A DNA stretch of 64,000 nucleotides. Source: Bradyrhizobium sp. GTDB lineage: Bacteria > Pseudomonadota > Alphaproteobacteria > Rhizobiales > Xanthobacteraceae. The stretch is taken from NCBI GenBank assembly GCA_030681365.1, contig JAUXWH010000223.1, positions 1-64,000 of the forward strand, given 5' to 3'. Of this stretch, positions 1 to 64,000 are shown in pieces (the first letter of the stretch is position 1; each line of letters opens with the position of its first letter). The notes beneath the pieces were generated by a model that was not told where the DNA came from, did not search any database, and worked only from the letters and a program-made list of their open reading frames with translations. Both the position numbers and the translations under genes were made by a program.

Positions 1-349
1 GGTGGGTGCAGAACACATAGTCCACGCTCTCGTAGGCGACGCCGAGCGCGAACAGCTCGTTGCGCCAGCGCTCCTTGCCCGGAAAATCGAACGGCGGCGG
101 GTGGCCCTTGTCCTCGCCGGTGCAGGTATCGACCAGAATGGTATGGCGCGGGGTGCGAACGACAAACGTCTGGTAGGTGATGACCATCAGCCCGAGCGCC
201 GCGTCGTACACCTCCGGCTCCATGGCCGGCAGATGATGCTGGAAGACGGCGTCGTCATAGGCCGGGAAGAAATCCTGCGGCCGCCGCCACGGGCCTTCGC
301 GTTCGATCACCGTATCGATGGTGATGTCGCCGATCCGAAGCTGCTTCAT
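1..349 (-). CDS. MBL-fold metallo-hydrolase (partial, continues beyond window start)
   Basis: Reverse-strand translation from ATG at 349: MKQLRIGDITIDTVIEREGPWRRPQDFFPAYDD...HTILVDTCTGEDKGHPPPFDFPGKERW...VDYVFCTH, truncated at the window edge just at the expected THxHxDH metal motif. Confidence 0.75.
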   Translation of the reverse strand, partial: MKQLRIGDITIDTVIEREGPWRRPQDFFPAYDDAVFQHHLPAMEPEVYDAALGLMVITYQTFVVRTPRHTILVDTCTGEDKGHPPPFDFPGKERWRNELFALGVAYESVDYVFCTH

Positions 350-1062
350 CGCGCAGGCTCCGCCGCGATCTTCGTCAGCAGCGCCATCAGCGCCTCCGGC
401 GCGGTGACGTTCGGCGAGTGACTGGCGTCGATCTCGTGATAGCGCCACGCGGGATCGCTTTTGGCTTGCTTGGCAAATGGCCCAAACGTATCCGCCGGCG
501 TGATGCGCGTGGCGTAGATGTAGCTGCGCGGCAGGGTCAGCGCGCCGCCCTGCAGCCTGAGCCCGGTCTCGAAGCACTTGATCGGCATATGGACGCGGCG
601 CGTGCTCAGCCATTCGAGGTCGGCCGGCGAGGTGTCCGGCGGCGTCGGGTTCGGCGGCACCCGCCAGCCGTCGCCGCTGTTCTTGAGCTCCTGCATGCGC
701 GGCCGCGCCACCTCGTTCAGGTCGAGCAGCGACTGGCCGTCGGCGGGCACGAAGGCATCGACATAGATCAGCTTGACGATGCGATCGCGGGCGCGGTCGG
801 CGACCCCGGTGGCGACCATGCCGCCATAGCTGTGGCCGACCAGCACGATGTCGCGCAGGTCTTCGTACCTGATGACGTTGAGGACGTCCTCGATGTGGGT
901 TTCGAGATCGATCGACGGATTGGCCAGATGCGCGCGCTCGCCCAAACCGGTGTAGGTCGGCGTCACCAGCCGATGCCCGCTGGCCGCCATCAGCGGGTGC
1001 ATCTTCTTCCAGGCCCAGCCGGCCGACCAGGCGCCGTGGCAGATGAGAAACGTTGCTCCCAT
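346..1062 (-). CDS. alpha/beta hydrolase
   Basis: MGATFLICHGAWSAGWAWKKMHPLM..., nucleophile elbow GHSYGG, C-terminal catalytic His (DASHSPNVTAPE). Confidence 0.85.
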   Translation of the reverse strand: MGATFLICHGAWSAGWAWKKMHPLMAASGHRLVTPTYTGLGERAHLANPSIDLETHIEDVLNVIRYEDLRDIVLVGHSYGGMVATGVADRARDRIVKLIYVDAFVPADGQSLLDLNEVARPRMQELKNSGDGWRVPPNPTPPDTSPADLEWLSTRRVHMPIKCFETGLRLQGGALTLPRSYIYATRITPADTFGPFAKQAKSDPAWRYHEIDASHSPNVTAPEALMALLTKIAAEPAR

Positions 1063-1155
1063 GATGTTTTTTCCTGTTGGGCAATACGCCAATGCCGATT
1101 TGGCAATACTACCGACCCGTCGCTTGATGTAAACGTCGCCGCCAACTCAGAGGCT

Positions 1156-1259
1156 GTCATTCCGGGGCGATGCGAAGCATCGAACCCGGAATCGCGGGAT
1201 TCTCAGGGGCGCAATGGCGCCCAATAGTTCGGCTCGTTTCACTCGCGCCCCGGAATGAC
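1156..1259. repeat. dispersed palindromic repeat family A, copy 1
   Basis: Starts GTCATTCCGGGGCG and ends CGCCCCGGAATGAC (exact 14-bp inverted termini); related copies near 3402 and 33242. Confidence 0.8.
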
Positions 1260-1266
1260 GACGCAA

Positions 1267-2010
1267 ATGACCACTTTCGCCTACGTGCTGGTGCTGCTCG
1301 GCGCGCTCTCCGGCGGATTCGTCTCCGGCCTCGTCGGATTCGGCACGGCGATGACGGCGCTGGGGATCTGGCTCTATGTGCTGCCGCCCACGCTCGCGGT
1401 GCCGCTGGTGCTGATCTGTTCGGTGGTCGCCCAGACCTCGACGATGCCGGCGATGTGGCGCAGTTTCGACCTGACGCTGGTCTGGCCATTCCTGATCGGC
1501 GGCCTCGCCGGCGTTCCGTTCGGCGTGCTGCTGATCGCCTATGCCGATCCGCAGGTCTTCAAGCTCAGCATCGGCGTGCTGCTGCTGGTGTTTCCGATTG
1601 CGCTGTATTTGCAGCGCAAACCGATGGCGTTCACCTTCGGGGGCCGGATCGCGGACGGCGCGATCGGATTTGCCGGCGGCATCCTCGGCGGCCTCGCCGG
1701 CCTGTCCGGCGCGCTTCCGACCTTGTGGGCGAGCGTGCGGGGCTGGGGCAAGGACGAGCGCCGCGGCGTTTTCCAGACCTTCAACTGGACCGTCCTGTTC
1801 ACGGCGTTATGCCTGCAGGCCGGCATGGGCCTCGTCAGGCTGGACGTGATCTGGCTCGCCCTGATCGCGTTCCCGGCGACGATCACCGGCGCGTGGCTCG
1901 GCGCGCGGGCCTATCGCGCGCTGAGCGACCGCAATTTCAGGGATCTGGTGCTGGCGCTGCTGTTTCTGTCCGGCGTCGGGCTGGTCTGGAGCAGCATCGG
2001 CGCGAAGTAG
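1267..2010 (+). CDS. sulfite exporter TauE/SafE family protein
   Basis: Multi-TM protein with GFVSGLVGFGTAMTALGIW and GGILGGLAGLSGALPTLWA repeats typical of TauE/SafE; ORF could start at 1255 inside the repeat. Confidence 0.8.
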   Translation: MTTFAYVLVLLGALSGGFVSGLVGFGTAMTALGIWLYVLPPTLAVPLVLICSVVAQTSTMPAMWRSFDLTLVWPFLIGGLAGVPFGVLLIAYADPQVFKLSIGVLLLVFPIALYLQRKPMAFTFGGRIADGAIGFAGGILGGLAGLSGALPTLWASVRGWGKDERRGVFQTFNWTVLFTALCLQAGMGLVRLDVIWLALIAFPATITGAWLGARAYRALSDRNFRDLVLALLFLSGVGLVWSSIGAK

Positions 2011-2029
2011 CCGCACATGCTCCGCCGGC

Positions 2030-3322
2030 TCAGGACGGAAGCGAAGCCACGGGTTCAGTATCGCGCCTCGCCCCCAGCACCATGCCGCCGGCGACGCCGA
2101 CGCCCAGCACGTAGATCCAGCCTTCATGAAAATCGAACAGATGCGAATTGAACAGCGAGGTGAAGATGTTCTGCACCACCACCAGCAGGCCGATCCATGC
2201 CGCGAGGCCCTCGCCGCGAAACAGCGTCAGATGCTTCCACCACAACGCAAACAGCACGACGATCCCGAACACGCCCCACTGGATCGCCACGGCCAGGGTC
2301 TGATTGTGCGGGTTTGCCACGACCTCGGCGCGGAAGCCGACCTGGCCGGCTGCCGCCTTTTCGAACAGCCCGCGCGTCGATCCGGTGCCATGCCCGATCA
2401 CGGGAGCTTCCGCAATAAAGCGCAGCGACTTCTGCCAGAATTCCAGCCGGGAACCGACTCCGCTCGGATAGTTATGGACCGTGGTTTGCTGCCAGTCGGT
2501 AAAAAACTTCTTGCCGGTGGCGCGCAGGTCCGGCGATACGTTCCAGACCATTCCCGCGAGCAGGATAGCGGCGCAGGTTGCAAGGATCGTCGTCCGCCAT
2601 TTCAGATGAAGCAGTGCGAACACCGCGAGCATGACCGGAATGGTCACCAGCGCGGTTCGCGAAACCACCACGAACACCATGTTGGCCAGCAGACTGAAGG
2701 CAACCACCGAAAGCAGCGCCGCGAGCCGCGTCCTGCCGGCTCGCACCGCCATCATGATCGGATAGGCCAGCGCCACCGCGCACAGCGCGAACTCATGGCT
2801 TTGGGCGATATAGTTCTTGACGAAGATCCCCCGCATGGTGGCGTCGGCCTTGAGTGTGAGGTTGGGCTCGAAGGCAACGGCCCAGGACACAATCATCAGC
2901 AGCGTGCAGGACACCAGAAAGGCGATGAAGACCCACAGGCCGCGCGTCGAGCGTTCGAAATGATAGAACAGCAGCGGCAGCAGCAGCAGTTTGGCGGTCG
3001 GACCGACCGCATGGAGCCGGGCGCCCCAGGATGCGTCCGACCACAGGGTTCCCACCAGCGCCAGCACGAACAAGGCGACCGGCAGCGCCGAGATCGGCCG
3101 CAGCAGCAATCGCAACAAGGCGCGCGGCTCGACGGTCGGGATCAGCGCGACGAGCCAGAGCACCGCCGCGATCGCGACGCCGGAGGTCGACCACGGCAGC
3201 AGGAGCGCGATCAAGACCGCCAGCAGATCGATATTGAGGGTCCGCGCGGCCGGGTCATTCCGCGCGGACCAGATGGCCGACAGCCTGGAGGCGCCGGGCT
3301 CTCTTCGTATGGCGTCAGTCAT
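2030..3322 (-). CDS. O-antigen ligase family (Wzy/WaaL-like) membrane protein
   Basis: Polytopic; periplasmic loop with SGVGSRLEFWQKSLRFIAEAPVIGHGTGSTRGLFEKA...NPHNQTLAVAIQWG typical of Wzy_C. Confidence 0.8.
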   Translation of the reverse strand: MTDAIRREPGASRLSAIWSARNDPAARTLNIDLLAVLIALLLPWSTSGVAIAAVLWLVALIPTVEPRALLRLLLRPISALPVALFVLALVGTLWSDASWGARLHAVGPTAKLLLLPLLFYHFERSTRGLWVFIAFLVSCTLLMIVSWAVAFEPNLTLKADATMRGIFVKNYIAQSHEFALCAVALAYPIMMAVRAGRTRLAALLSVVAFSLLANMVFVVVSRTALVTIPVMLAVFALLHLKWRTTILATCAAILLAGMVWNVSPDLRATGKKFFTDWQQTTVHNYPSGVGSRLEFWQKSLRFIAEAPVIGHGTGSTRGLFEKAAAGQVGFRAEVVANPHNQTLAVAIQWGVFGIVVLFALWWKHLTLFRGEGLAAWIGLLVVVQNIFTSLFNSHLFDFHEGWIYVLGVGVAGGMVLGARRDTEPVASLPS

Positions 3323-3401
3323 CCATGTTCCCTTGCGACCCGCGATGGCACCGCGACACCCATTCTACGCCGCGGAGGTGCCCGTCCGCAAATTTGAGTA
3401 C

Positions 3402-3447
3402 GTCATTCCGGGGCGCATCGAATAAGGACCGGACCCGGAATAACGAC
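3402..3447. repeat. dispersed repeat family A, degenerate copy 2
   Basis: gtcattccggggcgcatcgaataaggaccggacccggaataacgac; same termini as copy 1 with mismatches. Confidence 0.6.
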
Positions 3448-5249
3448 TACTCCGCCGCCGAAATGCGGCCGAACTCCGTCGCCTGCCGTTCGAACAGGCC
3501 GCGATAGATTCCGCCCGCGCGATTGGCCAGCATGGCATGGGTGCCCTGCTCGACGATGTCGCCGCGGTCGAACACCAGAATGCGATCGAGGCTGCGCACC
3601 GTCGACAGCCGGTGTGCGATCACGATCGAGGTGCGGCCTTTCATCAGCCGTTCCATCGCCTGCTGGATCAGCGCCTCGGATTCGGAATCCAGGCTCGACG
3701 TCGCCTCGTCCAGAATCAGCACCGGCGCATCGGCCAGAAACGCGCGCGCCAGCGCCACGCGCTGCCGCTCGCCGCCGGACAGCTTGACGCCGCGCTCGCC
3801 GACCAGCGTGCCGTAGCCTTTCGGCAGTCGCAGGATGAACTCATGGGCATTGGCCAGCCGCGCCGCCTGCTCGATCGCCGCCATGCTGGCGCCCGGCCGG
3901 CCATACGCGATGTTCTCGGCCAGTGACCGGTGAAACAGGATCGGGTCCTGCTGCACGATGGCGATCTGGCTGCGCAGCGAATGCTGTGTCGTCAGCGCGA
4001 TATCCTGACCGTCGATCAGGATACGCCCGCCGCTGACATCGTAGAGCCGCTGCACCAGTTTGACAAAAGTCGTCTTGCCGGAGCCGGAGCGGCCGACCAG
4101 TCCGACACGCTCGCCGGCGCGGATGTCGACCGACAGGCCGTCATACAGCGGCTCGCGGTGGCCGCCATAATGGAACGTGACGTCGTCGAACACGATGCGG
4201 CCGCCCTGGATGTCGATGGCTTTCGCGTCCCCGGCGTCGACAATGCCGATCGGCTCGTCATGGATGGCGACGAGCTCCTCCATGTCGTTGACCGAACGCT
4301 GCAGATTGTTGATGTGCATGCCGACATCGCGCAGATAGGCGTGGATGATGTAGTAGCTGGTCAGCACATAGGTGACGTCGCCCGGCGTCGCCTTGCCGGC
4401 GATCCACAGCAGCAGCGCGCCGCCGATCACCGAGCCGCGCAGGCACAGCAGCACCGCGAGCTGCGCCGTCGAGGTGTAGTTGTAGCGCAGCCAGGTCCGG
4501 CGCACACGGCGGCGCCACCGCGCGATGACGCGCGCCAGCCTCGAGTCCTCGCGCGCTTCGGAGCCGAACGATTTCACCACCGCGTTGCAGGTCAGGGCAT
4601 CGGCCAGCGTGCCGCCGACCTTGGTGTCCCAGGCGTTGGAGACGCGCGCAGCCGGTGCGATATAGCTGGTCGAGAACCAGACGGTCAGCGACACATAGAC
4701 CAGCGCGCCGACGGCGATCACGGCGCCGAGCGAGGTCCAGTGCAGCCCGAGCAGGACCATCGATCCCACCAGCACCGCCAGCGACGGCAGCAGCGCCATC
4801 AGGATGGTGTCGTTCAACAAATCGAGCGCCCACATGCCGCGGGTGACCTTGCGCACGGTCGAGCCGGCAAAGCTGTTGGCGTGCCAGTCGGTCGAGAAGC
4901 GCTGTACCCGCATGAAGGCGTCGCGCGACACGTCGGACATGATCTTCAGCGTGAACGGCACGATCGCGTGCAGCCCGATCAGCCGCAGAATCATCGAGGC
5001 GAGACCCAACGCGACAATGGCGCCAAAGGCGGTCCACGCCGCGCGCTGCGCGGCCGGATCGGCGGCTCCCCTAGTCAACGCGTCGACCAGCTGGCCCGAG
5101 AACAGCGGCATGAACAGGTCGGCGACGGTGGCGCCGAGCAGGCCGCCGGCCACGGTCATCGCCCGCGCCGGCTGGGCGAGCCAGTGCCGGAACACGAACG
5201 GAAGCACCACGCGGATCGCGGTGGGTCGCTGTTTGGCTTGAGCGGTCAT
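3447..5249 (-). CDS. ABC transporter, fused permease/ATP-binding protein (exporter)
   Basis: N-terminal TM domain; Walker A GRSGSGKT, signature LSGGERQRVALARAF, Walker B VLILDEATSSLD. Confidence 0.9.
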   Translation of the reverse strand: MTAQAKQRPTAIRVVLPFVFRHWLAQPARAMTVAGGLLGATVADLFMPLFSGQLVDALTRGAADPAAQRAAWTAFGAIVALGLASMILRLIGLHAIVPFTLKIMSDVSRDAFMRVQRFSTDWHANSFAGSTVRKVTRGMWALDLLNDTILMALLPSLAVLVGSMVLLGLHWTSLGAVIAVGALVYVSLTVWFSTSYIAPAARVSNAWDTKVGGTLADALTCNAVVKSFGSEAREDSRLARVIARWRRRVRRTWLRYNYTSTAQLAVLLCLRGSVIGGALLLWIAGKATPGDVTYVLTSYYIIHAYLRDVGMHINNLQRSVNDMEELVAIHDEPIGIVDAGDAKAIDIQGGRIVFDDVTFHYGGHREPLYDGLSVDIRAGERVGLVGRSGSGKTTFVKLVQRLYDVSGGRILIDGQDIALTTQHSLRSQIAIVQQDPILFHRSLAENIAYGRPGASMAAIEQAARLANAHEFILRLPKGYGTLVGERGVKLSGGERQRVALARAFLADAPVLILDEATSSLDSESEALIQQAMERLMKGRTSIVIAHRLSTVRSLDRILVFDRGDIVEQGTHAMLANRAGGIYRGLFERQATEFGRISAAE

Positions 5250-5559
5250 GGTCTCATCCGGCTGCGCCTCCGCGCGGACCGGCTCCGGTTTTGACGCGCG
5301 GCGGCACTGGCCGAGCGCGCGCGTCGTTGAAAAAAATCGATACAGACAGGGAAGTCAGGGGGACCGGGACATCAGGCCCGGTCGATGCTGGCGGGGATAG
5401 CCCTCAGAGGGCCGCGCGGGCATCCACGAAAAGCTTCGGACGCGGGTGCGCGATCTGCGAATACATCGAAATCATGCAAATCTCCCCGGTTCGAGCCACG
5501 ATGCGCCGCTTATAAATGCGTCGCTTCCATTTGGCAACATGACAAGCGCGTGATCGCAC

Positions 5560-7146
5560 TCAATGCGACGGCTCGGAAAGCAGCCCGGCAGGCTTCTTCA
5601 GGAACACCAACAGCACGATGAGGCCGAAATAGAACACCGCCAGCAGGAAGAAGGCGTCGCCGAATCCCATCACCACCGCCTGGCGGTGCACGATATTGGA
5701 CAATTGCTTCAGCGCCATCAGCGAGGAATCGCCCATGCCCTTCATGCGCTGGGCCAGCATGTTCAGCGTTTCGGTCGCGGTGGCGTTGCCCCAGGTCACC
5801 CTTTCGTGCAACCGCGCGATATGCAGGTCGGTGCGCTGGTTCAGCACCGAATTGATGACCGCGAGCCCGAGCGCGCCGCCGAGATTGCGCGTCAGGTTGA
5901 ACAGGCCCGAGGCGTTCTTGACCCGGTCGGGCGCCAGCGTCCCCAGCGCGATGGTGTTGGTCGGCACCATCGCCAGCATCATGCCGACGCCGCGCAGGAT
6001 CTGCGGCACCAGCAGCTCGTAGAAATCGTACTCGCGGGTAATCCACGTCATCTGCCAGGAGCCAAGCGCGAACAGAGCGAGGCCGGCGGCAATGAGCAGC
6101 CGCATGTCGACCTTGACCATCAGCCGGCCGACGATCGGCGCGGTCAGGAACATGGCGGCGCCGGAGACGAACATGGTCTCGCCGATCATCAGCGCGCTGT
6201 AGCTGCGCACTTCCGCCAGATAACGCGGATACATATAGGTGAGGCCGTAGAGGCCGATGCCGACACAGAACGATATCAGGCAGCCGATGCCGAAATTGCG
6301 GTCGGTGAAGGTCCTGATATCGACGATGGGCTCCTCCACCGTCAGCACGCGCCAGAAGAAGGCGATCGCGGCGATGGCGCAGACCGCGGCGCTGACCGCG
6401 ACCGAGGTATCCTGCAGCCATTGCGAATGCGGCCCTTCCTCCAGCACATATTCGAGGGTTCCGAGAAAGCCCGCCATGAAGATCAGGCCCCACCAGTCGA
6501 ACCGCTCCAGCAGCTTGAAGTTCGGCTGATCGAAATCGACCAGCGCCAGCACGCCGACGGTGATGCCGATGCCGGGCACGATGTTGATGAAGAACAGCCA
6601 GTGCCAGGACAACCAGTCGGTGATGAAGCCGCCGACCGTCGGGCCGATGGTCGGGGCCAGGGTTGCAACCAGGCCGATGATCGGGCCGACGATGTAGAAT
6701 TTCGAACGCGGGAACACCGTATAGGCCGCGGCGAACACGGTCGGGATCATGCCGGCGCCCATGAAACCCTGGATCGCGCGCCACACGATCATCTGCTCGA
6801 TGGTCGAGGCGAAGCCGCACAGCAGGCTGGCGACGGTGAAGCCGGCGGCGGATATCGCAAACAGCAGCCTTGTGCCAAACGCCCGCGACAGGAAGCCGGA
6901 CAGCGGAATCCCGATCACCTCGGCGATCAAATACGAGGTCTGCACCCACGACACTTCGGACGAACTCGCCGACAGCCCGGCCTGGATCTCGGCGAGCGAG
7001 GCCGAGACGATCTGGATGTCCAGGATCGACATGAACATCCCGAACACCATGATGAGAAACGCGAACAGCCGCCGCGGCGGAATCCGATCGGACGCCTCGG
7101 CAGCTTCACTCATCATCGAAGGCGGGGCGGTGGTGGCGTCGGCCAT
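5560..7146 (-). CDS. DHA2-family MFS multidrug transporter (EmrB/QacA-like)
   Basis: 14-TM MFS; MFGMFMSILDIQIVSASLAEIQAGL...WVQTSYLIAEVIGIPLSGFL; paired with an EmrA-like adaptor upstream. Confidence 0.9.
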   Translation of the reverse strand: MADATTAPPSMMSEAAEASDRIPPRRLFAFLIMVFGMFMSILDIQIVSASLAEIQAGLSASSSEVSWVQTSYLIAEVIGIPLSGFLSRAFGTRLLFAISAAGFTVASLLCGFASTIEQMIVWRAIQGFMGAGMIPTVFAAAYTVFPRSKFYIVGPIIGLVATLAPTIGPTVGGFITDWLSWHWLFFINIVPGIGITVGVLALVDFDQPNFKLLERFDWWGLIFMAGFLGTLEYVLEEGPHSQWLQDTSVAVSAAVCAIAAIAFFWRVLTVEEPIVDIRTFTDRNFGIGCLISFCVGIGLYGLTYMYPRYLAEVRSYSALMIGETMFVSGAAMFLTAPIVGRLMVKVDMRLLIAAGLALFALGSWQMTWITREYDFYELLVPQILRGVGMMLAMVPTNTIALGTLAPDRVKNASGLFNLTRNLGGALGLAVINSVLNQRTDLHIARLHERVTWGNATATETLNMLAQRMKGMGDSSLMALKQLSNIVHRQAVVMGFGDAFFLLAVFYFGLIVLLVFLKKPAGLLSEPSH

Positions 7147-7204
7147 GGTCTGCTCGGGTCAGGACGGGCTCGTCAAACCGGGCGGGCAGCCCGGCCGCCG
7201 CAGA

Positions 7205-8494
7205 TCATTTCGGATGCGGCATCGGCGCCGCGTCGAGGTCGGCTTCGCTGTCGGCGTCGGCGGCGCCCTCGTTGGTATCGACGGTGACATAGACCGACAT
7301 GCCGGCGCGCAGCAGGTTCTGCTGCGCGACGTCCTTCGGCACGCGGACGCGGACCGGCAGCCGCTGCACGATCTTGGTGAAGTTGCCGGTGGCGTTGTCG
7401 GGCGGCAGCAGCGTGAACACCGAGCCCGCCGCCGGCGAGATGCTGTCGACGGTGCCCGCGAACTTGCGGTGGCCGTAGGCGTCCACCGAAATCCTCACCG
7501 GCTGGCCCGGGCGGATCCGCTTGAGCTGCGTCTCCTTGAAATTGGCGTCGATGAAGACGCTGTTGAGCGGCACCAGATTGCCGAGCCGCTGCCCGGCCTG
7601 GATGAAGTCGCCGGTATTGACCATCCGGTTGGAGAAGGTGCCGTCGACCGGCGCGCGGACCGCGGTGAAGTCGAGGTCGCGCTGCGCCTTGGCGAGCGAC
7701 GACTGCAATTCCACCAGCTGGGCGCGGGCCTCGTTCTGCTGCGCCTTGGTCACCTCGACATTGTCGCGCGCGGCATCGAAGGCGGCCTGCGCCGATTTCA
7801 CCGCGGCGAGGCCCTGGTCGCGGCCGGCTTCCGAGACTTCGAAGGTGGCGCGCGAGGCAAATCCCCTGGTGCTCAGCGCCTGCTGGCGCTCGAAATCGAG
7901 ACCGGCCCGCTTAAACATAGCCTCCGAGGAAGCGAGCTGCGCCCTGGACTGCTCGGCAGCACTTTCCATCGCGGCGACCTGGCGACCGATGCGGTCGATG
8001 GTGGCCTGCTGGGTCGCGATCTTAGAGCGTGCCGCATCCACCGCGATGCGATAGTCGCCATCGTCGATCCGGAAGATCACGTCACCGGTGCGGACCACGA
8101 CGTTGTCGCCGGGCAGAATCGCCGCGATGTGGCCGGACACCCGGGCGCCGAGCGTGGTGTTGTTGGCGCGCACATAGGCATCGTCGGTGGAGATGTAGAA
8201 GCGCCCGACCAGAACGTAATGCACGGCATAGCTGGCGGCGGCGAGCGCGAGCAGCGCGACCACACCCGACAGCACCAGTTTGCGTTTGCCCGGTTTCGGC
8301 GCGGCCGGAGCGGCGGCGGCCGGCGCTGCCGCCGGTTGGTCGATGGCAGGACCAGCGGGCGCTTCGACGGAACCGCGGGCAGCCGGCTCTTCCGAAGCCT
8401 CGGAACGAGGCTCGGTCGAAGCGTCGCGCGAACCTTCCGCCACATCCGGTTTGGAACGAAGGATGCGTGCGGCCTGGTCTCTCGCTGCGGCCAT
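7205..8494 (-). CDS. HlyD/EmrA-family secretion adaptor
   Basis: Single N-terminal TM then YISTDDAYVRANNTTLGARVSGHIAAILPGDNVVVRTGD...; adjacent to the EmrB-like gene. Confidence 0.9.
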   Translation of the reverse strand: MAAARDQAARILRSKPDVAEGSRDASTEPRSEASEEPAARGSVEAPAGPAIDQPAAAPAAAAPAAPKPGKRKLVLSGVVALLALAAASYAVHYVLVGRFYISTDDAYVRANNTTLGARVSGHIAAILPGDNVVVRTGDVIFRIDDGDYRIAVDAARSKIATQQATIDRIGRQVAAMESAAEQSRAQLASSEAMFKRAGLDFERQQALSTRGFASRATFEVSEAGRDQGLAAVKSAQAAFDAARDNVEVTKAQQNEARAQLVELQSSLAKAQRDLDFTAVRAPVDGTFSNRMVNTGDFIQAGQRLGNLVPLNSVFIDANFKETQLKRIRPGQPVRISVDAYGHRKFAGTVDSISPAAGSVFTLLPPDNATGNFTKIVQRLPVRVRVPKDVAQQNLLRAGMSVYVTVDTNEGAADADSEADLDAAPMPHPK

Positions 8495-8576
8495 AAAAGC
8501 CCTCCCCCAACTGCAATGTCGCGCCGCAGGCGCAGCCGAAAAAATCGGCTGTTCCGTTCCATCGGCCTCCAAATAA

Positions 8577-8601
8577 CATTGACCGAACGGTTCGGTCAAT
8601 G
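8577..8601. promoter_or_regulatory. TetR-family operator candidate
   Basis: CATTGACCGAAC-G-GTTCGGTCAATG: 12-bp perfect inverted repeat around one central base, in the divergent intergenic region between the EmrA-like gene and tetR. Confidence 0.85.
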
Positions 8602-8684
8602 CATATTCGCTTCGCCAGACCCTACAGCGCGGATGCCCCGCGCAGAGTATCGCGCAAGGAAATATTTCCGGAAAAGCTAAACCA

Positions 8685-9326
8685 ATGATTGCAGCAAGGC
8701 CCACACCGCTCCCGCTCGCCGCCGACGAGGATTCCTCGAAGCGCCGCCAGATCGTCGACGGCGCGCGCAAGGTTTTCCTGGATCTGGGCTTCGACGGCGC
8801 CAGCATGGGCGAGATCGCCCGCTCGGCCGGCGTCTCCAAGGGCACGCTGTATGTCTACTTCGCCGACAAGAGCCGCCTGTTCGAAGCCATCGTCGAAGAG
8901 GAATCGCTCGAACAGGGCAAGGTGGCGTTCAATTTCGATCCGGAACGGGATGTCACGGCCACGCTGACGGATTTCGGCCAGGCCTATATCCAGCTATTGT
9001 GCCGGCCGGGCGGCGGATCTGCGATCCGCACGGTAATGGCAATCGCCGAGCGGATGCCGGAGGTCGGCCGCCGCTTCTACGACAACGTGGTGGCGCTCAC
9101 CATCGCCAAGCTCGGCGCCTATCTCGAAGCCCATGTGCGAGCCGGCGATCTCGAGATCGAGGACTGCGAGCTGGCGGCGACGCAGTTCATGCAGATGTGC
9201 CAGGCCTCGCTGTTCATGCCGTTCGTGTTCCAGGCCGCCCCGGCGCCCTCGGCCGAGCGCATCGCGCAAGTGGTCGGCAGCGCGACGCGGATGTTCCTGG
9301 CGGCGTATCAGGTGAAGCGGGGCTGA
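8685..9326 (+). CDS. TetR/AcrR family transcriptional regulator
   Basis: N-terminal HTH: ARKVFLDLGFDGASMGEIARSAGVSKGTLYVYFADKSRLFEAI. Confidence 0.9.
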   Translation: MIAARPTPLPLAADEDSSKRRQIVDGARKVFLDLGFDGASMGEIARSAGVSKGTLYVYFADKSRLFEAIVEEESLEQGKVAFNFDPERDVTATLTDFGQAYIQLLCRPGGGSAIRTVMAIAERMPEVGRRFYDNVVALTIAKLGAYLEAHVRAGDLEIEDCELAATQFMQMCQASLFMPFVFQAAPAPSAERIAQVVGSATRMFLAAYQVKRG

Positions 9327-9338
9327 TCCTCCGCTTGC

Positions 9339-11840
9339 CTAGGCGGCGTTGAACGCTCTCGGGACCGGCGCGACCACCATTTGCGCAATTTCGGAGGCCC
9401 CTGCCGGACGGCCGAAGTAATAGCCTTGCAGCTCCGTGCACCCTTCCGTGCGCAAGATATCGACCTGTTCCCTGGTTTCGACGCCTTCGGCCGTGGTCGT
9501 CTTGCCGAGGTTGACGGCAAATCGAACCACGGCAAGCGCGATCAGGCGCGCTTCCTCCCCTGCGCCTGACAACTCGTTGACGAAGCTGCGATCGATCTTG
9601 ATCTTGTCGAACGGGAACTTCTGCAGAAAACTCAGGGACGAGTAGCCGGTGCCGAAGTCATCCAGCGCAATTCGCACGCCCAGCGCATGCAATTGACCGA
9701 GTGCGGCGAATACGGCTTCGCTCTCCTGCATGATGACCGTTTCGGTCACCTCCAGCTCAAGCCGGTGCGGAGAAATCCCGGCGGCGGCCAGCGCCCCGAC
9801 GACGACCGCAACCAGGTCCTTGCTCCTGAACTGGGCGGGCGACAGATTTACCGCGATCTTGAGATCGGCCGGCCACGTCGCCGCCTCGGCACACGCGGCT
9901 CTCAGGACCCATTCCCCGAGCGGCACGATCATGCCGGTCTCCTCTGCAATCGGAATGAACTCGGCAGGCAGCACCAGCCCGCGCCGCGGATGATGCCACC
10001 GCAACAACGCCTCGAACCCGCTGATGTCGTCACTCCCGGCATGCACGAACGGCTGGTAGTGAAGTTCGAATTCACCCCTCGCTAGAGCGTCGCGCATATC
10101 CCGTTCGAGATTGCGCCTTGCATGCATGCGCTGATCGAGTTCGGACTCGAAGAAGCGGAACGCGCCGCGTCCACCGTGCTTGGCGGCGTAGAGCGCGAGA
10201 TCCGCGCGTTTCATGATCTCGTCGGAATCGGTTCCATCGCGCGGCGCAATGGCGATGCCGATGCTCGTGCTGGTGGTCAGTTGATGATCACCGAGATCGA
10301 AGGGTTCGCATAGCGATGCCCTGATGCGTTCGGCGAGAGCGGTCGCCTCACCATCCGGATTTGTCACGTAGTCGATGACGGCGAACTCGTCGCCGCCCAG
10401 CCGGGCGATAAAGCCTGTTTCCAGGATGCATCCGCGCAGGCGCACGGCAACGGCCTGCAGCAACCTGTCACCGGCCGGATGTCCGAGCGTGTCGTTGACT
10501 TCCTTGAAGCGATCGAGATCGAGCAGGAGCACCGCCAGGCCGGCCCCTCCGCCGCGCGTCACGGCCAGCGCGCGCTCCAGATGCTCCCTCAGCAATACGC
10601 GGTTGGGCAGATCGGTCAGCGCGTCATGCTGGGCCATATAGGTAATCCTGGCTTCCGACTGCCGTTGCTCGGTGACGTCGAGGTGCGTCGCCACCCAGCC
10701 GCCGCCGGCCATCGGCTGTCGCGTGACGCAAACGAGGCGGCCATTTGCGAATTCATCGACCCGGCTTGAAGCTACGTCGGAAGGTAACGCCTCCAGCGCC
10801 GAAATCAGCTGGTTGGCAGCATGGTCGCTGGTGTCCCCCTTGAGGATGCCATTGGCAATACGATGCCTGATGATTTCACGATGCGGCGTCCCCGCCCTCA
10901 ACAGTTCGGGTGGCAGCCGGTACATCCCGGCATAGCGATCGTTGCATACGACCAGCCGTTTTTCGCCATCGAACATGCACAGGCCCTCGCCCATATTGTT
11001 GATGGCGGTATCCAGCATGAGCTTCTGCAATTGCAGCTCCGTTTGCGAGCCTTCGAGCTGCTGCTGGGTCAGCGAGAGCTGACGAATGATTTCCTCGAAC
11101 CGGTGGGTTCGAGCGGCAAGCCGGCGGTCCGCCAGCACCCCGATGAGGCTCATCCCGAGCACCGACAAAGCCACGCCGGCGATCGCCAAAGCGAGCACGG
11201 CGGGAGAAAGCGATAGCGCGTCGGGCGTCCGCATCGGGTCGGGGGCGATCTCGACCGCGCCCATGGCCGTGAAATGGTGCGAAACAACTGCGAGCGTCAG
11301 GAAGAACGCGGCTACCAACGTTCCCCATCTGTCGTTATTCCGGACCGCGAAAGCGAGCGCCGCGGAACCGAAGATGATACCGAGCGCGATCGATGCCACC
11401 ACGAGATCCACCGACCAGTTCACCCGGCCCGGCACCTCGAGCGCCAACATGCCGAGAAAATGCATGCTGGCAATGCCCGCGCCCAGGATCGCGCCGCCGA
11501 TCGGCGCGCGCCACCGGCCGGGATTGTCGGCGGCGAAGCCAAATCCGATGGACGTCACGATCATCGCCACAGCGAGCGAGAGCCCGAGCAGAACAATGCC
11601 GTAGCCGGTCGGAACGCCGGGCTCGTAGGCGAGCATCGCAATGAAATGCGTCGCCCAGATCCCGTATCCGATCGCGGCCCCGGCGATCGCAATCCAGATC
11701 AGGCGCGTGCGGCCCTGCGATGCGGTCGCGCGACGAAAGATATGAACGGCAACGATGCTTGCAACGAAACACACCAGGCAAGCGAGCAGCACGAGCCGCC
11801 AGTCGTGATCCCCTGTCAGACAGTTGAAGACGCGGAACAT
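9339..11840 (-). CDS. MHYT-GGDEF-EAL diguanylate cyclase/phosphodiesterase
   Basis: MHYT-type motifs THFIAML, MHFLGML, HHFTAMG in the N-terminal membrane domain; RLGGDEF and FEALLRW intact. Confidence 0.9.
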   Translation of the reverse strand: MFRVFNCLTGDHDWRLVLLACLVCFVASIVAVHIFRRATASQGRTRLIWIAIAGAAIGYGIWATHFIAMLAYEPGVPTGYGIVLLGLSLAVAMIVTSIGFGFAADNPGRWRAPIGGAILGAGIASMHFLGMLALEVPGRVNWSVDLVVASIALGIIFGSAALAFAVRNNDRWGTLVAAFFLTLAVVSHHFTAMGAVEIAPDPMRTPDALSLSPAVLALAIAGVALSVLGMSLIGVLADRRLAARTHRFEEIIRQLSLTQQQLEGSQTELQLQKLMLDTAINNMGEGLCMFDGEKRLVVCNDRYAGMYRLPPELLRAGTPHREIIRHRIANGILKGDTSDHAANQLISALEALPSDVASSRVDEFANGRLVCVTRQPMAGGGWVATHLDVTEQRQSEARITYMAQHDALTDLPNRVLLREHLERALAVTRGGGAGLAVLLLDLDRFKEVNDTLGHPAGDRLLQAVAVRLRGCILETGFIARLGGDEFAVIDYVTNPDGEATALAERIRASLCEPFDLGDHQLTTSTSIGIAIAPRDGTDSDEIMKRADLALYAAKHGGRGAFRFFESELDQRMHARRNLERDMRDALARGEFELHYQPFVHAGSDDISGFEALLRWHHPRRGLVLPAEFIPIAEETGMIVPLGEWVLRAACAEAATWPADLKIAVNLSPAQFRSKDLVAVVVGALAAAGISPHRLELEVTETVIMQESEAVFAALGQLHALGVRIALDDFGTGYSSLSFLQKFPFDKIKIDRSFVNELSGAGEEARLIALAVVRFAVNLGKTTTAEGVETREQVDILRTEGCTELQGYYFGRPAGASEIAQMVVAPVPRAFNAA

Positions 11841-12181
11841 GTTATCGATCCAGGCTAGACCCCGCGCCCACTCCTATTCGGTTAGATGCTCTGTCTCGAC
11901 AAATTTTTTGCAACTTCGGGCGCGATGGTTATCGCACCGTCAAGGCTAACGTTTCAAAAGCTATTCGAATCGTCACGACGTTGAGTTCCATCCCGCGCGG
12001 CGACTGTCATCGGACACGGGTTCGCGGGAGCTTGCTGCGCATTGCGGCATCCCCTGGTCGGGCGCTTGCCCGCAAGGCGGCTTCGCCGCGCAGCCCGCCT
12101 CTCTTTATCGGCGGTGAATGTCAGGTTAGGCTCGGCGCGGACTGCCAACCCGTACCCGCAGATCTGCCGAAAGGTCCGTCC

Positions 12182-12487
12182 ATGAGAAATGCATTGGCTT
12201 TGACGACCGCCGCCGTTGTCGCCGCGAGTGCCGCGCCTGCGGCGCAGGCCGGCGAGCCTGGGCCGGTGGTTTTTCCGGTCGTTCCGTACGAGTACGGCGT
12301 GGCGTCGCCCGGCAGGGTTGGATGGTTTCCGTACCGTTGCAGCAACGGTCCGGCCTATAATTTCTATCATGGCGCGTTCTATCCGGAAGTCCCGGCGCTG
12401 CATGACGGCTTCACCTACCGGTCCTATTATCGTTACACTGCCGACCGCAGGATCCCGAAGACGTATCTGTGCGCGCCCCTGGAATAG
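12182..12487 (+). CDS. small secreted Tyr/Pro-rich hypothetical protein
   Basis: Signal peptide MRNALALTTAAVVAASAAPAAQAG then aromatic-rich mature region ending KTYLCAPLE. Confidence 0.55.
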   Translation: MRNALALTTAAVVAASAAPAAQAGEPGPVVFPVVPYEYGVASPGRVGWFPYRCSNGPAYNFYHGAFYPEVPALHDGFTYRSYYRYTADRRIPKTYLCAPLE

Positions 12488-12654
12488 CCGGCGGGCGGGC
12501 CACGCGGCGGCAGCGCCGCGACGGCCGCCGCCGTCTATTGCAATGCGGTGCAACAATCACCACGCGCTATGGAACAAGTGAACCGGATAATTGTTGCCCC
12601 GCGAGGACAATTTTCGAAATCATTGAACGACTTCCAGATCAGGGGGAATGGGCC

Positions 12655-13158
12655 ATGCGCGTCAGGATCCTCGCATTGTCGGCCATGGGCATCCTCTTGG
12701 GCATCCTCGTTGGCGCGGATGCCGCCATTGCCGGTCCAAGCACGACCCCTCGCGCTGTCACGACAGCCGCCGATCCGGCCGCGCTCTCCGACGAAGCAAC
12801 CCGGGAAACCGAGAATCAGATCGGTCTGAACAAGCAAAAGCGCCGCGACGTGCAGCGCCGGCTCATCCGCCTCGGCTTCGGTACCAGAGCCAACGGCAGG
12901 TTCGACGAGAAAACCCGCGCCGTCATCCTGCGCTGGCAGGCGGCGCGCGACTATCCCGCCACCGGCTTCCTCAACGCGGCACAACATCAGGCGCTGCTGA
13001 GCGAGTCCGCCGCAGCGGCGCAGGCCAAGGTCAATGATCGCCCGCCGCGCCGTCGCAGCGCTCGTCATCACCGCGGTGGCGGTCCGATCGCCGCGATCGG
13101 CGGCGCCGTGGGCGGCGTCGTAGGCGGCGTGGTGGGCGGCGTGTTCGGACGCCGGTGA
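12655..13158 (+). CDS. peptidoglycan-binding-domain protein with Gly-rich C-terminus
   Basis: Signal peptide; RRDVQRRLIRLGFGTRANGRFDEKTRAVILRWQAARDYPATGFLNAAQ (PG_binding_1); C-terminal GGAVGGVVGGVVGGVFGRR. Confidence 0.75.
   Translation: MRVRILALSAMGILLGILVGADAAIAGPSTTPRAVTTAADPAALSDEATRETENQIGLNKQKRRDVQRRLIRLGFGTRANGRFDEKTRAVILRWQAARDYPATGFLNAAQHQALLSESAAAAQAKVNDRPPRRRSARHHRGGGPIAAIGGAVGGVVGGVVGGVFGRR
13108..13143 (+). repeat. 3 x 12-bp in-frame tandem repeat encoding VGGV
   Basis: GTGGGCGGCGTC / GTAGGCGGCGTG / GTGGGCGGCGTG. Confidence 0.8.
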
Positions 13159-13419
13159 TACGCCATCCACTCCGCGAGGTCGCGCAGGCGCAGCCGGATC
13201 ACCCGATGTAACACGCCCGACACGCCAAAGTGATGGACGGCGTGACCGGAAAATCCCCCGAAGGCCGCGCAGACGAGCCTTTTTCGACATCGAGCGCGAT
13301 CGTGTTGGCTCAAATGGCTCGAAAGCGGCCATTCTGGCCCTCACGCCTTTTGCGACCCAGCCTTATCCCACGGCCGCGGGCAATTACCGCAACAAGCCGT
13401 TTGGAAAAGGTTGAGAATT

Positions 13420-14466
13420 ATGATGATCGATAATCAAAAACTCGAGCAATTGCTCGGCACCGTCGTGAACGAACTCGGCGCGGCATCCAACGCCGCGCTC
13501 GTCATCATCGGCGACAAGCTGGGACTGTTTCGCGCGCTGGCCGCCGGCGACATGACATCGACCGCGCTTGCCGAAAAGACCGGCACGCATGAGCGCTATG
13601 TGCGCGAATGGCTGTCGTCGCAGGCGGCGTCGGGCTTCGTTACCTACAATGCCGCGACCGGCACCTTCTCGATGAGCCCCGAGCAGGCGGCCGTGTTCGC
13701 GATCGAGGACAGCCCGGTGCACATGGCCGGCGGCTTTTATCCGCTGAGCGCCATCTATTGCGACGAGCCGAGGCTCACCGAAGTGTTCAAGACCGGCAAG
13801 GGCGTCGGCTGGGGCGAGTACTGCAATTGCCTGTTCTGCGGCGTCGAGCGCTTCTTCCGGCCGGGCTACAAAACCCATCTGGTGGCCGACTGGTTGCCGG
13901 CGCTCGACGGCGTGGTCGCCAAGCTCGAACGCGGCGCGAGGGTGGCGGACGTCGGCTGCGGTCACGGCGTATCCACCATGCTGATGGCGGATGCGTTTCC
14001 GAACTCGGAGTTCGTCGGCATCGACTTTCACGAAGCTTCGGTCGCGCATGCCACCAGGCACGCGGGCACCATGCGCAACGTGCGCTTCGAAGCCGCGCGC
14101 GCGCAGGACTTCAAAGGCTCCGGCTACGACCTTGTGACGATTTTCGACGCGCTTCACGACATGGGCGACCCCGTCGGCGCAGTCGCGCATATCCGCGACA
14201 GCCTGAACACCGACGGCACGCTGATGCTGGTGGAGCCGATGGCCGGCGACCGGCTGGAGGACAATCTCAATCCGGTGGGACGGATCTTCTATGCCTCGTC
14301 CACCAACATCTGCGTGCCGACATCGCTCAATCAGGAAGTCGGCGCGGCGCTCGGCGCGCAGGCCGGCGAGAAACGGCTGAGCGAGGTGATCCGCCAGGGC
14401 GGTTTTGGCCGGGTGAGAAAAGCCACGGCGACGCCGTTCAACATGGTTCTCGAAGCGCGAGTCTGA
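13420..14466 (+). CDS. class I SAM-dependent methyltransferase with N-terminal winged-helix domain
   Basis: ADVGCGHGVSTMLMADAFPNSEFVGIDFHE (SAM motif I); N-terminal LAEKTGTHERYVREWLSSQAASG HTH-like. Confidence 0.85.
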   Translation: MMIDNQKLEQLLGTVVNELGAASNAALVIIGDKLGLFRALAAGDMTSTALAEKTGTHERYVREWLSSQAASGFVTYNAATGTFSMSPEQAAVFAIEDSPVHMAGGFYPLSAIYCDEPRLTEVFKTGKGVGWGEYCNCLFCGVERFFRPGYKTHLVADWLPALDGVVAKLERGARVADVGCGHGVSTMLMADAFPNSEFVGIDFHEASVAHATRHAGTMRNVRFEAARAQDFKGSGYDLVTIFDALHDMGDPVGAVAHIRDSLNTDGTLMLVEPMAGDRLEDNLNPVGRIFYASSTNICVPTSLNQEVGAALGAQAGEKRLSEVIRQGGFGRVRKATATPFNMVLEARV

Positions 14467-14477
14467 CCCATCCCCCC

Positions 14478-14503
14478 GGGGCCGGCTGGGGAGAGCCGGC
14501 CCC
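14478..14503 (+). terminator. strong hairpin downstream of methyltransferase gene (possible terminator, no U-tract)
   Basis: GGGGCCGGCT-GGGGAG-AGCCGGCCCC, 10-bp perfect stem, 11 nt after the stop codon. Confidence 0.5.
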
Positions 14504-14732
14504 CATCATTGAAGTTGATGCCATGATCATTCATTTTATTCATTGCAATTCCGATACAATGCGCACTGGATCGCTGCTGTTCCTCGTTGGCCTGCGCGCC
14601 CGCTGGATGCGAATCCACGGTGCCTTGTCGCACCGGATCAACCGCCACTTTGCCCGCCGCCTGCGTCAGCGCACGGTATATTTCCGCTTGCTCGGGTGCC
14701 GGGCGGCCGGCCATGGGACACCATCGAGGACG

Positions 14733-17408
14733 CTAACCGAGCCCCTTGGTGGAGGAAACGCGCGGTGAAGGCCTGGCCGGCGACTGCGCCAGCGAAGGTG
14801 CCAGGGATTTGCCGACGATCCGCAGCATCGCGCTGGCTCGGCTGGCGCTATGCTCGAGCAGCCAGCGCCCGAGCGCGGGCGGCGACAGCGCCGGGGCGTA
14901 GAGAAATCCCTGAACCACGTCGCATCCGAGTTCCGCCAGCCAGGTTCGCTGCCCTTCGGTTTCCACGCCTTCGGCGACGACGGTGAGGTGCAGGCTCTGG
15001 CCGACGCGCACCACGGCGGTAACGATCGCTCGCGCGCCGGGGTCGCTCTCGACATCCCGCATGAAACTGCGGTCGATCTTCAACTCGCGAATGGGCAAAT
15101 GCGCCAGCCGGCTGAGGCTCGAATAACCGGTGCCGAAATCGTCCAGTGACAATCCCACGCCGAGTTCGCGGAGGGCATTCATCGTCTCGATCGCCACCGA
15201 GCGCTCGTTCAGAAACAGGCTTTCGGTAATCTCGAGCACGAGCACTTCCGGCGGCAGCCCATGCTCCGCAAGGATCCCGGCGACCACCGATGCGAGGTTC
15301 GGATTCTGGAAACTGATGGGCGACAGGTTGACCGACACGCAGGGAATATCCAGCCCCGCATCGCGCCACTCCGCCATTTGCCGGCAGGCCTCTCGCATCG
15401 CCCACAGGCCGATCTGCTCGATCAGTCCGCACTCCTCGGCCAGCGGAATGAATTTCGCGGGCGAGACCTCGCCGAGCACCGGGTCGTGCCAGCGCGCCAG
15501 CGCTTCCACCCCGTGGATGGCGCCATCCCCGGTGCGGATTTGCGGTTGATAGTGCAGCTTCAGGGCATCGTTTGCGATCGCGCCGCGCAGCGCCGCGCTG
15601 TGGGCCAGCCGCTGCTCGGCGAGCCTGTCCATGTCCGCGCTGAAGAAGCGATAGGTGGAACGGCCCGCCCGCTTGGCCTTGTACATGGCCGCGTCGGCCT
15701 GCTGGATCAACGTATCGATGTCGGTCGCGTTATCGGGATAGATGCTGATGCCCATGCTGGCGGAAATCGACACCTGCCGGGTCCCGATCCGCAGCGGCAT
15801 CAGCAGGCCGTCGGTAATGCGCGACGCGACCGTTGAGGCTTCGGCCGCGTCACGGTTCGGCAGCACGATCACGAATTCGTCGCCCCCCAGACGCCCCAGC
15901 ATGTCCCCCGGCTGAATCTGCGCACGCAGGCGTCGGGCAAACTCGATCAGCAATTCATCGCCGGCCGAATGTCCGAGCGTGTCGTTGACGTCCTTGAAAT
16001 TATCGACATCGAGGAACGCCAGCGCAACGTGCCTTCCGGCGGGGCAGGCCGAGGTCGCTTCCGAGATCAGGTCGCGCAGGCGCGCGCGGTTCGGCAGGCC
16101 GGTCAACGTATCGTAATAGGCGAGCCGCGCGATCTGGTCCCGTGCTTCCTTGCGTTCGATCGCCAGCGCGCCGAGATGTACGCAGGCGTCGACAATACGT
16201 TGATGCCAGCGGCTCGGCGAGCGGCATTCCCTGAAATAGAAGGCGAAGGTTCCGATCACGCGGCCGTCCTCGCCCTTGATGGGCGTGGACCAGCATGCGC
16301 GCAAGCCGACCTCGAGCGGGCGCTTCTTGAACGGCTGCCAGCGTGGGTCGGTATCGATATCGATCGCCAGCACCGCCTCGCCGTAAAACGCCGCGGATCC
16401 GCAGGAGCCGATGTCCGGACCTATCGCGACGCCATCCAGCGCCCTTGAATAGTCTTCGGGAAGGCTGGGATCGCCCAGCGGGTGAATCACGCCGCCAGCG
16501 TCGATGTGGAGCAGCGAGGACACGACATCGGGCGCGATTTCCTCGACACGCCGGCAAAGCCGGTCGGCGATATCGGTGATGTCGAGTTCATCGGCCAGCG
16601 CGCTCATGATCAACTGCTGCAGCGACCGCAACTGCCTGGTCTCGCTGATATCGCTCAGCAACGCGAACATCTGCCTGACCCGCCCGCGACCGTCCCGGAA
16701 CGCCTTGACGTTGGCCGAAACCCAGACTTCGTCGCCGTGCTTGTCGTAGACGAGGATTTCCTCCTCGCCGCCGCTCTCCTCGCCGATCCAGTGCCGCAAC
16801 CTCGCCAGCGTCCTGCGATCGGTATGGCGGCCCACGATCAGTTCGTTCGCTCGCCGCCCCTGCGCCTCCTCGAGCGAGTACCCGAACAGTCCTGTAAACG
16901 CGGCGTTGATATAGACGATCCTCAACTCGTGATCGGTGACGACCACCGCGCGGTTGGTCCTGTCGGCGACCGCATTGAGCAGCGCCACCCTTTCCCGGCG
17001 TTCGACCTCCGTGGTGATGTCCCGGACGAAGGCGATGGTGCGTCGCCGGCCACCGACCTCGATCGGCGAGAGCGACAGCGCGGCACGAAGCCGTCTGCCG
17101 TCCTTGCGCGCGATCCTGATCTCGCAGCCGGCTGCCTGGATGCCGTTGGCGCCGTCCACCTGACCACCCGAGGCCGGCATCGCAGTATCATGCCCCGGAC
17201 GCTCGCCCAATTCCTTGAGCCCCAGACGACTCACATGATCGCCGACCACTTCCGCGCGATCCAGCCCCCAGATGTGTTCGGCCGCCGCGTTGAAATAGCT
17301 CACCCGAAGATCGCTATCGACGATCACCACGGCATCGTTCGACCGCTCCAGCGCGGCCAGCAGGACATCCGGGGTTTCGACCAAAGGGTAATCGCGCGTG
17401 CTCATCAT
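14733..17408 (-). CDS. PAS-PAS-GAF-GGDEF-EAL signalling protein
   Basis: Two PAS segments, GAF-like region (SCGSAAFYGEAVLAIDIDTDPRWQPFK), RLGGDEFVIVL, VEALARW. Confidence 0.9.
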   Translation of the reverse strand: MMSTRDYPLVETPDVLLAALERSNDAVVIVDSDLRVSYFNAAAEHIWGLDRAEVVGDHVSRLGLKELGERPGHDTAMPASGGQVDGANGIQAAGCEIRIARKDGRRLRAALSLSPIEVGGRRRTIAFVRDITTEVERRERVALLNAVADRTNRAVVVTDHELRIVYINAAFTGLFGYSLEEAQGRRANELIVGRHTDRRTLARLRHWIGEESGGEEEILVYDKHGDEVWVSANVKAFRDGRGRVRQMFALLSDISETRQLRSLQQLIMSALADELDITDIADRLCRRVEEIAPDVVSSLLHIDAGGVIHPLGDPSLPEDYSRALDGVAIGPDIGSCGSAAFYGEAVLAIDIDTDPRWQPFKKRPLEVGLRACWSTPIKGEDGRVIGTFAFYFRECRSPSRWHQRIVDACVHLGALAIERKEARDQIARLAYYDTLTGLPNRARLRDLISEATSACPAGRHVALAFLDVDNFKDVNDTLGHSAGDELLIEFARRLRAQIQPGDMLGRLGGDEFVIVLPNRDAAEASTVASRITDGLLMPLRIGTRQVSISASMGISIYPDNATDIDTLIQQADAAMYKAKRAGRSTYRFFSADMDRLAEQRLAHSAALRGAIANDALKLHYQPQIRTGDGAIHGVEALARWHDPVLGEVSPAKFIPLAEECGLIEQIGLWAMREACRQMAEWRDAGLDIPCVSVNLSPISFQNPNLASVVAGILAEHGLPPEVLVLEITESLFLNERSVAIETMNALRELGVGLSLDDFGTGYSSLSRLAHLPIRELKIDRSFMRDVESDPGARAIVTAVVRVGQSLHLTVVAEGVETEGQRTWLAELGCDVVQGFLYAPALSPPALGRWLLEHSASRASAMLRIVGKSLAPSLAQSPARPSPRVSSTKGLG

Positions 17409-17679
17409 CCAATCCTGGCGTCTTCCTCAACCCATCGCGACCTGAGCCCGTTGAGAGAGGCAATTGGTGAAAAGCGTATGGTCCTTGAGGTGTTGAAATG
17501 GTTGTTCGATCCGGTTCCGTCAGGCGGAAAGAGATCACGCTTAAGAATTGGTTACCGGCGCCGCCGTCCGGCAATGGCCGGGACCGCCACCGCGTCGATT
17601 TCCCGCGAATCGGGAGAATCCTCGAGCAGTCGCCATGCTCCCTGCCTCCTGCAGTTCGGGCCGATCGTCCAGCGGGCCT

Positions 17680-18306
17680 CTACTTCTTCTTGCGCGCGGC
17701 CGTCCGCGCATCGGCGATGGCCTGTTTGAAGCCCGCCGCATCCAGCACCCCGGGCACCCTGAATGTGCCGACAATGAACGCAGGCGTCCCTTGAAATCCG
17801 ATTGCCTCGGCCTGCTCATTGTTGCGGACCAACAGGGCCTCGATGGCGGGCTTATGCGTCTCCATGTCCCTGATAGCTCGATCGACATCGATGCCGGCGT
17901 CTCCAAGCAATTTTCGAACGACGTCTTCGCTCAGTTTCGTGCTGGCCCCGATCAACGCCGCGTGCGCCTCGTGGTACTTGTCCTGGTATTTGGACGCGAG
18001 AACCATCCTGGCCGCATATTGCGACGCTCCGCCAAAGATCGGCCAGTCCTTCATCACGATGCGCAGCATGCCGTCCTCGCTGGCGAGCTTGACCAGTACG
18101 GGAGCGACCTTCTTGCAGTAGGGACACTGGTAGTCGAAATATTCGACGATGGTGATGTCGCCCTGTGGATTGCCGATCGACGGAACATCGGGGTCACGGA
18201 GCACGCTTTCCCGGAAGGCGTCCGCGCTCTCGCTTTGCGCCCCCGGCGCAAAGCTGACGAGCGCTGCAAGCGACAGCGTGAATGCGGCGATGATGGATTT
18301 CTTCAT
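17680..18306 (-). CDS. DsbA-family thiol:disulfide interchange protein (ScsC-like)
   Basis: Signal peptide; EYFDYQCPYCKKVAPVL (CPYC active site); cis-Pro region GFQGTPAFIVG. Confidence 0.85.
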   Translation of the reverse strand: MKKSIIAAFTLSLAALVSFAPGAQSESADAFRESVLRDPDVPSIGNPQGDITIVEYFDYQCPYCKKVAPVLVKLASEDGMLRIVMKDWPIFGGASQYAARMVLASKYQDKYHEAHAALIGASTKLSEDVVRKLLGDAGIDVDRAIRDMETHKPAIEALLVRNNEQAEAIGFQGTPAFIVGTFRVPGVLDAAGFKQAIADARTAARKKK

Positions 18307-20426
18307 GGTGTAACCTGTTTCTGCTGAGGGTTGTTCGAGGCCGCCGTGGCGGCGTCGAACGCTGCCGATACGGTCGAGGATGAGAGAAGTTCCGGCAGGG
18401 CGATGCCGTCGCGGGCTGCCGGGCCATAGACGATGTTGAACGGAATCCCGAAGCGCCCGTGCTCACGCATGAACCCCGCGATTTCGTCGTCCGGCCTGGT
18501 CCAGTCGGCCCGCATCGGCACGACATCCGCAGCTAGCCGTCCTGCAACCTCTTGCCGGTCGATGACGAGAGCCTTGTTGATCTTGCAGGTGATGCACCAG
18601 TCCGCCGTGACGTCGACGAATACGGTGCGCCCGGCGCCGACCAGCGTTCGCAGCTCGTTGCTGGAGAACGTGCGCCAGGGTATTTCGGTCCGGTCCTGCG
18701 TTTGCGACAGCGGCACGATGGCAGCAAGCACGGCGGCGATGATCGCCATCGCCGCCGTCGTTACTGCTATCTTTCTTGCAACGACGCCCTTCGACAGACC
18801 GAGGATGACGAATCCCAGCGCCAGGGCAGCGCCAAGCGAAATCGCGGGCAGCCGCCCCGACACTTCGCCAAGCACCAGCAACAACCAGCCCGCCGTCGCC
18901 AGCAGCGCTACGCCAAAGAACCCTTTGACATAGGCCAGCCAGGAGCCGGGTCGCGGGATGACTCTCGTCAGCGCGGGAAAAGCCGCCACCACCAGATAAG
19001 GCGACGCCATGCCGATGCCGAGAGCAGAAAATATCGCAAATATCTCGGCGGTTCCCTGCGACAGCGCGAAACCCACGGCGGTCCCGACGAGCGGCGCCGA
19101 ACAGGGAGTTGCGAGCAGCGTCGCCACGAAGCCGCTCCAGAAGTGCGACGCCGTCGATGTCCCACCTGCGATACCGGTGACCCGGGTGAGAAAGCCCGAG
19201 GATACCGCGAGGTGAAACAGCCCGAACTGGCTCGCTGCGAACAGGGACAGGACAATCGCCATGCCGCCCAGAAACAGCGGCTGCTGAAACTGGATTCCCC
19301 ATCCGACGCTGGCGCCGGCCCACTTCATGCCGGCAAGTACGCCCGCCAGCAGCAGAAAGGACACCACGATGCCGGCGGCCGAGGCTGCAAATCCCTTGCG
19401 AACCTGGCCACGATCACTGGTCCCGCCGTGAACGAACGAAAGCAGTTTCAACGACAGCACCGGAAACACGCAGGGCATCAGGTTCAGAATGAACCCGCCG
19501 GCCAGCGCTATGCCGATCAAAGCGAGCATGCCGGCCGAAGCAACCAGCGGCGGCGGCGTCCCCGAATCATTTGCTGCTCCTGTGTTTGCCAGCGGCGCGG
19601 GCGACACCGCCAGCACGGCTGCGTCGCCGGAAACGACGGTTGCGGTCACCGCGCGCGAGCGAAGGCTCTCGGCGGTCTCGCCGGGCAGGTTCACGATCAA
19701 GGTCGCCCGGTTGCCTGGATCGAATGTCACGATCGGCCTGTCACCGCTGACCGGCGGATCGCTGTCGACGAAGACATCCGGCTCGAGCAGCGGCCTGGTC
19801 GACGCGACCTCGATTCGCAGCGATGCCGGCCCGCTCAGAGATCGCGCGACCGAAACAACCGACAGCACATTGGATGTGGCCAGCGGCACCTTGGCGCGCC
19901 ATGCATTGATGACGGTCGGGGAGTCGCCGCCGACGCCCGGCTGGATCGTGGCAGCGAGCGTGCGCTCCTCGCGAACACAGATGGTGCTGCAGGCGTAGAC
20001 CGCGAGTTTCAGGCCGATGCGCGTCTCGATGGCTGGATCCCGAACCTTGATCCTGACGGGGAACAGCACTTCCCAGGTGTACCCTACCGTTTCGAATCCG
20101 AGGATCGACAGCCTGGATGGTGCGGGCCAGTTCACCTCCGCGTCGACGATATTCGACGAGCCGGACCAATCGAACTCGGTAGGAAGGCCGGCGTCCCCCG
20201 GCGATTTCCAGTAGGTTTTCCAGCCCTCTCCAAGGTTCAGACGGACGCCGATCCAGAACTCCCGGCCGCCGGCTTTGGAATCACCTGTCACAAGGCTGGC
20301 CTGGATATTAGGCTTCTGGATATCAAGCTCTTGGGCTGCCGCCTGCGGGAGGGACTGGCCCTGGGCGCCAGCGACCGTCGACATCAAAATGAGCGCGCCC
20401 ATCGCGCGTAGCCAGAAACGCATCAT
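18303..20426 (-). CDS. ScsB/DsbD-like protein-disulfide reductase
   Basis: N-terminal DsbD/ScsB-type periplasmic domain, polytopic centre, C-terminal thioredoxin-like domain [20 protein letters not shown]. Confidence 0.85.
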
Positions 20427-21157
20427 CTCGCCACCCCCGCCCGGGTGCGCAGACTGGCCTCGATCGAGGAGACCCCGCGCGATTCCCGTTCCGAGAGAAC
20501 AACGACCCTGGACCCGATCGGCACACGGTCGAACAGATCGATCACGTCCTGATTCAAGAGCCGGATGCATCCGCTCGAGACATTCTTGCCGATGCTTTCC
20601 GGCTCGTTGGTGCCATGAATGCGATACAGCGTGTCCTTGCCGTTCTGGAATAGGTACAGCGCGCGTGCGCCGAGCGGATTCTCGATCCCTGCGCCCATGC
20701 CTGCGCTGTATTTCTTCAGCTCAGGCTGCCGGGCGATCATTGCGGATGGCGGTGTCCATGTCGGCCACTGCGCCTTGCGGCGGATGTCCGCCGTTCCGGA
20801 CCACCCAAATCCGTCACGGCCCACACCTACGCCGTAACGCATGGCAAAGCCGCCTTCCTGCACCAGATAGAGAAACCTGGCGTAGGGATCGACGACGATG
20901 GTGCCGGGCGGATGCTGGGTCGCGAAGCGGACGCGCTGTTTGAGGTATTTCGGGTCGATCGTTCCGGCGTCGACCGCCGGAATCATGAACGCGCGATCGA
21001 CAAGTGCGGGGTACTGGGGCTGCGAAGGCGGCGCATATGACGCCTGCTGCAGGGTCGCCTGATTGCAGGCTGCCAGCAGCAAGGTCAATCCGGCTGCGCA
21101 AAGCGCGCGCAGGTACGGGTGCGCCGCCGCACGGAGCGCGGCTAACGGCGATGTCAT
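20423..21157 (-). CDS. L,D-transpeptidase (YkuD domain)
   Basis: [35 protein letters not shown] (HGT...SSGC[IL]R catalytic motif); lipoprotein-like N-terminus LLLAACNQ. Confidence 0.9.
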
Positions 21158-21212
21158 GGGAGCTCTCCTGGGGATCTATGGACGCAATGATGACGCCAGC
21201 GCGAAGCTGGCC

Positions 21213-21596
21213 TTATGCGTCGATCCGCGGAGGCCGGAACTGGGGAACGGTAAGCCACTGCGCATGCAGCAGCTTGTCAGCGAACGGTACCACGCCGGCT
21301 TTGCCATGCGAGGCTTCCATGACCGAGGAAGTCGCGACCTCCAACCCGACCAGCGTTCCGACACTGCACGACGTGCCCAGCGCGCCGGGCACCGCCCGCT
21401 GGCAGGGCTTGCCACCCTTGACCGAATGAATCTGCAGGAAGGCCGCTTGAGCGGCCTTTGAGGGCGCGTGGGCGAAGACGGGCTGAAGGAACGATGCAAA
21501 CATCCCCAGGATACACAACAGCGCAAGCAAGGAACCCAACAAGCCGTTTGACCGGCTCGACGTTCCGCGCCTCGAGTTGATGGGGCACCCGTACAT
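21213..21596 (-). CDS. small membrane/secreted hypothetical protein
   Basis: Hydrophobic LLGSLLALLCILGMFASFLQPVFAHA segment, 2-Cys C-terminal domain; same strand, first in the ScsBC/LDT gene group. Confidence 0.45.
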   Translation of the reverse strand: MYGCPINSRRGTSSRSNGLLGSLLALLCILGMFASFLQPVFAHAPSKAAQAAFLQIHSVKGGKPCQRAVPGALGTSCSVGTLVGLEVATSSVMEASHGKAGVVPFADKLLHAQWLTVPQFRPPRIDA

Positions 21597-21669
21597 TTGC
21601 GCTTTCTGCTTCAGGCGTGCAGCGACAACAAGTCACCTCTGCGTGATGCTCGGGTCAGTCCGCTTATTA

Positions 21670-21687
21670 TATTAGCATAACCTAATA
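21670..21687. promoter_or_regulatory. AT-rich inverted repeat, possible operator
   Basis: TATTAG-CATAAC-CTAATA in the divergent intergenic region 21597-21764. Confidence 0.45.
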
Positions 21688-21764
21688 ATGTATTGAATCC
21701 CGTCCGCCGCCGGCTACACGAATCCGTCATTTGACACTTCTTTCCGTTTTGTCAAAATCGACAA

Positions 21765-22451
21765 ATGAAGCCGCGCGACCGCATTCTCGATGCCGCCATG
21801 GCCGTATTCCGCCGGCACGGTTTCCGCCGCTCGTCGATCGAGCAGGCGGCCGACGCCGCCGGGCTGACGCGTCAGGCGCTGTATCACCATTTCAAATCCC
21901 GGGAAGCGCTGTTCCGCGCCGTGATCGAACGGCTGCATGAGGATGCCATGGCCGCGGAGATCGCGGCGGCGAACGCCGCGGATAAAGCCGGCGGCAGCCT
22001 TGCCCACATCCTCATCGCCGGGGTGACCGCGCGGCTGACGCAATTCATCGCGTCGTTCGACGGCTCGCCGCATATCGAGGAGTTGTTCTCCGAACACCTG
22101 CTGCAGGCCCGCGACCTCTACCAGAAATATGCCGGGCTCTACGCCGCGCATGGCGCAGCCACGATCGAGCGGGTCTGCCACAAGCAGCGCCTCGTCCTCG
22201 CCGAGGGCATGACGCCGCAAAGACTGGCGCAATGCCTGGAGATGGCAATCAACGGCGCCAAGTCGGCCCATCCGGGGATGCAGCCGGCCGACGCCTTCGT
22301 CGATGCCCTCACCACCATGGCGCGGATGCTGATCGCCGGCGCCGTTGCGCCCTTGCCGAAGCCATTACCGGCAAGGTCCGCCAAGAAAAAATCCGCCAAG
22401 AAGACTGTCCCGAAAAAGCCCGTTCGCCAAAAATCCGGAGGTCGCAAATGA
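21765..22451 (+). CDS. TetR/AcrR family transcriptional regulator
   Basis: ILDAAMAVFRRHGFRRSSIEQAADAAGLTRQALYHHFKSREALFRAV; stop overlaps the next gene (ATGA). Confidence 0.9.
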   Translation: MKPRDRILDAAMAVFRRHGFRRSSIEQAADAAGLTRQALYHHFKSREALFRAVIERLHEDAMAAEIAAANAADKAGGSLAHILIAGVTARLTQFIASFDGSPHIEELFSEHLLQARDLYQKYAGLYAAHGAATIERVCHKQRLVLAEGMTPQRLAQCLEMAINGAKSAHPGMQPADAFVDALTTMARMLIAGAVAPLPKPLPARSAKKKSAKKTVPKKPVRQKSGGRK

Positions 22452-25138
22452 GCACGATGACGATCAATGGCCGTCCCGTCCCCCTGCCCGACGATCCCGA
22501 TGCGCTTCTCGTCGATGTCATCCGGGACGATCTCGATCTCACCGGCACCAAGCTGGTGTGCGGGGCCGGCGTCTGCGGCGCCTGCACCGTGCTGGTGGAT
22601 GGCGCGCCGGTGGTGAGCTGCCTGATGCCAGCGCGCGCCGCGGCCAACACGGCGGTGACGACGGTGGAAGGCATCGGCGCGACACAACTGCATCCGGTGC
22701 AGAAGGCGTTCATGGCACACGACGCGCTGCAATGCGGCTTCTGCACGCCGGGCTTGGTGGTCGAGGCCGCGGCGTTTTGCGATTCCTGGCGCGCGAGCAA
22801 GGGAACCGCGACGCCGTCGCGCGAGGAAATCGGTGCGGCCCTGTCGGGACATCTGTGCCGCTGCGGCGCCTATGACGGCATCTTCAACGCAGTGGCCGCG
22901 GCCTGTGCCGGCCAGTTCGACGGCATTGAGATCGCCCCGCCGCGCGTCGAGGCGCGCGCCAAGGTGACGGGATCGGCCAAATACACCGTCGATATCCGCC
23001 ATGACGGACAGCAGGAAGGCATCATCCTGCGCTCGCAGCTCGCGCACGCCCGCATCACTGAACTCGATCTGGCGCCGGCGCGCGCGATTCCCGGCGTCAG
23101 CGCCGCGGTCTCGCTGCTCGGCGATGACGGCATGGTCCGCTTTGTCGGCGACCCCATCGCCGCCGTTGCGGCAAAGGACCGCAAGACCGCCGAGGCCGCC
23201 ATCGCCGCCATCAAGATGAACAGCGAACGCCTGCCGTCGGTGATCGGGCTGGACGCCGCGCGCAAACCGGATTCCCCCGTGGTGTTCGCAAAAGCCAGCC
23301 GCAAGAAGGCCGGCAACGTTTCCGAAGGCACTCCGGCGCCGGCCGCCTGGAACGGCAATGTCCGGGGACCATCGGCGGCGTTCTCGCAGAAGGCCCGGAA
23401 AGCGAGGAACTGGATCGCCGCGGAGCGCGAACGGCAAAATCCCTGGCTGGTCGAGGAGACCTTCCGCACCGGCACGCAATCGCACACCAGCCTGGAGCCG
23501 CATGCCACCGTCGCGCGTTTCGACGGCGACCGGCTCACCGTGCACGCTTCGACGCAGTCGGTGTTTCACGTCATGGAGATGATCGCCAAGCGTTACAAGT
23601 TCGGCCACGACAAGGTCCGCGTCATCGCCGATCACGTCGGCGGCGGCTTCGGCTCCAAGGGCACGCTCGGCATGGAAACTATCGCGGCGATCGACCTCGC
23701 TCGCGAAGCGAAGGCGCCGGTCCGGATCGCCTATGACCGGCATGAAGAATTGTCGGTCACCGGCTATCGGCCGGCGACCGAGTTGAAGATCGCGCTGCTG
23801 CCGTCCGAGCAGGGCGACCTCAAGGCGCTGTCGCTCACCGCCTATGCCGACACCGGCGCTGCGACCAATTCGACGCTCGCCGCACTCGCCCGCCTGATCT
23901 ATCCGGCGGAGGCCAAGGAACTGGCCGATTACGACGTCATCAGCAATCTGCCGCCCGGCGCGCCGTTCCGCGGTCCCGGCGGACCGCCGATGGCGTTCGC
24001 GCTGGAACAGGCGATCGACGAAGCCGCGCTGCGGATGAAACTCGATCCGATCGCGCTGCGAAAGCGCTGGGATCCCAATCCCAACCGCCAGCGTCTCTAT
24101 GACTGGGCTGCGGGCCTCGATGTCTGGCGCAACCGCAAGACGGAGGCCGCACAAACCGGCCGCTATCGCCGCGGCGTCGGCGTCGCCACCGGCTACTGGC
24201 TCTATCTCTGGCAGCCCGGCGTGAAGATCGAACTCAAGGTCGAGGGCGGACGCCTGATCGCGAGCACCGCGACCCAGGATATCGGCCAGGGCAGCCGCAC
24301 CGTGATCGCCAACACGGTCGCCCACGAATTCGGGCTGGAGCCGCACGACATCGATGTGCGGATCGGCGATTCCAGTCTGCCGGAGGGACCGGGCGCCGGC
24401 GGCAGCCGCAGCACGGCGTCGGTCATTCCGTCCACGCTGCTGGCCGTGCGAAAGCTGAAGGAGGCCATCGAGCGGAGCGCCAAACGTAAACCCGTCCCCG
24501 GCTCCAACGCGCCGTGGCGCGAGATGATCGCGGCCTCGCCCGATCTCAGCGTCGCCAGCGTGCGCCCCGAAGACGGTAAACCGATTGATGCGGGGGTACG
24601 CTCGCCGATGAAGGAAGCGGGCTTCATGGGCATGATCTTCGGCTGGATGCTGCGGCGCTTTTCCAACCTGGCGGTCGGCGCCGGCGTGCCGAGTTCGGTG
24701 CAGGTGATCGAGGTCGAAGTCGACACCTGGCTCGGCCATGTCCGCGTGCTCAACGTCCACACCGGCATCGCCGTCGGCAAGATCGCCGCCCCGGCGCTGG
24801 CACGCAGCCAGGCCACCGGTTCGGTGATCCAGGGCCTCGGCTATGCGCTTTATGAAGCGCGCGAAACCGATCCGCGCCGCGGCGACGTGCTCTCTGCCGG
24901 CATGGAGGATTACCGCATTCCCGGAGTATCCGACACACCCGCGATATCGGTGCATTTCGACGAGGCCGGTTTCGACCACGTGCTCGGCGGCAGCGTCGGG
25001 ATCGGCGAAGTGGCGACGGTGCCGACATCGCCGGCGCTGGCCAACGCCATCCGCAACGCCATCGGTATCCGGCTGACCGAAATTCCGATCCGGCCCGACC
25101 GCCTGATATCCGCATTGAAAGGGAGGAGCGCAGCATGA
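22448..25138 (+). CDS. molybdenum hydroxylase, fused [2Fe-2S] and molybdopterin-binding subunits
   Basis: FeS motifs CGAGVCGACTVLVDG and QCGFCTPG...GHLCRCGAYDGI; molybdopterin domain with VGGGFGSKGT and C-terminal GSVGIGEVATVPTSPALANAI. Confidence 0.88.
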   Translation: MSTMTINGRPVPLPDDPDALLVDVIRDDLDLTGTKLVCGAGVCGACTVLVDGAPVVSCLMPARAAANTAVTTVEGIGATQLHPVQKAFMAHDALQCGFCTPGLVVEAAAFCDSWRASKGTATPSREEIGAALSGHLCRCGAYDGIFNAVAAACAGQFDGIEIAPPRVEARAKVTGSAKYTVDIRHDGQQEGIILRSQLAHARITELDLAPARAIPGVSAAVSLLGDDGMVRFVGDPIAAVAAKDRKTAEAAIAAIKMNSERLPSVIGLDAARKPDSPVVFAKASRKKAGNVSEGTPAPAAWNGNVRGPSAAFSQKARKARNWIAAERERQNPWLVEETFRTGTQSHTSLEPHATVARFDGDRLTVHASTQSVFHVMEMIAKRYKFGHDKVRVIADHVGGGFGSKGTLGMETIAAIDLAREAKAPVRIAYDRHEELSVTGYRPATELKIALLPSEQGDLKALSLTAYADTGAATNSTLAALARLIYPAEAKELADYDVISNLPPGAPFRGPGGPPMAFALEQAIDEAALRMKLDPIALRKRWDPNPNRQRLYDWAAGLDVWRNRKTEAAQTGRYRRGVGVATGYWLYLWQPGVKIELKVEGGRLIASTATQDIGQGSRTVIANTVAHEFGLEPHDIDVRIGDSSLPEGPGAGGSRSTASVIPSTLLAVRKLKEAIERSAKRKPVPGSNAPWREMIAASPDLSVASVRPEDGKPIDAGVRSPMKEAGFMGMIFGWMLRRFSNLAVGAGVPSSVQVIEVEVDTWLGHVRVLNVHTGIAVGKIAAPALARSQATGSVIQGLGYALYEARETDPRRGDVLSAGMEDYRIPGVSDTPAISVHFDEAGFDHVLGGSVGIGEVATVPTSPALANAIRNAIGIRLTEIPIRPDRLISALKGRSAA

Positions 25139-26061
25139 CGTCCGCATCGATGACGGCCTCAGCCCAACGCGCCGAATTCCGCGCCGCCGGCACGGACCTT
25201 TCCGAACGCCGGCGCAGCGGCGTCTCAAAGGGACCGCTGATCGATCTGGCCGCCGCACCCGACACGATCGGCGTGTCATGGGGCGCGGATGGCGCCGCCA
25301 CCATCGGCGCGCTCACCTCAATCGCCGCGATCGCCGCCGACCCGCGCATCGCGGCCGCCTATCCCGGCATCGCGGCCGCAGCACTCGGCCTCGCCACGCC
25401 GCAGGTCCGCCATCTCGCCACGCTCGGCGGCAATCTCGCGCAGCGCTCGCGCTGCTGGTATTTTCGCGATCCGCATATCGCCTGCCTCAAGAAGGGCGGC
25501 GGCGATTGCCCGGCCCGGACCGGCAATCACCTCTACGGCGTCGCCTTCGATCTCGGCCCCTGCGTGGCGCCGCATCCCTCCACCATGGCGGCGGCGCTGC
25601 TCGCCTATGATGCCAGCATCGTCACCAGCCAACGGCCGGGGATTTCGATCGGCGAACTGCTGGGAGATGGCTCCAACGGAACATCCGATCACGCGCTGGC
25701 ATCGGACGAGATGATCCGCGGCGTCGAATTGCCCGCGCCGTTGGCGGGCGAGCGCGCGCTCTACAAGCGCGCCATCAGCCGCAGCCATGCCGAATGGCCG
25801 CTGGTCGAGGTGTGCGCCCGCGCCGTCGTAACGTCAGGCACGTTCCAGTTCATCCGCATCGCCGCCGGCGGCATCGCGCCGGTCCCGCTCCGCCTCGCGG
25901 CGTGCGAGGCCGCCTTGCAAGGCAAGCCGGCCGGCGCGGCCGTGATTGCGGAAGCAGCAAGGCAGGCCGCATCGGGCGCAACCCCGCTGCCGATGACGGG
26001 CTACAAGCTCGATTTGCTGGAGGGCGTCGTGCACGATGTGCTGGAGCGGCTGGCGACCTAG
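25135..26061 (+). CDS. FAD-binding subunit of molybdenum hydroxylase, with additional Cys-rich loop
   Basis: ATLGGNLAQRSRCWYFRDPHIACLKKGGGDCPARTGNHLYGVAFDLGPCVAPHPSTMA; overlaps the upstream ORF (ATGA). Confidence 0.88.
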   Translation: MTSASMTASAQRAEFRAAGTDLSERRRSGVSKGPLIDLAAAPDTIGVSWGADGAATIGALTSIAAIAADPRIAAAYPGIAAAALGLATPQVRHLATLGGNLAQRSRCWYFRDPHIACLKKGGGDCPARTGNHLYGVAFDLGPCVAPHPSTMAAALLAYDASIVTSQRPGISIGELLGDGSNGTSDHALASDEMIRGVELPAPLAGERALYKRAISRSHAEWPLVEVCARAVVTSGTFQFIRIAAGGIAPVPLRLAACEAALQGKPAGAAVIAEAARQAASGATPLPMTGYKLDLLEGVVHDVLERLAT

Positions 26062-26068
26062 ACTCGCA

Positions 26069-26164
26069 GGGTGGGCAAAGGCGCCTTCGCGCCGTGCCCA
26101 CCATTCAAGTCCAGGATCGGGATAGATGGTGGGCACGGCGCAAGGGCGCCTTTGCCCACCCTAC
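26069..26164. repeat. dispersed palindromic repeat family B, copy 1
   Basis: ggtgggcaaaggcgcc...ggcgcctttgcccaccctac inverted arms; related copy at 44174-44288. Confidence 0.8.
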
Positions 26165-26178
26165 ATTCACTGCCTTGG

Positions 26179-26856
26179 TCACGCCATCAGCGCAACGGTC
26201 CGGAATGCCTTCAGCAGCGATTGTTCAAGCTTGCCGTCCATCCCGCACAGAATCTTGTAGGCGCATTCGCGGGACATCGCGGGCCGGTAGGGCCGCGACT
26301 CGATCAGGGCGGCGAAGATATCGGAGATGGTCAGCAATCTCACCAGATCGGAAATCTCCGGCGCCTTCAGCGCATCGGGATAACCGGATCCGTCGAGATA
26401 TTCGTGGTGGTGCCTCACTCCATCGAGAATCTCCGGGTTGATGCCGGGAAGATCCTTCAGCAAATCATATCCGATCGCCGGATGGCGCCGCATGATCGCT
26501 TCCTCATCCGGGTCGAGACGTCCGGGCTTGTCGAGAATCGCCAGCGGGATACGGGCCTTGCCGATGTCATGGAGGGTTGCCGCCATCCCGAGCCGTTTGA
26601 CGTCCCGGTCGGCGAGCCTGATCTCCAGAGCGAAGCCGACGGCTACTCCGGTTACCAGCAGGCAATGCTGGAAGGTGCCCTCATGGTAGCGGCGGACATC
26701 GTCAAGCCACTCGCTGAGCCCATGCTGCTCGATGCTGTCGATGATTTGCGAGGTGGCGCTGTCGGCATCGGAAAGACTGATCGGCTTGCCGTCCTGTATC
26801 GCTGCGAACATCGACGCGAAGGCCGCGGCGCTGCCGGTGATCACGGGCGAGGCCAT
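26179..26856 (-). CDS. HD-GYP/HDOD-type phosphohydrolase domain protein (C-terminal part of an apparently interrupted gene)
   Basis: LHDIGKARIPLAILDKPGRLDPDEEAIMRRHPAIGYDLL...VRHHHEYLDGSGYPD. Confidence 0.8.
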   Translation of the reverse strand: MASPVITGSAAAFASMFAAIQDGKPISLSDADSATSQIIDSIEQHGLSEWLDDVRRYHEGTFQHCLLVTGVAVGFALEIRLADRDVKRLGMAATLHDIGKARIPLAILDKPGRLDPDEEAIMRRHPAIGYDLLKDLPGINPEILDGVRHHHEYLDGSGYPDALKAPEISDLVRLLTISDIFAALIESRPYRPAMSRECAYKILCGMDGKLEQSLLKAFRTVALMA

Positions 26857-26904
26857 GGCGCCGCCGGTGCGTGTTGCCTTCTCCGCGACCTCGATCTGCG
26901 CGAG

Positions 26905-27297
26905 CTAGAATGCAATTTCTCTTGGACGCGAAACCACCGAGGTCGCACCGAGCGCATAGGCCTGCGCGATCAGGTGGTGACTGTGTCGCTCGACGACGAA
27001 CAGCTTTTCGGGAATGCGGTTCTGCTGGCGCATCACCAGCCTGATCTGTTCGATACCGGCCGCCTTGCGCAGATCGGCGTCGATCAGCAGCGCGCCGTCT
27101 GCGCCGATTTGCGCTCCGTGATCTCCCAGCAACTGGGAGAATAATTCAAATCGCGGCGCCAGCATCGCGCGGATGGCTGGTATCTTGTCAGGTTCGTCGG
27201 TGACGAAATGAACGCGCATTCCAAGCCAATCGGGACCGAAGTTGTGACCGCTCGCATCGGAGCAAGCAGCAACAATACGGATCCTTGCCTTAACCAA
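26905..27297 (-). pseudogene. N-terminal receiver-like fragment, in frame with the downstream HD-GYP ORF but ending in TAG
   Basis: Frame continues RPREIAF-TAG-LAQIEVAEKATRTGGA-MASPVITG with exactly 16 codons to the HD-GYP ATG. Confidence 0.6.
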
Positions 27298-27401
27298 TGG
27301 CTAGCGCCGGTTACTTAATTCAACTGGGAGGAGTGCGCCTGCCAGCCCCGCTATGTCTGGTAAGCGACAAAGGCATCGCGGACCGGTTCGCAGACGCCCG
27401 C

Positions 27402-27791
27402 TCAGCACCCCCGGCAGATGCTGAACTTGCCATCGGCCGGCTTGCCGCGCGCGCGTGCAGAGGCACGCGAAGAGGAGCGGCGCGATTCACTGCGGGAGAC
27501 GGTTGCGGCCCGCCGCTTGATTTTCGCGCGCGGCGCCACCGCAGGCGAGACGCGGGTGGAAACCATCGGCGCCGCGGACGGCACCGCGGGCACCGCAATG
27601 TTCGGCGGCGGCGGCGCTGGGATCCTGGCCGCGTTGCCGGCGCCGCTGGGGTCGTTGACCGAATTATTCAGACCGCCGGCGCTGCCCGCTCCGCGGATAC
27701 CGCTGACCCCGGCATCCTGCGCGAAAGATGTTGCAGGCGCCGTCAGGCTGGTTGTCAGGACCAGGGCCAAAATTGCCGATTTGCCGATCAT
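27402..27791 (-). CDS. small secreted basic hypothetical protein
   Basis: Signal peptide MIGKSAILALVLTTSLTAPATSFAQ then Pro-rich and Arg/Ser-rich C-terminus. Confidence 0.45.
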   Translation of the reverse strand: MIGKSAILALVLTTSLTAPATSFAQDAGVSGIRGAGSAGGLNNSVNDPSGAGNAARIPAPPPPNIAVPAVPSAAPMVSTRVSPAVAPRAKIKRRAATVSRSESRRSSSRASARARGKPADGKFSICRGC

Positions 27792-28016
27792 GAAGCACAC
27801 TCCGACAAGAATGTACTAACGAATCGAGAGGCCCGGCGTTCCCCTTCCGGGTTGCGCGGCGTCGCGGGAGATCGACGCTGGCGCCGCCTTGTGGCCATGC
27901 GGTGCGGAGGCTGGCGGCTTCAAAGGCCAGAGCGCAGGACGTGAAACATCGCCGGGCGGACTTCGCAGAGATGACACCCGGCAGAAGTCGAACCTGCCGT
28001 CGAGCACGGGATTCGT

Positions 28017-29261
28017 TTAGCTCCCCGGAAGCTCAATTTCCGAGGACGCGTCACCGCTGCCTTGCCTGCCGGCCTGCATTGCCGGCTGGCGCTGCGGAAG
28101 CGAACTTGTCGTTGTGTCCGCATCGACCGAGGCCTGCGGCCTGACCCGGTCGCCCGCCGCGAACTTCTGGAAACCGTCGACAACCACCCGATCGCCGTCC
28201 TTCAGGCCATCTTCCACCAGCCACAAGCCGTCCTGCGCCGAGCCGATACGGACCGGCTGCACCGCGATGCGGCCATCATCCTTGACGACAAAAACCTCGC
28301 TACCGCCGCCGCCGTTGCGCTGGATCGCCTGTTGCGGCACCGCGATGGCATCGGCATCGATGCCCTGCTCGATCAGAACACGCACATACATGCCCGGCAG
28401 CAATTCCCGCTTCGGGTTTGGAAATTGACCCCGCACGGTCACCTGCCCGGTATTGGCGTCGACCCTGGATTCCGAAAACAGCAACTTGCCGGGCGAGGGA
28501 TAAAGCGTTCCGTCGTCCAGCACGAGGCGGATGCGGGCCGCGGATGGCGCGATCCGGTCGAGGTCGCCCTGGTCGAACGCGCGGCGAAGCTTGTTCATCT
28601 CGCTCACGGATTGGGTGAAGTCGGCGTAGATCAGGTCGAGCTGCTGGATCGTCGCCAGATTGGCCTCGTTCTTGACGACCAGCGCGCCTTCGCTGACAAG
28701 TGCCGCGCCGACCACGCCGTTGATCGGCGCGCGGATCGTCGCATAGTTGAGATTGAGCCGGGCGCGCGCGACATCGGCCTTGCGCTCCTCGACTTCCGCC
28801 TCCGCCTGACGCATCGCGCCGGTTGCCTTTTCATGCTGCGATTCGGGAACCACCTTCTGGCTTGCTAGCTGCGCAATACGGCGCGCGTGCTGCGCAGCCA
28901 GATCGAACGCCGCGGTGGCTTTCGCCAACGCCGCCTCATTCGCCCGCAACTCGACCTCGAGCGGCCGTTGGTCGATTCGATAGAGCGGATCGCCCGCCTT
29001 CACCTCGGATCCCTGCTGAAACAACCGTTCGACCACGATGCCGGAGATGCGAGGTCTGACATCAGCAATGCGGGTCGGTGCAATCCGGCCCGGCAATTCG
29101 CGAACGAGAGCGCGCGGCTTCGATTTGACGGTGATGATGCCCACCTCCGGAACCACTTCCGTCGCGGCGCTTGCAGAAACGGGCTCGTCGCAGCCGGCAA
29201 GAACCGGCGCAAGGCCCGCCAGCAACAACGCGCCGCAAGCCAGCCGCAAGTGATTCTGCAT
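28017..29261 (-). CDS. efflux RND transporter periplasmic adaptor (MexE/AcrA-like)
   Basis: Lipoprotein signal LAGLAPVLAGCDEP; GRIAPTRIADVRPRISGIVVERLFQQGSEVKAGDPLYRID; VDGFQKFAAGDRVRP. Confidence 0.88.
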   Translation of the reverse strand: MQNHLRLACGALLLAGLAPVLAGCDEPVSASAATEVVPEVGIITVKSKPRALVRELPGRIAPTRIADVRPRISGIVVERLFQQGSEVKAGDPLYRIDQRPLEVELRANEAALAKATAAFDLAAQHARRIAQLASQKVVPESQHEKATGAMRQAEAEVEERKADVARARLNLNYATIRAPINGVVGAALVSEGALVVKNEANLATIQQLDLIYADFTQSVSEMNKLRRAFDQGDLDRIAPSAARIRLVLDDGTLYPSPGKLLFSESRVDANTGQVTVRGQFPNPKRELLPGMYVRVLIEQGIDADAIAVPQQAIQRNGGGGSEVFVVKDDGRIAVQPVRIGSAQDGLWLVEDGLKDGDRVVVDGFQKFAAGDRVRPQASVDADTTTSSLPQRQPAMQAGRQGSGDASSEIELPGS

Positions 29262-29477
29262 TGGAACTATCCCCAGTTTCGTTCGTCCGCAATCGGTCCC
29301 GGCCGCTCCGATCAAACTCAACCGCTTTGCTTAACGAGAAGTTAAAATCGGGCGGGTTGCGCCCTTCACTTGTCGGTGGCGGCGCAATGCGGCGCGGTTA
29401 GATAATCGAAAAAAAGCATTTTTTTGGCGGGAGCCTCGGCTCGAAACGCCGGCGAATTTAGCACGAGCGACAGCCCC

Positions 29478-30671
29478 CTACTCGTCCATGAACTCGTCTT
29501 CCTCGTTCACCTTCTCGTTCGGCTTGTACCGATGCGACGCGCTCTTGCGGGCGCCGATTGATCCCGTCACATACGCGTCGCGTGAGGCAAAAGGATTGCG
29601 CTGGCCGGCGCGGCCGGCGATCTCCTCGCCCGAGACAGCGGCGGGCTGACAGATGGCGCGCCGGCTCTTGCGGCGCATCAGGTCGATGTGGATGTGATCG
29701 TAGTGATAGATGTTGGAGCCCGGCGCCAGCACGGTGTTGAACTGCTGGCAGGCGGCGGCCTGGATATCGCGCAAAAATCCCTGCTCTTCCGGCATGCCCT
29801 TCCAGCCGTTCTTCACCGTCACCCGCCGTCCGTCGGCCAGCGTGAAGGCCGCGATGTCAAGCGCATTGCCGAAAGCGTGCTCGGAAATCCGCGCGCGCGA
29901 ATTGCCGTTCATGCCGCGGCAGGAATAGGCGGAGATCTGCTTGATCTCGGCAACTCTTGTGCCGAACCAGCGCATCGCTGCAGGCTGCACGGAATCGGCG
30001 AGCCAGCGATCAAGCGCCGAAACCATCGGACAGGCCAGCGTCGCGGCGGGCTTCATCGCCACCGGGCCGAAGGCCGCAACGGAATTGCCCTGCGCCGGCC
30101 CGAGCCGCGGCAGCGGTTGCGCGCTGGCGGGGCGCTCCGAATAGGGCGCATGCCCGCGATCCCCAGGATAGGCCGAAGGCGGGGGGTAGCCTCCCCGACC
30201 GGCAGGCTCCTCGGACGCGCGCGCGATCTCGTCGTCATCCGGCGCAACGACGCCAGGCGCCGTCAATGAAATCGGACCGTTCGACGGCGCGCCATAGGCC
30301 GGCTGGTGCATCGAGTTGTCGGGATAGGAGGATGGCGGCGGCGCCGCCCGTGGCGGCGAAACCGGCCAGCGCGGCGCGTTGCCGATATTGCCCGGCGGCC
30401 GCAGGTCGTCGGCAAAGCCAAAACTGCCGATGCTTTCGCCGAGGGCGGCCACCTTGAGCGGATATTCCGCGCCGCAAACGCCGGGACCCGAAATCGGGTT
30501 GATTCGAACCAGTTCGGCGTTTTCTTTCACCGCCCCGGATTTCAGGCATGCCAATTCGGCCTCGGCCCGCCACGGTTCACGCTCCGCGGACTGAAAAAAT
30601 CCGCGGCCGCAGCCCGCAAGCGCAACAAGGACGAAGGAGCCGACGAGATACAAACGAACTCCACGCGTCAT
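29478..30671 (-). CDS. extensin-like C-terminal domain protein
   Basis: ISAYSCRGMNGNSRARISEHAFGNALDIAAFTLADGRRVTVKNGW...QFNTVLAPGSNIYHYDHIHIDLM. Confidence 0.85.
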   Translation of the reverse strand: MTRGVRLYLVGSFVLVALAGCGRGFFQSAEREPWRAEAELACLKSGAVKENAELVRINPISGPGVCGAEYPLKVAALGESIGSFGFADDLRPPGNIGNAPRWPVSPPRAAPPPSSYPDNSMHQPAYGAPSNGPISLTAPGVVAPDDDEIARASEEPAGRGGYPPPSAYPGDRGHAPYSERPASAQPLPRLGPAQGNSVAAFGPVAMKPAATLACPMVSALDRWLADSVQPAAMRWFGTRVAEIKQISAYSCRGMNGNSRARISEHAFGNALDIAAFTLADGRRVTVKNGWKGMPEEQGFLRDIQAAACQQFNTVLAPGSNIYHYDHIHIDLMRRKSRRAICQPAAVSGEEIAGRAGQRNPFASRDAYVTGSIGARKSASHRYKPNEKVNEEDEFMDE

Positions 30672-30840
30672 GCGCGCAACTTCAACTAATTTATTTAACG
30701 ACTCTTCAACGCGTTGTTTTCACTCTTTTTTAACCACGTTGCCCCGGGTCCGCGCTGTGGGGAGGCAGCGATAGTGCAGCATGGCTGACTTTTTGCGCCG
30801 GGAACGCTTTGCTAGCATCGCGAGTTGAGCGGACAGTGAC

Positions 30841-30957
30841 ATGAACGACGGAGATTTCGCGATGACCTTGCTGGGTCCTTGGGTCAGCAAAGTGAGCGTT
30901 GTTGCCGCGTATGCAGCCATCGCCTTTGTCGGCGCCATCGTGCTCGGGGTGTTCTAG
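30841..30957 (+). CDS. 38-aa small membrane protein
   Basis: MNDGDFAMTLLGPWVSKVSVVAAYAAIAFVGAIVLGVF, one TM helix, followed 31 nt later by a canonical terminator. Confidence 0.6.
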   Translation: MNDGDFAMTLLGPWVSKVSVVAAYAAIAFVGAIVLGVF

Positions 30958-30988
30958 CCCCGTCACCACAAGTCCGAATGAATCAGCG

Positions 30989-31026
30989 CCCGGCGGCCTG
31001 GAGCAATCCAGCCGCCGGGCTTTTTC
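30989..31026 (+). terminator. Rho-independent terminator
   Basis: CCCGGCGGcCTGGA-GCAA-TCCAGCCGCCGGG-CTTTTT. Confidence 0.85.
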
Positions 31027-31173
31027 GTGGGTCGAAAGGCATGACCGTGCCGCCCCCAAGCATCTGCCTGCCGAAAATTTCAGCATGGCTACGTTCACTT
31101 TTGAACAGACGGCCGGAACGAAATCCCCGGTTCCCGCGTAGCGTCACAAGCTCGGCAGTACGGGGAAACCACC

Positions 31174-31389
31174 GTGATAGGCAGACTGTATTTCGTGCGT
31201 CAGGCGGCGACGCTACTCAAATTCGCCCAATCGACCGCAAATCCTGAACTCTCGGCGGTCCTCATCGAAAAGGCGGTTGAACTCAAATCGCGCGGGGATG
31301 GCTCCAATGCGGTGGACAAGAGCCTTCAAGCTCCCGACGTGGAACCCGAGGAAGGCAGCAGGCTCCACCGTTCGGCCCGTGGTCGATAA
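31174..31389 (+). CDS. small conserved-looking hypothetical protein
   Basis: MIGRLYFVRQAATLLKFAQSTANPELSAVLIEKAVELKSRGD; helical, no clear family. Confidence 0.45.
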   Translation: MIGRLYFVRQAATLLKFAQSTANPELSAVLIEKAVELKSRGDGSNAVDKSLQAPDVEPEEGSRLHRSARGR

Positions 31390-31426
31390 TGAATCCGCGA
31401 CCCTCGCCTGCACCGGCCGCTCAGGG

Positions 31427-32266
31427 CTACGATCGCGGCTCCGGCGAAAGCTGCCGCGAAATGATCAGCCGTTGCGGCCTGGTGACGATCCGGCTCCAGC
31501 TATTGCCCGAACAATAAAACCGTGCGAGCGCGCAAGCTTCGACCCGCAGCGCGTTCGGTCCCATCAGGGCCATCGTGCCGTAATAGGTGTCGCCGCTGTC
31601 GTGGCTGTAGACGCTGCCGGTCCACCGCGAGCCGGATTTCGGCTTCATGTTGATCAGCACCGCCTCGCCCTTGGTGGATGATTTGAGCGCATGGCCGCAC
31701 AGCGCCTGGCCGCAGCGTTCGATGCGGACCACTCCCTTGCCGCCCTCGCTCTGCCAGTCGCCAACCGGCGTATCGGCCGGCTCGTCTTCCGTTTGATGCG
31801 AAACGCTCGACACCCGCGGCTTGGCCGCCGGCGGCGGCCGAACCGCTTCGGTGGGCGGTGGAGGCGGGACCGGCGGACGCCACTTTGGCGACGCCATGGC
31901 GGGCGGCGGCGCGGCAATTTCCTGGGTCGCGGCGGCGGCCGGTTCAAACACCGCCGGCGGCACGGCGGCGACCGCGGCGGCGGGAGGATTGCCCGGAGGC
32001 GGAGCGGCCTGCACCAGCGCCGGTTGCATGGCGACCGGAGCCTTTACCTCGTCGGCGACGTCTCGATCACTCTCCTCGAGCCGATCGCTTTCGCGGCGCG
32101 CCTGATGGATGCCCGGAATCGAAACCGAAATGCACGACGGAGAATGGCAATGCCGGAGTGCCTCGATACGGATGCGGTGTCCACCGACGACGAAGGAAAA
32201 CGAATTGCCGGCATGCGCCGACGAACTCAACGCCATCAGCACCGCGAGAAAACCAAATCGCTTCAT
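31427..32266 (-). CDS. secreted DUF2147-domain protein with Pro/Ala-rich linker (paralogue of 32473..33216)
   Basis: Signal peptide; GNSFSFVVGGHRIRIEALRHCHSPSCISVSIPG; C-terminal GDWQSEGGKGVVRIERCGQALCGHALKSSTKG...INMKPKSGSRWTGSVYSHDSGDTYYGTM. Confidence 0.75.
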   Translation of the reverse strand: MKRFGFLAVLMALSSSAHAGNSFSFVVGGHRIRIEALRHCHSPSCISVSIPGIHQARRESDRLEESDRDVADEVKAPVAMQPALVQAAPPPGNPPAAAVAAVPPAVFEPAAAATQEIAAPPPAMASPKWRPPVPPPPPTEAVRPPPAAKPRVSSVSHQTEDEPADTPVGDWQSEGGKGVVRIERCGQALCGHALKSSTKGEAVLINMKPKSGSRWTGSVYSHDSGDTYYGTMALMGPNALRVEACALARFYCSGNSWSRIVTRPQRLIISRQLSPEPRS

Positions 32267-32472
32267 CGCAAGCCTCCCGAGGAGTGTCCCGAATGCGGTG
32301 CGGAAAACTAACGCCCGGGCAGCGGCCCGAATGTGATTTTAATCACCGTGCCGGAACGCCCCGCGCGGCCGGCCGTGCCGGCGCCGCCTGCGTGACGCAG
32401 ATCACGGAAGCCGACGGCCGGCCCACCTAGGGTCCGGGCAAGTTCACAAGCCCGCTGCACCAGGAGGCTCAC

Positions 32473-33216
32473 ATGAAAAGACTTCTCGTTCTCGCCGCGC
32501 TGCTGATGGCCGTCCCGTCCGCTCATGCCGGCAATTCGATTTCCTTCCAGATCGAGGGACACAAGATCCGCGTCCACGCGCCGAAGAACTGCAGCTCGTT
32601 GTCCTGCATCCGGATCTCGGCGCCCAGCCTCTCCGGCTCCAGCTTCGGGAATTTCAAGGGCTTCAACTCGAAGAGCGACAGCGACGATGCCGACATCGCC
32701 GAGCCAGCGCCGACACCGGCGCAGACGGCCGCGCCCGCCCCGGTTCCCGCCGTTCAGGCTCCGCAGCCGGCGACCCCCGTCGCCAGCGCAGCGCCGGCCG
32801 CAAGTCCCGCGCCTGCCGCGCCGACGACGGTGGCGACCGTCTCGCCCGCGCCGTCCGTCGCGGTCGAAGCACCACCCGCCGCGGCCGCCGCACCGCAGCC
32901 CGCCCCGGTCGCCGCCGCGCCGGCGCCTGCACCGGCCACCCCGCTCGGCATCTGGGCCACCGAGAAGAACAAGGGCAACGTCCGGATCGAGGAATGCGGA
33001 AAGAACCTGTGCGGCTATGCCGAGAAGACCGGCAAGAAGATCCTGATCAACATGAAGCCGCAGGCTTCCAAATGGACCGGCACGATCCACGACCCCGACA
33101 GCGGCCGCAATTACGACTCGACGATCGCGATGAAGGGCAGCAATGCGCTGCGGGTTCAGGGCTGCGCCTTCGGCGGCATGTTCTGCGGCGGCCAGACCTG
33201 GAAGCGCGTAAGTTAA
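32473..33216 (+). CDS. secreted DUF2147-domain protein with Pro/Ala-rich linker
   Basis: Signal peptide; GNSISFQIEGHKIRVHAPKNCSSLSCIRISAPS; C-terminal GIWATEKNKGNVRIEECGKNLCGYAEKTGKKILINMKPQASKWTGTIHDPDSGRNYDSTI. Confidence 0.8.
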   Translation: MKRLLVLAALLMAVPSAHAGNSISFQIEGHKIRVHAPKNCSSLSCIRISAPSLSGSSFGNFKGFNSKSDSDDADIAEPAPTPAQTAAPAPVPAVQAPQPATPVASAAPAASPAPAAPTTVATVSPAPSVAVEAPPAAAAAPQPAPVAAAPAPAPATPLGIWATEKNKGNVRIEECGKNLCGYAEKTGKKILINMKPQASKWTGTIHDPDSGRNYDSTIAMKGSNALRVQGCAFGGMFCGGQTWKRVS

Positions 33217-33241
33217 AGAATCGGCAACCAAATACGCACTT

Positions 33242-33321
33242 GTCATTCCGGGGCGCGTCGAAGACGCGAACCCGGAATCTCGAGATTCCGGGTTCGATGC
33301 TGCGCATCGTCCCGGAATGAC
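33242..33321. repeat. dispersed repeat family A, copy 3
   Basis: gtcattccggggcgcg...cccggaatctcgagattccgggttcg...cgtcccggaatgac. Confidence 0.8.
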
Positions 33322-33478
33322 GGTTAACCGCAGCGATGAAACAAATCTCAACGCGACGAAATCAATTTGTGCGTTTGACGCAAACGTCCTGAAACGGATG
33401 CCGGCTAGTTTCTTCACAAGGAAACGCCGGGGACCGGCGCGTGACCTGGAAAATCCGGGCGCTCAAAAGGGGACATCG

Positions 33479-33796
33479 ATGACTTCAACTGCTTCTGATT
33501 TCAGCGGCTGCAAGCTGCTGGTCGCCACCGCACTCGCCCTCGGCCTGCTGACCACGGCCTCGCTGGCCCATACGGCGGAGCAGGAGCAGATGTGCGCCGG
33601 CGACGCGATGCGGCTGTGCAGTTCGGAGATTCCCGATGTCGACCGCATCACCGCTTGCATGCACAGGCAGCGCGCGGCGCTCAGCGACGGCTGCAAGGCG
33701 GTATTCAGCAAGGGAACGCCGGCGGCTACACCGGTGAACTACTCGCCATCAAGGCCCGGCAAGCCGATCAAGCTGGCGCCGCCCCGGGTGAAATAA
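33479..33796 (+). CDS. secreted Cys-rich-repeat (GLG1-like) small protein
   Basis: Signal peptide; EQEQMCAGDAMRLCSSEIPDVDRITACMHRQRAALSDGCKAVF. Confidence 0.6.
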   Translation: MTSTASDFSGCKLLVATALALGLLTTASLAHTAEQEQMCAGDAMRLCSSEIPDVDRITACMHRQRAALSDGCKAVFSKGTPAATPVNYSPSRPGKPIKLAPPRVK

Positions 33797-33825
33797 ACGC
33801 AGACCGACCGCAATATGATTCAATG

Positions 33826-33853
33826 GCCCGCCGGTTGCTCCGGCGGGCGCTTT
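33826..33853 (+). terminator. candidate terminator
   Basis: GCCCGCCGG-TTGCT-CCGGCGGGC-GCTTTGC downstream of 33796. Confidence 0.6.
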
Positions 33854-33904
33854 GCTGGCGCGGATGAGGCCGCGACATTTTCACCCGCCGTCCACCGCCG
33901 ATGC

Positions 33905-34489
33905 TCAGGCGGCGCGCCGCAGCCAGTCCCGCACCTTTTGCACCAGACTGCGCCGGCCTTGGGTCGTTCCGTCGCTGTCGTTGCCTTCCGGTTCAGTGGG
34001 CGACGGATTCCCTGCCGATACCGTCGAAGAAGGCCGGGGCTGCTCAAGAACCGGTGGCTCTGCCGCGATCCATCCAGCCGCGGCCCCCTGCAGCGCCAGC
34101 GGACCGACATTGGCCAGGAACGCGCGCTCATAGCCCCGCGACAGCCGCTCAACGGCCGCATCGAGCGGCAGCCAGTCGACCGCCCTCACATCGCGCATCA
34201 GCGCGTGGACTTGCCCGCCACAGGCTTCCATCAGCCAATAGTGAACGACCTTGGAACCCCTGCCGGACTCATAGACCAGCGTTCCCAGGAATTCGTGCAC
34301 GCAGACGTCGTGTCCGGTCTCTTCCAGCACCTCGCGCTCGGCGGCGGCGCGCGGCGTTTCGCCGTCATCGAGCTTGCCCTTGGGAAGCACCCACTCGTTA
34401 CGCTTGCGCAGGCGCACCACCGCGAACAGCGGCGTATCTCCCTGCCGCAGCACAATGCCTCCCGCCGCCAGAACAGGCGCCCGCGCCAT
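33905..34489 (-). CDS. NUDIX hydrolase
   Basis: GKLDDGETPRAAAEREVLEETGHDV (Nudix box). Confidence 0.88.
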   Translation of the reverse strand: MARAPVLAAGGIVLRQGDTPLFAVVRLRKRNEWVLPKGKLDDGETPRAAAEREVLEETGHDVCVHEFLGTLVYESGRGSKVVHYWLMEACGGQVHALMRDVRAVDWLPLDAAVERLSRGYERAFLANVGPLALQGAAAGWIAAEPPVLEQPRPSSTVSAGNPSPTEPEGNDSDGTTQGRRSLVQKVRDWLRRAA

Positions 34490-34582
34490 CCCACGTCCTC
34501 ATGCTGCCAATGTAACCGCCAGCATATCGTAGATTGAGATGGTGTTGTGGCTTTCGTAAAGCGATCCGGACAACGTGGCGGG

Positions 34583-36178
34583 TCAGAACTGCTGGGACAG
34601 GATTCTTGCCGGCCGGGCGTCCGGCCGCGGTTCGATATCCACCGACCACAGATCCCGGTTGTCGACATCCTTCAAGGTCACCGTCATGACCTCGGAGCGG
34701 CCATCGATATCGACGCGGCCGAAGAACTGCAGTCCGAAACACGGCGCGAGGTTTTCGCCTTGCTCCGCGCTGCAACCCTTTTGAAACGCCACCGCCGGAC
34801 CGAATGTATTGTCCAGCGGGGCGGGAGCCCATGTCCCCGCATGCAGCGGGCCGGAGACGAATTCCCAGAACGGCTCGAAATCCTGGAACACCGCGCGGTT
34901 CGGATCGTAACGGTGGGCGGCCGTATAATGCATGTCGGCGGTCAGCCACACCGTATTCCTGATGCCGGCGCGCTTCATATGGGACAGCAGGTCGGCGATT
35001 TCGCATTCGCGCCGCTCCGGCGGGCCGTCGCCGAGCGCGATGCCGTCTTCGCTGAAAAGGCCGATCGGCATGTCCGCGGCTATGACCTTCCAGGTCGCGT
35101 CGGACGCCGCGAGTTCGCGCTTCAGCCAGGCCAGCTGGATCGATCCGAGGATGCAGGTGTCGAGGCCGTCGCCCTGCCTGTTCCAGGTCGAATCGCGATA
35201 GCTGCGCATGTCGAGCAGAAATACATCGAGCAGCGGCCCATAGCCGATCTTGCGATAGATCCGGCCGGCCTGCGCCGGCAGTGCGCTGATCGGCATGAAT
35301 TCATGAAATGCCCGGGCCGCCCGCGCCACCAGGCGAGACGTTCCGTCCTCGGCGTAACCGGTCTCGTCGGCGGTGCCGATCGGCGACCAGTCATTGGTCA
35401 CTTCATGGTCGTCCCACTGCGCCAGCATCGGCACCTGCGCATTGAAGGCGCGCAAATTCTCGTCGAGCAGATTGTATTTGTAGTTGCCGCGAAACTGCAC
35501 GAGGTCCCTGGCGACGACGGATTTTTCCTCCGTGACGAGATTGCGCCACAGGCTGCCGTCCGGCAGCTTCAATTCAGCCTCGATCGGACAGTCGGCGTAG
35601 ATGTGATCGCCGCAATGAATGAAGAAGTCCGGACGGTTTTCGAGCATGGTGGCGTAGGTTCGCATACCGCCGCGGCCGGGATCGATGCCCCAGCCCTGCC
35701 CGGCGGTATCGCCCGACCAGACAAACGATACCGATTGTTGCCCGGCCGGCGCGGTGCGGAAGTGACCGACCTGGGCTTCGCCCGAAATCCCGGCCTCGGC
35801 GATATCTTCAAACCGCACCCGGTAAAAAATATCCTGCGCGGGCGGCAGGCCGTCCAGCAGGAGTTTTGATGTGAAGTCGCCGTCCGGCAGCGCCTGCGAC
35901 GAAGCGGCACGAATGATGGTCCTGAAGCTCTCGACCGTCGAACACTCCACGCGCATCCGTGCCGGCCGGTCGGCGCGCGCCCATATCACGGCGGAAACGG
36001 CGGAAACATCGCCTGAGGCAATTCCGCTCGTGATCCGGGGGCGATCCGCCGCACGGCAAAGATAGGGTGTGGCGAGACCGCCCGATCCCGCGAGCGCGAC
36101 CGTGGCTGCCGAGCGGACCAGCAACTGGCGTCTGGTCAGACCCTGCTTTGCGCGTATCGCAATCGGCACTTCCGGCAC
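34583..36178 (-). CDS. phoD: Tat-exported alkaline phosphatase D (PhoD) family protein
   Basis: Tat-like signal GLTRRQLLVRSAATVALAGSGG; FVWSGDTAGQGWGIDPGRGGMRTYATM, FFIHCGDHIYADC, WDDHEVTNDW. Confidence 0.88.
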   Translation of the reverse strand: MPEVPIAIRAKQGLTRRQLLVRSAATVALAGSGGLATPYLCRAADRPRITSGIASGDVSAVSAVIWARADRPARMRVECSTVESFRTIIRAASSQALPDGDFTSKLLLDGLPPAQDIFYRVRFEDIAEAGISGEAQVGHFRTAPAGQQSVSFVWSGDTAGQGWGIDPGRGGMRTYATMLENRPDFFIHCGDHIYADCPIEAELKLPDGSLWRNLVTEEKSVVARDLVQFRGNYKYNLLDENLRAFNAQVPMLAQWDDHEVTNDWSPIGTADETGYAEDGTSRLVARAARAFHEFMPISALPAQAGRIYRKIGYGPLLDVFLLDMRSYRDSTWNRQGDGLDTCILGSIQLAWLKRELAASDATWKVIAADMPIGLFSEDGIALGDGPPERRECEIADLLSHMKRAGIRNTVWLTADMHYTAAHRYDPNRAVFQDFEPFWEFVSGPLHAGTWAPAPLDNTFGPAVAFQKGCSAEQGENLAPCFGLQFFGRVDIDGRSEVMTVTLKDVDNRDLWSVDIEPRPDARPARILSQQF

Positions 36179-36259
36179 CCTCGTCGAATCATGACGGAGG
36201 GTGCCCGCTGAACTTGACTGCGCGCCGAAGGTTTTGCGACAGGCGGATGACTCGCGCCG

Positions 36260-37141
36260 TTACGAGGGCTTCGAAACTCCAGCGCGCCGCATCAGCGGTT
36301 GACCGGCCTTGATCCGCGCGGAATCCGCCATATTGTCGCAGAACTCGAAGTGACCGGGCGCCAGCATGATGATCGTCGAGCCGTGCTCGAACCAGCCGAG
36401 TTCATCGCCCTTCCGCACGGTTGCATCGCAGGGAAACACCGTCGGCCCGCGGCTTTGCGCATTGAGGGTGAGATCGAGAAAATGCAGCCGCAGGCTCGCG
36501 ACCAGGATCGCGGCCACCGGCACCAGCGTCAGCGCTTCACCTGACGCCAGCCGCATCTGGATCACCGCGCGCTCGTTCCTGCAGAACAGCCGCTCGACCC
36601 GCTTCAGCGCAATCGGATTGACGTTCCAGACGTCGCCATGGACGAACGTGACGCGCTCGATCCGGCTATCCTGCGGCGCGTGGAAGCGGTGGTACATGCT
36701 GGACATCAGGCGCAGCGTGATGAATCGGCCATTGCGGTGCTGCTCGACCAGCGCGGGGTCGCCGAGCAGGTCAAGAAGCGAATATGGCGCGCCCTTGATC
36801 TGAAACAGTTCGGTATCCGCGATCCGGCCATGCGCGCCGATAATGGCGTCGCACGGGCTGACCACGACGGCCGGATCGGGATCGACCGGCCGCAGCCCGG
36901 GGCGGAGTTCGCGGATAAAGCAATCGTGCAGGCTCTTGAAGCTGGATTTGCGCGCCTCGCTGAGGTCGAGTTCGGAGAACAGCCGCCAGCACGCGATCGA
37001 CATGTCCCTTACAAGCGGGTTTTCGATCTTGCTGAACCAGCCCATGAACCGGGTCAGCGCCGCCCGCGGGATCCGGTTGGTCAGCAGGAAATTGAGGTTT
37101 TCCTGCTGGGTCAAAGCGGCGATCAGGCCTCGCACTGTCAT
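36260..37141 (-). CDS. psd: phosphatidylserine decarboxylase
   Basis: VVSPCDAIIGAHG, SSMYHRFHAPQDSRIERVTFVHGDVWNVNPIAL, ...GDELGWFEHGSTIIMLAP (GST autocleavage-type motif). ORF can extend to 37306. Confidence 0.85.
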   Translation of the reverse strand: MTVRGLIAALTQQENLNFLLTNRIPRAALTRFMGWFSKIENPLVRDMSIACWRLFSELDLSEARKSSFKSLHDCFIRELRPGLRPVDPDPAVVVSPCDAIIGAHGRIADTELFQIKGAPYSLLDLLGDPALVEQHRNGRFITLRLMSSMYHRFHAPQDSRIERVTFVHGDVWNVNPIALKRVERLFCRNERAVIQMRLASGEALTLVPVAAILVASLRLHFLDLTLNAQSRGPTVFPCDATVRKGDELGWFEHGSTIIMLAPGHFEFCDNMADSARIKAGQPLMRRAGVSKPS

Positions 37142-37152
37142 GATCCTGTCAG
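37135..37152 (+). promoter_or_regulatory. Pho-box-like direct repeat
   Basis: CTGTCAT-GATC-CTGTCAG: two 7-mers at 11-bp spacing matching the PhoB consensus CTGTCAT-N4-CTGTCAT at 13 of 14 positions; lies between divergent psd and aminotransferase genes. Confidence 0.5.
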
Positions 37153-37175
37153 CTGTACTGGGTAGCGCTGGTGGC

Positions 37176-38840
37176 ATGGATTCGCCTCTTCCGATTCTCG
37201 CTTTGTCCGCGGTTGCAATAACCGGCGCCGCGACGGTCTTTCCCAAATTGAACGCCCGGCTGGCGCTTTCGCGGGCCAAACACCGTTCGCTGACCGGACA
37301 TTCCAAGATGTCCCGCCTGGTCGCGCGGCTGGTGCCGTATTACGAATTCGGTATCGATGATTTCTTTCGCTCGGACGGCGCGCCGGCGAATGTCGCCCTG
37401 CAACGCCAGGACGGCTTCTTCAAACTCGCGGCGCTCTACAAGGAACGCTTCCCCAAGGGCCGGCAGATGACGCTGCAGGCTTCGGAGCGAATCTCCGACC
37501 TGCAATTCACCGAATCCTACCGGGTGCCGTTCCAGTACAGCCGCATGGTCCGCGAGCATCTCGGCACCAGTGCGTTCATGACATCGTCCGCCGGAGTCAC
37601 GCTCACCGACCCCGATGGCAATGTGTTTCACGACCTGACCGGCTCGTACGGCGTCAATATCTTCGGCAATGATTTCTACAAGGAGTGCATTGCGAAAGCC
37701 GCGGCGCGCGCCCACGCGCTCGGCCCGGTGCTTGGTTCCTATCATCCCGTCATCACCGACAATGTCGCGCGGCTGTGCACGATTTCGGGGCTCGACGAAG
37801 TCTCGTTCCACATGTCCGGCACCGAGGCCGTGATGCAGGCGGTGCGGCTGGCCCGGTATCACACCGGCCGCTCGCATCTGGTGCGCTTTGCCGGCGCCTA
37901 TCATGGCTGGTGGGGCGACGTGCAGCCTGGCGTCGGCAATCCGATTTCGCCGCACGAGACCTATACGCTGGCCGACATGTCGGAGAAGACGCTGCATGTG
38001 CTGAGAACGCGGCGCGACATCGCCTGCGTGCTGGTCAATCCGCTGCAGGCGCTGCATCCCAACGCCGGCGCCCCCGCCGATTCCGCGCTGGTCGACAGTT
38101 CGCGCAAAGGCCATTTCGATCGCGCGGCTTACGGCGAGTGGCTGAAGGCGCTCCGCGACGTCTGTACCGAACGCGGCATCGCCCTGATCTTCGACGAGGT
38201 CTTCGTCGGCTTCCGGTTGGCGGCCGGCGGCGCCCAGGAATATTTCGGCGTCCGCGCCGACATGGTGACCTACGGCAAGAGCCTGGCCGGCGGACTCCCG
38301 GTCGGCGTGGTGTGCGGGCGCAAGGAGCTCATGCGCCGCTACCGCGACGACCGCCCGGTCGACATATGCTTCGCGCGCGGCACCTTCAATTCGCACCCTT
38401 ACGTCATGACGGCGATGGACGAGTTCCTCACCCGTCTCGAGGATCCGGCCTTCCGCGCCGTCTATGACGGGCTCGACGATACCTGGGACGCGCGGGCGCG
38501 GCAGCTGAACGAAAGGTTGGCCGCGCGGGATCTGCCGGTCCGCCTCGCCAACCTGTCGTCGATCTGGATGGTGCAATATACCGAGCCGTCGCGCTACAAC
38601 TGGATGCTGCAATACTATCTGCGGGCGGAGCAACTGGCCTTGAGCTGGGTCGGGACCGGCCGCCTGATCTTCAGCCTGAACTATACCGACGCAGATTTCG
38701 CCGAAGTGGCCGACCGCTTCGTGGCCGCAGCCGAACACATGAAGCGGGACGGCTGGTGGTGGCACGACGCCGCGCTCACCAACAAGGCGATCCGCCGGCA
38801 GATCCTGAAAGAGATGGTCACGCGACGAAGGCGACCGTAA
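37176..38840 (+). CDS. class III aminotransferase (glutamate-1-semialdehyde aminomutase-like, PLP-dependent)
   Basis: FHMSGTEAVMQAVRLARYHTGRSHLVRFAGAYHGWW; LIFDEVFVGFRLAAGGAQEYFGVRADMVTYGKSLAGGLPVGVVCGRKELM. Confidence 0.85.
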   Translation: MDSPLPILALSAVAITGAATVFPKLNARLALSRAKHRSLTGHSKMSRLVARLVPYYEFGIDDFFRSDGAPANVALQRQDGFFKLAALYKERFPKGRQMTLQASERISDLQFTESYRVPFQYSRMVREHLGTSAFMTSSAGVTLTDPDGNVFHDLTGSYGVNIFGNDFYKECIAKAAARAHALGPVLGSYHPVITDNVARLCTISGLDEVSFHMSGTEAVMQAVRLARYHTGRSHLVRFAGAYHGWWGDVQPGVGNPISPHETYTLADMSEKTLHVLRTRRDIACVLVNPLQALHPNAGAPADSALVDSSRKGHFDRAAYGEWLKALRDVCTERGIALIFDEVFVGFRLAAGGAQEYFGVRADMVTYGKSLAGGLPVGVVCGRKELMRRYRDDRPVDICFARGTFNSHPYVMTAMDEFLTRLEDPAFRAVYDGLDDTWDARARQLNERLAARDLPVRLANLSSIWMVQYTEPSRYNWMLQYYLRAEQLALSWVGTGRLIFSLNYTDADFAEVADRFVAAAEHMKRDGWWWHDAALTNKAIRRQILKEMVTRRRRP

Positions 38841-38864
38841 ACGGACGGCTTCTGCCCTCTCTGT

Positions 38865-38988
38865 CATGGCCGGGCATAGCCGTCTAAGGACGGCGTCGCT
38901 TCCGCTCGCCTATGCCCGGCCATCCACGTATTCCCTTGCTGTTGTATTGCCAAGACGTGGATGCCCGGCACAAGGCCGGGCATCACGA
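38865..38988. repeat. intergenic palindromic repeat (family C)
   Basis: atggccgggcatagcc...tatgcccggccatccacgt...acgtggatgcccggcacaaggccgggcat, nested inverted repeats. Confidence 0.75.
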
Positions 38989-39022
38989 GTTCTGATACAA
39001 GGCGCCGATCGAATTCAAGCAT

Positions 39023-39640
39023 TCAGGCGCGCTTGACGTGTTTTTCGAGGCCCGGATCGATCAGCTCGCCCTTCAACAGGTACAGCGGCGCCTTGTAGTA
39101 CAGTTTGAGATCGCTGAACGGGTCGGTCAGGATCTTGGTCATCCATACGAGGCCGGTCTCGACATCACGGATGAAGAACAGGTGCACGGTCCGGAACAAC
39201 AGACCGCCGATGCCGATCGCCAGCCAGACCTTGGCGACCTGACGCATGAAATCGGCCGGCGAACTCCAGGGCGCGAAGATCCCGAACAGGGTCGGATCGA
39301 GGAACAGCACCAGCGGCGACAGCGCCCAGATCGTCATCAGCACGATCTTGCGGTTCAGATTGTAGCCGACCTTGATTTCTTCCTTGTGGTCGTGGGTCGC
39401 CTCGTTGATGTGATCGTAGCCCTTCGGTTCGAAGAAGAAGTGACCCGCCTGCCTTGTGGTCATCGAGACCAGCCAGCCGATCAGGGCTGCGGCGACCGGA
39501 TCGACGAACAGCAGCGCATAGGCCACCAGGAAGCTCGCCGCACTGACGAAGTGCAGGCTCTGGTTGATGCGGCTGTGATGGTAGTAGCGATGGTCATCCC
39601 ACCGTTGCGTTCGCAATTGTTCGCGAAAATTGCTCATCAT
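39023..39640 (-). CDS. membrane protein resembling Mpo1/DUF962 family
   Basis: YYHHSRINQSLHFVSAASFLVAYALLFVDPVAAALIGWLVSMTTRQAGHFFFEPKGYDHINEATHDHKEEIKVGYN (H..N..LH and GH..FE pattern); C-terminal TM segments. Confidence 0.5.
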   Translation of the reverse strand: MMSNFREQLRTQRWDDHRYYHHSRINQSLHFVSAASFLVAYALLFVDPVAAALIGWLVSMTTRQAGHFFFEPKGYDHINEATHDHKEEIKVGYNLNRKIVLMTIWALSPLVLFLDPTLFGIFAPWSSPADFMRQVAKVWLAIGIGGLLFRTVHLFFIRDVETGLVWMTKILTDPFSDLKLYYKAPLYLLKGELIDPGLEKHVKRA

Positions 39641-39694
39641 CTTCTCCCCAGGACAGGTTGATTTCATTTACCGCGATTCGATGTACGCCATGTG

Positions 39695-39712
39695 ACGACA
39701 TCGTAATGACAT
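39695..39712 (-). promoter_or_regulatory. second Pho-box-like direct repeat
   Basis: Minus strand ATGTCAT-TACG-ATGTCGT, two 7-mers at 11-bp spacing, about 55 bp upstream of the 39640 start codon. Confidence 0.35.
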
Positions 39713-39758
39713 GTGCCGTTGCGCGACGCGGCGGCCGGAAGCCGCCTGCTCGTACAGC

Positions 39759-40448
39759 TCAGGCCGCGGCGAGGACGGCCTTGGTCTTGCGGAAACGGAT
39801 CAGCGAGAAATGCCCGAGGGGCGGCACCGGGCGGCGTTCGATCAATTCCATGTCGCGCGCACCCGCCAGCCACTGCGCATAGCGCGACCACGCGAATTCG
39901 GTTCGCCAGCCGAGTTGACGCACCACCGGCTGAAGCCGCTGCTCGATGAAGCGACGCATCCCGGCATCGGCGCTGACGCGGCTCAGCAGGATCAGTTCGC
40001 CGCCGGGCCGCAGGACCCGGGCGAACTCGTCCAGTGCGACTTCCGGATTGGGCACCGCCGTCACCACATACTGCGCCATCACGACGTCGAACGAGCCATC
40101 GGGAAATTCGAGCTTCTCCGCGTCCATCACCGCGAGGCCCTCGACGTTCTTCAGGCGCAGATCCGCCACCCGCGCCTTGGCCTTGTCCAACATGGCCTCC
40201 GAAATATCGGTGCCGAAGATGCGAAGGTGAGAGGCGTATTGCGGCAAGGAAATGCCGGTGCCGACGCCGACTTCCAGCACGCGGCCGCCGATGCTGTTGG
40301 TGGCCTGGATCGCGGCGCGCCGGCCCTTGCTGAACACGCCGCCGAACACGAGGTCATAGATCGGAGCCCAGCGGTCATAGGCCTGCTCGACCGTCTCGCG
40401 GTCGAAGTCCAGCTGCCTCGGGCCGTCCAGTTTGATGATTTCTGCCAT
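39759..40448 (-). CDS. SAM-dependent methyltransferase, PmtA-like (phosphatidylethanolamine N-methyltransferase type)
   Basis: AYDRWAPIYDLVFGGVFSKGRRAAI...GGRVLEVGVGTGISLPQYASHLRIFGTDISEAMLDKAKARV; small soluble PmtA-type architecture. Confidence 0.7.
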   Translation of the reverse strand: MAEIIKLDGPRQLDFDRETVEQAYDRWAPIYDLVFGGVFSKGRRAAIQATNSIGGRVLEVGVGTGISLPQYASHLRIFGTDISEAMLDKAKARVADLRLKNVEGLAVMDAEKLEFPDGSFDVVMAQYVVTAVPNPEVALDEFARVLRPGGELILLSRVSADAGMRRFIEQRLQPVVRQLGWRTEFAWSRYAQWLAGARDMELIERRPVPPLGHFSLIRFRKTKAVLAAA

Positions 40449-40492
40449 GGAAACTCCAACTCGCTTGTGATGATCGACCGGTTCGCCTTGAA

Positions 40493-40516
40493 CCGTTCAG
40501 CTTGCCGTTCAGCTTT
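40493..40516. repeat. 12-bp tandem duplication upstream of pmtA-like gene
   Basis: CCGTTCAGCTTG / CCGTTCAGCTTT. Confidence 0.7.
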
Positions 40517-40521
40517 GCCAA

Positions 40522-41577
40522 TTAGCCCTGGACCGCGCTTTGGCCTGCCACGCGGCGGGCGGGTCGCAGCGAGCGGCTCGGCTGCAATGCGCTCAGATTG
40601 CCGATGAACTGTCTTGCGCTGTTTTCCCAGGAGCGCTCGAGCGCAAAACTGCGGCACGCTTCCCGGGACAGGCTGAGCGCGCCGATGCAGGCGCGGCGCA
40701 GGTCCGCATCCAGAACGCCGATCGGGTGATCCGCGATCACGTCCAGCGGCCCCGTGACCGGAAACGCCGCCACCGGGGTGCCGCACGCCAGCGCCTCAAG
40801 TTGAACGACGCCGAAGGTGTCGGTGAGGCTCGGGAAGACGAAGACATCCGCCGCCGCCAGATGGGAGGTCAGATCGCTGCCGGTTTTCTCGCCGAGGAAT
40901 CTGGCCTTCGGATAGCGAAGCTGCAGTTCCGCCCGCTGCGGCCCGTCCCCGATCACGACCTTCGATCCTGGCAGGTTCAATGTCAGAAACGCTTCGAGAT
41001 TCTTTTCGACGGCGACGCGGCCGACCGTCATGAAAATGGGTCTGGGCAAATCGAGTTCGGCCGGATCGTCGGGCCGGAACAGATTTGTATCCACTCCGCG
41101 GGTCCAGCTGCCAAGCTTCCGGAACCCTTTGGCGTTGAGCTCCTGCCGGAGCGACGAGGTGGCGACCATCGTCATGGCGGCCGCGGCGTGAAAGTGCCGC
41201 AGCACCGCATAGCTCAGCCAGGCCGGAATGATCGCGCGTACCGCGATGTATTCCGGAAAGCGTGTCGTATAGGACGTCGTGAACGCAAGCTTGCGACGGC
41301 GGCAATAGGCGCGCACCGCCCATCCGATCGGCCCCTCGGTCGCGATATGAATGGCGTCCGGCGAGGCCGCCTCGATCCGGCGCGCAATCTCGCGCCGGTT
41401 CGGCCAGGCCACCCGCAAGCCCGGATAGGTCGGCACCGCCATCGAAGGAAACCCTTCCGGGGTCAGGAAGCGGATTTCGGCGCCGAGCGACGCCGCGCTG
41501 CGGGCCAGCGAGGTTAACGTCCTGACGACACCGTTAACCTGCGGATGCCACGCGTCTGTCGCAATCAAGATCCGCAT
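40522..41577 (-). CDS. GT4-type glycosyltransferase
   Basis: MRILIATDAWHPQVNGVVRTLTSLARSAASLG...FVFPSLTDTFGVVQLEALACGTPVAAFPVTGPLDVI. Confidence 0.88.
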   Translation of the reverse strand: MRILIATDAWHPQVNGVVRTLTSLARSAASLGAEIRFLTPEGFPSMAVPTYPGLRVAWPNRREIARRIEAASPDAIHIATEGPIGWAVRAYCRRRKLAFTTSYTTRFPEYIAVRAIIPAWLSYAVLRHFHAAAAMTMVATSSLRQELNAKGFRKLGSWTRGVDTNLFRPDDPAELDLPRPIFMTVGRVAVEKNLEAFLTLNLPGSKVVIGDGPQRAELQLRYPKARFLGEKTGSDLTSHLAAADVFVFPSLTDTFGVVQLEALACGTPVAAFPVTGPLDVIADHPIGVLDADLRRACIGALSLSREACRSFALERSWENSARQFIGNLSALQPSRSLRPARRVAGQSAVQG

Positions 41578-41712
41578 GAAGGAACCCGGGAGTTTCATTG
41601 ATTCTCGCTTTCCCGACGTTCGTCCATGGATATTTCAGGCGTGTGACGTCATCGACGCGCGACCGCTCTTTTTCCGGTGGCGACGAGTTTTTTCGTGTAG
41701 CGTGACGGAGCA

Positions 41713-43113
41713 ATGTCATCAGCAAATCCCGGCGATACCCCGAACACGCCTCCCGGACGCCGCAAGCGAAAGGACTATTCGCTGCTGGTGCTGGCTGCCG
41801 GCATCTTCCTGTTCGGCGCCGCCGCCGCCGGACTTTATTACATCCTGCAGCCCGTCACCCTGCGCATCGCGGTCGGCCCGGCTGGCAGCGAGGACCAGAA
41901 ACTGGTGCAGGCGCTGGCGCAGACCTTTGCCCGCGACGGTAATTCGGTGCGGCTGCACCCGATCACCACCGAAGGCGCGATCGAGAGCGTCGCGCTGCTG
42001 GCTGCCAAAAAGGCCGACCTCGCGATCGCGCGTGGCGATCTGGATTTGCCGGCCGACGCCCAGTCGGTCGCCATCCTGCGCAAGAATGTCGTGGTGCTGT
42101 GGTCGGTGGCCGGCCTGCCGGCCAAGGGAGCGAAAAAGCCGCCGCCGCCGAAAATCAAGGAGCTCAGCGACCTCCCCGGGCATCGCGTCGGCGTTATCGG
42201 CCGGACCAGGACCAACGTCACCCTGCTGCGCGTGATCCTGACCGAATCCGGCGTCAATCCCGACAAGGTGGCGATCACCCAGTTCGCCACCAGCCAGATC
42301 GCCGAGATGGCGCGCGACCCGACGATCGAAGCCTTCATGGCGGTGGGCCCGCTCGACAGCAAGATCACGTCAGAGGCGATCGCCGCCACCGCGAAGGCGC
42401 GAGGCGAACCGAAATTCCTGCCGATCGAGGTCTCCGAGACGCTGGCCAAGAAGCACCCGCGCTACGAGGCCGAGGAAATCCCCGGCAGTACCTTCGCTCC
42501 GTTGCCGGCGCGCCCCGAGGACAAGATCGACACCGTCAGCGTCAACCATCTGATCGTCGCGCCGAAGTCGTTGTCGGATACCGCGGTCGGCGGCTTCGTC
42601 CGGCAATTGTTCACCGCGCGCCAGTCGCTCGCCAGGGAAGTGCCCTCGGCAGCCAAGATCGAGAAGCCGGATACCGACAAGGACGCCGCACTGCCGGCGC
42701 ATCAGGGGGCTGCGGCCTATATCGACGGCACTGAACGCACCTTCCTGGAAAAATATACCGACTATGTCTGGGGCGCGATCCTGGTTCTCTCCGGGTTGGG
42801 ATCCGGAGGCGCCTGGCTGCGTCACTACTGGAAGCGGGATGAACGCGAACAATACGCCGAGCATCGCGACAATCTGCTCGCGATCATTTCCAAGGTGCGG
42901 CTGGCGGAATCCCCTGACGAATTGACCGCCATGCAAAACGAAGTCGACGGGGTGCTGCGGGAAACGCTGGATTGCTACGACGACCGGGCGATCGAGGAAG
43001 GCGACCTCGCCGCGATCGGCCTCGTGCTCGACCAGTTCAACCATGCCGTGGCCGACCGGCGCAACGCCATCGGCGTTGTCACCCCCGAACCGGCGCGGAT
43101 GCGGGCGCTGTAG
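41713..43113 (+). CDS. TAXI-family TRAP substrate-binding protein with N- and C-terminal membrane anchors
   Basis: LRIAVGPAGSEDQKLVQALAQTFARDGNSVRLHPITTEGAIESVALLAAKKADLAIARGD; C-terminal TM (VWGAILVLSGLGSGGAWL) plus cytoplasmic helical tail. Confidence 0.8.
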   Translation: MSSANPGDTPNTPPGRRKRKDYSLLVLAAGIFLFGAAAAGLYYILQPVTLRIAVGPAGSEDQKLVQALAQTFARDGNSVRLHPITTEGAIESVALLAAKKADLAIARGDLDLPADAQSVAILRKNVVVLWSVAGLPAKGAKKPPPPKIKELSDLPGHRVGVIGRTRTNVTLLRVILTESGVNPDKVAITQFATSQIAEMARDPTIEAFMAVGPLDSKITSEAIAATAKARGEPKFLPIEVSETLAKKHPRYEAEEIPGSTFAPLPARPEDKIDTVSVNHLIVAPKSLSDTAVGGFVRQLFTARQSLAREVPSAAKIEKPDTDKDAALPAHQGAAAYIDGTERTFLEKYTDYVWGAILVLSGLGSGGAWLRHYWKRDEREQYAEHRDNLLAIISKVRLAESPDELTAMQNEVDGVLRETLDCYDDRAIEEGDLAAIGLVLDQFNHAVADRRNAIGVVTPEPARMRAL

Positions 43114-43389
43114 TCCGACGACGAAGGCACGGGGGCCAAGCGTAGCTGCGCGGGGGGCCGATCCGATTATAAATGCTTGAACCAGATCGATAAAAACTTC
43201 GGCGACGGGGTCGGGAACGACTAACCGCGCGGCGCTTTGGCGGGCCATGAAACCGCGATGAAACAATTCTTAAGCCGACGAAACCATTTTGGCGACATTG
43301 TGCAAACCTCCTGAAACGCTTGGCCGGTACTGATCTTCCCAACGATGCGCCGGGGACACTGGCGCGCAGGCGCAAAACAGGGGTCGATC

Positions 43390-44076
43390 ATGTTCCACTC
43401 AGCCAGACTGAATTCACGCCGCGTCGCCGCCGCACTCGGTGCGCTGGCCATCGGCACGTTCGCAGTTGCCGGCTCTGCCGCGGCGGCGCCGGTGCAGCTG
43501 TTTCCGTTCATCCTGAGCCCGCCGGCGCAATCGGCGCCGCCGGTGCAGGCGCAGCCTTCCGACGAAGACGAAGGCACCGTTCGCGAGATGCCGGCGCGTT
43601 TCAAGCGCCAGGTCGTCAACTACGCCACCCGCGAGGCGCCCGGCACCATCATCATCGATACCCCCAACACCTATCTCTATTATGTACTCGGCGGCGGACA
43701 GGCGATTCGCTACGGCATCGGCGTCGGCCGCGAGGGCTTCACCTGGTCGGGCGTGCAGACCGTAACCAGGAAGGCGGAATGGCCGGATTGGACTCCGCCA
43801 CCGGAAATGATCGCGCGCCAGCCGTATCTGCCGCGTTACATGGCCGGTGGCCCCGGCAACCCGCTCGGCGCCCGCGCCCTGTATCTCGGCGGCACCATCT
43901 ATCGCATCCACGGCACCAACGCGCCGCACACCATCGGCACCCACGTCTCCTCGGGCTGCCTGCGCCTGACCAATGAAGACGTCACCGACCTTTATTCGCG
44001 GGTCAATGTCGGCACCAAGGTGATCGTGCTGCCGATGGACCGCCGCGCCGATAACATGAACGGCAAGCGGAGCTGA
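43390..44076 (+). CDS. L,D-transpeptidase (YkuD domain)
   Basis: YRIHGTNAPHTIGTHVSSGCLRLTNEDVTDLYSRV. Confidence 0.9.
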   Translation: MFHSARLNSRRVAAALGALAIGTFAVAGSAAAAPVQLFPFILSPPAQSAPPVQAQPSDEDEGTVREMPARFKRQVVNYATREAPGTIIIDTPNTYLYYVLGGGQAIRYGIGVGREGFTWSGVQTVTRKAEWPDWTPPPEMIARQPYLPRYMAGGPGNPLGARALYLGGTIYRIHGTNAPHTIGTHVSSGCLRLTNEDVTDLYSRVNVGTKVIVLPMDRRADNMNGKRS

Positions 44077-44111
44077 TTTTTCCGGCGCTTGCAAAGCTCA
44101 TGATTTGAGGA

Positions 44112-44143
44112 ATGGCGCGGTCTCCGCGCCATTTTGTTTTTCA
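44112..44143 (+). terminator. Rho-independent terminator
   Basis: AATGGCGCGG-TCT-CCGCGCCATT-TTGTTTTTC downstream of the L,D-transpeptidase. Confidence 0.85.
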
Positions 44144-44173
44144 ATCCATCGTAGTCCCTGCGAAAGCAGAATC

Positions 44174-44288
44174 GTAGGGTGGGGAAAGGCGCTCTTTCGC
44201 CGTGCCCACCATCTTCACAACGAGCTCGCGAGGCGGCCACCTTCATCCGCCGATCTGTGGTGGGCACGCTGCGCTTTGCCCACCCTAC
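44174..44288. repeat. dispersed palindromic repeat family B, copy 2
   Basis: gtagggtggggaaaggcgc...gtggtgggcacgctgcgctttgcccaccctac. Confidence 0.8.
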
Positions 44289-44389
44289 CCACCCCTGGAC
44301 ACGTTTCGTTACACGTTACCCGAAGCCCGGCTCTGGCGCCCATCTGCCCCACCCTGTAAACTCCGGCGTTGAACCGGTCCGGGGGGACG

Positions 44390-45958
44390 ATGCGTCTGCC
44401 GATTAATCTGAAGTTGATCCTGCTCGGGATTGCGACGCTCGCGATTTCGTTTTTCGTCAGCCTCAAGGTCATGGACTGGGTGGCACCGCGCGGCAACGTG
44501 GGCGCCCCCGTGCTGGTGGAATTGCCGCCGCTGCCGCCGGCCCCGCGCGCTTCCAGCATCATCGCCCCGGTGGCGATCGCGCTATCCGCGATCCGCGACG
44601 CCGCCGAGCGCGGCGCGCCGCGCAATTTCGCCGGCAAGGCCGACAATCCGGTGACGTCGATCCTGCAGAATGCCGATATCGGCTGGACTGCCTCGCGCGG
44701 GCCGATTGCGGCGACCGGCGACGATGACGTGCTGTCGCTGGCGACGCCCCTGACGGGAATGCTGAACGTGACCGGCTCGCTGTCGGCGAAGGCGACCGGC
44801 GCGGTCGGCGATGCGCTGGGCAGCCTGCTCGGCGGCGACCTCGGCAAGAAGATCGGCAGCGTCAACATCAAGAACCTCAACGCCAGCGCGGAGATCAAGG
44901 GCAACGTCGCCATCACCTCGCGGCCGAAGCTTGCCGCCGCCTGGCGCATCGAGCCGAATCTCGCGGCGCAGGTCAATCTCGGCGACACCAGCCTCGTGGT
45001 GGCGGGCGCACGCGTCAACGTGCCGGCGCAGGTCAAGCCGCTGATCGACAAGACGGTGGCCGAGCAGATCGCGGTGGCGCAGGCGCGGATCCGCAACGAT
45101 CCGGCGCTGGAGCAGAACGCGCGGATCCAGTGGGCCAAGGCCTGCCGCTCGATTCCGCTGCAGGGCACCGGCGCCGCCTCGACGCTGCCGGCGCTCTGGC
45201 TGGAGCTGCGGCCGACCCGCGCCATCGCGGCGCAGCCGCGGGTCGATGCCCAGGCGGTGACGCTGACGCTCGGTATCGAGGCCGAGACCCGCATCACGCC
45301 GGTACAGACCAAGCCGGACTGCCCGTTCCCGGCGACCATCGCCATCATCCCGCCGACGCCGGGGGGCGTCAGCATCGGCGTGCCGATCGACATGCCCTTC
45401 ACCGAACTCAACAAGATCGTCGAGGCGCAGTTCGCCGGCCGCACCTTCCCCGAGGACGGTTCGGGCGCGGTCGACGTCACCGTCAAGCGCGCCAGCGTCG
45501 CGGCCTCCGGCGACCGGCTGCTGATCTCGCTGCTGGTCAACGCCAGGGAGAAGAAGAGTTTCTTCGGATTCGGCGGCGAGGCCAATGTGCATATCTGGGG
45601 CCGGCCCGTGCTGGATCAGGCGCAGCAGACGCTGCGGCTGACCAACATCGAACTCGCGGTCGAATCCGAGGCCGCGTTCGGGCTGCTCGGCGCCGCCGCG
45701 CGCGCGGCGATGCCGCATCTGCAGCGGGCGCTGGCCGAGAAGGCCACCATCGACCTGAAACCATTCGCCAGCAACGCGCAGAAGAAGATTGCCGCCGTGA
45801 TCGCCGATTTTCAGACGAACGAGGATGGCGTGCGGGTGGCCGCCGAAATCACCAGCCTGCGCCTCGCCGAGATCGCTTTCGATTCGAAGACGCTGCGCGT
45901 GATCGCGGAAGCCGACGGCATGATGAACGTCTATCTCTCGGCGCTGCCGGGGCTGTGA
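44390..45958 (+). CDS. DUF4403-family protein
   Basis: N-terminal TM; long TULIP-like/DUF4403 sequence with VRAEITSLRLAEIAF-type C-terminus. Confidence 0.65.
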   Translation: MRLPINLKLILLGIATLAISFFVSLKVMDWVAPRGNVGAPVLVELPPLPPAPRASSIIAPVAIALSAIRDAAERGAPRNFAGKADNPVTSILQNADIGWTASRGPIAATGDDDVLSLATPLTGMLNVTGSLSAKATGAVGDALGSLLGGDLGKKIGSVNIKNLNASAEIKGNVAITSRPKLAAAWRIEPNLAAQVNLGDTSLVVAGARVNVPAQVKPLIDKTVAEQIAVAQARIRNDPALEQNARIQWAKACRSIPLQGTGAASTLPALWLELRPTRAIAAQPRVDAQAVTLTLGIEAETRITPVQTKPDCPFPATIAIIPPTPGGVSIGVPIDMPFTELNKIVEAQFAGRTFPEDGSGAVDVTVKRASVAASGDRLLISLLVNAREKKSFFGFGGEANVHIWGRPVLDQAQQTLRLTNIELAVESEAAFGLLGAAARAAMPHLQRALAEKATIDLKPFASNAQKKIAAVIADFQTNEDGVRVAAEITSLRLAEIAFDSKTLRVIAEADGMMNVYLSALPGL

Positions 45959-46033
45959 CGAAGGCCGCGCTGCCTCCACGCTGCTGCGGCAGGACGACAG
46001 GCGCCGTGAGCCGCCAACAACGAACGGCAGCGC

Positions 46034-47266
46034 TTACGACGGCTCGAGGACCGGCCTGGACTGCTTTGCCGGAGCCGAGACAAGATCCCCGTTCAGCGCG
46101 AATGGCTTGCTGAATTCAAGAACCCGCTCCGCCGGCGCATACCAGCCCTGGGGCGCATGAGTATCGTCGTGCAGATAGCAGCGGACACGCACCAGCGGGG
46201 ATCCGACCGTGAAGGTGAAATGCCGGCTCATCGGCGGACATGTCACGAACGAATGATACTTCGACAGCTGTGCGCAGTTGACGAAATTGGTGCCCCATTT
46301 GCGCTCGACATGGCCGCGTCCGCTGACGACATCGTCGGGGAACGTATGGGTATGTCCGCCAAGCCAGAGATCCACCGCCCCCGGATTCTTTTCCAGATAT
46401 TGCTCGAACCGCTGCGCCTTCGGTTCTTCATCGACGAAGTACAAATAGGAGGCGCCCTCGGGCACGCCGTCGACCCCATGGTAGCGGCCATGGCGATAGC
46501 GACCGTCGGGATACTTGGAGACACCCTCGAAATCACCGGAGGCCACGGTGGTTTCCCGCAGCATGTGGTGATGGCAGCTGATGACGATATCGTCCCTGGC
46601 AGCCTCGACATTTTCCTGCCACCACGCCCAGGTATCGCTGGTCACCGCACCGGCCGGCGAGCCACCGCCGAATTCGCGGCGTCCGACCGGAAAGGGCAGA
46701 TCGTTGCGATCGCTCATCATCAGAAAACGGAGATTGCCGACGCCAAAGGAGTAGCGTTCCCAATTGCCTTTCGCGGCATACGGTCTTCGCGAGGCGTCTA
46801 CACCCGATGACTCCGTGTTTTCGCCCATCGGATCGACCCATTTGCGGAACCACCAGTTCGCCGGCTTGCCGGCGCTGGACGGCGCATTGCCCGGCGAGGC
46901 GTCGTGATTGCCGGCCACCGAGTAGATCTGCTCGCGGCGATGATGCTTGAGAACACCGAATTGCCGCGCGACCTCGCGTCCCTGCTCGTCGTCGGGCAAA
47001 TCCCACAGGCCGGCATTGTCGCCGAGATCGAGCGCGATATCCCAGCGGAAGGGCGGGCCGCCAAGATCGCCGCCAACCTCGGACTGGCGAAGCGCCGACG
47101 CCAGACTCTCGGGATAGGCGGCGGGCGGCGTGAACTCCATGCCGTTGCGTATCGCCGCCGACACGGCCTTGTCAGTGGCGACATGCGCATCGGAGAACAC
47201 CCAAAGCTGGAAAGTTTCCGCCTCGTTCGGCCTGGCGACAGGGGGCTTCTGTTGACGTTCGCTCAT
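46034..47266 (-). CDS. calcineurin-like metallophosphoesterase
   Basis: FQLWVFSDAHV, DIALDLGDNAG, YSVAGNHD, VISCHHHML, DLWLGGHTHTF. Confidence 0.85.
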   Translation of the reverse strand: MSERQQKPPVARPNEAETFQLWVFSDAHVATDKAVSAAIRNGMEFTPPAAYPESLASALRQSEVGGDLGGPPFRWDIALDLGDNAGLWDLPDDEQGREVARQFGVLKHHRREQIYSVAGNHDASPGNAPSSAGKPANWWFRKWVDPMGENTESSGVDASRRPYAAKGNWERYSFGVGNLRFLMMSDRNDLPFPVGRREFGGGSPAGAVTSDTWAWWQENVEAARDDIVISCHHHMLRETTVASGDFEGVSKYPDGRYRHGRYHGVDGVPEGASYLYFVDEEPKAQRFEQYLEKNPGAVDLWLGGHTHTFPDDVVSGRGHVERKWGTNFVNCAQLSKYHSFVTCPPMSRHFTFTVGSPLVRVRCYLHDDTHAPQGWYAPAERVLEFSKPFALNGDLVSAPAKQSRPVLEPS

Positions 47267-47349
47267 TTGCGGGATCCTTCGACATTCATACTGATGTGCG
47301 CAATCTGGAATGGACCTGATGTTTGCGAAACGAAAAACGGACCGAGCGC

Positions 47350-47366
47350 TACAACTAATTGCCAAC
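47350..47366 (+). promoter_or_regulatory. shared motif site S1
   Basis: TACAACTAATTGCCAAC, upstream of the metallophosphoesterase. Confidence 0.6.
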
Positions 47367-47414
47367 TGGATCAGCCGGCCGGGTCGATCACTCGCGGGCG
47401 CCGGAGCGGGCCGG

Positions 47415-48368
47415 CTATTGGAAAAGAGAATCGAGATCCAGCTTCTGCCTGATCATCTTGTATTCAAAAGCGTCCGCGGCCCATTTTTCGATCAGGGCGC
47501 GGCTGTCGGGTTTCACGGCAATGTCGATCTGTTTGAGGTCTGTGGCCGCGTAGAACGGATCATCCTTCGACGCCGCCATCACAACGGCAGGGTCCGTCCT
47601 GAGGTACTCGCCGAACCACTCCGCCGATTTCTGCCGGTTCTGCGCAATGAACAGGATCGCCTTGCGCAGGGCGGCAATGTACTTCTCCACCTCCTGCGGA
47701 TGCTCGGCGATGAATTTCGTCTTCACGATCGAAACGAAGCGAAACGGCCAGGTATGAAGGATCTGGGCGTCCGACTGCTGTTGCAGCCTCAACACCTGTG
47801 GCTGGCGGATGACGATCGCATCGACCGACTTGTTGCCCAGCGCGGTAGCGAGTTCGCCAGGGGCGATATTGACGAGTAAAACCTTGTCGGCAAGCCCCTT
47901 CTCCTTCAGCCACACCAGGGTATCAAGATGCGAATCTGATCCGAAGGAAACCCCGAGCTTCTTTCCGGCAAGCGAGTCGAGCGCGGCGATACCACTGCTC
48001 TTGTCCACCATCAGCGAGTGGCTCGACTGACCGACCATCGCAACGATCTTGATATCGCCGGGAATCTTTGCGGCATACGACGTCACCGGCATCAGGCTCG
48101 TCACCACCGCGTCGATCGAGCCCGCTGCCAGCGCCTCCATCATCGGCGGGCCGTACTGGAATGAATCGAACTTGGCCTTCAGGCTGCTCTGTTGGGCAAT
48201 TCCTGCCTTGTCCATCGTCACCACGATCTGGCCGTTCATGCCGCTCGGAAACGCGATTCGCATCACGGGCTGGTCGGCACTCGCCAACCCCGGCACGGCG
48301 CAGGCCGCGGCCGCAACGGACAGCGCAACGACAAGGCTGCGGACACGGCTGGTGCTAATATCTCGCAT
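47415..48368 (-). CDS. NitT/TauT-type ABC transporter substrate-binding protein
   Basis: Signal peptide; VMRIAFPSGMNGQIVVTMDKAGIAQQSSLKAKFDSFQYGPPMMEALAAGSIDAVVTSLMP. Confidence 0.85.
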   Translation of the reverse strand: MRDISTSRVRSLVVALSVAAAACAVPGLASADQPVMRIAFPSGMNGQIVVTMDKAGIAQQSSLKAKFDSFQYGPPMMEALAAGSIDAVVTSLMPVTSYAAKIPGDIKIVAMVGQSSHSLMVDKSSGIAALDSLAGKKLGVSFGSDSHLDTLVWLKEKGLADKVLLVNIAPGELATALGNKSVDAIVIRQPQVLRLQQQSDAQILHTWPFRFVSIVKTKFIAEHPQEVEKYIAALRKAILFIAQNRQKSAEWFGEYLRTDPAVVMAASKDDPFYAATDLKQIDIAVKPDSRALIEKWAADAFEYKMIRQKLDLDSLFQ

Positions 48369-48389
48369 GGTTATCTCCAGGTTGAAAGT

Positions 48390-49166
48390 TCAGGCCTGTT
48401 TCCAGGGTATCAACACATGCCGCTCCAGTGCCTCGAGCGCGACCGACATCAGCGCCCCGAGCAGGCCGATGGTGCACATTCCCACCAGCACGAGACTGGT
48501 TTCCAGCGAGAGCCGATTGGCCTGAATCATATAGCCGAGCCCGGATTGAGCGGCGATCAGTTCGGCCGTGACGACGGCCATCCAGGATTGTCCAAGCCCG
48601 ATCCGCAGCCCGGTCGAGATCATCGGCATCGCAGAAGGCAGATAGATGCGGGCGAACAGCGCGCGCGGCCCCGCGCCGAGCGAACGTGCGGCATGGACGT
48701 GCTCGGCCCGCACCGCATTGCCGCCGGCGAAGCTGTTGATGAAGATCGGGAAGAACGCTGCCAGCGCGGTAATGAAATAGCTCGGGGGATCGCCGATGCC
48801 GAACCAGAGGATGGCAATCGGAATCCAGGCGATCGGCGGAATCGGCCGGAGGAAGCTGACGATCGGCGACAGCAACAGATTCAGCGGCCTGAAGAACGAC
48901 ATCAACAACGCCAGCGGAACGGCAATCGACGACGCGATCAGGAATCCCCCGATCACCCGCCGCAGACTGGCTAGGACATCGCCGACCAGGCTGCCTTCGC
49001 GAAGCAGTTCGACGAATCCGAGCAGAACCGAATGAGGCTTCGGAAGCAGGACTGCGTTGCCGATCCGGATCGACGCAAGGCTCCACAGCAGCAGGAACAG
49101 CGTGATGCCAGCCAGCGCCCAGCTCCAGCGCCCCGCACCCTTTCCACCAGAATTTGACGTCGTCAT
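48390..49166 (-). CDS. ABC transporter permease (SsuC/TauC-like)
   Basis: LRPIPPIAWIPIAILWFGIGDPPSYFITALAAFFPIFINSFAGGNAV; EAA-loop ARSLGAGPRALFARIYLPSAMPMISTGLRIGLGQSW. Confidence 0.9.
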   Translation of the reverse strand: MTTSNSGGKGAGRWSWALAGITLFLLLWSLASIRIGNAVLLPKPHSVLLGFVELLREGSLVGDVLASLRRVIGGFLIASSIAVPLALLMSFFRPLNLLLSPIVSFLRPIPPIAWIPIAILWFGIGDPPSYFITALAAFFPIFINSFAGGNAVRAEHVHAARSLGAGPRALFARIYLPSAMPMISTGLRIGLGQSWMAVVTAELIAAQSGLGYMIQANRLSLETSLVLVGMCTIGLLGALMSVALEALERHVLIPWKQA

Positions 49167-49182
49167 CCCTACGCTCCCTCAG

Positions 49183-50070
49183 TCAGTCCGCGCTCCGAAA
49201 CACCTTCAATGTCTCTTCCCGGATCAACTCGAAGATTTCGCCGCGATATCGATTGAAGAGTTCCGACTTGATCATCGAAGGTTCGCGCGGCCGCGGCAGT
49301 TCGATCGGGACCTGTTGCTTGATGCCGCCGGGAAGCGTCTTCATGACAACGACCCGGTCGGCCAGAAAGATCGCTTCCTCGATGTCGTGGGTGACGAAAA
49401 TCACCGTCGTCCTGAACTGCGACCAGATCTTCAGAAGCTCCTCTTGCATGATCGAGCGGGTCTGCGCATCGAGCGCGCCGAACGGCTCGTCCATCAGAAG
49501 CACCGGAGGATAGGTGGCGAGTGCCCGGGCAATGCCGACGCGCTGCTGCATCCCGCCGGACAGGCTGGCGGGCCATGCCGAGGCCTGCTTCTCCAGGCCA
49601 ACCAGAGACAGGAATGTGCGCGCCGTGCCGATCGGATCGGCGCGGCCCAGCATCTTCGGACCGAACGCGACGTTTTCGAGGACCGACATCCACGGGAACA
49701 GCGAGTGGTTCTGAAAGACGATGCCACAGTCCGGATTGGTGCCTTTCACGGGCTTGCCATCGACCGCAATCGTTCCGCTGGTCGGCTTGAGGATTCCCGC
49801 AACCACGTTGAGCAGCGTAGATTTTCCGCAGCCGGACGGTCCGAGCAGGGCGACGAATTCGCCCGGGCGAATCTCGATGTCGAGATCGTCGAGCGCGACC
49901 ACGGGACCGGATTTCGTCTCGAAGCGCATCGCGAGCCCGCGCCCTTCGATTCTGCCCTGGTCGGTCGGGTGCGCCGGCGGCACGCCGGAGGGAGCCCAGA
50001 CACCGGCGCTTCCATGGGGCGGCGAACGATCCGAGGCAAAAACCAGGCTTGGACGCAGGGAGACAGCCAA
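49183..50070 (-). CDS. ABC transporter ATP-binding protein (SsuB/TauB-like)
   Basis: Walker A GPSGCGKST; LSGGMQQRVGIARAL; LLMDEPFGALD; exact N-terminus uncertain. Confidence 0.9.
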   Translation of the reverse strand: MAVSLRPSLVFASDRSPPHGSAGVWAPSGVPPAHPTDQGRIEGRGLAMRFETKSGPVVALDDLDIEIRPGEFVALLGPSGCGKSTLLNVVAGILKPTSGTIAVDGKPVKGTNPDCGIVFQNHSLFPWMSVLENVAFGPKMLGRADPIGTARTFLSLVGLEKQASAWPASLSGGMQQRVGIARALATYPPVLLMDEPFGALDAQTRSIMQEELLKIWSQFRTTVIFVTHDIEEAIFLADRVVVMKTLPGGIKQQVPIELPRPREPSMIKSELFNRYRGEIFELIREETLKVFRSAD

Positions 50071-50178
50071 AGCAAAAAACCTTCCTCAGGAGAGCGCGGC
50101 CGCCACGGTGCCGCCGCGATGATGCCAGCCAAGCTCGACGATGCCGGCGCAATGCTCAATCGAGATCGGCCGGCAAAC

Positions 50179-50195
50179 GACAACAAATTGCAAAG
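50179..50195 (+). promoter_or_regulatory. shared motif site S5
   Basis: GACAACAAATTGCAAAG, upstream of the ABC operon 47415-50070. Confidence 0.5.
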
Positions 50196-50230
50196 AAGGC
50201 ACCGCGCTCAACCATGAGCCCATGGAGGTG

Positions 50231-50992
50231 TCAGTGCGCGGTGGCGAGGCCCGCGAGCAGGTCGAGCTTCCGGATCAGCAACTTGCCGCGGCCCACCTCT
50301 ATGATCCCGTCCGACTGCAGCCGCTTCAGCCCGATGGTGACCCATTGGCGGGTCGCTCCGACCATGTGCGAGATTTCCTCGTGGGTGATCGGGACGCTGA
50401 TAGCAACACCTTGCTCGGTCTCGATTCCATACATCTCGGCGAGAAGCAGCAGCACGCGCGTCATGCGCTCGCCAGCCGTCCGGGTTCCCAGCATTTGCGC
50501 CATTGCCGCGTAGCATCGGCCCTTGAAGACCATGGCCTCGATGAGCCCGAGCGCGAGATTTGGCATGCGCGCACAAAGCAAGTGCAGTGTTGCACTCGGA
50601 AGCAGCAGCAGGCTGGTATCCCGTATAGCTACCGCCGACCACATGTTGCGCGTCTGCGCAAACACGTCCGGTCCGCCGATGAAGTTCCCGGCAAACCAGT
50701 AGGCCCGTGTTATCTCTCGTCCAGACGGCGCGGCATAAAATACCCGCACGCCGCCGGACATGATCAGAAAAATCCCCTTCTGGGTCTCGCCCTGGCGAAA
50801 CACGGTGGAACTGCGCTTCGCCAGCCTCGGCGTGCACTGACGTATGACATACTCGCGCTCCGCCGGAGTCAGCCGGTCCAGCAGGAACGGCTTGCGCCCT
50901 CCGAGGGATTCGGTCTCGGACAGCACGAGAACTCTGGAGCGATCGGCATCCGCCACATGTGTGGCGTCCTGGCGTGCATCAACCTGCAGCAT
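50231..50992 (-). CDS. Crp/Fnr family transcriptional regulator (paralogue 1)
   Basis: cNMP-binding fold FRQGETQKGIFLIMSGGVRVFYAAPSGREIT; HTH ITHEEISHMVGATRQWVTIGLKRLQSDGII. Confidence 0.88.
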   Translation of the reverse strand: MLQVDARQDATHVADADRSRVLVLSETESLGGRKPFLLDRLTPAEREYVIRQCTPRLAKRSSTVFRQGETQKGIFLIMSGGVRVFYAAPSGREITRAYWFAGNFIGGPDVFAQTRNMWSAVAIRDTSLLLLPSATLHLLCARMPNLALGLIEAMVFKGRCYAAMAQMLGTRTAGERMTRVLLLLAEMYGIETEQGVAISVPITHEEISHMVGATRQWVTIGLKRLQSDGIIEVGRGKLLIRKLDLLAGLATAH

Positions 50993-51340
50993 GATCGGCC
51001 CTACATTCGCCCTGCAGGATACTAGCAAGTATCAGGCCAACCGCGGCAATAGCGGCAGGACTTGCCGCCATCGTGGATAGCGGAAGATCATCGCCACGCA
51101 GGACGAATTGCGTCGGCTGCGGGATGAGCCGAAGCCGCAGCTCCCTCGCCATTCGCTGCAGGCTGCCGAACTCGGTCGCGAGATTTCGGGCCCGGGCCGC
51201 GCATGTAGTGCAGTTCGGGGCGGTAGCGGCCGGTCAGGCGCGTAGTCACGATGCGCCGCAGGAATCGAACCAGTGCAATCCGGAACGATCTGCGCATGTG
51301 TTCGTCCTCGCATCGAGCGACAGGGATTGAACTGCCGTCT

Positions 51341-52315
51341 CTATCCCAGCGCGCCCTTCCTCGAGACGATCTGCTGCATCGCCCATCGCGCATTCTTGCG
51401 GACCTCGGGATCGGGGTCGTCAAGAACGGGCTCGAGGAATTTGCGGCCGCCGGGGTCGGCGATTTCACCGAGCGCGGCTGCGGCTTCCTTGCGCAGGTTG
51501 GCCTGCGGGTGCGAAATGCAGCTGCCGATCGCGGCAACGGCGCGCGCCACCTTCATCTTGCCGAGGCTTCGGGCCGCCTTCAGCCGAACCTGCCAGAATT
51601 CGTCAGCCAATGCGTTGATCAGCGCGTCCGCGGCATGCATCCCGTTGGCGTTGGTACCCAGGGTCTCGGCCGCGACCTCGCGCACCATCCAGTCGGTATC
51701 GGCGAGCGCCCGCGTGATCGATTCGGCCGCGGGCTTCATGTGGGAAAACGCCAGCGCACTTACCGCCGCCCGGCGCACATGCGCATCGGCATCGCTCGTC
51801 ACCGCGGTCAGCGCCGGAATGGATTCTTCCATCTTGAGAAAGCCGATCACACCGATGGCCTGTACGCGCACCGCCGCGTCGGCATCGCGCAGCGCATCCA
51901 GCGCCGGCTTCAGCGTATCCTTGCGCCGCAATTCCTTCAGCGCCCGCAAACTTGCCATCCGCACGAAGGCATGGGCATGCCCCACCAGCGGCAGGATGGC
52001 ATCGGCGCAGCCCGGGTCTTTCAGTTCCGCCATACTGTCGGCGGCGGCATTCGCCACCGCCTGTTCCGGGTCGATCAGGACCTTGACGAGCGCCGCCGCC
52101 GCTTCGGGGCCGTCGAACTCGCCAAGCGCCAGCGCCACCTGCTGGCGCACCCCCGGATCCGGATCCGAGGTCATGCGATCGAGATGCGCGACCGCGGCCG
52201 GATCGCCGCTGTGGCCCAGCGCGATGATCGCGACCCTGCGCTCGCCGGGGTCGGCGGCATGCAGGCGATCATCGATGTCCTCGAGATCGTCGTAGGATTC
52301 GAACGGATCAGCCAT
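51341..52315 (-). CDS. HEAT-repeat protein
   Basis: About ten ~31-aa HEAT repeats, e.g. DPDPGVRQQVALALGEFDGPEAAAALVKVL, DADAHVRRAAVSALAFSHMKPAAESITRAL. Confidence 0.9.
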   Translation of the reverse strand: MADPFESYDDLEDIDDRLHAADPGERRVAIIALGHSGDPAAVAHLDRMTSDPDPGVRQQVALALGEFDGPEAAAALVKVLIDPEQAVANAAADSMAELKDPGCADAILPLVGHAHAFVRMASLRALKELRRKDTLKPALDALRDADAAVRVQAIGVIGFLKMEESIPALTAVTSDADAHVRRAAVSALAFSHMKPAAESITRALADTDWMVREVAAETLGTNANGMHAADALINALADEFWQVRLKAARSLGKMKVARAVAAIGSCISHPQANLRKEAAAALGEIADPGGRKFLEPVLDDPDPEVRKNARWAMQQIVSRKGALG

Positions 52316-52318
52316 AAC

Positions 52319-52552
52319 TCACCTGAGCAGATAGGGGATGTTGACCGTGACGGCGCCGGTCGGGCAATCGGCCTCGCACGGCATGCAGTACCAGCATTCG
52401 TCATAGGCCATGAAGGCCTTGCCGGTCATGTCGCTGATGCGCAGGACGTCGAGCGGACAGACGTCGACACATACCGTGCAGCCCTTGTCGGCGATGCACT
52501 TGGCGTCATCGACGACGACGGGAACGGAGGTCTGGTAACTTGCGAGAGGCAT
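52319..52552 (-). CDS. AprB-like 2x[4Fe-4S] ferredoxin
   Basis: CIADKGCTVCVDVCPLDVLRI...KAFMAYDECWYCMPCEADCPTGAVTVNIPYLLR. Confidence 0.85.
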   Translation of the reverse strand: MPLASYQTSVPVVVDDAKCIADKGCTVCVDVCPLDVLRISDMTGKAFMAYDECWYCMPCEADCPTGAVTVNIPYLLR

Positions 52553-52587
52553 CGATCGACTCCAATCCAGGAAAATTGCTGCTGATA

Positions 52588-54330
52588 TCAGGCGCTGGCG
52601 CGGACGCGCTGCTTGTCGTAGAGGTCTTTTTCATCTTCACCGATCGGAACGATGTAGGGCTCAACCGCCCGCTTCTCGCTGGTCATCCGGCCGTCCTTCT
52701 TGCTCAGCAGTGAATGGCAGAACCAGTTCTCGTTATCCTTCTCGGGATAGTCCGTGCGCAGGTGATAGAGGCCCCAGCGGCTTTCGGTGCGATACAGCGA
52801 CGCGTGCGCCGCCATGTCGGCGCAATCGACGATCGACTGCGTCTCCAGCGCGCGCAGCAATTCGTGGGCGTTGCGGGCGATCATCCGGGTTTCCATGTCC
52901 TCGCGCACCTCGCCGAGGCGCCGCTGACCCAGTTCGAATTTCCGGGTGACTTTCGGCGGCTGCAGGTAATCGTTCACCAGACGCCGCGCCTTGTACTCGA
53001 TCTGGTTCGGCGGGATGCCGTCCTCGCGCCTGGTCGGCGCCAGCACCCGCTCCCGCTCCTTCTCGATGTCGGCGGCATCGAATTTGGCGAAATCGGTGTT
53101 GTCGGCATATTCCATCGCGTCCTCGCCGGCGACCGATCCGTTGGTGAAGGCGCCGAGCATGTAGTTGTGCGGGACGCTGGCCATGTCGCCGGCGGCGTAG
53201 AGGCCGGGCACCGTGGTCCGCGCGAAATCGTCGACGAACACACCGGACGCGCTGTGCCCCGAGCAGAATCCGATCTCCGAGATGTGCATCTCGATCGGCT
53301 CCTGCCGGTAGTCGGTGTTGCGTCCTTCGTGGAACAGGCCGCGCGTCGGGCGCTCGACCTTGTGCAGGGTCGTCTCGATTTCGCTGATGGTGTCTTCATG
53401 CAGATGGTCGAGCTTGAGGAACACCGGTCCCTTGCCGGACTGCAACTCGTTGTAGAATTCGAGCATCATCTGGCCGGACCAGTAGTCGCATTCGATGAAG
53501 CGCGCCCCCTCGTTGTTGGCCGTGAACGCGCCGAACGGACCCGCGACATAGGCGCAGGCGGGGCCGTTGTAATCCTTGATCAGGGGATTGATCTGAAAGC
53601 ATTCGAGGTTCGCCAGCGCCGCACCGGCGTGATAGGCCATCGCATAGCCGTCGCCCGAATTCGCCGCGTTCTCGTAGGTGCCGAACATGTAGCCGGACGT
53701 CGGCAATCCGAGCCGGCCGGCCGCCCCCATGCACAGGATCACCGCCTTGGCCTTGATCACCAGAATTTCCGCGGTGCGGGTATTGACGCTGATGGCGCCG
53801 GCAATGCGGCCATCGCTGCCCGTCAACAGCCGGGTCGCCATATAGCGGTTGGAAATCAGAATGCGGGCGCGGCGCAGCTGCCGGTAGATCGCCTTCTTGA
53901 CGGTTTCGCCGTTCGGCATCGGCAGAACGTAGGTGCCGATATGATGGACTTTCTTGACGGCATAGTCGCCGTTCTCGTTCTTCAGGAAGCGGATGCCGAA
54001 ACTGTCGAGTTCCTCGATAATTCCGTAGCAGCGCTCCGCGTATTTGTAGACGGCCTTCTGATCGACGATGCCGTCATTGGCGATGGTGATTTCCTTGGTG
54101 TACTGCTCCGGCGTGGCGTAGCCGGGAATCACCGCGTTGTTGAGCCCGTCCATTCCCATCGAAATAGCGCCGGAGCGCTTCACGTTGGCCTTTTCCAGCA
54201 GGACGACATTGGCCTTCGGGTTCTTGAGCTTCGCCTTCAGCGCCGCCATCGGCCCGGCGGTGCCGCCGCCGATCACCAGGACGTCGCAGGATACCTCTGA
54301 AAGGCCGTCGACAATTTCATCCATCGCCAT
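52588..54330 (-). CDS. AprA/fumarate-reductase-like FAD-dependent oxidoreductase
   Basis: DVLVIGGGTAGPMAALKAKLKNPKANVVLLEKANVKRSGAISMGMDGLNNAV; GLYAAGDMASVPHNYMLGAFTNGSVAGEDA. Confidence 0.85.
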   Translation of the reverse strand: MAMDEIVDGLSEVSCDVLVIGGGTAGPMAALKAKLKNPKANVVLLEKANVKRSGAISMGMDGLNNAVIPGYATPEQYTKEITIANDGIVDQKAVYKYAERCYGIIEELDSFGIRFLKNENGDYAVKKVHHIGTYVLPMPNGETVKKAIYRQLRRARILISNRYMATRLLTGSDGRIAGAISVNTRTAEILVIKAKAVILCMGAAGRLGLPTSGYMFGTYENAANSGDGYAMAYHAGAALANLECFQINPLIKDYNGPACAYVAGPFGAFTANNEGARFIECDYWSGQMMLEFYNELQSGKGPVFLKLDHLHEDTISEIETTLHKVERPTRGLFHEGRNTDYRQEPIEMHISEIGFCSGHSASGVFVDDFARTTVPGLYAAGDMASVPHNYMLGAFTNGSVAGEDAMEYADNTDFAKFDAADIEKERERVLAPTRREDGIPPNQIEYKARRLVNDYLQPPKVTRKFELGQRRLGEVREDMETRMIARNAHELLRALETQSIVDCADMAAHASLYRTESRWGLYHLRTDYPEKDNENWFCHSLLSKKDGRMTSEKRAVEPYIVPIGEDEKDLYDKQRVRASA

Positions 54331-54424
54331 CGCTCAAATCCCTCGTCTTTCCTCGAAGCAATTTCCATTCCAGAAGATCCGGGGAATGGCCGTCAGGGTA
54401 GAATGAGGGTGGCCGGTCGCGGGC

Positions 54425-54441
54425 GATAGCAATTAGTTGTC
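54425..54441 (-). promoter_or_regulatory. shared motif site S2
   Basis: Minus strand GACAACTAATTGCTATC, about 95 bp upstream of the flavoprotein start. Confidence 0.6.
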
Positions 54442-54476
54442 AGCACGATGAAAACATTTTGAGGAAGACACATCCT

Positions 54477-55250
54477 CTAACGCTCCACGAAGGCCTTCTC
54501 GATGACGAAGTGGCCGGGCTCGCTGTGGCTACCTTCGAGAAAGCCGCGGGTCTCGAGCATCGCGCGCAGTTCCTCCAGCATGCCCGGGCTGCCGCACATC
54601 ATGATGCGGTCGGTCTCGATGTCGAGCGGCGGCTGATGGATGTCGTTGAACAGCTGCTCCGAAGTGATCAGGTCGGTAATGCGGCCGCGGTTGCGGAACG
54701 GCTCGCGGGTCACGGTCGGATAATAGGAGAGCTTCTCGCTCAACAGCGGCCCGAACAATTCGTCGTCGCGCAGCCTTGCCACCAGCTCTTCGCCATAGGC
54801 GAGTTCGGACACCTGCCGGCAACCATGCACCAGCACGATGCTGTCGAACCGGTCATAGACGTCGGGATCCTTGATCAGGCTCGCGAACGGCGCCAGCCCC
54901 GTTCCGGTCGACAATAGCAGCAGGCGCTTGCCCGGGATCAGATTATCGGAGACCAGCGTGCCGGTCGCCTTGCGCCCGACCAGGATGGTATCGCCTTCCC
55001 TGATCTTCTGCAGCTTCGAGGTCAGCGGCCCATCGGCGACCTTGATCGAGAAGAATTCCAGCGCTTCCTCGTGATTGGCGCTCGCCATCGAATAAGCGCG
55101 CAGCAGCGGACGGCCATCGACCTCAAGCCCGATCATGGCGAACTGGCCATTCTGGAATCGAAAGCCGGAATTGCGGGTGGCGGTGAAGCTGAAAAGCGTA
55201 TCGGTCCAATGCCGGACGGAAAGAACTTTCTCTCGATGGAATGCGCTCAT
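54477..55250 (-). CDS. ferredoxin--NADP+ reductase (Fpr-like)
   Basis: FRFQNGQFAMIGLEVDGRPLLRAYSMASANHEEALEFFSIKVADGPLTSKLQ; STGTGLAPFASLI; C-terminal HFVIEKAFVER. Confidence 0.9.
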   Translation of the reverse strand: MSAFHREKVLSVRHWTDTLFSFTATRNSGFRFQNGQFAMIGLEVDGRPLLRAYSMASANHEEALEFFSIKVADGPLTSKLQKIREGDTILVGRKATGTLVSDNLIPGKRLLLLSTGTGLAPFASLIKDPDVYDRFDSIVLVHGCRQVSELAYGEELVARLRDDELFGPLLSEKLSYYPTVTREPFRNRGRITDLITSEQLFNDIHQPPLDIETDRIMMCGSPGMLEELRAMLETRGFLEGSHSEPGHFVIEKAFVER

Positions 55251-55387
55251 GTGTCCTGATTTTCCGGTTGGTTGGGCGAAGATGGCGCCGTGAAATGCCG
55301 GGCACACTCATCCGGCAAGGAACCACGACGCGCAATCGAGGACTGCAAGCGCCGGTCGATTAGTTTCAAAAAATAGCTGGCGTTCGC

Positions 55388-55404
55388 GGCAACTAATTGC
55401 TGTC
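55388..55404 (+). promoter_or_regulatory. shared motif site S3
   Basis: GGCAACTAATTGCTGTC in the divergent Fpr/DUF971 intergenic region. Confidence 0.6.
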
Positions 55405-55450
55405 GGCCCGGGGCGCGGACTGATGGAATGGGCGCGCCGGAGCAACCGCC

Positions 55451-55780
55451 ATGTCCCAGCCCGCCCTATCCTCGAACCCGTCAGCGGCCGCGCTTGCCGT
55501 CCCAACGCAGGTCAGCATCAGCGAGGACCTGAGCTTTCTCGATCTTGCGATGGCGGACGGCAGCGGGATTCGCCTGACCGCCGAGCGCCTGCGCGGCGCC
55601 TGCAGGTGCGCGCACTGCATCCGGGCACGGATCGACGGGGTTTTCCCGGATCGGTTCGACGGCATCGCCATCGTGCAGGCCGCACCGATCGGTGGTTATG
55701 CGGTCAATCTCGCCTTCTCGGATGGACACGCACGGGGCATTTATCCGTGGGCCCTTCTGCTCGGCCTCGGCGCCGCCTGA
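55451..55780 (+). CDS. DUF971-domain protein
   Basis: LAMADGSGIRLTAERLRGACRCAHCIRARIDGVFPDRFDGIAIVQAAPIGGYAVNLAFSDGHARGIYPWALL. Confidence 0.8.
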   Translation: MSQPALSSNPSAAALAVPTQVSISEDLSFLDLAMADGSGIRLTAERLRGACRCAHCIRARIDGVFPDRFDGIAIVQAAPIGGYAVNLAFSDGHARGIYPWALLLGLGAA

Positions 55781-55903
55781 ACCGACCAGCCATGGCGCCC
55801 TGAGGCGAGTTCCGCCGGAACAATGCCTGAAAAGAACTGAAAACCCGGCACTGGCACAAGGCTTGCTGCTCATTTTGGATCAATTCCAGATCTGGAGCGG
55901 GCG

Positions 55904-56689
55904 ATGCAAACTTACCCAGCACTCAATGCCGCATCCGGCCCCGGGATGAACATGCCGCGGGCGGCCCCGGCGGCCGGCGGCCAATCCCTGTTGCTGACCG
56001 AGAGCGCGCGATCGCTCGGCGGGGCGCCCTCGCTGTTCGAGACGCTGTCGCCGCGCGATCGCGAAACCGTTCTGCGGCGCGGCCGCCGCAAGGTCCTCAA
56101 CCGCGGCCAGACCTTGTTCAATCAGGGCACCAGGCATGACGGAATTTATCTGATTGAGACCGGGCGGATTCGCGTTTTCTATTCCGCTCCCTCCGGGCGC
56201 GAGATCACGCTGGCCTACTGGCACCCCGGCAATTTCGTCGGCGGTCCGGAAGTGTTCGGCGGCGGCGTGCATCAATGGTCGGGCGTCGCCACCAGCAACA
56301 GCTGCGTCGTGCAGCTTCCCGGCAAGGAGCTACGCGCGCTGGTGACGGAAGTGCCCAACCTCGCGATCGGCCTGATCGAAGGCCTGACGTTCAAGGGCAA
56401 GTGCTACTCGGCGCTGGCGCAGATGCTCGGGACCCGCTCCATCACCGAGCGGCTGGCCCACCTGCTGCTCCACCTCGTCGAACTCTACGGCGTGAAGGAC
56501 GCGGAAGGAATCCTGATCGGCGCGGCTTTCACCCATGCCGACCTCGCCCACATGGTCGGCGCGACGCGCCAATGGGTGACGATCAGCCTCAAACGAATGC
56601 AGGAAAAGGACATCGTGGTTTCGCGCAAATCGCGAATTGTCGTCCGGCGAATTGACCTTCTGAAGGAGATGAAAGGCCTCGGTGACTAA
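55904..56689 (+). CDS. Crp/Fnr family transcriptional regulator (paralogue 2)
   Basis: FNQGTRHDGIYLIETGRIRVFYSAPSGREITLAYWHPGNFVGGPEVF; HTH FTHADLAHMVGATRQWVTISLKRMQEKDIV. Confidence 0.9.
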   Translation: MQTYPALNAASGPGMNMPRAAPAAGGQSLLLTESARSLGGAPSLFETLSPRDRETVLRRGRRKVLNRGQTLFNQGTRHDGIYLIETGRIRVFYSAPSGREITLAYWHPGNFVGGPEVFGGGVHQWSGVATSNSCVVQLPGKELRALVTEVPNLAIGLIEGLTFKGKCYSALAQMLGTRSITERLAHLLLHLVELYGVKDAEGILIGAAFTHADLAHMVGATRQWVTISLKRMQEKDIVVSRKSRIVVRRIDLLKEMKGLGD

Positions 56690-56755
56690 GCGCGTGCCTA
56701 CTGATGCGGCTTCATGCAGCCGAATTGCCCAAGGAGTGGGCACCCGGCCTTTCGC

Positions 56756-56772
56756 GGCAACTAATCGACCGT
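56756..56772 (+). promoter_or_regulatory. shared motif site S4
   Basis: GGCAACTAATCGACCGT; shares TTCGCGGCAACTAAT with S3; upstream of the second ABC operon. Confidence 0.5.
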
Positions 56773-56871
56773 TTGCATGAGACGACGTTTGCTCCCCCGG
56801 CCCGATCGACAAAGGATATCGAAAATAACAGGGGAACACCCGACACGCGTCTCACACCGAAAGGGTCTGCA

Positions 56872-58296
56872 ATGGTTCGCTATTTGGGATTTCGCTACTG
56901 CTCTGTTCTGGGCGCCGCCGCGGCATTGGCTATTGCCAGCCCGGCCGCCGCGCAGACCACGGTAACGATCGGGATCGGTACCCAGGATACCACCACCAAC
57001 ACCGCCACCACGGGCGTCATCATCCGCCAGCTCAAACTGCTGGAAAAGTATCTGCCCAGGGACGGCAAATACGCCAACATCAAGTTCGAATTCGAGTGGC
57101 AGAACTTTACTTCCGGCCCGCCCGTCACCAACGGCATGATGGCGAACAAGCTGCAGTTCGGCGCGATGGGCGATTATCCGCTGGTGGTGAACGGGTTCAC
57201 ATTCGAGAGCAATCCGGAAAGCAAGAGCCGCCTGATCGCGGTCGCAGCCTATAGTCTCGAAGGCTCCGGCAACGGCATGGTCGTGCACAAGGACTCGCCC
57301 TACTACGAACTCTCCGACCTCAAGGGCAAGCTGGTCAGCGTCCCCTTCGGCTCCGCCGCCCACGGCATGGTCCTGAAGGCGATGCAGGACCGGAACTGGC
57401 CGGCCAACTACTTCCAGCTCGTCAGCCAGAGCCCGGAGGTCGGGTCGACCAACCTGCAGGAAAAGAAGATCGACGCCCACGCCGACTTCGTGCCGTTCGC
57501 CGAACTGCTGCCGTTCCGCGGCTTCGCGCGCAAGATCTTCGACGGCGTCGAAACCAACCTGCCGACCTGGCATGGCGTCGTGGTCCGCACCGACTTCGCC
57601 GAGAAATATCCGGAAGTGGTGGTCGCCTATATCAAGGCGATCATCGCCGCCAACGCCTGGCTGCGCGCCGATCCGAAGCTTGCCGCCGAGAAGATCCAGG
57701 AATGGACCGGCATCAACAAGGAAGTGGTGTACATCTTCCTCGGTCCCGGCGGCAACATGACCACCGACCCCACCATCAAGAAGCCGCTGATCGACGCCGC
57801 GGCGGTCGACGTCAAGGTGCTGCAGAATCTCGGCCGCATGAAGGAGTTCGATCCGACGAAATGGGTCGACGACAGCTACATCCGCAAGGCCTATGCCGAG
57901 TTGAAGCTGGACTATGATGCCGAACTCAAGAGCACCAAAAACTACGAAGTCTCCGGCGAGGACAAGTTCTGCAAGAAGCCGATCGGCGATCCGCGCAAGG
58001 CCGGCGAGGTCTGGGTCGATGGCGAAGGCATCTCGCCCTACAGCAGTCCCGCCTGCACGCTTGGCGCCTATGCCGACATCAAGGCCAAGGGCAAGAAGAT
58101 CAACGTCGCCTATGTCTTCGACACCGCACGCGGCATCAAGCTGTTCGCCGACCAGGCCTTCTTCGCGGTGGCCGCCGACAAGAGCGAGATCGCGCCGTTC
58201 CTGCTGAAGAAGGACGCCGAAGCCCACGCGACCAAGATCAAGGGCAAGGTCCTCGGCTTCGAGGACGCACTCAAGACGGTCGTTAGCGGAGGTTGA
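56872..58296 (+). CDS. NrtA/SsuA-like ABC transporter substrate-binding protein
   Basis: Signal peptide; TVTIGIGTQDTTTNTATTGVIIRQLKLLEKYLPRDGKYANIKFEFEWQNFTSGPPVTNGMMANKLQFGAMGDYPLVV. Confidence 0.88.
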   Translation: MVRYLGFRYCSVLGAAAALAIASPAAAQTTVTIGIGTQDTTTNTATTGVIIRQLKLLEKYLPRDGKYANIKFEFEWQNFTSGPPVTNGMMANKLQFGAMGDYPLVVNGFTFESNPESKSRLIAVAAYSLEGSGNGMVVHKDSPYYELSDLKGKLVSVPFGSAAHGMVLKAMQDRNWPANYFQLVSQSPEVGSTNLQEKKIDAHADFVPFAELLPFRGFARKIFDGVETNLPTWHGVVVRTDFAEKYPEVVVAYIKAIIAANAWLRADPKLAAEKIQEWTGINKEVVYIFLGPGGNMTTDPTIKKPLIDAAAVDVKVLQNLGRMKEFDPTKWVDDSYIRKAYAELKLDYDAELKSTKNYEVSGEDKFCKKPIGDPRKAGEVWVDGEGISPYSSPACTLGAYADIKAKGKKINVAYVFDTARGIKLFADQAFFAVAADKSEIAPFLLKKDAEAHATKIKGKVLGFEDALKTVVSGG

Positions 58297-59210
58297 ACGT
58301 GGAGAGCATCGCCTTGCGACGCGAACAGCAAACTGCGGCCGAGCCGGCGACCGGCGCTGAACCGTCCTACGCCCCGACGGTTCAGTCGCAGGGCGGCGCG
58401 CCGCCGCAGTTCGCGCTCTATCTCAGGCGCTGGCTGGCGCTGAACCGCAGCGGGCTGCGCGCCGTGCTGATCGGCGCCATCTCGCTGGCGCTGTTCCTGC
58501 TGGCCTGGCATCTGCTGACGGAGTATCGCGTCGTCTTCTTCGTCCGCTTCACCAACGTGCCGTCGCCTTCGGCGGTCTACGAAAGCCTGACGCGGGCGAT
58601 GCATGATTCGACGTTCTTCATGCATGTGATCCTGAGCTGCCGTCGCATCCTGTTCGGCTTTTCGCTGGCCGCCCTGATCGCGGTTCCGCTCGGGCTGGTG
58701 ATGGGTCGATTCAGGCTCGCTCACGAGATCCTGTTTCCTATCACGGAAGTGCTGCGCCCGATCCCTGCCATCGCCTGGGTGCCGATGGCCATCATGTTGT
58801 GGCCGACCAACGAGCAGAGCATCATCTACATCACGTTTCTTGGATCGTTCTTTCCGATCCTCGTCAACACGCTGCACGGGATGTCCCTGGTCGACCCGGT
58901 GCTGGTGCGTGCCGCCCAGTGTCTCGGCGCCCGCGAGATGTCGATCTTTCGCGAGGTCTACTTCCCGGCCTCCCTGCCGCACATCTTCACCGGCCTGACG
59001 GTCGGCATGGGCGTCGCCTGGGTATCGCTGATCGCCGCCGAGATGATCTCCGGCCAGTTCGGTATCGGCTACTTTACCTGGGAGGCCTACTCGCTGGTCC
59101 AGTACGCCGATATCGCGCTCGGAATGATCTGCATCGGCGTGCTCGGCCTCGGATCGAGTGCGTTGATCCGGGGATTTGGCCGCCTCGTCATGCCCTGGAG
59201 CCGAACATGA
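58293..59210 (+). CDS. ABC transporter permease (SsuC/TauC-like)
   Basis: ITEVLRPIPAIAWVPMAIMLWPTNEQSIIYITFLGSFFPILVNTLHG; AAQCLGAREMSIFREVYFPASLPHIFTGLTVGMGVAW. Confidence 0.9.
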   Translation: MNVESIALRREQQTAAEPATGAEPSYAPTVQSQGGAPPQFALYLRRWLALNRSGLRAVLIGAISLALFLLAWHLLTEYRVVFFVRFTNVPSPSAVYESLTRAMHDSTFFMHVILSCRRILFGFSLAALIAVPLGLVMGRFRLAHEILFPITEVLRPIPAIAWVPMAIMLWPTNEQSIIYITFLGSFFPILVNTLHGMSLVDPVLVRAAQCLGAREMSIFREVYFPASLPHIFTGLTVGMGVAWVSLIAAEMISGQFGIGYFTWEAYSLVQYADIALGMICIGVLGLGSSALIRGFGRLVMPWSRT

Positions 59211-60082
59211 GCGTCATGACTCCCGATCCGCCTTCGAAGGGCCGCATCGACGTCGACAATTTCGCCCTGAGCTACGACACGCTCGAGGGTCCAGTCGAGG
59301 CGGTTTGCAACGCCTCGATCCACGTCAATCCCGGAGAGTTCGTCTCGATCGTCGGGCCGTCCGGCTGCGGGAAATCAACCCTGCTCAACGCGGTCGCGGG
59401 CTTTCTCAAGCCTACCAAAGGCGGCGTCACCGTCGATGGCGAAGCCGTCGATGGACCCGGCGCCGATCGCGGCATGGTGTTCCAGCAATACTCGCTGTTT
59501 CCCTGGAAGACGGTGAAGGGCAACGTCGAATTCGGCCTGAAGATGAAGCACCTCGACAAGTCCAGCCGCGACCGCGCCGCGCGCACGCTGCTGGGGCTGG
59601 CCGGCCTGACCGCCTTCGAGAACAAGTATCCGGACAGCCTGTCCGGCGGCATGAAACAGCGCGTCGGCATCGTTCGGGCGCTGGCCACCGGCCCCAAGGT
59701 GCTGCTGCTCGACGAACCCTTCGGCGCGCTCGATGCCCAGACCCGGGTCATCATGCAGCAAATCCTCACCAACATGTGGCAGCGGCTGAAGATCTCGGTG
59801 CTGTTCGTCACCCACGATATCGACGAAGCCATCTTCCTGTCCGACCGCGTCTATTGCATGACCGCGCGTCCCGGCGCCATCAAGGCCGAGATCACCATCC
59901 CGCTGGAACGGCCCCGGCACCAGTCGATGATGATGTCATCGGAATTTCTCGGGCTGCGCCGCGGACTGATGTCCTTGATCCGGGAGGAAAGCATCAAGGC
60001 GATGGGCGGCGAGCTGAACGACCTGGCGCTCGACGGCCTGAGCATCGACCTGCACGGACAATCGCTCGCCGACGTGCTTTGA
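59207..60082 (+). CDS. ABC transporter ATP-binding protein (SsuB/TauB-like)
   Basis: MSVMTPDPPSKGRIDVDNFALSY...; GPSGCGKST, LSGGMKQRVGIVRAL, LLLDEPFGALD; ATGA overlap with the permease. Confidence 0.92.
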   Translation: MSVMTPDPPSKGRIDVDNFALSYDTLEGPVEAVCNASIHVNPGEFVSIVGPSGCGKSTLLNAVAGFLKPTKGGVTVDGEAVDGPGADRGMVFQQYSLFPWKTVKGNVEFGLKMKHLDKSSRDRAARTLLGLAGLTAFENKYPDSLSGGMKQRVGIVRALATGPKVLLLDEPFGALDAQTRVIMQQILTNMWQRLKISVLFVTHDIDEAIFLSDRVYCMTARPGAIKAEITIPLERPRHQSMMMSSEFLGLRRGLMSLIREESIKAMGGELNDLALDGLSIDLHGQSLADVL

Positions 60083-60122
60083 CCGGTTTCGTCGATCCGG
60101 GCACAGCGGGCTTGGGGGTAGG

Positions 60123-61133
60123 TCAGGCCCGCTTTCCCTTGCCTCTGACCGAGGTCAGAAGCGCCTTGTCGAGTTCGATGCGTTTCTCGAGAAATGCCGT
60201 CACGGCCTTGATGCGCGCGATGTGCAGCAGGTCTTCGTGCACGGAAAGCCAGATGTCTCGCATGGAGAACAGCTCCGGCATCACCGGCCGCAGGTCCCTA
60301 TCGTTCGCCGCGACATAGGACGGCAGCATGGCGATACCCTGCCCGCCCGCGACCGCGATGTACTGCGCGACCAGGCTGGTGCTGCGAAAGACGGTGTGCG
60401 TGGGGCGCAGGATGTCGGAGAGCCAGCGGTTCTCCTTGCTGTAGATATGATCCTCGATGAAATCGATGAAGGCGTGGTTCTCGAGTTCCTTCAGCGTCTT
60501 CGGACAGGGACGGTCGTCGAAATAGGTGCTCGAGCTGTAGAGCGATATCTTGAACTCGCCGAGTTTCTTGACCGACAACCGTTTGCCCTGCGGCCGGAAA
60601 AAGCTGACGAAGATGTCCGCCTCGCGCCGGCTGAGGTCGAGCAGCCGCGTATCCGTGATCAGTTCGATCTGGATCGACGGATAGATCTTGTTGAAATCGC
60701 CGATGCATTTGGTGAGGTAGAAGCTTCCGATCCCCTCCATCGCGGCGATGCGCACCGCGCCGCCGGCATCCGCCTGCTCGATCCCGATGGCTTCCACCAT
60801 GGAGTTGGCCTGGCTCTCCATGCCCTCGGCATATTGCAGCAGGCGCAGCCCGATTTCGGTCAGGGCGAAGCCGGATTTGCTGCGCTTGAACAGCGTGGAA
60901 TTCAGGCTGCGTTCCAGTTCACGGATCCGCCGGCTCACGGTGGTATGATCGACCTTGAGCTTCTCGGCGGCGCGAACGAGGTTGCGCTGACGCGCCACTT
61001 CAAGGAAGTAGACGACGTCGTTCCAGTCGTAGCGGAGCTTGCGCTGTGGCTTGGCCACTCCCTTGACGATCCTTCGCGGCTGCCGGCGGCTCAAGCCGCC
61101 GGCTTTCGAATCGCGATCGAGCAGCACTCCCAT
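60123..61133 (-). CDS. LysR-family transcriptional regulator
   Basis: DVVYFLEVARQRNLVRAAEKLKVDHTTVSRRIRELERSLNSTLFKRSKSGFALTEIG. Confidence 0.9.
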   Translation of the reverse strand: MGVLLDRDSKAGGLSRRQPRRIVKGVAKPQRKLRYDWNDVVYFLEVARQRNLVRAAEKLKVDHTTVSRRIRELERSLNSTLFKRSKSGFALTEIGLRLLQYAEGMESQANSMVEAIGIEQADAGGAVRIAAMEGIGSFYLTKCIGDFNKIYPSIQIELITDTRLLDLSRREADIFVSFFRPQGKRLSVKKLGEFKISLYSSSTYFDDRPCPKTLKELENHAFIDFIEDHIYSKENRWLSDILRPTHTVFRSTSLVAQYIAVAGGQGIAMLPSYVAANDRDLRPVMPELFSMRDIWLSVHEDLLHIARIKAVTAFLEKRIELDKALLTSVRGKGKRA

Positions 61134-61144
61134 TTCGGGTTCGG

Positions 61145-62824
61145 CTAGGCCGCGACGATCGGAGCGTATGTCTCAACCAGCCGGTTTGCAAACATGTCGA
61201 CCTTCGGAATCATCAGCTTCTGGCGGCAGACCGCCAGATCGATGTGCTTGGGCATCACAGCCCCGAGTTTCAGCACCCGCGGCGCCGCGACGTTGATATC
61301 CCATTGCGGGAAGCCGTTCGGCGGAATGACGACGCTGCCGCCCGGATAGGGGCAGTCGGTGCGGTTGGCCAGCACGACCGCTACCCGGTTGTCCTCGGCG
61401 CGCGGCACCGCCAGTAACTCGCGTTCGAACGGCTCGCGCAGCGCGGCGGGCCACAGGATGATGTCGGCGCCGCCGATGGCGAGACAGCGCGAGGTTTCCG
61501 GAAACACCGCGTCATAGCCCGACATCACGCCGATGCGGCCGAACGGGGTGTCGAACACCGGGTAGTCGAAGCCGGCGACCGCCCATTTTCGTTCCTCCGC
61601 GGTCAGATGGGTCTTGCGATAGCGGCCGATCTCCTTGCCGTCCGGCCCGACCAGCACCGTCGTGACATAGAGCCCGGCCGCCGCCCGTTCGACAACAGGG
61701 GCGGCGATCAGGCAGCCATACTTCGCCGCGATGGCCGCGATGGCGGACAGGTTCGACGCGGACTGATCGGCAAGCGCGGCCGCTTCCTTGGCGTTGAGGA
61801 TGCACTCCGGAAAGAACGCATATTCCGGCAGCACCAGAACCTTCACGCCCAGCTTTGCCGTATGGTCGACCATGGCGAGCACATCGGCGAGATCGGTCTC
61901 ACCGGTGACGTGCATCTGCACGGCCGCGACCTTGGTCACGGATTTCGACGGGATCAGCGGCTTGTCGGCGACACCGAATACCGGCGTCTTCTCATAGGGC
62001 AGCGCCATGATCCCGTAGGTTTCCGGCCGGCGGTCGGCGATCTTGTCGTTGGCGGCATAGATCGACTTGTCGGCGGCGGCGTCGAGATCGATGTCGGCGA
62101 TCGACATGCCATGGGTGTCGTAGGGCACCTTCGACAGCACCCTGCCCTTCGGGTCGACGATCATGCTGCCGCCCGGATAATAGATCGAGCGCTCATAGCC
62201 GGCCTTGGTAGCGGCGACCAGCCACACGCCGTTCTCGTAAGCACGCGCCGGGCCCCACATGTCGGCCTGATCCATCGCGAAGAAATTCGCCATGTCGACG
62301 ATCACCTCGGCGCCCTGCATCGCCATGGCGCGGAAGATTTCCGGAATCCGGCCGTCGAAACAGATCAGCAGACCGATGCGGCCGAGATCGGTGTCGACCA
62401 CAGGGCATCCGCGTTCGCCGAAGCTGAACCAGTTCTGGTCGTGGGTGGCCAGGAACTGTTTGTGATAGTGGCAGGCGAGTTTTCCGCTGCGGTCGAACAT
62501 GATCCCGCTGTTGAAGATCTTCTCCCTGGCCGGATCCCATTCGGTGATGCCGCTGGCGATATAGACGCCGTGCTTGCGGCTCAATTCCGAAAGCGCGGTG
62601 ACGAACGGCCCGTCGGTCACGGTTTCCGCGAGTTCACGGCAATGGTCAGCCGAATCGAACAGGTAGCCGGTATCCATGCATTCCGGGAACACGATCAGCT
62701 CGGCGCCCTGCCGCACAGCGGCCTCGACGTAGTGCGTGGCCAGCTCGATGTTGTAGTCGAAATCTCCAAGCCGGGCGAGTGTCTGCACCGCGGCGGCGCG
62801 AAAACGGCGCTTCGTCATATCCAT
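61145..62824 (-). CDS. tandem two-domain carbon-nitrogen hydrolase (nitrilase superfamily)
   Basis: Domain 1: PECMDTGY / YHKQFLA / GLLICFDGRIPE (Glu-Lys-Cys). Domain 2: PEYAFFPE / YRKTHLT / GVMSGYDAVFPE (Cys position is Gly). Confidence 0.9.
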   Translation of the reverse strand: MDMTKRRFRAAAVQTLARLGDFDYNIELATHYVEAAVRQGAELIVFPECMDTGYLFDSADHCRELAETVTDGPFVTALSELSRKHGVYIASGITEWDPAREKIFNSGIMFDRSGKLACHYHKQFLATHDQNWFSFGERGCPVVDTDLGRIGLLICFDGRIPEIFRAMAMQGAEVIVDMANFFAMDQADMWGPARAYENGVWLVAATKAGYERSIYYPGGSMIVDPKGRVLSKVPYDTHGMSIADIDLDAAADKSIYAANDKIADRRPETYGIMALPYEKTPVFGVADKPLIPSKSVTKVAAVQMHVTGETDLADVLAMVDHTAKLGVKVLVLPEYAFFPECILNAKEAAALADQSASNLSAIAAIAAKYGCLIAAPVVERAAAGLYVTTVLVGPDGKEIGRYRKTHLTAEERKWAVAGFDYPVFDTPFGRIGVMSGYDAVFPETSRCLAIGGADIILWPAALREPFERELLAVPRAEDNRVAVVLANRTDCPYPGGSVVIPPNGFPQWDINVAAPRVLKLGAVMPKHIDLAVCRQKLMIPKVDMFANRLVETYAPIVAA

Positions 62825-62898
62825 CTCCAGTTATCGGTTATTGCTGTGTTACATCCACGCCGTCGAAACGCGACGGCATTCAGTTGCGTCGCGGGGCG

Positions 62899-63738
62899 TC
62901 ACTTCTTGACCTCCTGCCAGAAGCGATCGAGGCAATGGCGCTTGAGCGCCATGAAGCGGTCCCCGGTGGTGACTTCGAGATTGCGTGGCCAGGGCAGGTC
63001 GATGTCGACGATCTCTGCGACCTTGGTTGGCCGTCGCGTCAGCAGCACCACCTTGTCGGCCAGTTCGATCGCTTCATCGAGATCGTGCGAAACCAGCAGC
63101 ATGGTGGTCTTCGTCTTCATGAAGATCTTCTGCAGCTGTTCGCGCATGAACATCGTCATTTCGTAGTCGAGCGCCGAGAACGGCTCGTCCAGGAACAAGA
63201 CCTCGGGCTCCGTTACCAGCGCACGCAGGATCGAAACCGCCTGCTGCTGACCCCCCGACAGTGTATAGGGATAGGCGTCGAGATCGATGCGTATCTCGAA
63301 ATCGGCGAGCAGCTTTTCCACGCGGTCGCGGCGCTCCTTGCGGGGGATGCCCATGACCTTCAGTGGATAATGGATATTGTCGATCGCCTTCAACCAGGGG
63401 AACAATGCCTCGCGGTAGTTCTGGAAGACGTAGGAAATCCGCGTCTCGCTGATCCGCTGGCCATCGTAAAGGACTTCGCCGGCGTCCATCGGCATCAGGC
63501 CGGAGACCAGATTGATCAACGTGCTCTTGCCGCATCCGTTTGGCCCGAAGATCGAAATGAACTGCCCAAGCGGCAGGTCGACGGCGAAGTCGTCATAGAC
63601 CACGGCGTCGTTGAAGGTCTTGCGCAGGCCGCGGATGGTCATCAGGGCCTGCCGCTTCGCCTTCGGCGCGGCCGCCTGCGACGCCTCTCCCGCGCCAGCC
63701 TGCATGGGCCTGATCGGCGCGACGTTGCTTTTGACCAT
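62899..63738 (-). CDS. ABC transporter ATP-binding protein (NitT/TauT-type)
   Basis: FGPNGCGKSTLINLVSGLMP; LSGGQQQAVSILRALV; LFLDEPFSALD. Confidence 0.9.
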   Translation of the reverse strand: MVKSNVAPIRPMQAGAGEASQAAAPKAKRQALMTIRGLRKTFNDAVVYDDFAVDLPLGQFISIFGPNGCGKSTLINLVSGLMPMDAGEVLYDGQRISETRISYVFQNYREALFPWLKAIDNIHYPLKVMGIPRKERRDRVEKLLADFEIRIDLDAYPYTLSGGQQQAVSILRALVTEPEVLFLDEPFSALDYEMTMFMREQLQKIFMKTKTTMLLVSHDLDEAIELADKVVLLTRRPTKVAEIVDIDLPWPRNLEVTTGDRFMALKRHCLDRFWQEVKK

Positions 63739-63740
63739 CT

Positions 63741-64000
63741 TCAGGTTCCGAGCTCGGCCTTGGTCAGCAGCTTGTCGCGCACGTTCAGCGGCCCGGCCAG
63801 CACGCCCTCCTTGATGAAGATGTCGACCAGCGCCTGATACGACTTGATATCGGTATCGTTGAGATCCTTGAACCCGCGCAGATAAGGCTCGGCCAGCAAT
63901 TCGAGCTGATCCGGCTTGATCGGCGTGTATTTCGGAATCGCGGCCTTGTACTTGGCGAAGTCCGCGTTGACGAGGTCGGTTGCCTGATCGATCACCGCAA
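63741..64000 (-). CDS. ABC transporter substrate-binding protein, C-terminal part (continues beyond window)
   Basis: ...LELLAEPYLRGFKDLNDTDIKSYQALVDIFIKEGVLAGPLNVRDKLLTKAELGT; directly upstream of the ATPase gene. Confidence 0.7.
   Translation of the reverse strand, partial: AVIDQATDLVNADFAKYKAAIPKYTPIKPDQLELLAEPYLRGFKDLNDTDIKSYQALVDIFIKEGVLAGPLNVRDKLLTKAELGT

Follow-up and report, generated by a model that had tools for sequence, protein, structure and literature searches.

A tandem nitrilase-superfamily protein with one intact and one cysteine-less domain, encoded beside an ABC importer in Bradyrhizobium sp.

The nitrilase fold, its triad chemistry and the concept of the pseudoenzyme are already known. 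Nitrilase-superfamily fusions such as NitFhit and glutamine-dependent NAD synthetase join a nitrilase-fold domain to a second domain of a different fold, whereas the protein described here, which is encoded in a 64,000-nucleotide stretch of Bradyrhizobium sp. DNA (contig JAUXWH010000223.1; hereafter the window), has a second nitrilase domain as its partner. The amidase/nitrilase enzymes of Pyrococcus (PH0642, PDB 6ypa, 7ovg and 1j31; P. abyssi nitrilase, 3ivz) are the best match in both sequence and fold to the first domain (D1), whose fold and triad they share, and are also the best sequence match to the second domain (D2). However, the Pyrococcus enzymes are single-domain chains with a cysteine, whereas the window's protein comprises two fused domains, one of which lacks this residue. 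According to a 2016 paper (PMC4700190), an underlying dimer is present in all known functional members of the superfamily. In the papers searched, a set to which most subscription journals do not belong, we found no description, and no enzyme assay, of a tandem nitrilase that carries a dead domain and is accompanied by a dedicated importer.

Two described types of gene neighborhood also resemble those of the tandem genes, which fall into a sub-family A, to which the window's gene belongs, and a sub-family B. Genes for AtzF and BiuH-like proteins of the biuret-allophanate pathway adjoin some sub-family A operons, but are not located beside the window's gene. Short-chain amide operons that are regulated by AmiC/AmiR and carry a Urt-type transporter house the sub-family B genes, whereas in sub-family A operons the importer is of the SsuA/NMT1 type and regulation is by LysR or sigma-54 proteins.

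The open reading frame initially annotated as a tandem nitrilase (Table 1) indeed encodes two such domains, as evident by the fact that each half separately matches Pfam CN_hydrolase (PF00795; cut-off 23.2 bits), with scores of 195.3 bits for D1 alone and 98.3 bits for D2 alone. A GGAG sequence lies directly against the first ATG and ~6 nucleotides ahead of the second (residue 3), and this second position is the start used by most relatives. Given this spacing and usage, translation probably begins at the second ATG. D1 carries the full Glu-Lys-Cys triad that had been noted (E48, K122 and C155) within the motifs PECMD (residue 47), HKQF (121) and ICFDGRIPE (154), and in the D1 alignment C155 lines up with its counterpart in ICFDWFFPE, from the family of PDB 7ovg. 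D1 is a putative hydrolase that would act on the C-N bond of a nitrile, an amide or a carbamoyl compound. D2 retains the glutamate (E334, in PEYAFF at residue 333) and the lysine (K404, in RKTHL at 403), but the motif at residue 432 reads GVMSGYDAVFPE, such that glycine replaces the cysteine as previously stated. When PDB 7ovg is aligned to D2, G436 falls exactly on the A of GVMIAFDWFFPE.

Table 1. Coordinates of the tandem nitrilase gene, its domains and key codons, and the adjacent genes in the window.
Feature	Position	Strand	Remarks
Tandem CN_hydrolase (nitrilase-superfamily) protein	61145..62824	-	559 aa, or 557 aa from likelier start 62818
Domain 1 (D1), residues 1-285	61970..62824	-	E48-K122-D129-C155 intact
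Domain 2 (D2), residues 291-559, putative pseudo-nitrilase	61148..61954	-	
Codon TGT for C155, predicted D1 nucleophile	62360..62362	-	Cys in 70/70 aligned
Codon GGC for G436, lost nucleophile position of D2	61517..61519	-	No Cys among 70 aligned (Gly in 66, Asp in 4)
ABC transporter ATPase	62899..63738	-	74 bp upstream of nitrilase ORF
NMT1/SsuA-like substrate-binding protein, 3' end	63741..64000	-	Rest and permease beyond window edge, seen in locus L077
LysR-family regulator	60123..61133	-	11 bp downstream of nitrilase ORF

A genome scan revealed relatives at 53 loci in Alpha-, Beta- and Gammaproteobacteria, Cyanobacteria and Actinomycetota. Full-length members of sub-family A are 54-96% identical, and the second set of tandem relatives, sub-family B, which was drawn from the same order, is ~33% identical. 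In an alignment of 70 sequences (57 from sub-family A, partial ones included, and 13 from sub-family B), the D1 triad is invariant: the glutamate is found in 69 of the 69 sequences in which the residue is present, and the lysine and cysteine in all 70. Position 436 of D2 is never cysteine, and the two sub-families have no conserved cysteine in common elsewhere in D2. The same rule, an intact D1 and a D2 lacking its cysteine, holds for three further tandems and for four plasmid-borne relatives, the latter from Klebsiella, Rhizobium and Agrobacterium. The presence of cysteine-less D2 domains in these relatives rules out a sequencing error or a strain peculiarity at G436, one of the two ways in which the original claim might have failed; the other, a different nearby cysteine serving as the D2 nucleophile, also found no support in the alignment. 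When plasmid records were searched at E 1e-30, 117 carried at least one tandem relative.

Although it lacks the nucleophile, D2 is constrained. Pairwise dN/dS values (NG86, eight comparisons) range from 0.05 to 0.13 for D1 and from 0.06 to 0.23 for D2, and D2 is under purifying selection. Moreover, every strong match, across several phyla, still carries D2 fused to D1. With its fold kept, its nucleophile lost and its sequence constrained, D2 is best read as a pseudoenzyme. A quick tree groups the D2 domains of the two sub-families (SH-aLRT 95), although the program warns that this grouping joins long branches. Because sub-families that are only ~33% identical both have the same arrangement, and because their D2 domains group, the simplest reading is that the cysteine was probably lost in an ancestor that predates the split between the sub-families.

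Modeling of the tandem protein with AlphaFold, as had been recommended, yields one confident unit with a mean pLDDT of 92.3 and a pTM of 0.92, the latter implying that D1 and D2 are confidently placed relative to each other. The best fold matches in the PDB are the single-domain Pyrococcus amidase/nitrilase structures (TMt 0.94-0.96), and D1 and D2 may pack across the dimer face as an intramolecular pseudo-dimer. The constant D1 triad, the consistent absence of the D2 cysteine, the purifying selection on D2 and this confident model together give good support to the initial proposal that the gene encodes a fused active and pseudo-nitrilase.

The pattern of conservation within D2 offers a means to evaluate what such a domain might do. 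Among 31 sub-family A sequences remaining after thinning at 90% identity, the columns of D1 have a mean conservation of 0.79 and those of D2 a mean of 0.69. The catalytic columns of D2 (E334, K404 and the second acid, E411) score 0.55-0.58 and are among its more variable positions, while residues 465-481, which we take to be the helix at the nitrilase dimer face, and the C-terminal tail (residues 538-553) reach 0.82-0.83. Since the catalytic columns vary and the helix and tail are conserved, a role as structural partner fits better than regulation.

The suggestion made at the outset that D2 could be regulatory or bind a ligand is thus not favored. If it were correct, the emptied E-K pocket would bind substrate or product and thereby regulate D1, and it is true that the small glycine in place of the cysteine leaves a pocket, and that sub-family B and most members of the window's clade retain both E334 and K404 (overall, E in 53 and K in 51 of the 70 aligned sequences). 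However, in betaproteobacterial, cyanobacterial and actinobacterial members both residues are mostly Q or L (E334 is exchanged for Q or L, and K404 for Q), and the second-acid position varies as well, even though the operon is of the same type; all three columns also lie under the D2 mean. We consider a ligand-binding or allosteric D2 to be rather unlikely, and its more specific form, wherein the live domain is gated by the dead one, acting as an allosteric sensor of the nitrogen compound that the importer brings in, to be slightly less likely again. In the alphaproteobacterial clade to which the window's gene belongs, most members retain E and K, and there D2 may nevertheless bind a ligand.

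Even less probable are readings in which D2 has no function or retains catalysis. Conservation below that of D1 would be expected of a decaying duplicate, but the low dN/dS values and the persistence of the fusion in every strong match make this quite improbable. Marginally more improbable still is a bifunctional enzyme whose D2 conducts a cysteine-independent reaction with its remaining Glu and Lys: E-K-E is kept in most window-like relatives, but not throughout the family although the operon is, and D1 by itself suffices for a hydrolase. Hydrolysis by D2 through another nucleophile is the hardest to credit. S435 sits beside G436 in 36 of the 57 sub-family A sequences and C371 is found in 52 of them, but position 435 is elsewhere L, M, A, I, V or N, and C371 is missing from sub-family B.

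The neighboring genes provide clues regarding substrate. A permease, a binding protein and an ATPase adjoin the tandem gene in all 51 loci with enough flanking sequence, and the adjacent LysR gene is kept in most alphaproteobacterial relatives. An apparent permease-binding protein fusion was rejected as a mechanical artefact, as Pfam finds only the binding protein in the 576-aa ORF and the permease has an ORF of its own that overlaps it. Allophanate hydrolase genes that score above the TIGR02713 cut-off adjoin the operon, on different sides, in loci L045, L051, L057 and L073, and one is near in L076. Urea carboxylase is ~1,200 aa in size, and no ORF of this length occurs at the allophanate hydrolase loci, where the longest is 924 aa. 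Nitrile hydratase and BiuH-like isochorismatase genes, the latter scoring under the BiuH cut-off, accompany the tandem gene in Burkholderiaceae, cyanobacteria and one Klebsiella plasmid (L071, L072, L074 and L076, the cyanobacterial L065 and L066, and the plasmid). Most window-like loci have neither allophanate hydrolase nor nitrile hydratase as neighbors.

For sub-family B, 7 of the 11 contexts fetched have a common gene set that includes a Urt-type transporter and a formamidase (identified in L083); an AmiC-like binding protein is encoded in L083 and an ANTAR gene is present in L082. Plasmid copies from Klebsiella, Rhizobium and Agrobacterium lie in the same kind of operon, and on Klebsiella plasmid NZ_CP056683.1 (L131) a sub-family B tandem gene resides within an amide-type operon. 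Another Klebsiella plasmid, NZ_CP056225.1 (L130), carries an island composed of a regulator, an importer, the tandem nitrilase, a second importer, nitrile hydratase and the BiuH-like hydrolase; thus on this plasmid a second ABC transporter accompanies the latter two genes. Transposase and recombinase genes flank the island, which suggests that it is mobile.

Several other features of the window's surroundings were recorded. Converging on the nitrilase operon are the genes of a second SsuA/TauC-type ABC transporter (56704-60082, + strand), which consists of a binding protein, a permease and an ATPase; the C-terminal part of this binding protein weakly matches NosL (16.9 bits, below the cut-off of 24). 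Upstream of this transporter is a Crp/Fnr-family regulator (55904-56689, + strand), and the region 54477-55780 encodes a small protein with a GBBH-like N-terminal domain beside a divergent ferredoxin-reductase-like ORF. Control of the operon by a guanidine (ykkC) riboswitch was rejected, since no such Rfam match occurs in 16 loci. The only riboswitch detected there is a TPP element (70.9 bits) at 15236-15369 of L077, equivalent to approximately 70,235-70,368 in window numbering, just past the window.

The protein family itself gives no reading of the substrate because scores fall far under the cut-off of every NCBIfam equivalog considered (archaeal-type nitrilase, N-carbamoylputrescine amidase, formamidase and others): the best is 252.8 against 500 (nitrile_Arch), the next is 191.4 against 410.25, and others are lower. 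From the neighboring genes, we infer that the substrate class is a small amide, ureide or nitrile. The repeated neighbors, namely allophanate hydrolase without an ORF of urea carboxylase length, and nitrile hydratase with a BiuH-like hydrolase, hint at a compound of the N-carbamoyl or cyano-urea type; biuret or cyano-urea as the actual substrate is only a lead.

We assign a probability of roughly two in three to the reading that D1 obtains nitrogen by hydrolyzing an imported small amide, ureide or nitrile, and that D2 is a pseudoenzyme that replaces the second subunit of the nitrilase dimer. By this mechanism, the periplasmic binding protein, permease and ATPase would import the compound, and D1 would hydrolyze it by Glu-Lys-Cys thioester chemistry to yield ammonia. 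D2 would have arisen by duplication of a nitrilase domain, followed by loss of its cysteine before the sub-families split, and would persist as a covalently attached dimer partner. A single chain with one live and one dead site would thereby take the place of a homodimer.

The tandem gene marks a recurrent, sometimes plasmid-borne operon for nitrogen acquisition. Since members of the superfamily are described as dimer-based, a live domain conserved in fusion with a dead one would be a natural test of the role of the second subunit.
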